Shown in pieces: positions 1 to 32,711 of a stretch of DNA of 32,711 nt. Every line of letters starts with the position of its first letter. Within the stretch, counting starts at the first letter, position 1. A program made the position numbers and the translations under genes. The notes beneath the pieces are model-generated. The model made no database searches and was not told the origin of the DNA. It saw only the letters and a list, made by a program, of their open reading frames with translations. Where the stretch lies: contig JAYELL010000079.1 of the NCBI GenBank assembly GCA_034717495.1, positions 1 through 32,711 on the forward strand, in the 5' to 3' direction. This DNA comes from Chloroflexota bacterium (lineage in GTDB: Bacteria; Chloroflexota; Anaerolineae; JAAEKA01).

Positions 1-152
1 GTCTGCCTGTCGATGCAGAACCAGGGGTCTATACGGTGGCCGTCGTCGTCTACGACCGGGAGACGCTGGCGCCGCATCCTGATTTGACCGGTCGCCTCAG
101 CACCCCGTTGACAACCGTACTGGTTCATGCCGATAGTCAGACTGGAAGCTGA
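1..152 (+). CDS. 3' end of a truncated gene, C-terminal beta-sandwich-like segment
   Basis: An open frame enters from the left edge and is read in frame from base 3 to a TGA at 150-152. It encodes about 49 residues, including a PGVYTVAVVVYDRETL segment and ending in HADSQTGS. The pattern PGxYTxxVxVYDxxT resembles the C-terminal beta-sandwich often found at the end of large Chloroflexota membrane glycosyltransferase-like or other exported proteins; that family link is only a resemblance. The start and most of the gene lie outside the window, so the function cannot be given. No clear terminator follows the stop. Confidence 0.6.
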   Translation, partial: LPVDAEPGVYTVAVVVYDRETLAPHPDLTGRLSTPLTTVLVHADSQTGS

Positions 153-595
153 ACTTCTAGCAGCTTGGCGAAAATAGACAGGTGGTTAAAGACCGTCCCT
201 ACCTCTGGTGAAGGACCTTGGTAACTATATGGTTTTCTAGCCCGTAGTGTACTGGCACCGTCGCTCCCGCGGGCCCCTTCGGGGTGCACGGAAAAGCGGG
301 AGCCCAGAAAGATGCTGTGCTGTCTGGGTCTTCAGGTGCACCGGGATGAGAGGTTCGCTCGGTGGGTTCTTCGTATCTTCGTCCGACTTCGCGGCTTCGT
401 GATCCAAACGCCGGGCCTGGGTAGTGACCGAAATTCGAATAAGAGGCGATGCTGGAACGGGTGCGATGGCCGGCAAAAAGTAGGCGATCCTTGCGGTTTT
501 CCTGGTGGACTATCAGGCCGGTTGTGGTAAAATGAGCGGAGAATGCCGAAAAGAAAAATCCCCAGACATGAGCCTGGGGATCCCAAACGTAACGA
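153..595. other. Non-coding gap with hairpins; possible structured RNA
   Basis: No convincing coding frame is present. An 8-bp perfect stem (263-270 with 296-303) encloses a small CCCC-TTC-GGGG hairpin. A second stem (303-308 with 323-328) follows directly. GGTGCAC occurs in both the first hairpin and at about 335. Bases 369-402 hold four CTTCG-starting units of 8 to 10 bp, like the short-period repeats elsewhere in the window. A TGGCACCG string at 253-260 recalls the T-box core, but no synthetase or amino-acid gene follows. No known ncRNA family was recognised. Confidence 0.35.
551..581 (-). terminator. Intrinsic terminator of tRNA-Pro
   Basis: On the minus strand an 8-bp perfect stem (574-581 with 558-565, ATCCCCAG/CTGGGGAT) is followed by a T-rich run (TTTTTCTTTT) reaching about 549. 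It begins 15 bases downstream of the tRNA-Pro CCA end. Confidence 0.85.
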
Positions 596-672
596 TGGTC
601 GGGGCGAGAGGACTTGAACCTCCGACCTCACGGACCCGAACCGTGCGCGCTACCGGACTGCGCCACGCCCCG
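596..672 (-). tRNA. tRNA-Pro (anticodon CGG)
   Basis: Read on the minus strand the 77 bases fold as a full cloverleaf. The acceptor stem is CGGGGCG/CGCCCCG, the anticodon stem is CACGG/CCGTG around the loop TTCGGGT, and the T-arm contains GTTCAAGTC. The loop places CGG at 34-36, which reads the proline codon CCG. Discriminator A and a genome-encoded CCA (596-598) are present, unlike in the tRNA-Arg of this window. It has its own promoter and terminator, so it is a monocistronic unit. Confidence 0.95.
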
Positions 673-683
673 ACATCCCGATC

Positions 684-712
684 ATTATATCAGTTGCGCC
701 AGGTTTTGGCAA
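684..712 (-). promoter_or_regulatory. Promoter of tRNA-Pro
   Basis: Minus strand: TTGCCA (707-712), a 17-bp spacer, then a perfect TATAAT (684-689). The -10 ends 11 bases before the tRNA 5' base at 672, an ideal distance for a tRNA start. Confidence 0.85.
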
Positions 713-741
713 ACAGGCAGCATGCCGGCATGTCAGAATAG

Positions 742-788
742 CATAATGATATCTTGACATAATAATATTCTGGCATAATGACATAATT
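742..788. repeat. Short CATAAT repeats upstream of ychF
   Basis: CATAAT occurs at 742, 758, 774 and 782, spaced 16, 16 and 8 bases, so the copies share an 8-bp phase. A perfect 12-bp palindrome (CATGCCGGCATG) lies just upstream at 721-732. A TTGACA (754-759) lies within the array, but its distance to the next CATAAT (14 bp) is short for a promoter, so promoter activity is uncertain. Confidence 0.6.
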
Positions 789-807
789 CTCCCCCAAGGA
801 CCTCACC

Positions 808-1905
808 ATGTCCCTTCAAATCGGAATCGTCGGCCTGCCCAATGTCGGGAAATCCACCCTCTTCAACGCCCTGACCGGAGCTGGCGCCGCGGTGGCCGGC
901 TATCCCTTCACTACCATCGATCCCAATGTGGGCGTGGTTCCGGTGCCCGACGAACGCTTAACCCAACTGGCGGCACTGATCGATCCGGAGAAGGTGGTGC
1001 CGGCCACGGTTGAGTTTGTCGATATCGCCGGCCTGGTCGCCGGGGCCAGCCAGGGCGCCGGCCTGGGCAACCAGTTTCTTGGACACATTCGCAACGTTGA
1101 TGCCGTCGCCATGGTGGTGCGCGCCTTCCAGGACCCCGATGTACCTCACGTGAGCGAGGAGTTGCATCCCCTGGCCGATATAGCCACGCTGGATACCGAA
1201 CTGCTATTGGCCGATCTAGCAACCATCGAACGGCGCCTGGAAAAGATCGCCGTGCAGTCCAAGGCCAATCCGCGGGAGGTCGCGGCCGAGACCGAAGTGC
1301 TGCAACGCGCGCAGGCACACGCGGACGAGGGGAATCTGCTCTCTTCCCTTGTGCTCGACGAAGTAGAGCTGGCGCTGATGGGTTCCCTCGATCTGCTCAC
1401 GGCCAAGCCCCGGCTGTATGTTATCAACGTGGGCGAGGATGACCTGCCCGCTGGCGGCTCGCTGGCGGATGCCGTTCGTGCCAGGGCTGTTGCTGAGGGC
1501 GCACAGGTCGTGGTGCTGTGCGCCGATTTGGAAGCTGCTCTTTATGACTGGCCGGCCGACGAGGCACAGGAATACCGGCGCGACCTGGGTTTGAACGAGC
1601 CCGGTTTACATTCCCTGATCCGGGCGGGATTCCGATTGCTCGACCTGATCACCTTTTTCACTGCGACCGGCGGCAAGGTCCTTCACGCCTGGGAACTGGG
1701 GCAGGGAAGCACCGTATATGAGGCGGCGGGCAAGATCCACACTGACATGCAACGGGGGTTCATTCGCTCCGAGGTTGTGCCACAACCCCAGTTGATCGCC
1801 GCCGGTAGCTTCCACCACGCGCGGGAACAAGGGCATCTGCGCCTGGAAGGCAGAGACTACGTCGTTCAGGATGGGGATGTCATTCATATCCGTTTCGCTG
1901 TGTAG
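808..1905 (+). CDS. ychF: Ribosome-associated P-loop ATPase/GTPase YchF (OLA1 family)
   Basis: A 365-residue Obg-related P-loop NTPase of full family length. YchF/OLA1 proteins bind ribosomes, prefer ATP over GTP, and act in translation and stress responses in the cytoplasm. The G1 motif GLPNVGKS is at residues 9-16, G2/G3 include YPFTT and DIAGLV, and the G4 position reads NVGE rather than NKxD, which is the hallmark that relaxes GTP specificity. The last ~85 residues form the TGS domain with the family signature AGKIHTDMQRGFIRSEV and end YVVQDGDVIHIRF. The ATG at 808 is preceded by AAGGA. It stands alone between the divergent tRNA-Pro and the rpsF promoter. Confidence 0.96.
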   Translation: MSLQIGIVGLPNVGKSTLFNALTGAGAAVAGYPFTTIDPNVGVVPVPDERLTQLAALIDPEKVVPATVEFVDIAGLVAGASQGAGLGNQFLGHIRNVDAVAMVVRAFQDPDVPHVSEELHPLADIATLDTELLLADLATIERRLEKIAVQSKANPREVAAETEVLQRAQAHADEGNLLSSLVLDEVELALMGSLDLLTAKPRLYVINVGEDDLPAGGSLADAVRARAVAEGAQVVVLCADLEAALYDWPADEAQEYRRDLGLNEPGLHSLIRAGFRLLDLITFFTATGGKVLHAWELGQGSTVYEAAGKIHTDMQRGFIRSEVVPQPQLIAAGSFHHAREQGHLRLEGRDYVVQDGDVIHIRFAV

Positions 1906-1936
1906 GAATCGAGTTTCATCTGCCCTCCACAGTTTT

Positions 1937-1965
1937 TTGCCAACCACCAGCACCTGTGTTACACT
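1937..1965 (+). promoter_or_regulatory. Promoter of the rpsF operon
   Basis: TTGCCA (1937-1942), a 17-bp spacer ending in TGT (extended -10 type), and TACACT (1960-1965). A start near 1972 would give a leader of about 120 bases before rpsF. Confidence 0.75.
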
Positions 1966-1989
1966 CTTTCCGTGCAGCGAGGGACCTGG

Positions 1990-2081
1990 ATACCCTTTCC
2001 AGCCCTCGTTACTTTTCGCCTGTGGCCCGGTGGTTCCTCTATGACCGCCTGTAGATCACAGGTATACCCTGGGAAAGGAGG
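1990..2081 (+). promoter_or_regulatory. Candidate S6:S18-type autoregulatory mRNA leader
   Basis: The leader can form a long-range helix: CCTTTCC (1994-2000) is complementary to GGAAAGG (2072-2078), which overlaps the rpsF Shine-Dalgarno (GGAGG, 2077-2081). Inside it, GGTGGTT (2029-2035) pairs with GACCGCC (2043-2049), with a CCG at its 5' base (2027-2029). CCTGT/ACAGG forms another small hairpin. Known rpsF leaders in many bacteria bind the S6-S18 pair through a CCG-containing element that mimics 16S rRNA. Placement and SD sequestration fit that model, but the match to the family is unproven. Confidence 0.45.
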
Positions 2082-2092
2082 AAACTGCACGC

Positions 2093-2380
2093 GTGAATAC
2101 CTATGAGTTGATGTATATTGTTCACCCTGAGGCAGACGAGGACGCAGTGACCGGAATCTCCGAGCAAGTTGCGTCGTGGGTCAGTGCCGAGGGCGGCGAG
2201 GTGCTCAAGAGCAACGTCTGGGGCAAACGCAAGCTGGCTTACGCCATCGACAAGCAAACGGAAGGTACTTATGTGGTTGCCGATCTGCAGCTGCCCGTTT
2301 CGGGCCTGCCCGAATTCGAACGTAATCTCAAATTGCATGAGCAGATCTTGCGCCATTTGATCGTACGTCCGGGGAACTAA
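2093..2380 (+). CDS. rpsF: 30S ribosomal protein S6
   Basis: A 95-residue S6 of normal length. It starts MNTYELMYIVHPEAD and contains the conserved WGKRKLAYAI motif and a C-terminal LKLHEQILRHLIVR segment. S6 binds the central domain of 16S rRNA as a heterodimer with S18, whose gene lies two genes downstream. The start is GTG at 2093, preceded by AAAGGAGG (2074-2081). It is the first gene of a cluster rpsF-ssb-rpsR-parvulin and probably shares the promoter at 1937. Confidence 0.97.
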   Translation: MNTYELMYIVHPEADEDAVTGISEQVASWVSAEGGEVLKSNVWGKRKLAYAIDKQTEGTYVVADLQLPVSGLPEFERNLKLHEQILRHLIVRPGN

Positions 2381-2423
2381 GTGCTCACAGAGAGAGATTG
2401 GCAAGAACAGACGAGGTGTGGGA

Positions 2424-2798
2424 ATGTCGAGAGGATTGAACAAGGTACTAATCATCGGCAACCTGGGAGCAGATCCCGAAATGCGCTATACGCCCAGCGG
2501 AAAGCCGGTGACATCGTTCAGTGTGGCTGTGTCAAGAAGCTGGCGTACGTCCGAAGGAGAGCGCAAGGAAGCAACCGAGTGGTTCAATGTTGTTTCCTGG
2601 GGCAACCTGGCGGAAATCTGCAATCAGCATTTGCGCAAGGGATCCCATGTTTACATCGAGGGGCGGTTACAGACCCGTAGTTGGGAAGATTCCAACGGCT
2701 CTCGCCACTTTCGCACCGAGTTGGTGGCCAACGAGATGATTATCTTGGACGGCCGATCTCATGTGGCAGACGATGATTTTGGCGAATTTGATTTCTAA
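2424..2798 (+). CDS. ssb: Single-stranded DNA-binding protein
   Basis: A 124-residue SSB that coats single-stranded DNA in replication and repair. The OB fold spans about residues 4-108: LNKVLIIGNLGADPEMRYT at the start, then TEWFNVVSWGNLAEI and GSHVYIEGRLQTRSWED. The protein ends in an acidic tip (DDDFGEFDF), the usual site for binding partner proteins. The usual long Gly/Pro-rich linker is nearly absent, so it is shorter than typical SSBs of about 150-180 residues. The ATG at 2424 is chosen over an in-frame GTG at 2418 because GAGG (2413-2416) is correctly spaced for it and MSRGLNKV is the common N-terminus. It lies between the two ribosomal protein genes, the classic arrangement. Confidence 0.96.
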   Translation: MSRGLNKVLIIGNLGADPEMRYTPSGKPVTSFSVAVSRSWRTSEGERKEATEWFNVVSWGNLAEICNQHLRKGSHVYIEGRLQTRSWEDSNGSRHFRTELVANEMIILDGRSHVADDDFGEFDF

Positions 2799-2812
2799 TA
2801 GCGAGGTAAAAA

Positions 2813-3094
2813 ATGGCTGACACCAGGACAAGGAGACCTCGATTTCGTGGGTCAAGGCGACGCAGAGCTCGACGCCAGGTTTGTGGCTTCTGCGTGGACA
2901 AAGTCCAACATGTTGATTACAAGCAGAGTGACGCCCTTCGGCGTTACGTCACCGAACGAGGTCAGATCAGACCTCGCCGCAAGAGTGGCCTGTGCGCAAA
3001 ACACCAGCGACGGGTGGCCCGCGCCGTGAAACGTGCCCGCTTCATGGCCCTCCTGCCCTACACAGCCGAGCAAATTCGGTTGCAAAGACGATAA
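2813..3094 (+). CDS. rpsR: 30S ribosomal protein S18
   Basis: A 93-residue S18, the partner of S6 on the 16S central domain. The N-terminus is very basic (RTRRPRFRGSRRRRARR). The core contains DYKQSDALRRYVTERGQIRPRR and the signature GLCAKHQRRVARAVKRARF, followed by LLPYT. Cysteines C24 and C27 (CGFC) with C61 and H64 (CAKH) suggest the zinc-binding C+ form of S18. It starts 14 bases after the ssb stop, with GAGG upstream. The gene that often follows, rplI (L9), is absent here. Confidence 0.97.
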   Translation: MADTRTRRPRFRGSRRRRARRQVCGFCVDKVQHVDYKQSDALRRYVTERGQIRPRRKSGLCAKHQRRVARAVKRARFMALLPYTAEQIRLQRR

Positions 3095-3107
3095 ATCAGG
3101 AAGAGCG

Positions 3108-4409
3108 ATGGCTAAACGTCAAAGAAAAGAGCGTACGGAGCCCACCCGCAAGGAAACGGCCATGACCCGCAAGGAGCGCGAGCAAGCTCGCCGCGTGACG
3201 ATTATCGTCGGCATTGCTCTGGGTCTCGCCGCTCTGGTACTCCTGGGTGGCCTGGTCTATCAGTTTCTGATCGTACCTAACTCTTCAGTCGCCAAGGTTG
3301 GAGACCAGTCGATCTCCGCAAGTGACCTGGCGGAACGGTCCAAGTTTCAACACCTCCAGACGGAAAGCCAGTTGAGCAATCTGATTCAACTCGACCGGCA
3401 GTTTTCGGCGGATAGCGAAACGGGCAGCGTTTTCGGCAGTCAGATTGCCCAACTTCAGAGCACGCTGGCCAATCCCGATGGACTCTCGAATCAGGTTTTG
3501 GAGGAGATGATCGACGAGGAGGTCATTCGTCAGGCCGCGGCCGAGCTTGGAATCGTGGTCGGGAACAACGAGGTTCAGCAGGGGCTGGAAGAGCTCATTG
3601 CCTCTCAGATGGGAGCTGTGACGGTGCCCCAGGCAACGGCTACTGCCGAGGCTCTTGCAGTGGCGACTCCCACGCCCAGCGCCGAGGTCTCAGATGGCGA
3701 AACTGTCGAGACACCGTTGCCGTCACCGACAACCCAGGTGTTGGATGCCGACGGCTTCACGGAGAACTTCAATCTGCTTATCGAAAACGTCAGTGGCGAG
3801 GCGGATCTTTCCAGTGGCCAGGTCGAGGGTGTCTATCGAAGCCTGATCACGCTGCAGCTGTTGCGGGAGAAGTTGCTTGGGCAATTGGGCGATGAAATGC
3901 CCAAGGCCGGGGAACAGGTTAGTGCCCGACATATACTCATTTCGCTGCCGGAAGATGCCTCGGAGGGCGATGAGCAGCAAGCTTTGGCCAGCGCTATCGA
4001 GATAAGCCAACGGCTCAAGGATGGTGAGGATTTCGCCGAACTGGCTGCCGAATTCTCCGAGGATACATCCAATGCCGAAAACGGCGGTGATCTGGGTTTC
4101 TTTGGACGGGGGCGCATGGTACCCGAGTTTGAGGAAGCAGCCTTCAGCTTGCCCATCGGCGAAATCAGTGACCCGGTGCGCACCGTGTTTGGATATCACA
4201 TCATCCGGGTGGACGATTTCGACGAAGGCCAGCCCGATTTCAACGGTTGGCTTGTGGATCAAAAGGTAAGCCGGCTGATCGAGCGTAACCTGACCGACAG
4301 CTTGCTGCCCAACTTGCCTGAGACGAACCCGGCGCTGTTAGGTGGCTCCGCAAACCCATTGGCGCCCATTGCGCCGCCACCGGCTCAAGACCACAACGGC
4401 GGCATGTAA
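3108..4409 (+). CDS. Membrane-anchored parvulin-type peptidyl-prolyl isomerase (SurA/PrsA-like)
   Basis: A 433-residue foldase. The N-terminus is basic and cytoplasmic (residues 1-29, rich in Lys/Arg/Glu), followed by one membrane segment at about 30-56, so the bulk lies outside the cytoplasm. A SurA_N-like helical region follows, interrupted by a Pro/Thr/Ala-rich linker around residues 165-215. The parvulin domain spans about 270-370: SARHILISLP, then FAELAAEFSEDTSN, GGDLGFFGRGRMVPEFEEAAF and VRTVFGYHIIRVDD. The Gly-Asp-Leu-Gly-Phe and GYHII motifs are diagnostic. Parvulins isomerise Xaa-Pro bonds and help exported proteins fold. The start at 3108 (AGGAAG at 3098-3103) is preferred to an upstream in-frame ATG at 3033 that lies inside rpsR. 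It begins 13 bases after rpsR and is probably co-transcribed with it. Confidence 0.92.
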   Translation: MAKRQRKERTEPTRKETAMTRKEREQARRVTIIVGIALGLAALVLLGGLVYQFLIVPNSSVAKVGDQSISASDLAERSKFQHLQTESQLSNLIQLDRQFSADSETGSVFGSQIAQLQSTLANPDGLSNQVLEEMIDEEVIRQAAAELGIVVGNNEVQQGLEELIASQMGAVTVPQATATAEALAVATPTPSAEVSDGETVETPLPSPTTQVLDADGFTENFNLLIENVSGEADLSSGQVEGVYRSLITLQLLREKLLGQLGDEMPKAGEQVSARHILISLPEDASEGDEQQALASAIEISQRLKDGEDFAELAAEFSEDTSNAENGGDLGFFGRGRMVPEFEEAAFSLPIGEISDPVRTVFGYHIIRVDDFDEGQPDFNGWLVDQKVSRLIERNLTDSLLPNLPETNPALLGGSANPLAPIAPPPAQDHNGGM

Positions 4410-4430
4410 TCACTGCGAAAAGCAAACGAA

Positions 4431-4464
4431 AACAGGGCGCTCCACCTGATCGGAGCGCCCTGTT
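4431..4464. terminator. Bidirectional terminator between convergent genes
   Basis: A 13-bp perfect stem (4431-4443 with 4452-4464, arms AACAGGGCGCTCC/GGAGCGCCCTGTT) around an 8-base loop. On the minus strand it is followed by TTTTCG and further T-rich sequence, so it best serves the relA/spoT homolog. On the plus strand the U-tract is weak, but it lies 22 bases after the parvulin stop. Confidence 0.75.
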
Positions 4465-4584
4465 GATTCGGGGACCTGGTTGAGGGATACGAGGGGCCAT
4501 CCACGAATGCACGAATGGGCCAGGGTATCAGAGGGCCGAGAGTCACAGAAGCTTTGACACAGCGCCTCCGAAACTCCGATCCCC

Positions 4585-6798
4585 TCAGGCATGCCAGCGA
4601 CGGGCTTCGGTTACATTGGGCAGACGTTCGATGCGGGTAAGGATTCGGCTGAGCTGTTCGGCATCGCGAATTTCCAGGGTAGCCGTCACCCGGGCCAGAT
4701 GGCCCTTGATGCCGGCAACGGCGTGGGCATCGCGCATGTTGATCCGTTCATCTGCAACCAGGGCAGCGATATCCCGCAGCAGGCCTGATCGGTCGTAAGC
4801 CTCCACGGCAATGGGCACCGGATGGGTGCGGTCGTCCGCCTCCCCCCAATTGACCTCCACGATTCGCTCCGGATCCTTCTTCACTATGTTCTGGACGTTG
4901 GGACAACTCCTGCGGTGAATGGTGACTCCCCGTCCACGGGTTACGTAGCCAATGATCGCCTGGCCCGGCACCGGGTTGCAACACATGGCAGTGCGGCTGA
5001 GCAGATCCTCTACCCCCAGGACGGTGACACCCTCCGACGAGATTGGGATGTTGTCCAGCGGCGTCAGGTCCGTTTCCCTGACCTCGGCCTCGACCTGCTC
5101 CTTGCGCTCCATGTCCAGCACTTTGCTGGCAATCTGCTGCGTATTGATGTCGCCGAAACCGAGGGCGGCGTGCAGGTCTTCTGCCTTTTCGTAGCCAAAC
5201 AACCTGGCAATGGACTCGTGGCTGAGTTCGATGTTGAGGCGCCGCAGTTCCCGCAGCAGAATTTCCTGGCCCTGCTGGATATTCTCCTCGCGACTTTGCT
5301 TGCGAAACCACTGGCGGATCTTGTTGCGCGCCCGGCTGGTCTTGGTGAAACCCAGGGAAGGATTCATCCAATCCCGGCTGGGGCCACCCCGCTTGGAGGT
5401 AATGATCTCTACCTGTTGGCCGTTGCCAAGTCTGTAATCGAGCGGCACTAACTTGCCGTTGACGCGTGCCCCCCGGCAGCGATGGCCAACCTCGGTGTGC
5501 ACCGAATAGGCGAAGTCAATGGGCGTTGAACCTGCCGGCAGATCCTTGAGATCTCCCTGGGGTGTGAAGACGTAAACCCGGTCGCTGAACACGTCCGACT
5601 GCATCGAGTTGACGAATTCGCTGGCATCCTTGATATCGTTTTGCCAGTCCATCAAGCTGCGCAGCCAGGCCAACTTGTTCTCGAAGTCCACGTCCCGGCG
5701 GGTCTGTTCCTTATAGCGCCAATGGGCGGCAATACCCAGCTCAGCTGCCCGATGCATGTCATGGGTGCGAATCTGGACTTCTAGGCTGCGTCCCTTGGGC
5801 CCGACCACGGCCGTGTGCAGAGAGCGATACATGTTGTCCTTGGGATTGGCAATGTAGTCGTCGAACTCGCCCGGAATGGGTCGCCACAGGCCATGGACGA
5901 TTCCCAGGGCACCGTAGCAAGCTGTCACCTCGTCGACAAGAATGCGCACCGCCTCGGTGTCGTAGATCTGTTCCAACTCCACATCTTTGCGCTGCATCTT
6001 GCGGTAGATGCTGAAAATATGTTTGGGACGTCCCTGGACGATGGCAGTGATGCCGGTCTTCTGAAGCTCCCCCTGGATGATCTCGACAACCTGTTCGATG
6101 TATTGGGCGCGCTCGATCCGGCGTTGCTGCAGGCTGGCGGATATCTCCTTGTAGATGCGCGGTTCCAGCCAGCGAAAGGAACCATCCTCCAACTCCCATT
6201 TTATCTGCCAGATACCGAGCCGGTTGGCCAGGGGTGCGTAGATTTCCAGCGTCTCGCGCGCAATGCGCCGACGTTTGTGTTCCTTTAGGTGTTTGAGGGT
6301 ACGGATGTTGTGAAGGCGATCGGCCAGTTTGATAATGACCACCCGAATGTCCTCGGCCATGGCAAGGAACATTTTACGCAGGGTTTCGTCGCGCTGGCTG
6401 CGCAGTTTTGGATCGGCGGCAACCCGTTTGCTCTTCTTTTCATCGGAGAATCGTTTGATCTCCTCAAGCTTGGTGACACCATCCACCAGGGAGGCCACCT
6501 TGGCGCCAAAATGCTCCTCCAGATAGCCTATGTCGTAGGGTGTGTCTTCGGCAACGTCGTGCAAAAGGCCGGCCACGATCGCATTGGTATCCAGGCGCAA
6601 CTCTGCTAGGATTCCAGCCACCGCTAACGGGTGGAGAATATAGGGTTCGCCGGACGCGCGTGTCACATCGCCGTGGGCTTCACTGGCAAGCTGATATGCT
6701 TCGCGGATTCGCTCTACGTCCGATTCCGTGAAGCTGCGCGGCAAACGATCGATCAACTCCTCGATCGTGGTTGGCAGGCTTGAGAAATCACCATTCAT
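4585..6798 (-). CDS. Long RelA/SpoT-family (p)ppGpp synthetase/hydrolase
   Basis: A 737-residue RSH enzyme of full length controlling the stringent response. The HD hydrolase domain (about 40-200) keeps R48, H56, the HDxxED motif (H80, D81, E84, D85), and D160/N164 in LADRLHNIRTL, so hydrolysis looks intact. The synthetase domain (about 240-365) has GRPKHIFSIYRKM, YDTEAVRI and NPKDNMYRSLHT. At residues 311-314 it carries EFDD, the EXDD form associated with RelA, instead of the RXKD usual in bifunctional Rel/SpoT. TGS (VYVFTPQGDLKDLPAGSTPIDFAY), a conserved CC (TAMCCNPVPG) and a C-terminal ACT domain follow. About 20 extra Lys/Asp-rich residues sit in the HD domain near 115-138. The SD is weak. 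Its own promoter lies at 6894-6922. Confidence 0.94.
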   Translation of the reverse strand: MNGDFSSLPTTIEELIDRLPRSFTESDVERIREAYQLASEAHGDVTRASGEPYILHPLAVAGILAELRLDTNAIVAGLLHDVAEDTPYDIGYLEEHFGAKVASLVDGVTKLEEIKRFSDEKKSKRVAADPKLRSQRDETLRKMFLAMAEDIRVVIIKLADRLHNIRTLKHLKEHKRRRIARETLEIYAPLANRLGIWQIKWELEDGSFRWLEPRIYKEISASLQQRRIERAQYIEQVVEIIQGELQKTGITAIVQGRPKHIFSIYRKMQRKDVELEQIYDTEAVRILVDEVTACYGALGIVHGLWRPIPGEFDDYIANPKDNMYRSLHTAVVGPKGRSLEVQIRTHDMHRAAELGIAAHWRYKEQTRRDVDFENKLAWLRSLMDWQNDIKDASEFVNSMQSDVFSDRVYVFTPQGDLKDLPAGSTPIDFAYSVHTEVGHRCRGARVNGKLVPLDYRLGNGQQVEIITSKRGGPSRDWMNPSLGFTKTSRARNKIRQWFRKQSREENIQQGQEILLRELRRLNIELSHESIARLFGYEKAEDLHAALGFGDINTQQIASKVLDMERKEQVEAEVRETDLTPLDNIPISSEGVTVLGVEDLLSRTAMCCNPVPGQAIIGYVTRGRGVTIHRRSCPNVQNIVKKDPERIVEVNWGEADDRTHPVPIAVEAYDRSGLLRDIAALVADERINMRDAHAVAGIKGHLARVTATLEIRDAEQLSRILTRIERLPNVTEARRWHA

Positions 6799-6893
6799 CT
6801 GGAAAACGGCACAATTAGCTGGCCTTGCGGCTCCTGTGGATCAATCTTCGTGCGGGCAATCGGGGATCTGCCGTAGACGCCCTCCCATGGAAG

Positions 6894-6922
6894 ATTATAG
6901 CGCAAAGGGAAAAATCGTGCAA
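6894..6922 (-). promoter_or_regulatory. Promoter of the relA/spoT homolog
   Basis: Minus strand: TTGCAC (6917-6922), 17-bp spacer, perfect TATAAT (6894-6899). It lies about 95 bases upstream of the start codon at 6798. Confidence 0.75.
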
Positions 6923-7008
6923 TGGCATTGGCCCGGATGCTGAATCGTGAAACAGCGATGATCTGCGCCAGAAATCAGACGATCGCCCTGCGATATGTCG
7001 TCGTCTGA

Positions 7009-7037
7009 TTGACAGGCTGCCGCGCTCCTGTTACAAT
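7009..7037 (+). promoter_or_regulatory. Strong promoter of the SUMF1-lipoprotein gene
   Basis: Perfect TTGACA (7009-7014), 17-bp spacer ending in TGT (extended -10 type), TACAAT (7032-7037). A start near 7044 gives a leader of about 127 bases. It is divergent from the relA/spoT promoter. Confidence 0.85.
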
Positions 7038-7170
7038 GTTTAGCGTTCACCAACGCCAAAAAACGCGAGGCGCCAACCACAATCAACTGCTTGCCCTTTC
7101 AGTTGCCCAGGACAAAACGACATTCTGACGTGAGTCGTGGGGTACAATGCATCCATTTCGAAGGAGAACC

Positions 7171-8046
7171 ATGACAACTCGATCGCAACACATCATCCTC
7201 TTCGTCACACTACTTGTTGGGACGATCGTTTTTTCAGCTTGTGTCGCGCCGGTGCCTCAGGGAGCACCCCAGACTGTAAATCCGGCCGCGCAATCAGCGG
7301 ATGGCCCGGTAGCATCCGCGGAAACCGTCAACCTGGACGCGCTGCCGGATGTGGCGCCATCCACTGGCCCTATCGAAACCTGGACAAACCCGGTCGACGG
7401 GACGGTCTATGTGCTTGTGCCGGCCGGCGAGTTTCTCATGGGCAGTACAGATGCCGATCCCTGGGCCGGACCTGGGGAAAAACCGCAGCAAACTGTCGAT
7501 CTGGGCGAATTCTGGATCATGCAGACCAAGGTGACCAATGGCCAGTATAACCGCTGCATGGAAGAAGGGGCCTGCACGGAGCCCCGGGGTGATCGTTGGA
7601 ATGATCCTGCCTTCGCTGATCATCCCGTGGTGCGGGTCGACTTGAATCAGGCCATGGTGTACGCGGACTGGGTGGGCGGACGTCTTCCTACGGAAGAGGA
7701 ATGGGAGAAGGCCTGCCGGGGCACAGATGGTCGTCTTTTTCCCTGGGGGAATGAGTATCCTGACGCCGAATTGCTGAACTTCGTCGCCAGTGTGGATGAC
7801 ACGACGCCGGTGCAGGCATATTCTCCCCAGGGGGACAGCCCCTACGGTGTCATCGACATGTCGGGCAACGTGTGGGAGTGGACCGACTCGATGTGGGACG
7901 ATGGGCTGGATTGGCGCGTGTTGCGGGGCGGCGACTACAACAGCGACGTCACCAGCGTGCGCTGCGCCTGGGCCTTTAACCGGGGCAATCCCGAGGTAAG
8001 GTTCGGTGACATTGGTTTCCGGGTTTTGGTTCCGGCGACGCCGTAG
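7171..8046 (+). CDS. Lipoprotein with a SUMF1/FGE-type domain, probably non-catalytic
   Basis: A 291-residue exported protein. A signal peptide (LFVTLLVGTIVFSAC) ends in a probable lipobox cysteine followed by a Pro/Ala/Gln-rich linker. From about residue 75 it matches the formylglycine-generating enzyme fold: VPAGEFLMGSTDADPW, then TKVTNGQYNRCM, GGRLPTEEEWEKACRG, FPWGNEYPD, YGVIDMSGNVWEWTDS and VLRGGDYNSD. True FGE enzymes have two close cysteines in the segment after the RGGS-type motif. Here that stretch reads DYNSDVTSVRCAW, leaving only the later structural-type Cys, so sulfatase activation is unlikely and a binding role is more plausible. The ATG at 7171 has AAGGAG at 7161-7166; an upstream in-frame ATG at 7147 would precede that SD. 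Confidence 0.88.
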   Translation: MTTRSQHIILFVTLLVGTIVFSACVAPVPQGAPQTVNPAAQSADGPVASAETVNLDALPDVAPSTGPIETWTNPVDGTVYVLVPAGEFLMGSTDADPWAGPGEKPQQTVDLGEFWIMQTKVTNGQYNRCMEEGACTEPRGDRWNDPAFADHPVVRVDLNQAMVYADWVGGRLPTEEEWEKACRGTDGRLFPWGNEYPDAELLNFVASVDDTTPVQAYSPQGDSPYGVIDMSGNVWEWTDSMWDDGLDWRVLRGGDYNSDVTSVRCAWAFNRGNPEVRFGDIGFRVLVPATP

Positions 8047-8066
8047 GACAGAGAAACACGGTCCTT

Positions 8067-8639
8067 ATGATCATCATCAACGACTACAATCCGGCATGGC
8101 CGGAGGAATTTGAGGCCCTGCGACCCTCCCTTTTGGAGATCCTGCGGCCTTTTGCGCTGCGGGTCGATCATATCGGATCGACGTCGGTGCCTGGTCTGGG
8201 TGCGAAAGATATCATCGATATCCAGGTGACCGTTCGGGAGCTTACGCCCGAAGTCAGGCAGCGACTGGTCGATGCGGGCTATCACTGGTTTGAAGCCTAC
8301 ACCCACGATCACGTGCCCCTGGGCGAAGATGATGATCCCAGGTTATGGGCCAAGTTTACTTTCGGCCAGCCTCCTGGACATCGTCGCAGCAATGTGCACG
8401 TGCGTGTGCGGGGAAACCCAAATCAGCGCTATGCTTTGCTGTTTCGCGATTACCTGCGTGCTCATCCAAACTCGGCCAGGACCGTCGAGCTTATCAAGCG
8501 GGAACTGGTAAAACGGCATGCCGAGGATGAGGATGCCTACTACGACATCAAGGATCCGGTGTACGACCTGATCTGGGATGCGGCCCAGGACTGGGCCAGG
8601 CAGACCGGTTGGACGCAGGCGGGGGTGCGCCACGGGTGA
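8067..8639 (+). CDS. GrpB/UPF0157 family protein (nucleotidyltransferase fold)
   Basis: A 190-residue cytoplasmic protein of the GrpB (UPF0157) family, which adopts a nucleotidyltransferase-like fold. Its biochemical role is not established. Family signatures are visible: the start IIINDYNPAWPEEFEALRP, the core HIGSTSVPGLGAKDIIDIQV, and RSNVHVRVRGNPNQRYALLFRDYLRAHP, with a C-terminal YDLIWDAAQDWARQTGW. It starts 20 bases after the lipoprotein gene in the same direction and may be co-transcribed. No clear SD precedes the ATG. The promoter of tRNA-Arg starts 3 bases after its stop. Confidence 0.9.
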   Translation: MIIINDYNPAWPEEFEALRPSLLEILRPFALRVDHIGSTSVPGLGAKDIIDIQVTVRELTPEVRQRLVDAGYHWFEAYTHDHVPLGEDDDPRLWAKFTFGQPPGHRRSNVHVRVRGNPNQRYALLFRDYLRAHPNSARTVELIKRELVKRHAEDEDAYYDIKDPVYDLIWDAAQDWARQTGWTQAGVRHG

Positions 8640-8642
8640 ATC

Positions 8643-8671
8643 TGGACAGGAGACTCGAACGCGAGTAAAAT
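8643..8671 (+). promoter_or_regulatory. Promoter of tRNA-Arg
   Basis: TGGACA (8643-8648), 17-bp spacer, TAAAAT (8666-8671), ending 19 bases before the mature tRNA 5' end. Confidence 0.75.
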
Positions 8672-8690
8672 GCACAGGGTTGGGAAACAC

Positions 8691-8763
8691 GCCCCCGTAG
8701 CTCAATGGACAGAGCGCCGGACTTCGAATCCGTAGGTTGCAAGTTCGAATCTTGCCGGGGGTA
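8691..8763 (+). tRNA. tRNA-Arg (anticodon TCG)
   Basis: The 73 bases form a cloverleaf: acceptor GCCCCCG/CGGGGGT (G-U at the first pair), D-arm GCTC..GAGC, anticodon stem CCGGA/TCCGT with loop CTTCGAA, and T-arm GCAAG-TTCGAAT-CTTGC. The anticodon is TCG, reading the arginine codon CGA. The outermost anticodon-stem pair is a C-U mismatch. CCA is not encoded, so CCA-adding enzyme is needed, in contrast to the tRNA-Pro at 596. Confidence 0.95.
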
Positions 8764-8776
8764 CACGAACCATCAG

Positions 8777-8813
8777 GACGATCGGAAAGCGCCAGGGCTT
8801 CCGGTCGTCTTTT
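8777..8813 (+). terminator. Intrinsic terminator of tRNA-Arg
   Basis: An 11-bp stem (8777-8787 with 8799-8809, one G-U pair) is followed by TTTTC. Its T-run overlaps the -35 region of the next promoter. Confidence 0.85.
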
Positions 8814-8838
8814 CATTGTCTGGAGAGTGTGGTATCAT
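8810..8838 (+). promoter_or_regulatory. Probable promoter of the leader ORF and anchored-protein gene
   Basis: TTTTCA (8810-8815), 17-bp spacer, TATCAT (8833-8838). A start near 8845 would give about 150 bases before the small ORF at 8997 and 245 before the main gene at 9090. Confidence 0.5.
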
Positions 8839-8996
8839 AGCCCCAACGGGCAATGGCCCGATTGGCCGCGGCTGACGAGGGGAGCGGCCAATCTGACGGA
8901 TGGTTTGGTGCCGAGGTACGAAGGGCAGTTGCCCGGTCTGCTTCAGTATCGAACCGGTTGAATTCTACTCAAACAACCAATCGAAAGGGGGTGACC

Positions 8997-9059
8997 ATGA
9001 ACAGACCATGCGCGTACATTCGCGCCGTCGGCCGGTCCGTATCAATCTTAATCCAGTGA
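8997..9059 (+). CDS. Possible 20-residue leader peptide
   Basis: A short ORF (ATG at 8997, TGA at 9057-9059) encodes MNRPCAYIRAVGRSVSILIQ. It is preceded by AAAGGGGGTG, only one base off the ideal anti-16S complement AAAGGAGGTG and correctly spaced. It is one of the best ribosome-binding sites in the window although the ORF is tiny. It ends 30 bases before the start of the secreted-protein gene at 9090, so it could be a translated leader or a translational-coupling element. Composition shows no run of one amino acid typical of attenuation peptides, so function is unknown. Confidence 0.4.
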   Translation: MNRPCAYIRAVGRSVSILIQ

Positions 9060-9089
9060 GGCGATTCATTCGCCAGGGGGGAATTCCAG

Positions 9090-10196
9090 ATGTACCGAAA
9101 AACCATCATTCTGCTGATGGCTGTCGCGCTTATGGCCGCAACGAGCCTGCTTTCACTGCCGGTTCACAGCCAGACAACACTATCCGCCGGAGATATCGCC
9201 ATCGTCGGCGCCAATTTCGACAATCCAGATGAGTTCGCGTTTATGCTGCTCGAAAACGTGAGCGCGGGCACCGAGATCAAGTTTACCGATAGAGGCTGGA
9301 CCGCCGCCGGAAGCTTCCGGCCCGGCGAGGGAGTCATTATCTGGACTGCCAGCTTCAACCGCCAGGCCGGCGAGGTCGTCCTTTTCACCGATCCACCTTC
9401 GGGTGAGTTCGGCGAGGAAGGTAGCTTCGCCCTTTCTTCAACGGGAGACCAAATCCTTGCCTACATGGGTCCTGACGATGCTGCCCTGTTTCTCTATGGG
9501 TTCAACAGCCAGGACACCGGCTGGCAGCCAGATGCTACCAGCTCCAACGAATCTGCCCTGCCGGCGGGACTGGTCGAGGGTACCACCGCAGTGGCTCTGG
9601 ACGAGATCGACAACGCCGTCTGGAACTGCAATGCCGCGTCGTTGGTCAACGCCGTGCTGGCCTCGGTGGGGGATCCGGCCAACTGGACGGGCAGTAACAC
9701 AGAACGACAGGCCATGCCGGTCACTGAGCTGTGCGTTTCATTGCCTCTGGCGGTGACCTTGACAAGCTTCACAGCCAGCGCCCGCGCCGATCACGTCCTC
9801 GTCGCCTGGGAGACCCTCAGCGAGCTCAATAACGCCGGGTTCAACCTCTATCGCAGTGCAACGCCTGAGGCCCCGGAAACGCTACTGGCCACGGTACCCT
9901 CGCAGGCGCCGGGCGGCTCGCAAGGCGCCACTTATCAGTTTCAGGATTTCGACGTTATACCGGGTCAAACCTATTGGTACTGGCTGGAGAGCATCGCCGT
10001 CACCGGGGCGATGACCTTGCATGGCCCCGTCAGCGTGCTCTTTCAGGCGCCGGCTGCCGTGACACTGGGCGGATTCCAGGCGGACCAGTCGAACCCATCT
10101 CCTGGAACCCGCTGGTTGCCAGTCCTGATTGGCCTGATGCTGTTCTCCGCTGTTGGCTGGCCTGTCGCCGGTCGGGCCCTGGAGCGACGGTTGTAG
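9090..10196 (+). CDS. Secreted, membrane-anchored beta-sandwich protein (lamin-tail-like plus FN3-like)
   Basis: A 368-residue exported protein with no identifiable catalytic motif. Residues 1-28 form a signal peptide (LLMAVALMAATSLLSLPVHS). Residues about 29-215 (GDIAIVGANFDNPDEFAFML, KFTDRGW, GEVVLFTDPP) resemble lamin-tail-like domains of extracellular bacterial proteins. Residues about 225-330 are FN3-like, starting LPLAVTLTSFTASARADHVL and including NNAGFNLYRSATPE, which are recurrent in Chloroflexota surface proteins. A C-terminal hydrophobic helix (LPVLIGLMLFSAVGW) followed by RALERRL suggests anchoring to the membrane; no PEP-CTERM or LPXTG motif is seen. The ATG at 9090 has a GGGGGGA SD. 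Two long hairpins follow the stop. Confidence 0.75.
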   Translation: MYRKTIILLMAVALMAATSLLSLPVHSQTTLSAGDIAIVGANFDNPDEFAFMLLENVSAGTEIKFTDRGWTAAGSFRPGEGVIIWTASFNRQAGEVVLFTDPPSGEFGEEGSFALSSTGDQILAYMGPDDAALFLYGFNSQDTGWQPDATSSNESALPAGLVEGTTAVALDEIDNAVWNCNAASLVNAVLASVGDPANWTGSNTERQAMPVTELCVSLPLAVTLTSFTASARADHVLVAWETLSELNNAGFNLYRSATPEAPETLLATVPSQAPGGSQGATYQFQDFDVIPGQTYWYWLESIAVTGAMTLHGPVSVLFQAPAAVTLGGFQADQSNPSPGTRWLPVLIGLMLFSAVGWPVAGRALERRL

Positions 10197-10204
10197 TAGT
10201 CACC

Positions 10205-10237
10205 GCAGATGGCCGACGAACAGTGTTGGCCATCTGC
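10205..10237. terminator. Hairpin after the anchored-protein gene
   Basis: A perfect 10-bp stem (10205-10214 with 10228-10237, GCAGATGGCC/GGCCATCTGC) and 13-base loop, starting 8 bases after the stop codon. There is no U-tract, so it may be a Rho-type or mRNA-stabilising structure. Confidence 0.5.
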
Positions 10238-10240
10238 TAC

Positions 10241-10273
10241 CCGGAGGCCGGCGCGAACCGCGCCGGCCTCCGG
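10241..10273. terminator. Second, very stable hairpin
   Basis: A perfect 15-bp GC-rich stem (10241-10255 with 10259-10273) closed by a 3-base AAC loop, only 3 bases after the preceding hairpin. It lacks a T-run on either strand. The tandem arrangement suggests transcript end formation or protection of the 3' end. Confidence 0.55.
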
Positions 10274-10546
10274 CCCTTCGTCCATCCTATCAGGATTTCG
10301 CAGGCAGTGAGGAAACAGACTCACACGAGGGACATCCGTCATCACCGTCCCACCTCCGCCGTGCGCACGGTCGCTACCCAGCGGACAGTTTTGGCTGCAG
10401 GGTCCGTTACCTCAACAGTGAACGAGTCGCCGATCAATTTGATAGGAAGACATTCAGGCAAACGGGCACGTCTGCTTCGAAATATACCCTGCAGCCGTCA
10501 GATGATCGGCGCTCAAATTGGAATTGCTGCTGAAGCCCCCACCCAT
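10274..10546. other. Spacer without recognisable gene
   Basis: This stretch lies between the tandem hairpins and the promoter of the zinc-ribbon gene. Open frames on both strands exist but show no motif, good start context or codon pattern like the neighbours. I see no repeat or RNA fold here that I can support. Confidence 0.5.
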
Positions 10547-10576
10547 TTTACCAACGGGCACCGATTATGGTATCAT
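10547..10576 (+). promoter_or_regulatory. Probable promoter of the zinc-ribbon gene
   Basis: TTTACC (10547-10552), 18-bp spacer, TATCAT (10571-10576). The -10 ends only 19 bases before the ATG, implying a leader of about 13 bases that still includes GAGGTGA. Confidence 0.5.
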
Positions 10577-10595
10577 GGGCTTGAAGAGGTGAATT

Positions 10596-10808
10596 ATGCC
10601 TGATTGCCCTAATTGCGGAACCTGGAACCCCGACGATAAAAACGTCTGTTGGCGCTGCCAGACTGAGTTGCCCACGCCTAAGCAGGAGAAAAAGCGCACC
10701 ACCAGACGGATTGCTGGATTGCCCCTATGGACCTGGGTTATCTTGGTCCTGTTCTTCATCCTGTTCGTGTCCGGTCAGTGCTTCATGCCGGCATTATTTG
10801 GCGGATAA
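10596..10808 (+). CDS. Small zinc-ribbon membrane protein
   Basis: A 70-residue protein of unknown role. Residues 4-22 hold a zinc ribbon with paired cysteines (CPNCGTWNPDDKNVCWRCQ, i.e. CxxC-x11-CxxC). A Lys/Arg/Thr-rich linker follows (PKQEKKRTTRRIAG), then one membrane helix (WTWVILVLFFILFVSG) near the C-terminus. The topology suggests a cytoplasmic zinc ribbon tethered to the membrane. The SD GAAGAGGTGA precedes the ATG. It is immediately followed by the heptamer repeat tract. Confidence 0.85.
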   Translation: MPDCPNCGTWNPDDKNVCWRCQTELPTPKQEKKRTTRRIAGLPLWTWVILVLFFILFVSGQCFMPALFGG

Positions 10809-10813
10809 GTCCC

Positions 10814-11046
10814 CGACCGCTGACCACCGACCGCCGTCCTCTGGCCGCCGTCTGCCGTCCGTCGTCCGCGGTCTTCTGACTACCGACCGCCGACCACCGA
10901 CCGCGGACCGCCGCTTCCGTCCTCTGGCCGCCGTCTGCCGTCCGTCGTCTGCGGTCTTCTGGAAGCCGTCCGTCGTCTGCGGTCTTCTGGAAGCCGTCCG
11001 TCGTCTGCGGTCTTCTGGAAGCCGTCCGTCATCTGCCGTCTTCTGG
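10814..11046. repeat. Heptanucleotide-period repeat tract with a 28-bp higher-order unit
   Basis: The tract is built of degenerate 7-mers (CGACCGC, TGACCAC, CGACCGC, CGTCCTC, TGGCCGC, CGTCTGC and similar) in nearly unbroken phase. At its right end four 7-mers form a 28-bp unit repeated exactly three times (10944-10971, 10972-10999, 11000-11027) plus a diverged partial copy to about 11046. The block starting at about 10841 is repeated at about 10919. ORFs running through it on both strands are by-products of the periodicity. It resembles short tandemly repeated sequences of cyanobacteria and other environmental bacteria. Confidence 0.9.
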
Positions 11047-11075
11047 CCGCGGTGAGCCCCAGGCAAGAAAAACCC

Positions 11076-11549
11076 ATGGAAAAGAGCACGGATATCCAGG
11101 TCTTCTGGAAGACATTTCTGAACTCATTGCCCGCGGATCAGCGGCCTGCCGGCATGCCCGAGGCCTGGCATTTCGGCGACAACCCGGCGCTGGCAGATGA
11201 ATTACTCGATCTGGTGATGGACGGTGTGAAAACGGCGACCTGCGGCAGTCTCTGGCAATATGAAGCGGAAGGGGAAAAGATCCCCGAACCGGGCGAACTG
11301 AGCATCATTCTCGACGGTGCAGGAACGCCCGCCTGTGTAGTCGAAACCACCGAAGTGGAGATCAAGCCCTACGAGCAGGTCGATGCTGGCTTTGCCTTTA
11401 ACGAAGGCGAGGGGGACCGTTCGTTGGCCTATTGGCGAGCGGTTCACTGGCGCTTTTTCAGCCGCACCCTGCCAAAGATCGGACGCCAGCCCGTTGAAAC
11501 AATGCCGTTGGTCTGCGAACGGTTTCGGGTCGTATTTCCCCGGCAATAG
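11076..11549 (+). CDS. ASCH domain protein
   Basis: A 157-residue cytoplasmic protein with an ASCH domain, a PUA-like beta-barrel thought to bind RNA or nucleosides; some members hydrolyse N4-acetylcytidine. Visible family features are the GVKTATCGSLWQYEAEGE segment (the GxKxxT motif), PEPGELSIILDGAGTPACVV, and a late EGDRSLAYWRAVHWRFF segment. The start at 11076 is chosen because MEKSTDIQVFW begins the conserved region; an in-frame GTG at 11052 overlaps the repeat tract. The SD (AGGCAAG) is weak. Only 30 bases separate the repeat tract from this start. Confidence 0.85.
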   Translation: MEKSTDIQVFWKTFLNSLPADQRPAGMPEAWHFGDNPALADELLDLVMDGVKTATCGSLWQYEAEGEKIPEPGELSIILDGAGTPACVVETTEVEIKPYEQVDAGFAFNEGEGDRSLAYWRAVHWRFFSRTLPKIGRQPVETMPLVCERFRVVFPRQ

Positions 11550-11652
11550 CGGGCCTTGGCAACCAACTTCCAGCAAGTTCAGAGCATTGCGCCAGATTTG
11601 GTTCATGCCCGGTCGAACCGTTCGACGTCGTTATCGGTGTTATCAGATGTCT

Positions 11653-11682
11653 ATGACGTCCGCTGGTAGATCTGGGTACACT
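11653..11682 (+). promoter_or_regulatory. Possible promoter of the DUF418 gene
   Basis: ATGACG (11653-11658), 18-bp spacer, TACACT (11677-11682). The -10 ends 10 bases before the ATG at 11693, so a transcript from here would be almost leaderless. Confidence 0.35.
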
Positions 11683-11692
11683 TGATTGAAGC

Positions 11693-12925
11693 ATGATTGA
11701 CGCCCCCGCCATTTCGCCCGCAATCCCGGAGGTCTCTGTTGCCCTCGGCCCGGTGGCGCCCTCGCGGCGCATCGAGTCGGTAGACATCCTGCGCGGCATT
11801 GCCATCCTGGGCATCTTCCTGGTCAATATGCTCTCCTACTCTGGTTTCCGGCAGCCCTTCGAGCAGATGACTCTCGTGGACAAGTCGGTCAATGTGCTGA
11901 TCAAATTCCTTGCGCAGGCCAAGTTCTATCCACTCTTTTCCCTCCTGTTCGGTTGGGGCATGGCAGTTCAGATGGAACGGGCTGCGGCCAGGGGAATGCC
12001 GTTCGTACCATTCTATCTGCGGCGTATGATCTCACTGCTGCTGATCGGCCTGGTGCACGCCATCCTGATCTGGCACGGCGATATCCTGGTGACCTATGCC
12101 TTGCTCGGAATCCCCCTGCTGCTCTTCCGCAAGGCACCCGATCGGGTCATCCTGCTTGCAGTGATCATCTGCATGCTGGTGCCGGTTCTCATCAGTACAC
12201 CGGGGCCTGGCGGGGAATTTCGTACCGCCTACACCGAGGCGGCAGCGCCCCTGCGGGAGGAGATGATCGCAGGTAAACGATTGAATGTCTTCAGCACCGG
12301 GAGCTATCCCGAGGCGGTCCTCCAGCGGAGCAAGCAAGTGCGCTTCAGCTATGCCATGTCGCTTTACTGGGCCACCCATGTGTTTGGCATGATGCTGGTG
12401 GGACTCTGGGTGGGTCGTAAGGGAATCCTGCAGGATATACCGCGCTACCGGCCCGCGCTGAAAAAGGTGATGTGGGGAAGTCTCGCCGTCGGGATCGTGC
12501 TAAATATATTCTGGGTGTGGGCGACAGTCAATCCCGACCTGGTGTCCGGCGACCTGCATGATCTGGCAACCCGCGGCGTGCGAACCATTGGCGGTCCGGC
12601 GCTTACCCTCTTCTACCTGACTGCCGTGGTGTTGATCGCCGACCGGGCGGCATGGAACGAGCAGTTGTCCGGTCTGGCCGCGGCCGGGCGAATGACCCTG
12701 ACCAACTACCTGCTTCAGTCGGTCATCTGCACCTTGATCTTCTACGGCTACGGCCTGGGCGCCTTCGGTGACATGGGGCCGTTTCTGACCCTGCTGCTGA
12801 CCTTGCTGATCTTCCGGTTTCAGATCGCCTTCAGTGTCTGGTGGCTGCACCGCTACCGTTTCGGGCCTGCCGAGTGGCTTTGGCGCAGCATGAGTTACGG
12901 GAAACTTCAGCCGATGCAGGCCTGA
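11693..12925 (+). CDS. DUF418 (YeiB-family) polytopic membrane protein
   Basis: A 410-residue inner-membrane protein. After a short Pro/Ala-rich start comes the family signature RRIESVDILRGIAILGIFLV, with about nine to ten hydrophobic helices. FYPLFSLLFGWGMAVQMERA is also typical of the N-terminal half. The C-terminal DUF418 part contains the pattern AAAGRMTLTNYLLQSVICTL and ends WWLHRYRFGPAEWLWRSMSYG. Members are thought to act in transport or acyl transfer, but no activity is established. No clear SD precedes the ATG. Its stop is only 7 bases from the stop of the convergent response regulator, so no separate terminator fits between them. Confidence 0.92.
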   Translation: MIDAPAISPAIPEVSVALGPVAPSRRIESVDILRGIAILGIFLVNMLSYSGFRQPFEQMTLVDKSVNVLIKFLAQAKFYPLFSLLFGWGMAVQMERAAARGMPFVPFYLRRMISLLLIGLVHAILIWHGDILVTYALLGIPLLLFRKAPDRVILLAVIICMLVPVLISTPGPGGEFRTAYTEAAAPLREEMIAGKRLNVFSTGSYPEAVLQRSKQVRFSYAMSLYWATHVFGMMLVGLWVGRKGILQDIPRYRPALKKVMWGSLAVGIVLNIFWVWATVNPDLVSGDLHDLATRGVRTIGGPALTLFYLTAVVLIADRAAWNEQLSGLAAAGRMTLTNYLLQSVICTLIFYGYGLGAFGDMGPFLTLLLTLLIFRFQIAFSVWWLHRYRFGPAEWLWRSMSYGKLQPMQA

Positions 12926-12932
12926 TTTGCGG

Positions 12933-13604
12933 CTAGAGTTCCTCCGTTAATAATCCCCGGCGTGCAGCCACAGCGATGGCCGCGGCGCGCGAATCTACTC
13001 CCAGCCGGTTGAAGATACTGGTGACATGGGCCTTCACGGTGCGCTCGGTGATTCCCAGACTCCGTGCGATTTCCTTGTTGCGTTCTCCCCTGGCGATCTC
13101 CTGGAGCACCTGCAATTCGCGGTCAGTGAGGGTTGTCGCGCCGCGCGTCGTTGAGACAGGTGCAGCCACCGGCTGGGTGTGGGTCAGCAATCTTTCGACG
13201 ATATCCTGTGTGAGCAGCGTTTCGCCGCGGGAGGCGGCCCGGATGGCACCGATCAGGGTTTCACGGGTGGTGTCCTTGAGCAGATAACCTCGTGCGCCTG
13301 CCCTCAACCCGCTCAGGATCAGATCATCCTCGTCGAAAGTTGTCAAGATGAGCACCGCGATGTGGGGATGTTCAGCCTGAAGTTGCTCGATGGCTGTCAG
13401 TCCATCCATGCCGGGCATTCTCAAATCCATCAGAATCACGTCAGGGCTTTTGGCGGCAGCCAGGCGAAGGGCTTCGGAGCCATCGCTGGCTTCGCCAACA
13501 ATTTCGATGCCCTCTGCCGTCTCCAGAATGAGACGTAACCCCTCCCTCACTATCAGGTGGTCGTCGGTAATCAGAACGTTGATGTTTTGGCCGGTTTCCG
13601 CCAT
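12933..13604 (-). CDS. NarL/LuxR-family response regulator
   Basis: A 223-residue DNA-binding response regulator. The receiver domain (about 8-125) has the acidic pair in ITDDH, phospho-acceptor D60 (VILMDLRMPGMDG), the Thr of LILTTF, and K110 in GYLLKD. A short Pro/Thr-rich linker leads to a LuxR-type HTH (about 155-215): LTDRELQVLQEIARGERNKE then ITERTVKAHVTSIFNRLGVD. It lies 24 bases downstream of the cognate-looking kinase gene in the same direction and is surely co-transcribed. Divergent ABC exporter genes next to the pair are the likely targets. Confidence 0.95.
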   Translation of the reverse strand: MAETGQNINVLITDDHLIVREGLRLILETAEGIEIVGEASDGSEALRLAAAKSPDVILMDLRMPGMDGLTAIEQLQAEHPHIAVLILTTFDEDDLILSGLRAGARGYLLKDTTRETLIGAIRAASRGETLLTQDIVERLLTHTQPVAAPVSTTRGATTLTDRELQVLQEIARGERNKEIARSLGITERTVKAHVTSIFNRLGVDSRAAAIAVAARRGLLTEEL

Positions 13605-13628
13605 GGCTACTCTTTCGAAAGTCGACTT

Positions 13629-14876
13629 TCAGGTTGCCAGAGGCACTTGCAGGCGCAGGGTCGTTCCTTCACCCGGTTGACTTTCCACCTGCAGCGTGCC
13701 GGCCGCCAGGCGAGCGCGCTCCCGTGCCCCGATCAGGCCGTAGTGCCCGGCGCGCCCGGCCGATGGGTCGGTATCAAAGCCGATTCCATCGTCCCGAACC
13801 ACTATCTGCAAATTGCCGTCATCATCGGTGGCCGTCAGCCAGACCTCGTTGGCCTGAGCGTGCTGGGCCACATTGGCCAACGCCTCACCGACAATCCTGC
13901 ACGCGTGTTCGCAGCTTTCCTCTGATATCTGGCCAGCCAGCCTGATGTCTAAGTGGCAGGGGATGCCAGTTGCCTGGCTGAAACGAATTGCTTCCTGTTC
14001 GATGGCTTCGGCCAGATCCTCGGAGGTAGCCGATTCTTCGCGTAGATCGGAAATCACCCGTCGAGCGTCCGCCAGTGTGCTGCGCGCCCGCCCCATGGCC
14101 TGGTCCAGGATTTCCTCCGCTCGTTGATTCCCGCCACTGGCCAGGTGTGACTTTGCAGCTTCCAGCTGAAGGATTACGCCGGCCAGGCCCTGGGCCAGGG
14201 TGTCGTGCAATTCCCGGGCCATGCGCTGCCGCTCAGCAGTCAGGGTAAGGTTCTCCACCTCAACCGCGTACCGCGCAAGTTGTGCGTAAGCGAGTTCCAA
14301 TTCCTTCAGAAGCGCCTGAGCTTCGGCGCGGGCTTCCGCCTGACGGGTATACAACTCGACATAAACAATGACAAACAAAGTCATGGGTGCAGCGAAGAGT
14401 GCCCACGATGGCAGTGAGTCCAGCCCCCTGATCAGCCAGGTCGAGTAGGAAGCAACGGCCAGGATGATCACGATCGTGACCGCTGCCAGCCGTTTATCCG
14501 TCAGCAGGCCGAGGGTTACGCCGACCAGAGCCAGGAAGAGGCCCATGGGCATGGCAGGATTTTGCGAAACGAGCACGATGCTGAAAGCCAGAGCGCCCTG
14601 AACCACCAGGTAGAGCAGTGCCCAGGGATTGTCTTCAGGCACCAGGGGAAGAAGCCAGTAGAGAGCACCGTGAACCAGCATCAGGATAAACAGAAGGAGG
14701 AGTCGCCACGGGGACCAGTCGGCGGGACGTGTCATCACGGTGAAAAGAAAAAGGCCGAGTATTACCAGGGAAACAATGATCAGGAAAGGCCGTGCTTCGA
14801 CGGCCTCCTGCTGCCGTCGTCTGGAAAGGGCTTTCAGGCCTAACCAACGGGATTGGCTATCTGAGTACTCGGTCAT
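13629..14876 (-). CDS. Membrane sensor histidine kinase (HisKA_3, NarL/DesK type)
   Basis: A 415-residue kinase. About six hydrophobic helices occupy residues 30-175 with very short loops, so the signal is probably sensed in or at the membrane. A coiled linker (about 176-212) leads to HisKA_3 with H224 in ERQRMARELHDTLAQGL. The HATPase_c domain follows: N-box ACRIVGEALANVAQHAQA, G1 VRDDGIGFD, and G2 GHYGLIGARERA with GEGTTLRL near the end. The layout matches DesK/LiaS/YvfT-like kinases that control ABC exporters. It heads a two-gene unit with the regulator at 12933. Confidence 0.94.
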   Translation of the reverse strand: MTEYSDSQSRWLGLKALSRRRQQEAVEARPFLIIVSLVILGLFLFTVMTRPADWSPWRLLLLFILMLVHGALYWLLPLVPEDNPWALLYLVVQGALAFSIVLVSQNPAMPMGLFLALVGVTLGLLTDKRLAAVTIVIILAVASYSTWLIRGLDSLPSWALFAAPMTLFVIVYVELYTRQAEARAEAQALLKELELAYAQLARYAVEVENLTLTAERQRMARELHDTLAQGLAGVILQLEAAKSHLASGGNQRAEEILDQAMGRARSTLADARRVISDLREESATSEDLAEAIEQEAIRFSQATGIPCHLDIRLAGQISEESCEHACRIVGEALANVAQHAQANEVWLTATDDDGNLQIVVRDDGIGFDTDPSAGRAGHYGLIGARERARLAAGTLQVESQPGEGTTLRLQVPLAT

Positions 14877-14885
14877 GATGCTTCT

Positions 14886-14914
14886 ATTTTACACGCCTTG
14901 CCGCCATTTGTCAT
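14886..14914 (-). promoter_or_regulatory. Promoter of the kinase-regulator pair
   Basis: Minus strand: ATGACA (14909-14914), 17-bp spacer, TAAAAT (14886-14891). The -10 ends 9 bases before the ATG, so the mRNA would be nearly leaderless. The -35 lies within three ATTGTCC-like heptamers (14906-14926). Confidence 0.65.
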
Positions 14915-14926
14915 TGTCCATTGGTA
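14906..14926. repeat. Three ATTGNCC-like heptamers at a divergent promoter
   Basis: Consecutive 7-mers ATTTGTC, ATTGTCC, ATTGGTA. They share the unit of the six-copy array at 16887-16928. Confidence 0.5.
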
Positions 14927-14966
14927 CAGTGGACGAAAGTACAGGTCGTTCTCCGCCGGCAGGACG

Positions 14967-14995
14967 ATGACAGCCGAGCTTTAAGCGGTTAAGAT
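14967..14995 (+). promoter_or_regulatory. Promoter of the ABC exporter genes
   Basis: ATGACA (14967-14972), 17-bp spacer, TAAGAT (14990-14995), giving a leader of about 83 bases before the ATG at 15085. It is divergent from the kinase promoter, with about 50 bp between the two -35 elements. Confidence 0.65.
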
Positions 14996-15084
14996 CAGGG
15001 CAATGATGGACGAGTTAAACCCGGCGACCTGCCGGCCGTTTGCCGAAAGCGCCGCTGGATAACGGAACGAGAGGAGAATGAAAG

Positions 15085-16002
15085 ATGACAGAACCGATTA
15101 TCTACGTCAGTGACCTGCGCAAGAGCTACGGCGAGGTAAAAGCGGTCGACGGCGTAAGTTTTCAGGTTTTTCCCGGCGAGATCTTTGGCCTGCTGGGACC
15201 CAACGGTGCGGGCAAGACGACCACCCTGGAGTCTCTGGAAGGGTTGCGGAAACCGGACTCCGGGACGATTCGCATTGCCGGGGTAGAGCCGGGAAGCGAC
15301 ACCCGAACCTTGCGCAATGTGATCGGTGTTCAACTGCAGTCGGCAGGGATGCCGGAAAGCATTACGCCAGACGAGGCGATGCGGTTGTTCTGTGCCTATC
15401 ACGGCGTCGAGCCCCGGTACGATCTCCTGGAACGATTGGGCCTGGCCGGGAAGCGCAAGGCACAATTCCATCAACTGTCCACCGGTCAACAGCGGCGCCT
15501 GGCGTTGGCGCTGGCGGTGGCTCACCAGCCGCCTGTGCTCTTCCTGGATGAACCAACGGCCGGCCTGGATGTACCCTCGAGGATGGAGCTTCACAGCATG
15601 ATTCAGGAGCTGAAGCAGAACGGGACCACCATCGTCCTGGCGACGCACGACATGGCCGAGGCCGAGGAGATGGCTGACCGGGTGGCGATCTTGCTGGAAG
15701 GCCGGATTGTTGCATCGGGCACGCCCATGGAAATCACTGCGACTGGTGCCGGTCTGACCAAGATATCGGTTCGCACCCGGGCTTCGGTGCTGATGGCCGG
15801 CCAGAATGGCATTCCGGCCGTCAGCCAAAGCCACATCGAAGAACCCTACAAGGTGTATTTCAGCACCGATGTGGCCAGCACGGTAGCATCGATAATCACC
15901 ACCATTGAAGAAAAATCTGATGAGCTAATCGATCTGCGGGTCGAGCGCCCTTCGCTGGAAGATCGTTTCCTTGAACTTACCGCAAATGGACAAAGGAGAT
16001 AA
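15085..16002 (+). CDS. ABC transporter ATP-binding protein (ABC-2 exporter type)
   Basis: A 305-residue ATPase that would power the membrane protein encoded next. Walker A is GPNGAGKT (38-45), the signature reads LSTGQQRRL (a Thr in place of the second Gly of LSGGQ), Walker B is VLFLDEPTAGLD, and the switch His is in LATHDMAEAEEMADRV. A C-terminal extension of about 80 residues is typical of drug or lipid exporter ATPases (DrrA/YvfR-like). The SD GAGAGGAG is upstream. The next gene starts 2 bases after the stop, indicating tight coupling. Confidence 0.95.
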   Translation: MTEPIIYVSDLRKSYGEVKAVDGVSFQVFPGEIFGLLGPNGAGKTTTLESLEGLRKPDSGTIRIAGVEPGSDTRTLRNVIGVQLQSAGMPESITPDEAMRLFCAYHGVEPRYDLLERLGLAGKRKAQFHQLSTGQQRRLALALAVAHQPPVLFLDEPTAGLDVPSRMELHSMIQELKQNGTTIVLATHDMAEAEEMADRVAILLEGRIVASGTPMEITATGAGLTKISVRTRASVLMAGQNGIPAVSQSHIEEPYKVYFSTDVASTVASIITTIEEKSDELIDLRVERPSLEDRFLELTANGQRR

Positions 16003-16004
16003 TC

Positions 16005-16814
16005 ATGACCGCCTTTTTCGCACATTTCGGCTTTGAATTCCGAACAGGCATACGTAACAAAACGCTGTTATTCCTTAACTATCTCTTTCCCCTGATGTTC
16101 TTCCTGTTGATGGGTTTCATCATGCCTGGCATCAATCCGACATTCCTGGAGGGCTTCATCGCGGCCATGGTGACCTTTGCCGTTCTGGCCGCCACGTTGC
16201 TCGGCCCTCCCGATTCATTGGTCAATGCGCGGGAGGCGGGTATCTTTCGCAGCTTCAAGATCAACGGCATTCCGGCCTCGTCCATCCTGGGCGTCCCGGC
16301 CCTCAGCAACCTGCTGCACCTTTCTGTTGTGGCAGCCTTCATCACCATTGTGTCGCCATTGCTTTTCGATGCCCAACTGCCGGAAAACTGGGTGGCATTT
16401 ATCGGGACCTTTCTCCTGCTGGCCTTCGCATCTGGCGGACAGGGGGTGTTGATCGGCGTGATTGCTCCGAACTCCAGGATCACCGTGGTGCTGTCGCAGC
16501 TGATCTTTATCCCCTCCATGCTGCTGGGCGGTCTGATGATCCCGTACAGCATGCTGCCGGAGGCGGCCCAACGGGTCAGCAGGCTGTTTCCCGCGACCCA
16601 TGCCATGAATCTGTTCCGTGGGCCTGCGATGGGCTTGCCGGCGGAATATAGCGCGACTCTGGCAGCAGCGGTGCTCCTGGCGGTCGGCCTGCTTGCCTTC
16701 GGTCTGGCGCTCTACCTCTACACCTGGGACGCGCGCAACAGCGAGCGCCGCGCGAGCCCTGCACTGGCAGTGTTGTCGCTGATCCCTCTCGTCATCAGTA
16801 TGTTTCTGGTCTGA
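16005..16814 (+). CDS. ABC-2 type transporter permease
   Basis: A 269-residue integral membrane protein with about six helices. Family features include FLNYLFPLMFFLLMGFIMPG near residues 25-45, the central segment LVNAREAGIFRSFKINGIPA (the usual E-G-T-x-x-x-L-x-x-T-P region), and the late motif MLLGGLMIPYSMLPEAAQRV followed by LFPATHAMNLFRG. It pairs with the ATPase upstream to form an exporter for an unknown substrate. SD AAAGGAG lies at the end of the ATPase gene. Neighbouring two-component genes suggest induction by a membrane or antibiotic-like stress. Confidence 0.93.
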   Translation: MTAFFAHFGFEFRTGIRNKTLLFLNYLFPLMFFLLMGFIMPGINPTFLEGFIAAMVTFAVLAATLLGPPDSLVNAREAGIFRSFKINGIPASSILGVPALSNLLHLSVVAAFITIVSPLLFDAQLPENWVAFIGTFLLLAFASGGQGVLIGVIAPNSRITVVLSQLIFIPSMLLGGLMIPYSMLPEAAQRVSRLFPATHAMNLFRGPAMGLPAEYSATLAAAVLLAVGLLAFGLALYLYTWDARNSERRASPALAVLSLIPLVISMFLV

Positions 16815-16886
16815 CCAGGATGTAGGTTGCCGGGCAGAGCTGTCGTTAATCCCCGCCAGCGCGGGGAGGCCTTCGCATCTGGTATC

Positions 16887-16928
16887 ATTGACCATTGATC
16901 ATCGACAATTGACTGTTGGACATTATCC
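16887..16928. repeat. Six-copy ATTGNCC heptamer array upstream of a promoter
   Basis: Six consecutive 7-mers: ATTGACC, ATTGATC, ATCGACA, ATTGACT, GTTGGAC, ATTATCC. It ends 2 bases before the -35 element at 16931. Confidence 0.75.
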
Positions 16929-16930
16929 AT

Positions 16931-16959
16931 TTGCTGCCAGCCTGACTCGACGGTATAAT
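16931..16959 (+). promoter_or_regulatory. Promoter of the four-gene sensor cassette
   Basis: TTGCTG (16931-16936), 17-bp spacer, perfect TATAAT (16954-16959). Start near 16966, about 38 bases before the TTG start at 17004. Confidence 0.8.
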
Positions 16960-17003
16960 TGGCCTATTATCCGAGGGATCGTTTGTCCATCTGGAGGAAG
17001 CGT

Positions 17004-18080
17004 TTGAACGAGGAGACTCATCAACAGCAAACTGAAACGGCGTTGACGCGGATCGACGGGGGAACCAGCACGATCGAGGAGGTCGAACTGAATACGCTCC
17101 AGGCGTTGGCCCATGTTATTGTTGGTGGTATCGTCGAAGGCACTGACCTGATCGTCACGCGTCTTGAGGATCACGATTATCTGGCTTTGGACGACGGCGA
17201 TGATGGGCCGTCCGAGTACGATTTGGTCAGGTATGCCGCGATCGGCCTGGCTGTCGAGACAGCCGAGGTTACCGGACAAATACTCAATGCGGCCGCCAGT
17301 GGCACTGCCCTGGTTGCCAAAGTCGCCGTATTGCCCCTCAAGCCGGTGGCGCGAGTCGGGAAGTTGTTTATGAGGCCGGTGCGGGCCGTCCTTCCCGTGC
17401 CCTCCGTGGAAGGGATCGTCAGGGAACTGATCGAGGTAGGTCGTCTGGAAGAGGCCATTAGCAGAAAACTGGTACACGATGTGGTCTTGGATCTGGTGGG
17501 TGATACCGTCGATCTGCTGGGGCAGAGTCCCGCTGTAGCGGCCCTGATCGATTCACAGGTTGATCGCTTGTTGCCGGAACTGGCCGATAATCCCGACATC
17601 CAGATGTTGATACAGGAGCAGGCAGGGCAATACCTGGATTACCTGACCGACAATCCGGAGGCTGTGGAGGAACTGATCCTGAGCCAGTTGCGCTCCCTAT
17701 TGCCCGATCTGGTTCACAGCCCAGAGCTTCGGGACCTGATCCGCCAGCAGGCCGCCGATTACATGGCCTATCTCGACGGGGAGCCGGGAATTATTCAGGA
17801 ACTCATTAGAACGCAGGGTGACGCCTACATCGAGTACCTGAATAAGAATCCCGATCAGGTACAGCAACTTGTGGCTGGACAGGGCGTCAGCCTTGCCTCC
17901 GATGTGATGGATGAGGTTCGGGAGCGAACGGTTACCGCCGATTCAGTCGCGGAGAGTGTGATTCGGTCGCTTTTGCGGCGCAAATCGCGGGAACAGCTGG
18001 ACGAGCCACCGAGCGAGGCACAGATCCGGGCCGAGTATGCGCGACTTCCATCGGATTTCCTGTCCGAGGAGGATGATTGA
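17004..18080 (+). CDS. Unrecognised protein with six 21-22-residue helical repeats
   Basis: A protein of 358 residues from the TTG at 17004. That start has GGAGG at 16992-16997 and follows the -10 at a sensible distance; the longer frame starting at 16959 overlaps the -10 itself. I do not recognise a family. Residues 1-170 are Glu/Val/Ala-rich with an amphipathic stretch (AAIGLAVETAEVTGQILNAA) and a basic patch; no clear signal peptide or membrane helix. Residues 174-303 contain six tandem units, each with Pro at position 2-3 and the pattern (N/S/E)P-x(4-6)-L(I/V)-xx-Q-x(3)-Y/L-(L/I/M)-x-x-L. Unit lengths are 22, 21, 22, 21, 22, 22. The tail is acidic. The stop overlaps the next start (TGATG). 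Confidence 0.75.
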   Translation: MNEETHQQQTETALTRIDGGTSTIEEVELNTLQALAHVIVGGIVEGTDLIVTRLEDHDYLALDDGDDGPSEYDLVRYAAIGLAVETAEVTGQILNAAASGTALVAKVAVLPLKPVARVGKLFMRPVRAVLPVPSVEGIVRELIEVGRLEEAISRKLVHDVVLDLVGDTVDLLGQSPAVAALIDSQVDRLLPELADNPDIQMLIQEQAGQYLDYLTDNPEAVEELILSQLRSLLPDLVHSPELRDLIRQQAADYMAYLDGEPGIIQELIRTQGDAYIEYLNKNPDQVQQLVAGQGVSLASDVMDEVRERTVTADSVAESVIRSLLRRKSREQLDEPPSEAQIRAEYARLPSDFLSEEDD

Positions 18081-19126
18081 TGAGTTATACAGGGATGCTC
18101 GGCCAGTACGCTGGGTTTGTCACACGACTCGTTGCTTTCGTTATCGATGCTCTTATCGTCATCGCTTCCATTTCGATCATCAATGGGGCGCTGACATTGA
18201 TGTTGGGATTTTTCGGTATTGACGTGGCCGGCTGCCTGGCAGATGCGACCCAGTTTGCCGGTCTCTCGCTACTGTGCTGGATCGTGAACCTGGTGATTGT
18301 CGGTGTGTCCCTTTTGTTCAGCCCTGTCTATTTTATCTTCTTCTGGACATTGGCCGGACAGACGCCGGGTAAGGCAATCATGGGAATCCGTGTCGTTCGC
18401 CTGGATGGCCAGAAGGTTTCGCTGTGGACAGCCTTGGTTCGCTATATTGGTTATTTCGTTTCGTTCTTTCTGGCGGGGATTGGCTTTCTGTGGGTGTTGA
18501 TCGACGACCGCCGGCAGGGCTTTCACGATAAACTCGCCAAGACCAGCGTGCTTTACGCCTGGGACGCGGAACAGAATGAGTTGTTGGTTGCCAGGGTCGA
18601 GGGACGTTTGCGGGGCGGTGATGCAAGCGCTTCGCTGGAAGCGATGTGGACCAATGATTTCGAAATCGGCAAGAAATACGATCTGCTCATGGTATTGGCC
18701 GATAATTTTCGTAAGGTGCGTTCCAGCTTCAACGCTCTGCAACGCGCAATGAACGAGGGTTCCTTCACGGTCAACAAGGGAGGCCTCTACGTCAAAGACC
18801 TGCAAGGGGAATTGGTGCCTCTTGCCGGAAGAGACCTGGCCATCGAAGATACTTATCTGGCTGTCCTCGACCAGGGCAAACATTGGGGTATACCCCCTGA
18901 CATTCAGCAGGAAATAGAAAGCGAAGTGCCGCCCAGCGGTTTTGTGATGGTGATCATTCTGGAACGGCCCTCGGCAGATATTGCATACCAGATATTGGAG
19001 AGCCAGCGTGTCTCAGTCTCACGTTATCCTCTCGATCTTAACGCGCTGATAGCGATCGAGGATTCACAGTCTGCTGTACCCTGGGAACAACCGCCCCAGG
19101 TTTTCACCTCTGGCGTCCCAGGTTAA
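18080..19126 (+). CDS. RDD-family membrane protein with a large extra C-terminal region
   Basis: A 348-residue protein. Residues 8-155 form an RDD domain: the first motif YAGFVTRLVAFVIDALIVIA (R and D in the first helix), then GQTPGKAIMGIRVVRLDG, and the second Asp pair in LIDDRRQGFHDKLAKT, with three to four membrane helices. RDD proteins have been linked to ion or small-molecule transport, but the role is not general. The remaining ~190 residues look cytoplasmic and soluble (FEIGKKYDLLMVLADNFRKV, ALQRAMNEG, SGFVMVIILERP) and I do not recognise them. The ATG overlaps the previous stop and GAGGAGG is at 18066-18072, so translation is coupled to the repeat protein. Confidence 0.85.
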   Translation: MSYTGMLGQYAGFVTRLVAFVIDALIVIASISIINGALTLMLGFFGIDVAGCLADATQFAGLSLLCWIVNLVIVGVSLLFSPVYFIFFWTLAGQTPGKAIMGIRVVRLDGQKVSLWTALVRYIGYFVSFFLAGIGFLWVLIDDRRQGFHDKLAKTSVLYAWDAEQNELLVARVEGRLRGGDASASLEAMWTNDFEIGKKYDLLMVLADNFRKVRSSFNALQRAMNEGSFTVNKGGLYVKDLQGELVPLAGRDLAIEDTYLAVLDQGKHWGIPPDIQQEIESEVPPSGFVMVIILERPSADIAYQILESQRVSVSRYPLDLNALIAIEDSQSAVPWEQPPQVFTSGVPG

Positions 19127-19157
19127 CAGCAACCATCCCACCTGGTTTGGGGGCAAC

Positions 19158-22100
19158 ATGGCATCGATGGCAGCTCCCTCTCCCGGCGCTTTGATGCGCC
19201 GATTCTTGGCGGTGCTGCTCTTGATTCTCCTGGGGCAGGCACTGCTGGGCACGCGCCCGGTTTCTGCTTCACCACAACCCCCGCAGGCATCAGGCACCAA
19301 TGACCCTATTTCTATTCCCAACCAACCGGTAGAATTCGAGCATATCTCGTTGGACGAGGGGCTAAGCAGCAGCACCGTGACGGCGGTGCTGGAAGATAGC
19401 CGGGGTTTCATGTGGTTCGGAACTGCCAGGGGCCTGAATCAGTATGATGGCTACCAGTTCAAGACCTTTGTGCATGATCCTGACGACCCGGGCAGCATCG
19501 GTGCAGACGACGTATTGTCGATTGTTGAAGATCTGGAGGGGGTTCTGTGGATCGGTACCTCCGCCGGCCTTGATCGATTCGATCGTGACGAAGGGCGGTT
19601 CACACGCTTCACACTGCCCGACGACGATGGTGATCAAGTGCCGACTCCTGTCAATGCCCTGTTCGAGGATCGGGCCGGGTTCCTGTGGGTTGGTGCGGGA
19701 AATGGTCTCTTTCACTTCGATCGCGAGACGGGCAATTTTCACTCTCATCAGCGCAGCCCGAATAACCCAGGGGGATTGGGGGACTCGCCCGTCTATGCCA
19801 TTTTCGAAGACAATTCCGGGGTCCTCTGGATCGGCGCACGGCGAGGCCTTTATGCCTGGCCACCGGAAGCTGAGCGCTTCAAATATCACCGGCCAAACCT
19901 GGAAGCGCCGCGTTGGGAACACAATGTTGTTCAATCCATCGCCGAAGACCAGGAAGGCATGCTCTGGATCGGCACCGGCGGCGGCGGCTTTTTCCGCTTT
20001 GACCCAACCACCTATCAATTTTCCCAGCACCTGCTCAATCCTCGGGATGTGGAAGGTTTAACCTACAATAACGTTGCAGAAACCTATGTGGACAGCCAGG
20101 GTGTCCTGTGGATTGGCTCTGTGGGGGGTGGTCTCTACCAACTGGACCCGCATTCGGGCGAACTCATCGCTCATCGGTCAGATCCGGGCACGGAAGAAAG
20201 CCTGAGCTCCAACTACATTCTGAGTCTCGCCGAGAGCCAACCGGGCGTGCTCTGGGTAGGTACCTGGGGCGGGGGCGTGAACAAATATGATCGCCTCAAA
20301 CGGAAGTTTTTGCACATACGCCACGATCCTGCCGTCGCTGACGGTCTCAGTCCGAATCCGGTTATTGCCCTGCTGGAGGACAGCCGGGGCTTGTTGTGGA
20401 TTGGCACCGAGGGGGGAGGGATGAGTGTTCACGACCTGGAGACGGGGATGTGGCGCACCTACCGGCACGATCGCGATGATCCAACCAGCCTCAATAGCGA
20501 CTACGTCACCTCTTTTCTGGAGGATCGCGCCGGCAATATCTGGGTGGGCACCTGGGAGGGAGGGCTTTGCCGCTTCGATGTCGAGACTGAACAATGTACC
20601 ACCTTCCGGCCCGATCCTCTTGATCCCACGAGCCTGGGCAGCGACATCACCAGGCTGCTGTTCCAGGATGAAAACGGAACGCTTTGGATTGCCGCTTTTG
20701 GCGCTGGGCTTGATCGCCTGGAGCAACCGGAAATGGCATCGCCCGACGCCGAGTTCTTTCACTATTGGACCGTTCCCAATGTGCCCAACCGGCTGAGTGG
20801 CAATCGGATCATTCAGTTGACAGAGGATGCTGGCGGGATATTCTGGCTTGCTACCATGGATGGTGGGCTCAACCGTTTCGATCGCGGGACGGGAGAGTTC
20901 ACAAACTACCGGGAGGATCCCGGTCAACCGGGCAGTCTGAGCAGCGATGCCACGCTGGCGGTGACCATCGATTCAAGCGGTGATACGTGGGTAGGTACTG
21001 ACGCCGGATTAAACCGTTTTGATCCCGACACCGGCACGTTTGAGGTCTTCACTCAGAAGGATGGTCTGCCCGATGATTCCATCATGGGAATCCTGGAGGA
21101 TGACGCTGGCTATCTCTGGTTGAGCACCCAGAGAGGATTGGCCAGGTTCAATCCCCGTACCGGCGCTTCGAGAAACTTCACGCAGAACGACGGGTTGCAG
21201 GGCTACGAGTTCAACCTTGGGTACGCCAAGAGTGAGAGCGGTCCACTCTATTTTGGCGGGATCGACGGTCTGAATGTTGTATATCCCGGGCATATTCCGG
21301 CCAATCCCTACGTGCCGCCGGTCGTTTTGACTTCACTGAAGCAGAATGGCAGCGATATATCGGAAGGCAAGGCTTCGGACGGTCTGGAGAAAATCACGTT
21401 ACGCTGGCCCAGCAATGATCTGGAGTTTGAGTATGCGGCATTGAATTTCAGCCAACCGGAGCGCAACCAGTATGCCTACTTCCTGGATGGTTTCGATTCC
21501 GATTGGAACTACGTCGGCGACCGGCGCTTTGGCCGCTACACGAATCTGCCGGGCGGCGACTACCTGTTGCGGGTGAAGGCCAGCAACAGCGATGGCGTTT
21601 GGAACGATGAGGGAGCTTCATTGGCTATTAGCGTTGTGCCACCCTTCTGGCAGACGCGCTGGTTCCAGGGATTGGCACTTGGATTGCTGGTCGCATCAGC
21701 GTTCCTGGCATACCGGTTGCGGGTTCGCAGCATCGAAGACCGCAGCCATGAATTGGAATCGGAGGTCGCCTTCCGCACCTACGAAATTCAGGAACGAAAT
21801 CAGGAGCTGGACGCTCTCTACCGGGCTGACGAGGAACTGTACAGCCATCTGCAACTGGACGACGTTCTCCAGTCATTGGTCAATATTGCGGTAGACTCCC
21901 TCCAGGCCGATAAGAGCGTCGTGCTTGGTTGGGGTGAGAGCAGAGAAAAACTGGTGGCGCGTGTCGAGCGGGGTTTCTCCCCAGAAGTTGTCGGACAACT
22001 GGTCTTTGAGCCGGGCAAGGGGGTCGCCGGTCACGTGGCGAGGACAGGGGAGGCTGTCGCAGTTCGCGATGCAACCAACAATGAGTGGCTGGCAGGGGAA

Positions 22101-23552
22101 AGCCCTGAAACGGTTGCAATCGTCCTGGCGGAAGGTATCCGCTCCTTCATGCATCTGCCGATCACTGTGAACAACGAGGTCTTTGGCGTATTCAACGTCA
22201 GCTATACTAAGCTGCACGCCTTCGGCGAAAACGAAAAGCGTACCTTTTCGGCCCTTGCCCAACGGGCTGCCCAGGCGATCGAGAACGCCAGGATGTTCGA
22301 CGCGGAGCAGCGCCGGGCTGAGCAGTTCCAGGTCATCAGCGAAGTTGGCAGCCAGATCACCGCCATAATGTCGGTCGAGGAAATCCTGCAACGAACCGCT
22401 CGTTTGATCGAGGATACCTTCGGGTATTATCATGTGGGCATCGGGCTGGTCGAGGGAGACCAGGTCATCTATCGCTACGGCGCCGGCGATCTCTGGGACG
22501 ACGCCGGGTTTGACTTTGAACCAGCTCAATTGAAGGTGGGCAGTGAGGGGGTAACCGGCTGGGTCGCGGCAACAGGCAAGCCGCTCTCTGTGCCTGATGT
22601 GCGAGAGGAACCGCGCTATGTGTTGATGCAGGGCAGCGAAACCCGCTCGGAACTGACCGTACCGATGATCGTCAAAGGAAAGGTGATCGGTGTGCTCGAC
22701 GTGCAGAGTCGCTGCTTGAATGCCTTTGATGATATAGATCTGACGGTGCTTCAGGCATTGGCCCATCAGGCGGGCGCCGCGATTGAGAATACCCAGCTCT
22801 ACGAGCAGGCGCAGAAGGCGGCTGTGGTTGAAGAGAGGAGCCGCCTGGCTCGCGACCTGCACGATGCAGTGACGCAGTCTCTCTTCTCTGCAACCTTGCT
22901 TTCTGAGGTGCTGCCGACTACCTGGGAGAGTGACCGGCAGGAAGGGGAAACCTTGCTTCGGGAACTGAGCCAGCTCAACCGGGGCGCGCTGGCAGAGATG
23001 CGAACACTGCTGCTTGAGCTTCGCCCAGCGGTTCTGGCCGATGCCGATCTGGCCGACCTCATGAACCAACTTGCCGACGCCGTCACGGGGCGAACCGGGA
23101 TGCCAGTCGATGTTCAGGCTGACAAGGACTGCAGGCTGGAGCATGATGTGCATATAGCGCTCTACCGAATCGCTCAGGAGGCACTCAACAATGTGGTCAA
23201 ACACTCCAGAGCAGGTCATGTCACGGTTCAACTGAAATGCATGACCGGATCGGGCAACGGCCAGGGCGATGAACAATTTTGCCGGATCAAGTTGCAGATT
23301 AGCGACGATGGGATTGGCTTCGATCCGGAGGCGATCCCGCAGGGCCGGCTGGGCCTGGGTATCATTCAGGAACGGGCTGAGGCGATCGGTGCGGACCTGA
23401 GCATCGAAACTGCGCCCGGGGAGGGGTCCCGTGTCACCGTGACATGGCGAGGGTCACCCACTGAGGGGGATTCTGGTTCTTCGCCCGATGGTGCGCTGGC
23501 AGGCACAACAGTCCCGGAAGATTACGGAGATGTCAACAATGGACAAGGCTGA
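19158..23552 (+). CDS. Two-component sensor kinase with 14 propeller blades, Y_Y_Y, two GAF domains and HisKA_3
   Basis: A 1464-residue kinase. A signal/anchor (FLAVLLLILLGQALLG) leads to about 14 Reg_prop blades, each ending in a (L/I/F/M/T)W(I/V/F/L)(G/A/S) motif from MWFGT to LYFGG; 14 fits two seven-bladed beta-propellers outside the cell. A Y_Y_Y domain (about 748-830, LEFEYAALNFSQPERNQYAY, then GGDYLLRVKASN) precedes one membrane helix (about 835-855). A coiled segment, GAF1 (about 898-1045) and GAF2 (about 1058-1215) follow, then HisKA_3 with H1235 in RLARDLHDAVTQSLF, and HATPase_c with ALYRIAQEALNNVVKHS, DDGIGFD and GLGIIQERA. Unlike classical hybrid two-component systems of this propeller class, it has no fused receiver or AraC domain; the regulator is the overlapping next gene. 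The start may instead be the ATG at 19194. Confidence 0.93.
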   Translation: MASMAAPSPGALMRRFLAVLLLILLGQALLGTRPVSASPQPPQASGTNDPISIPNQPVEFEHISLDEGLSSSTVTAVLEDSRGFMWFGTARGLNQYDGYQFKTFVHDPDDPGSIGADDVLSIVEDLEGVLWIGTSAGLDRFDRDEGRFTRFTLPDDDGDQVPTPVNALFEDRAGFLWVGAGNGLFHFDRETGNFHSHQRSPNNPGGLGDSPVYAIFEDNSGVLWIGARRGLYAWPPEAERFKYHRPNLEAPRWEHNVVQSIAEDQEGMLWIGTGGGGFFRFDPTTYQFSQHLLNPRDVEGLTYNNVAETYVDSQGVLWIGSVGGGLYQLDPHSGELIAHRSDPGTEESLSSNYILSLAESQPGVLWVGTWGGGVNKYDRLKRKFLHIRHDPAVADGLSPNPVIALLEDSRGLLWIGTEGGGMSVHDLETGMWRTYRHDRDDPTSLNSDYVTSFLEDRAGNIWVGTWEGGLCRFDVETEQCTTFRPDPLDPTSLGSDITRLLFQDENGTLWIAAFGAGLDRLEQPEMASPDAEFFHYWTVPNVPNRLSGNRIIQLTEDAGGIFWLATMDGGLNRFDRGTGEFTNYREDPGQPGSLSSDATLAVTIDSSGDTWVGTDAGLNRFDPDTGTFEVFTQKDGLPDDSIMGILEDDAGYLWLSTQRGLARFNPRTGASRNFTQNDGLQGYEFNLGYAKSESGPLYFGGIDGLNVVYPGHIPANPYVPPVVLTSLKQNGSDISEGKASDGLEKITLRWPSNDLEFEYAALNFSQPERNQYAYFLDGFDSDWNYVGDRRFGRYTNLPGGDYLLRVKASNSDGVWNDEGASLAISVVPPFWQTRWFQGLALGLLVASAFLAYRLRVRSIEDRSHELESEVAFRTYEIQERNQELDALYRADEELYSHLQLDDVLQSLVNIAVDSLQADKSVVLGWGESREKLVARVERGFSPEVVGQLVFEPGKGVAGHVARTGEAVAVRDATNNEWLAGESPETVAIVLAEGIRSFMHLPITVNNEVFGVFNVSYTKLHAFGENEKRTFSALAQRAAQAIENARMFDAEQRRAEQFQVISEVGSQITAIMSVEEILQRTARLIEDTFGYYHVGIGLVEGDQVIYRYGAGDLWDDAGFDFEPAQLKVGSEGVTGWVAATGKPLSVPDVREEPRYVLMQGSETRSELTVPMIVKGKVIGVLDVQSRCLNAFDDIDLTVLQALAHQAGAAIENTQLYEQAQKAAVVEERSRLARDLHDAVTQSLFSATLLSEVLPTTWESDRQEGETLLRELSQLNRGALAEMRTLLLELRPAVLADADLADLMNQLADAVTGRTGMPVDVQADKDCRLEHDVHIALYRIAQEALNNVVKHSRAGHVTVQLKCMTGSGNGQGDEQFCRIKLQISDDGIGFDPEAIPQGRLGLGIIQERAEAIGADLSIETAPGEGSRVTVTWRGSPTEGDSGSSPDGALAGTTVPEDYGDVNNGQG

Positions 23553-24177
23553 AACGATTAAAGTGATGCTGGTCGACGATCATGATATGGTGCGCCGTGG
23601 GCTGGCAGCCTTTTTGCGGGCCAAGCCTGACCTGGAATTGGTTGGTGAAGCCCGAAATGGCGAGGAGGCATTGCTTGTTTGCCAGCGGTCCAGGCCGGAT
23701 GTGATCCTGATGGATCTGGTCATGCCTCGCATGACCGGCGCCGAGGCGACACGACTGATCCGTGACGACTGCCCCGAGGTGCAAGTGATCGCGCTGACCA
23801 GTTTCGAGGACAAGGATCTGGTGCGGGATGCCCTTCAGGCTGGAGCAATCGGTTATCTGCTGAAAAACGTCTCGGTGGACGATCTGGCGGCAGCCATTCG
23901 CAGTGCCCATGCCGGGCGTTCAACCCTGGCACCGGAAGCCATTCAGGCGCTGGTGCTGGTCCAGGATGAACTCCAGATTGGCCAGGATCTGACCGGGAGG
24001 GAACGAGAGGTGCTGGCTCTTCTGGTGACGGGCAAGAGCAACCCCGAGATCGCAGAATGTCTGGTAATCAGCCGAGCCACCGCCAAGGCCCACGTAAGCA
24101 ATATTCTCTCCAAGCTGGAGGTGTCGAACCGGGCGGAAGCGGTGGCGGTTGCCATGGAGCACAAACTGGTCCGTTGA
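23539..24177 (+). CDS. NarL/LuxR-family response regulator, partner of the propeller kinase
   Basis: A 212-residue regulator. The receiver domain has VDDHD at the start, D59 in VILMDLVMPRMTG, the Thr of IALTSFED, and the Lys of GYLLKNVS. The LuxR-type HTH (LTGREREVLALLVTGKSNPE, then ISRATAKAHVSNILSKLEVS) follows. The ATG at 23539 has GGAG at 23526-23529; an in-frame ATG at 23530 with GGAAG is almost as good. Either start lies inside the 3' end of the kinase gene (stop at 23552), so the two are translationally coupled and almost certainly a kinase-regulator pair. A terminator follows. Confidence 0.95.
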   Translation: MDKAETIKVMLVDDHDMVRRGLAAFLRAKPDLELVGEARNGEEALLVCQRSRPDVILMDLVMPRMTGAEATRLIRDDCPEVQVIALTSFEDKDLVRDALQAGAIGYLLKNVSVDDLAAAIRSAHAGRSTLAPEAIQALVLVQDELQIGQDLTGREREVLALLVTGKSNPEIAECLVISRATAKAHVSNILSKLEVSNRAEAVAVAMEHKLVR

Positions 24178-24191
24178 GAAGAACCTACAAT

Positions 24192-24205
24192 TAGCCACCT
24201 GGCTA
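24192..24205. promoter_or_regulatory. Perfect 14-bp palindrome, candidate operator copy 1
   Basis: TAGCCA-CC-TGGCTA, 15 bases after the response-regulator stop. A near-identical copy lies at 25495-25508. Confidence 0.4.
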
Positions 24206-24216
24206 GTAACCAGATG

Positions 24217-24253
24217 CGCCACCCAGCCGATGTGCAGGGTGGCGTTTTGTGTT
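24217..24253 (+). terminator. Intrinsic terminator of the sensor cassette
   Basis: An 8-bp perfect stem (24217-24224 with 24237-24244, CGCCACCC/GGGTGGCG), 12-base loop, then TTTTGTGTT. Confidence 0.85.
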
Positions 24254-24450
24254 AGACTTGGAAATGAATATCCCAAAAAGCCAGGAGGAGGGCTGCCGCA
24301 AGACATTCAGTGAGTGCCGGCCAGAAGTCGTTTATCCCAATTACCTGGTTGAAGGTTTGAACTCAGCATGCCGGCCAGTGCTGAGAAAAAATTGAGGAGG
24401 GCAATCTCCAGAGAGACAAGCTTCAGAGTAGCAGTAAGGGAGGTATTTCG

Positions 24451-25317
24451 ATGTTAGGAAAGCGATCTGTTGTGTTGACCGTCGGGTTGATCCTGGCTTT
24501 GCTAATCGTACCAGCCACTGTGGTGGCAACCGGTGAAGGCACCGGTGCCGATGATGCTTTCGCGCCAGAGGGAACCTGGATGGATCTTGATGCCGGTGAG
24601 TTGCACTGGTATGCGTTCGACTACGACGGCGAAGAAGGTGCAATTGCCGTCTCGATGGATGCCAAACCAGACGATGGGGTACTGTTCAAGGTGGTCACAC
24701 CGCACTCCCTGTCGGAATGGATGAAAGGTGAGGACCTTTCGCAATGCGGTTGTGGCACTGCCAATGACTACGAATCTGGCGACCTCTTCTGGACCGGCAG
24801 TTTCAAGACTCCGGGCCGGTACTATGTCGTGGTGGAGCATACTGGCAATCACGATGGGCCCGGGTACTATGCGCTCAGCGTGAGCGGCAAGGGTGTCAGT
24901 TTTGAGAAGGAAGTGGCCGAGCAAGCCGCACCGGTGGCTGCACCGGCGGCTGCGAAGATGGTCGAGGTGCGGGATGTTGAGGCGCCGAGCGATTGGATGT
25001 GCATGGATGCCGGCGCTGAGCATTGGGTCGAGTTTCGATATGATGGCGATGACTCGGTCGTGAAGGTGCTGCTGGATTCGGCTCCCGACGACGCTGCAAC
25101 ATTCAGTGTCTGGACGCCGGAGCAGGTGCGCCTCTACGCGCTTGGAGAGGATGTCGACCCCATCGGCCGTGGTGCCGCTAACGACTATGAAGAGGGCGAC
25201 CAGTTCTGGACGGGCAGCTTCAATAGTCCAGGCATCTACTACATCCGGGTGGAGCAGTGTGATCGGATGTCTGGCGACTGCAAGCTGCAGATCGAAGGTA
25301 AGGGCGTGAGTTTCTAA
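24451..25317 (+). CDS. Secreted protein with two PPC-like beta-sandwich domains
   Basis: A 288-residue exported protein. Residues 1-27 form a signal peptide (LTVGLILALLIVPATVVA). Two homologous domains (about 35-152 and 170-288) are joined by an Ala/Pro-rich linker. Both share W-M-x-L/M-DAG-E, then H-W-x-x-F-x-YDG, a cysteine near the start or middle, and ANDYExGDxFWTGSFxxPGxYY(V/I), ending GKGVSF. The repeat is an internal duplication. The pattern recalls bacterial pre-peptidase C-terminal (PPC) domains, which bind polymers or aid secretion; no catalytic residues are seen. SD GGGAGG is 8 bases before the ATG. It lies downstream of the sensor cassette terminator with a leader of about 200 bases that contains a CTCAGC/GCTGAG hairpin (24361-24384). 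Confidence 0.8.
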   Translation: MLGKRSVVLTVGLILALLIVPATVVATGEGTGADDAFAPEGTWMDLDAGELHWYAFDYDGEEGAIAVSMDAKPDDGVLFKVVTPHSLSEWMKGEDLSQCGCGTANDYESGDLFWTGSFKTPGRYYVVVEHTGNHDGPGYYALSVSGKGVSFEKEVAEQAAPVAAPAAAKMVEVRDVEAPSDWMCMDAGAEHWVEFRYDGDDSVVKVLLDSAPDDAATFSVWTPEQVRLYALGEDVDPIGRGAANDYEEGDQFWTGSFNSPGIYYIRVEQCDRMSGDCKLQIEGKGVSF

Positions 25318-25436
25318 ACCGCCAACTGCTGTGTCGCCCGACGCGGTGGCGTTAATGGCTGGCCATTGCGCCGCCGCAGGGCAAAAGTAAAACCGATGGC
25401 AAGTCGCTGGTTTTTTCCAAACACTTGCCGTTGGTG

Positions 25437-25483
25437 GCACGGGCTGGGAGAGGCCGGCTTGGTCCCCGCCCGTGCTCTTTTTG
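25437..25483 (+). terminator. Intrinsic terminator of the PPC-domain gene
   Basis: GCACGGGC (25437-25444) pairs with GCCCGTGC (25468-25475), with extra GGG/CCC pairing inside, then TCTTTTTG. An additional T-run (25411-25416) lies upstream. Confidence 0.8.
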
Positions 25484-25494
25484 TCCAAAAATAC

Positions 25495-25508
25495 TAGCCA
25501 CCTGGCCA
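25495..25508. promoter_or_regulatory. 14-bp palindrome-like site, candidate operator copy 2
   Basis: TAGCCA-CC-TGGCCA differs from the site at 24192 by one base. It ends 24 bases upstream of the -35 element at 25533. Confidence 0.4.
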
Positions 25509-25532
25509 AGTCAGGAATTCCCCACCAGCCCG

Positions 25533-25561
25533 ATGACACCGGCTGTCTCCCCATGTATACT
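25533..25561 (+). promoter_or_regulatory. Promoter before the response-regulator remnant
   Basis: ATGACA (25533-25538), 17-bp spacer, TATACT (25556-25561). A start near 25568 lies about 31 bases before the remnant's ATG. Confidence 0.7.
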
Positions 25562-25598
25562 GAACGTAAATTGAGATTTCATCGGTGAGCAGTGCCGA

Positions 25599-25730
25599 AT
25601 GAGAATTCTTTTGGCGGACGATGAACGGCGAACAAGACTCAACCGTCGGAACGACTTTTCGAAGTAGTCGCCGAAATGGGTTCATTGAAGAACAGTGGAA
25701 GCACGAATTCTCTCAGAGCGAGGTATGGAA
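25599..25730 (+). pseudogene. Response-regulator remnant (truncated, frameshifted)
   Basis: The ATG at 25599 opens MRILLADDERRTRLNRR, the classic N-terminus of a NarL-type receiver domain with its acidic pair (ADDE). The frame stops at 25665-25667 after 22 residues. In a neighbouring frame, FEVVAEMGS (from about 25658) matches the next conserved receiver segment (usually xFEVVAEA), implying loss of about ten codons and a frame change; after that no receiver sequence is recognisable. The phospho-acceptor region and HTH are gone. It keeps a good promoter, so a short transcript and a 22-residue peptide may still be made. The 3' limit given is the stop of the second frame and is approximate. Confidence 0.6.
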
Positions 25731-25820
25731 CATGAACAACGAAAACCCACGACAGGACTTAGGCTGACGGAAATCTTCTTTCGACAAAACTCATGTTCAA
25801 GCAGGTGGAGGTGCGGAAAC

Positions 25821-26066
25821 GTGTTATTCCCAACAACTGGTACCCATGAATTGGTAAGACAGGAACGATTGAAGGACTGCCTGCGCAAGGCGGACATGGA
25901 TTGTATCTGCAAGGCGGCCGGCATCGACCAGCGTGGCTGGGCAGGCCGACAATTCTGCCGCGTCGCGGTAGCCATTGGCACCATACTGGTGGCAGCGGGG
26001 CAGCGATTGAAGGGCGCCGGCGCGGCGCAACAACCAGGTTCTTCTTCTCTGCAACAGGCGCGCTAG
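25821..26066 (+). CDS. Small basic protein, unknown function
   Basis: An 81-residue ORF from a GTG at 25821 with GGAGG at 25807-25811. It reads THELVRQERLKDCLRKADMD then GRQFCRVAVAIGTILVAAG, QRLKG, with a Gln/Ser/Ala tail. The layout (charged helix with an ELVxQERLKDxLRxA pattern, short link, weakly hydrophobic helix) resembles small uncharacterised proteins I associate with Chloroflexota genomes; that resemblance is from memory and unverified. Four cysteines are present. Without homology support, it could be non-coding. It lies downstream of the response-regulator remnant and could share its promoter. Confidence 0.5.
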   Translation: MLFPTTGTHELVRQERLKDCLRKADMDCICKAAGIDQRGWAGRQFCRVAVAIGTILVAAGQRLKGAGAAQQPGSSSLQQAR

Positions 26067-26107
26067 GGTAACCACAACAATGCGCGTTTGAGTGTTTCTC
26101 CTTCAGT

Positions 26108-26145
26108 GGCGGTGAGGGACGCAGGGCATGGCGTCCCTCACTGCC
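26108..26145. terminator. Strong hairpin without U-tract
   Basis: GTGAGGGACGC (26112-26122) pairs with GCGTCCCTCAC (26131-26141), extended by GGC/GCC across a mismatch, with an 8-base loop. No T-run follows on either strand. It separates the small-protein ORF from the DUF4097 gene. Confidence 0.45.
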
Positions 26146-26219
26146 GGAGAGGCAGCATCAGAGGGTGATTGTCAGGTTGACGGGTGCTGCGGGTCCTGAT
26201 CCAAGCGTTAAGACCTGAT

Positions 26220-27224
26220 ATGATGAAAGTGATCTCGCGTATGGTGAATGAAGTGTTGAACTGGAGAATTCCAGGAACCATAGTCATCGTTTCGGTTGTA
26301 ATAATTTGGATACTCATTGCCATCGCGGTGGTGACGGGCGCTGGTTTCCTGGTTATGAGCGCTTCTGACCGCACCGTTCAGGGTTGGTCCAACTCAATTG
26401 CTACGATGAAACGGGAAACTGTCAAACAGGATGTCGAGTACCGTGAACCGGCAAGCCTGGAACTGGATACCTTCGCGGGCCAGGTTTTGGTAGAGGTTGC
26501 CGATATCGATACGATACAGATCATCGCCACGAAGGTGGCTGCAAAGCAGGAAGACCTGGAGAAAATCGATATCAAGATCGTGCCACGGGATGGTCGTGTC
26601 CTGATTGAAACGGTACGTCCAGCGGGCTTGCGTGATGTCGGTGTAGACTTCGTCATTACGACACCACCCGGTGTTGATCTGAACCTTCGGACGGGATCTG
26701 GTAGTGTGACGGCCAACGGGCGGCATGGCGACGTGTGGGTTCGTAGTGACTCGGGAGCAGTAACTGTTGGAGGGTCACAGGGTGATGTGGTGGCGGAATC
26801 AAGCTCTGGTGCGGTAATGGTGAGCGGCAGCAGAGGCGACGTTCAGGCAACAAGTGGTTCGGGACACATCCGACTCCAACGGCTAAGCGGCAGCATCAAT
26901 GCCCACACGGAATCGGGCCGTGTGGAAGCGACCGGTGTCAGTGGCCAGGTTAGATTGAGCAGCAGCAGCGGCAATATCGACTATCGTGGAGACCCCATGG
27001 GCGATTGCCGCTTTGAGACAGGCAGCGGGTCGGTCCGGTTGGCGTTACCTGCCGCTTTGAACGCGATGGTCGATGTGCAAACCGGCAGCGGCAAGGTCGA
27101 AATGGGCTACGACATCACCGGACAGCGAGGTCATCAGTCGGTGAAGGGCACCATCGGCAGTGGAAAAGCGGCTCGCATCTATGTCCGAACCCCTTCGGGA
27201 AATATCACTCTGGAGAAACAGTAG
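26220..27224 (+). CDS. DUF4097-family membrane-anchored beta-helix protein
   Basis: A protein of 334 residues from the ATG at 26220 (or ATG at 26223). A membrane helix near residues 20-45 (TIVIVSVVIIWILIAIAVVT) anchors a long extracytoplasmic domain. Residues about 85-150 (LELDTFAGQVLVEVADIDTI) precede a region rich in short G-S-G/S-G-x-V/I turns: LRTGSGSVTANGRHGDVWVR, VRSDSGAVTVGG, SGSGHIRLQRLSGSI, ESGRVEATGVSGQV and TPSGNITLEK. That spacing is the hallmark of DUF4097 (adhesin-like) right-handed beta-helix proteins. Role unknown; members often sit next to envelope-stress regulators. The SD is weak. An in-frame GTG at 26184 is an alternative start. It is followed by two co-directional genes. 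Confidence 0.85.
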   Translation: MMKVISRMVNEVLNWRIPGTIVIVSVVIIWILIAIAVVTGAGFLVMSASDRTVQGWSNSIATMKRETVKQDVEYREPASLELDTFAGQVLVEVADIDTIQIIATKVAAKQEDLEKIDIKIVPRDGRVLIETVRPAGLRDVGVDFVITTPPGVDLNLRTGSGSVTANGRHGDVWVRSDSGAVTVGGSQGDVVAESSSGAVMVSGSRGDVQATSGSGHIRLQRLSGSINAHTESGRVEATGVSGQVRLSSSSGNIDYRGDPMGDCRFETGSGSVRLALPAALNAMVDVQTGSGKVEMGYDITGQRGHQSVKGTIGSGKAARIYVRTPSGNITLEKQ

Positions 27225-27305
27225 AAAGTTGTTCCCCTGGCGGCGCTCGACAACGCTACCACGGCAGAAACCAATTGTCTTGATTCCCTGGAAAGGAGTG
27301 TTTTC

Positions 27306-27914
27306 GTGCTCGACCATGTCGCTTCGACAGATCTGAAATCAAATGCCTACATGTTTGATCATCGGGATGGACTGCTGGACAGCTATCTTGGGCTCATGTT
27401 GCTGGCCGCTGGGCTGCTGATGCAGGCCAACCTGATCTTCCTGGTCGGAATCGTTCCGGCCAGCATGCTGCCCGCCTACCAATCGGCAAAACGGTCTGTC
27501 ACAGCCCCGAGGCAGGAGCAACTGAACACAGGGCCCGATCGAAGTCGAAGGTCCCGAAACTTGATGTTGATCGTCCTGGCAGTTGGTTTCACAGCCCTGG
27601 GACTGGCTATTCTGATCACCGGCGGGGTTGGCGCCGGTGAGATACCGGCCTGGCTGACAACCGGGCTGCGCACCTACGGGATGCTTGCGGCCGCTCTGGC
27701 GTTTGCCACCGGGTTCAGTCTGGTGGCCCATTTCGGCAGCTTGCCACGCTATGTTTCTTTTGCCGTTCTTGCCCTGGCCATCTTCGGTTTGGGGCAAGGG
27801 ATCGGGTTCGGCTTTCCCACCGGCCTGATGATTCTCGGTGGCGTAATGGTCTTGGGCGGCTTGTTGACGCTGGTGCGCTTCGTCCGCACCTATCCAGTTG
27901 AGGCTACAAAGTAG
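27306..27914 (+). CDS. Polytopic membrane protein, unknown function
   Basis: A 202-residue protein starting at GTG 27306, with AAGGAG 7-8 bases upstream. It has about five to six hydrophobic helices: two in residues 25-55 (SYLGLMLLAAGLLMQANLIF), then a basic cytoplasmic-type loop (SAKRSVTAPRQ, DRSRRSRN), and helices near 85-108, 120-140 and 145-190. No known family motif is seen. The gap to the DUF4097 gene is 81 bases and to the next gene 18 bases, so the three genes probably form one operon. Confidence 0.8.
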   Translation: MLDHVASTDLKSNAYMFDHRDGLLDSYLGLMLLAAGLLMQANLIFLVGIVPASMLPAYQSAKRSVTAPRQEQLNTGPDRSRRSRNLMLIVLAVGFTALGLAILITGGVGAGEIPAWLTTGLRTYGMLAAALAFATGFSLVAHFGSLPRYVSFAVLALAIFGLGQGIGFGFPTGLMILGGVMVLGGLLTLVRFVRTYPVEATK

Positions 27915-27932
27915 CAGCGAGGAAGAGAAATT

Positions 27933-30900
27933 ATGAAAAGGTTTTGGCCATTACTGCTGATTCTGCCCATGGTTGTGCTGGTCAGTTGTACCAGTCCGAT
28001 CATACTGACCGAAATGAAGCCTGAAGCGGAATCGACCCTTGAAACTGTTGCTTATGAGCCATTCTTCGAGCAGGCACCATGCCTCTTCTCCTTGCCTCCC
28101 GACGAGCTTGAAGGTGAGACGGTGATCTGCGGTTATGTGACGGTGCCGGAGCAGCGCAGTCGCCCGGAAGATTCCACCGTTCAACTGGCGGTCGCCATCT
28201 TCAAGAGCAGCAGCGACAATCCGGAGCCTGATCCCCTGGTGCTTCTGCACGGTGGTCCGGGCGAAAAGACCATACGCAGTGCGGCCAACGTCTTGATCCT
28301 CCTGGGCGAGTTCCGAGAGAACCGGGACGTCGTGGTCTTCGACCAACGCGGGGTGGGCGAATCCAGGCCCGCTCTGGAGTGTCCCGAGTTTATCGAAGGG
28401 CTCTACGACAACCTGGACGAATTGGATCCTGAGACCGGGCTGCGAACGATCTACGACTCCTTTTTGGCTTGCCGGGATCGGATGGTAGCCGAAGGAGTCA
28501 ACCTGGCTGCTTATAACACCACCGAGAATGCTGCCGACGTGGAGGATATCCGCAAGGCGTTGGGTTATGAAGAGATCAATCTCTACGGTGGATCGTACGG
28601 GTCCCTGCTGGCTCAGGCTGTGTTGCGGGATCACCCCGACCACATTCGCAGCGTCGTCATCGGTGCCGCACTGCCCACCGAAAGAAGCTTTTTTGTTCAT
28701 GTGCCCACGACAGCTGTCAACGCCACACTTCGCCTTCTGGAGCAGTGTGAGACCGACGATGCTTGTAATGCCGCCTATCCCGATCTGAAACAGGTTCTGT
28801 TCGACACTGTTGAGCAGCTTAACGCCGAACCGGTCAAGGTCGCCTTGACTGACCCCTCGGACGGTAGCGTGCATGATGCATGGCTGACCGGGGATGGCGT
28901 TTTTGGAAACCTGGTGACCTTCCTGTATGTGACGGACATCATTCCGGCGCTGCCTCAGGCTATCTACGATGTTGCCGGCGGCGACTATGAATTGATGAAC
29001 CGTCTCTCCAGTAAAAAGATGCTGCTCTTTGACATGCTCAGCCGCGGCGTCATGTTTTCGACTATGTGCGCCGAGGATCTGATTGGCGTCACGCCAGAGC
29101 AATATCTGGCGATCAGGGCGCAGATGCCCGGGCCGCTGGCAGGTATGGCTGATCCAGAGGATATCGTCGAGTATAGCTTTTTCGGGATATGCGAAGCGTG
29201 GCCGGTGCCGGAGGCTGATCCGAGCGTCAAGTTGCCGGTGGCCAGCCATGTTCCTGTACTGATCCTGGAAGGGGCGCTGGACCCGGTCACGCCCTTGGAA
29301 TACGCGCAGGAGGTGGCTGAACACCTGAAAAACAACTACGTCTACGAGTTTCCGGGAATCGGACACAATGTGATTGTTGCCAGCCGCTGCGCACGCCAGC
29401 TTTCTCTCGATTTTATGAACGATCCGTCGGCGGAGCCGGACGCGAGTTGTATCGACGAAATGCCGGGGGTTGTGTTTGACCTTCCGAGGGACGGGTCGGA
29501 GCCGCTGAACCTGACACCATTTAAGGAAGATGGCTTTCAGGGTGTCGCACCCGGTGATTGGGAAAAGGTGGGGCCTGGTGCTTATCTCCGGCGGGACTCA
29601 TCGTTGGATCCGACCGCACTTGTGTATGACCAGCTGGACATGACCCTGGTGGATTTCGAGCAGTTGATCCGCGCCCGACTTCAGCTGGATAGCCCGATCG
29701 AGCAGGTAGCCAAACTGGAAGCCAACGGCGTCAATTGGTCGCTCTACGTGGAAGAAGTGAGCGGCGTTGGGATCGACATTGCCGCCATGGAGAACGACGA
29801 CGGCAAAACCCGATTCGTGCTGTTGCAGTCTCGGCCGGAGGAGAGGGAAACCTTGTACGAGACCCTGTTCGTGCCAGCCATCGAAGCTTTCATGCCCCAG
29901 GCTTCAGTTCCTGAACAGAGCCTGCCATCTCCGGCTAAACCTGATTTGACTGTTGAGGAACAGAAGGGCACCACTTACGCGGATCCAAGTGGTCTGTTCA
30001 GTGTGCCCGTGCCGACCAACTGGACGATTGAGCAGAGGGAAACCCATACCGTTCTGGCAAGCCCCGATGGCGAGCTGGAGGTATATGTATTGAGCGTCCC
30101 TGCCCAGGACTTGGAGCAAGGCATTGCTGATGGCTGGGCCCTGATCGATCCTGGTTTTGACCTTGCTGTGGATGAGTTGATCGAGGAGCCTGTCGCCAAT
30201 GGCGCAGAACGAGCGATTACGTTGATTTACGATACAGAGGATGACGAGCTGATCGTAGCCGGCGGCGGCTGGCTGCATGAGGGTGTGGCCTATCTTGAGA
30301 TGTTCACTGCCAGCCTGGAGGGGTTACAGAAACGAGCCTCCCAGTTGGCGACCATCAGCACCGGGTACGACATAACTGCCCTGGAACCGACCGATCTGAG
30401 CGAAGTTGAGCTCCATGCCCTGGATGATAGCCTGATCGAGACGTTGGAAACCGACATTGAACGATACATGGAGCGACTGGATACACCCGGTGCTGCGGTC
30501 GCCATAGTCGAGAACGGCGAGGTGATTTACGCCAACGGCTTTGGCGTTCGCGATATGGTCACGGAAGAGCCCATGACGGCCGCGACGCAGATGATGATTG
30601 GGTCGACGACGAAATCGATGACGACGATGCTGATGGCCCAACTGGTGGATGAAGGTGTTTTCGATTGGGCCACACCTGTAACGGAGATTCTTCCGACTTT
30701 CCGTGTAGCCGATCCCGGGATCACTGATGAGATTACCATGCGCAACATGGTATGTGCCTGTTCAGGCGTGCCACGGCGTGATCTGGAGTGGATATTCAAC
30801 GCCGATCATCTCACAGCCGAAGATATTGTCGAATCGCTGGCAGACTTCGAGTTTTTCACCGAATTCGGCGAAGCATTTCAATACAGCAATCAGATGGTTG

Positions 30901-31847
30901 CCGCGGCCGGCTATCTGGCTGCACTGGCTTCGGGCACGCCGTATGGTGATCTTCAGGATGGTTACATCGAGCTGATGGAGGCACGCGTTTTCGATGCAAT
31001 CGATATGCCCGACACGACCTTTTCGTTTGACGAGGTGGCAGCAGGGAGGGATTACGCAACGCCTTACGGAAAAACTATCCTGGGAAAACTCATAGAATTG
31101 CCCCTGGATGCCGAGGAAATCCTGATACCAGTCGCCCCGGCCGGCGCAGCCTGGTCGAATGTCCTGGATATGGCACGTTACGCAGCCACCGAACTGAGCC
31201 AGGGGGTAACTCCCGATGGCAGCGCCGTGGTTTCGGCTGAAAACCTGGCGGTCACCTGGACGCCGCAAGTGGACATAACGTCCGATCTGAGCTACGGGCT
31301 GGGTTGGTTGATCGAGGACTGGAAGGGTATTCCGGTGATCAGCCATGCGGGCAACACCTTTGGCTACAGCTCGGAACTGGCCTTCCTTCCAGAGCATGGG
31401 ATAGGAATCAGCATTCTGACCAATGAGCAGAACTCGCTGTTGAATTCGGCGATCCGCTACCGCCTGTTGGAGCTCTTGTTCGGCCAGGAGGGCGACGACG
31501 AACATCTGGACTTCTACATCGATATGATCAACAAGGGGCGAAGCGATCTGATGCATAGCCTGTTACCTGAGATTGATACGGGCAGGATTGAACCTTACCT
31601 GGGTGTCTACTGGAACAACGAACTGGGCGAGGCTGAGTTGCGCTGGCAGGATGATGACCTGATTATGGATGTCGGCGAGGTTCAGATGACCGTGCGCGCT
31701 CGCCGGGATGAGGACGGAGAGGTGAGCTATCTGACAACAACTCCCCCGGCAGCAGGAATGCCACTGGAATTAAAGATGGATAACGACGGCAACCCTTTCC
31801 TTCAGTATGGTCTCGGCGTCGTCGAGTATATCTTCGAACGGCATTAG
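27933..31847 (+). CDS. Lipoprotein fusing an S33-type alpha/beta hydrolase to a class C beta-lactamase-type hydrolase
   Basis: A 1304-residue exported lipoprotein: lipobox LVSC with C19. Residues about 45-500 form an alpha/beta hydrolase of the S33/tripeptidyl-aminopeptidase type: oxyanion LLHGGPG, FDQRGVGESRP, nucleophile S221 in GGSYGS, D450 in EGALDPVTP, and H478 in GIGHNV. Residues about 515-670 and 685-815 are two linker-type domains; the second (YADPSGLFSVPVPTNWTIEQ) resembles PsbP/DcrB-like folds. Residues about 835-1304 form a class C beta-lactamase/D-aminopeptidase-like domain: S891-x-x-K894 (GSTTKS), Y984-S-N, and H1138-A-G. Both active sites look complete. It could process peptides, esters or peptidoglycan fragments outside the membrane; the substrate is unknown. 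SD AGGAAGAG is present. Confidence 0.9.
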   Translation: MKRFWPLLLILPMVVLVSCTSPIILTEMKPEAESTLETVAYEPFFEQAPCLFSLPPDELEGETVICGYVTVPEQRSRPEDSTVQLAVAIFKSSSDNPEPDPLVLLHGGPGEKTIRSAANVLILLGEFRENRDVVVFDQRGVGESRPALECPEFIEGLYDNLDELDPETGLRTIYDSFLACRDRMVAEGVNLAAYNTTENAADVEDIRKALGYEEINLYGGSYGSLLAQAVLRDHPDHIRSVVIGAALPTERSFFVHVPTTAVNATLRLLEQCETDDACNAAYPDLKQVLFDTVEQLNAEPVKVALTDPSDGSVHDAWLTGDGVFGNLVTFLYVTDIIPALPQAIYDVAGGDYELMNRLSSKKMLLFDMLSRGVMFSTMCAEDLIGVTPEQYLAIRAQMPGPLAGMADPEDIVEYSFFGICEAWPVPEADPSVKLPVASHVPVLILEGALDPVTPLEYAQEVAEHLKNNYVYEFPGIGHNVIVASRCARQLSLDFMNDPSAEPDASCIDEMPGVVFDLPRDGSEPLNLTPFKEDGFQGVAPGDWEKVGPGAYLRRDSSLDPTALVYDQLDMTLVDFEQLIRARLQLDSPIEQVAKLEANGVNWSLYVEEVSGVGIDIAAMENDDGKTRFVLLQSRPEERETLYETLFVPAIEAFMPQASVPEQSLPSPAKPDLTVEEQKGTTYADPSGLFSVPVPTNWTIEQRETHTVLASPDGELEVYVLSVPAQDLEQGIADGWALIDPGFDLAVDELIEEPVANGAERAITLIYDTEDDELIVAGGGWLHEGVAYLEMFTASLEGLQKRASQLATISTGYDITALEPTDLSEVELHALDDSLIETLETDIERYMERLDTPGAAVAIVENGEVIYANGFGVRDMVTEEPMTAATQMMIGSTTKSMTTMLMAQLVDEGVFDWATPVTEILPTFRVADPGITDEITMRNMVCACSGVPRRDLEWIFNADHLTAEDIVESLADFEFFTEFGEAFQYSNQMVAAAGYLAALASGTPYGDLQDGYIELMEARVFDAIDMPDTTFSFDEVAAGRDYATPYGKTILGKLIELPLDAEEILIPVAPAGAAWSNVLDMARYAATELSQGVTPDGSAVVSAENLAVTWTPQVDITSDLSYGLGWLIEDWKGIPVISHAGNTFGYSSELAFLPEHGIGISILTNEQNSLLNSAIRYRLLELLFGQEGDDEHLDFYIDMINKGRSDLMHSLLPEIDTGRIEPYLGVYWNNELGEAELRWQDDDLIMDVGEVQMTVRARRDEDGEVSYLTTTPPAAGMPLELKMDNDGNPFLQYGLGVVEYIFERH

Positions 31848-31889
31848 ATTCTTGCGCACTGGGCAAGACAATTAGCCATGAACCTGACA

Positions 31890-32060
31890 AGGATGTACCG
31901 CAGACCCGAATGAACCGCAGACCTGTGCTGAGCGTAGCCGAAGTATGACGCAGATGAATGCAGACGTATCTGAGCGAAGTCGAAGGGTGATCGCAGATCA
32001 ATCAAGAAAAGATCAGCGATGATCTGCGCCGGAGGTCTGCGTAAATCAGCGTTCCTCTGG
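31890..32060. repeat. Mosaic intergenic repeat with inverted ends
   Basis: CGCAGACCT (31916-31924) and its reverse complement AGGTCTGCG (32033-32041) bound a 126-bp block. Inside are two related words, GCTGAGCGTAGCCGAAG (about 31928) and TCTGAGCGAAGTCGAAG (about 31969), each adjoining a GCAGA-containing stretch. GATCGCAGATCA and GATGATCTGCG form a further inverted pair. Similar CGAAG/CTGAGCG words are familiar from spacers of many environmental bacterial genomes. No gene is seen between 31848 and 32084. Confidence 0.65.
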
Positions 32061-32084
32061 CTTGTCCAGGTTAGGAGGAAAACC

Positions 32085-32507
32085 ATGAAGCAGTTGAATG
32101 AACGAGAGATTCACCAGCATGTGCGCATCCTTGGATGGCTCTACATGATCAGCAGTGCATTTCTGGTGCTGTTTGGCATCGCTGCCCTGATGTTCATGGC
32201 CGGAATCGGCGCGGCATCCGGTGATCCGGAAGCTTTCCGCATTCTGTCGGTTGTTGGCCTGGTAGCTGGTGCATTGATGATCGTACTTGGGATGCCGGGA
32301 ATCGTCGCTGGTTACGGTTTGCTTCGCCGCAAAGCCTGGGCCCGCATTCTGGCAATGATCGTTGGTTTCCTGAGCCTGGCCAATTTTCCGGTAGGCTCCG
32401 CCATCGGCCTCTACACCTTTTTTGTGCTGATGCAGGAGTCGGCCACCGACTACTTCGCGACGCCGGATCTGAAACCCATGGTGCCATCAACCCCGGCAAC
32501 CGTCTGA
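32085..32507 (+). CDS. Small membrane protein, unknown function
   Basis: A 140-residue protein from the ATG at 32085, with AGGAGG upstream at 32073-32078. Three to four hydrophobic helices are visible: WLYMISSAFLVLFGIAALMF (about 18-42), ILSVVGLVAGALMIVLGMPG (about 53-75), and ILAMIVGFLSLANFPVGSAI (about 88-115). The N-terminus (MKQLNEREIHQHVRILGWLY) is polar. The layout fits small DUF-type membrane proteins often found near sensor or PspC-like genes, but I do not recognise a family. It begins after the inverted-repeat block and is followed by octamer repeats. Confidence 0.8.
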   Translation: MKQLNEREIHQHVRILGWLYMISSAFLVLFGIAALMFMAGIGAASGDPEAFRILSVVGLVAGALMIVLGMPGIVAGYGLLRRKAWARILAMIVGFLSLANFPVGSAIGLYTFFVLMQESATDYFATPDLKPMVPSTPATV

Positions 32508-32523
32508 AAGGGGAATAAGGGCC

Positions 32524-32559
32524 AAGGAAACAGGGAAACAAGGAAACAAGGAAACAAGG
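32524..32559. repeat. Four-copy AAGGAAAC octamer array
   Basis: Units AAGGAAAC, AGGGAAAC, AAGGAAAC, AAGGAAAC, then AAGG, in exact 8-bp phase from 32524. Confidence 0.85.
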
Positions 32560-32568
32560 GCGGCTAAC

Positions 32569-32664
32569 TTGTCTACTTATTTACTTGTCTACTTGTCTAC
32601 TTATTTACTTGTCTACTTATTTACTTGTCTACTTATTTACTTGTCTACTTGTCTACTTGTCACC
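32569..32664. repeat. Twelve-copy octamer array of two alternating units
   Basis: Twelve exact 8-bp units from 32569: A=TTGTCTAC and B=TTATTTAC in the order A B A A B A B A B A A, ending with the variant TTGTCACC. Its reverse complement (AAGTAGAC, AAGTAAAT) is close to the AAGGAAAC unit of the neighbouring array, so the two arrays are imperfectly inverted copies. Confidence 0.9.
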
Positions 32665-32694
32665 TTCCTATCACAAGCACGAAAGGGACAGATC

Positions 32695-32711
32695 ATGACC
32701 AGCAGTGTTCA
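32695..32711 (+). CDS. Possible start of the next gene (cut by window edge)
   Basis: ATG at 32695 followed by ACC AGC AGT GTT; GAAAGGGA lies 7 bases or so upstream as an SD. Only five codons are visible, so nothing can be said about the product. Confidence 0.35.

Follow-up and report, generated by a model that had tools for sequence, protein, structure and literature searches.

The gene at positions 27933–31847 (plus strand) of the 32,711-nucleotide stretch of Chloroflexota DNA analyzed here, which is referred to as the window, raises the question of whether two serine hydrolases can truly be combined in one polypeptide and, if so, what such an enzyme would act on. The reading frame starts with ATG, is intact, and encodes 1304 amino acids; a ribosome-binding-like sequence, AGGAAGAG, precedes the start codon at about 27920–27927 on the same strand. 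The signal peptide (27933–27989, plus strand) contains a lipobox, LVS-C19, identified by eye, and its lipobox cysteine, in the sequence MKRFWPLLLILPMVVLVSC, is that of a bacterial lipoprotein. The initial annotation described a single lipoprotein chain carrying two complete active sites, S221/D450/H478 and S891xxK894, Y984-S-N, H1138-A-G, and this description is confirmed by the unbroken frame and by a check of the sequence, in which each residue is present at the position claimed. An extracellular location is supported by the lipobox, from which the 1304-residue chain is predicted to lie outside the membrane.

The N-terminal half contains an S33 alpha/beta hydrolase domain of the TAP/Hip1-like type (residues about 45–515; 28065–29477, plus strand), which matches two Pfam families above their curated cut-offs, Abhydrolase_1 (PF00561, E 3.1e-22, residues 101–246) and TAP-like (PF08386, E 2.2e-13, residues 419–506). 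The codons of the triad are located at 28593–28595 (S221), 29280–29282 (D450), and 29364–29366 (H478) on the plus strand, and S221 is part of GGSYG, the sole GxSxG sequence of the chain. All three residues are identical in the 17 aligned S33 proteins, as are ten cysteines, whose invariance would be expected for a location outside the cell. Sequence and motifs therefore place this half among the predicted S33/TAP-like peptidases. In a search of PDB sequences, its nearest solved relatives are those of Hip1/CaeA (Rv2224c; E 1.6e-23), a mycobacterial cell-envelope protease that shares the S33 TAP-like fold and the extracellular location but for which no S12 half has been described, whereas the window protein has two additional domains, designated D1 and D2, and an S12 enzyme. 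Hip1 is a serine protease that acts on proteins and peptides (PMC4022732).

The S12 serine hydrolase domain of the C-terminal half (residues about 831–1185; 30423–31487, plus strand) has the Beta-lactamase (PF00144) fold, with a Pfam match of E 3.5e-54 over residues 841–1169 and a score of 184.6 bits against a cut-off of 27. Its first motif reads S891-TTK, and the codons of the motif residues are at 30603–30605 (S891), 30612–30614 (K894), 30882–30884 (Y984), and 31344–31346 (H1138) on the plus strand. The Ser, Lys, Tyr, and Asn of these motifs, together with the His and Gly of the H-x-G motif, are identical in 20 of 20 aligned proteins; as with the 17 S33 proteins, no catalytic residue is lost on alignment, and the proposal of two unrelated serine-hydrolase folds with intact active sites is supported by the Pfam assignments and by motif conservation in relatives. 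The AlphaFold2 model of D2 and the S12 half has a mean pLDDT of 92.1, and sequence, motifs, and fold agree on S12 membership. In fold, the S12 domain is closest to Pab87 (2qmi; Z 43.2, rmsd 2.2, 345 aligned), which is also matched by sequence (E 3e-23), and the modeled fold is accordingly predicted to be of the CubicO/Pab87 type. The next matches are IS11 esterase (Z 41.7) and, at Z 38.3, an FmtA-like protein and LACTB, with AmpC, ClbP, Lip3 DL-peptidase, and R61 near 37. The C-terminal domain that follows (residues about 1215–1304; 31575–31844, plus strand) is predicted by AlphaFold2 to have eight beta strands, gives a weak match to DUF3471, and occupies the position that the lipocalin domain has in Pab87. 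Pab87, a CubicO S12 peptidase of Pyrococcus abyssi, has its C-terminal beta domain at the same place as this predicted one; however, it is an octamer (PMC2651629), whereas the window protein carries accessory domains and a second enzyme ahead of its S12 domain. It acts on peptides containing D-amino acids, and its gene adjoins a dipeptide transporter, among peptide-transport genes (PMC2651629).

In the initial annotation, this half was considered to be of the class C beta-lactamase type and a beta-lactam-like compound was listed as a possible substrate. The class C enzymes (AmpC) do share its fold (Z about 37) and the SxxK and YxN motifs, the latter present as YSN, and class C models are among its best NCBIfam matches, but the score of 65.2 bits falls far below the cut-off of 415 (bla_class_C) and the third motif is H1138-A-G in place of KTG, the His being invariant in the family. 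A class C beta-lactamase was therefore rejected on the score and the third motif, and, given also that Pab87 is the best fold match and that the half is fused to a peptidase-like enzyme, it is extremely improbable that it functions in inactivating beta-lactams. H-x-G is the third motif of R61-type S12 enzymes. Together with the similarity in fold to R61 DD-peptidase (Z 37) and to the FmtA-like protein (Z 38), this could indicate that the S12 half is a DD-carboxypeptidase or endopeptidase acting on peptidoglycan stem peptides, either the bacterium's own or those of other cells. We regard such a role as improbable because AmpC and LACTB match at least as closely, no cell-wall genes were found beside the fusion gene in the window, and the genomic linkage considered below is to peptide uptake.

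The two regions between the enzymes had been termed linker domains; their number is correct, but neither is a linker, both being folded and having families of their own. D1 (residues about 523–656; 29499–29900, plus strand) was delineated from a profile, an AlphaFold2 model, and fold matches, and D2 (residues about 679–815; 29967–30377, plus strand) from a profile and an AlphaFold2 model; neither has a Pfam match in the window protein. The D1 profile matches 51 ORFs and the D2 profile 36, both counts including the ORF of the window itself as well as duplicate loci. D1 is the C-terminal partner of the S33 domain, and D2 is the N-terminal partner of the S12 domain. In a model of D1 and D2 (mean pLDDT 85.8), D2 is mostly above 90, but the pLDDT is under 50 at model residues 142–162, corresponding to the true linker, a segment of about residues 657–678 (29901–29966, plus strand) that is predicted to be disordered and is also defined by the ends of free-standing proteins. 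D1 matches PsbP (2xb3, Z 12.1) and Mog1 (1eq6, Z 11.4), and the top row in Foldseek is chain P of a PSII complex (E 1.2e-6), so that its model is predicted to have the PsbP/Mog1 fold; a Pfam PsbP sequence match is absent in the window protein and weak in 3 of 21 members (best E 0.024). The modeled strands and helices of D2 occur in the same order as those of D1, although the fold-match rows covered D1 only, and sequence homology between the two is not significant (hhalign probability 19.6). In this class, D1 seems to be a mobile accessory domain shared among secreted serine hydrolases, and the pair of accessory domains, of which D2 is putatively PsbP-like as well, travels with several such enzymes. 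D1 is also found N-terminal to a different secreted alpha/beta hydrolase at seven loci (L067, L069, L072, L073, L075, L086, and L088). At L070 and L080, an S12 enzyme has yet another N-terminal domain (AGRYTGSLSVAGLTLEI...) instead of D1, and at L108, D2 is duplicated, which suggests that the accessory part is freely exchanged.

The origin of the chain can be approached through its free-standing relatives. Secreted S33-D1 proteins match residues 27–659 with 52–54% identity, D1-D2-S12 proteins match residues 520–1303 with 44–48% identity, and D2-S12 proteins match residues 680–1301 with up to 53% identity; the first end, and the mature chains of the last start, at the linker. Every unit of the chain, and every pair of adjacent domains, is thus represented in natural proteins. 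These proteins (L038, L040, L041, L042, L091, and others, mostly from Chloroflexota; about 40–54% identity) resemble the window protein in domains, order, and motifs but, unlike it, come from separate genes that all encode a signal peptide of their own. A tree built from 42 D1 domains places the window D1 with the S33-attached D1s of G100 and G156 (95/89), and one built from 29 D2-S12 halves places the window sequence with L090 and L091 (99/97). Together these groupings place the join most likely at the D1/D2 boundary, within the disordered linker, where the natural C terminus of one family would be linked in frame to the other family just after its signal peptide. S33, S12, and two accessory domains in one chain were found here in one genome only: no second copy was detected in the other 395 of 396 genomes of the class, in the other five of the six genomes representing the order, in a phylum sample of 400 genomes, or among 80 named loci. 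An initial contig scan with the single protein as query gave no match, and literature searches did not reveal S33 + S12 fusions of this kind.

Presence in a single genome is one of several features that would fit an assembly artefact, in which separate S33-D1 and D2-S12 genes were misjoined near the end of a contig. The genome is a draft of 120 contigs, a distance of 2.8 kb separates the junction from the end of its contig, and the halves differ in codon usage, that of the D2-S12 half being the least typical of 18 segments (r 0.72 versus 0.76–0.94); the latter fits recent acquisition from elsewhere, but could also fit an assembly join. However, the reading frame is maintained across the join, which coincides with natural domain ends and falls in a disordered linker; the D2-S12 half of the window protein lacks a signal peptide; and GC content is even across the junction. 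Searches with the D1-D2 protein and with the junction DNA gave chance matches of 17–24 bp but no further copy in the genome. Directly behind the gene is an intergenic repeat (31848–32018, no strand assigned), partial matches to which occur at about 60 other places on many contigs of this genome; since this repeat family recurs in the genome, the second half of the gene lies in native DNA. Close relatives with two separate adjacent genes, which according to the initial annotation would point to an assembly join, did not materialize in that form: the sole adjacent pair found belongs to another organism and is in reverse order, and the junction contains no repeat. The fusion therefore looks real, and an assembly join is very unlikely.

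The reverse-order pair, the only side-by-side gene pair among 19 loci with an S12 half, bears on function. At this locus (L102, from an uncultured Chloroflexi genome), genes for an oligopeptide-type binding protein (SBP_bac_5) and two permeases (BPD_transp_1 and OppC-type) are followed on the same strand by a D2-S12 gene and, after 27 bp, an S33-D1 gene. The order being opposite to that in the window fusion, the same two enzymes have become associated independently here, in connection with peptide uptake, and the functional link between the halves proposed in the initial annotation is supported by their position behind an oligopeptide ABC transporter. The arrangement supports a role in peptide scavenging. 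An Opp transporter was not found beside any of the other S33-D1 or D2-S12 loci examined.

Whereas the architecture, the intactness of the catalytic residues, the modular origin, and a transporter-linked gene pair in another genome are seen directly, the surface location of the protein, its activity, its substrate, and any cooperation of the two sites are inferred. The fused protein probably helps to digest peptides outside the cell, and the reading that we favor, with confidence somewhat above even, is that this bifunctional lipoprotein is an in-frame, end-to-end fusion of an S33-D1 exopeptidase with a D2-S12 hydrolase of the CubicO/Pab87 type that digests extracellular peptides. The single lipobox would anchor the chain outside the membrane, where the S33 half could trim ordinary (L-) oligopeptides from the N terminus, while the S12 half might remove D-residues, C-terminal residues, or esters that are beyond the S33 enzyme, and peptide transporters would take up the resulting products. 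The two sites might also process a single substrate in sequence, as the initial annotation proposed. A peptide substrate is not certain because S12 enzymes include esterases and amidases, as exemplified by the match to IS11 esterase. It is conceivable that the fusion is real but that the partners are general esterases or amidases for xenobiotics or lipids; the S12 half is near the esterases IS11 and EH7 in fold, PDB entries related to the S33 half have been deposited also as Carboxylesterase A, and the same genome encodes a fusion of a PAF-AH/PETase-like enzyme with an S12 enzyme. This alternative is on balance unlikely in view of the oligopeptide transporter linkage at L102, the TAP-like domain, and the fact that Pab87 is the best S12 fold match. 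A more specific and rather speculative form of the preferred peptide-digesting role, which we consider unlikely, is that the two tethered sites would degrade peptides of mixed L/D composition, for example those in dead bacterial cell walls and lipopeptides, with the S33 site and a D-specific S12 site alternating on one substrate; if so, peptides that resist either enzyme alone could be fully degraded outside the cell.

The same genome and class contain other hydrolase fusions, a recurring theme of which the window fusion is a rare variant. Chains with at least two hydrolases combine alpha/beta-hydrolase and S12 domains (L055, L057, and L213) or S33 and M1 domains (L056 and L211); like the window protein, those that were read have a lipobox-like signal, but they contain other hydrolase families and accessory domains and are not orthologous to it. 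No new catalytic chemistry or system is revealed by the fusion; rather, it connects an S12 family with one that is S33 exopeptidase-like and thereby provides a testable guess for Chloroflexota "beta-lactamase family" proteins of this type, namely that their substrates are peptides, which may contain D-residues.

Among these chains, that at L056:3025-6246 (contig C63 of the same genome) is a lipoprotein-like protein of 1074 residues with an S33 TAP-like exopeptidase and an M1 aminopeptidase; another S33 gene precedes it closely (L056:260-2185, upstream), a relative is present at L211:452-3670, and the same architecture occurs in G276. The chain at L055:8079-11810 (contig C21 of the same genome) consists of SnoaL-like repeats, a PAF-AH/PETase-like domain, and a Beta-lactamase domain, and other alpha/beta-hydrolase + S12 fusions are encoded at L057:6693-10439 and L213:968-4087. 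G097 has a PETase-like + Beta-lactamase combination and G285 an Esterase + Abhydrolase_1 + Beta-lactamase combination. Elsewhere in the window, positions 19158–24177 contain a large sensor kinase gene (Reg_prop repeats, Y_Y_Y, two GAF, and HisKA_3), the end of which is overlapped by an ORF for a LuxR-type response regulator, and another kinase/regulator pair is located at 12933–14876.
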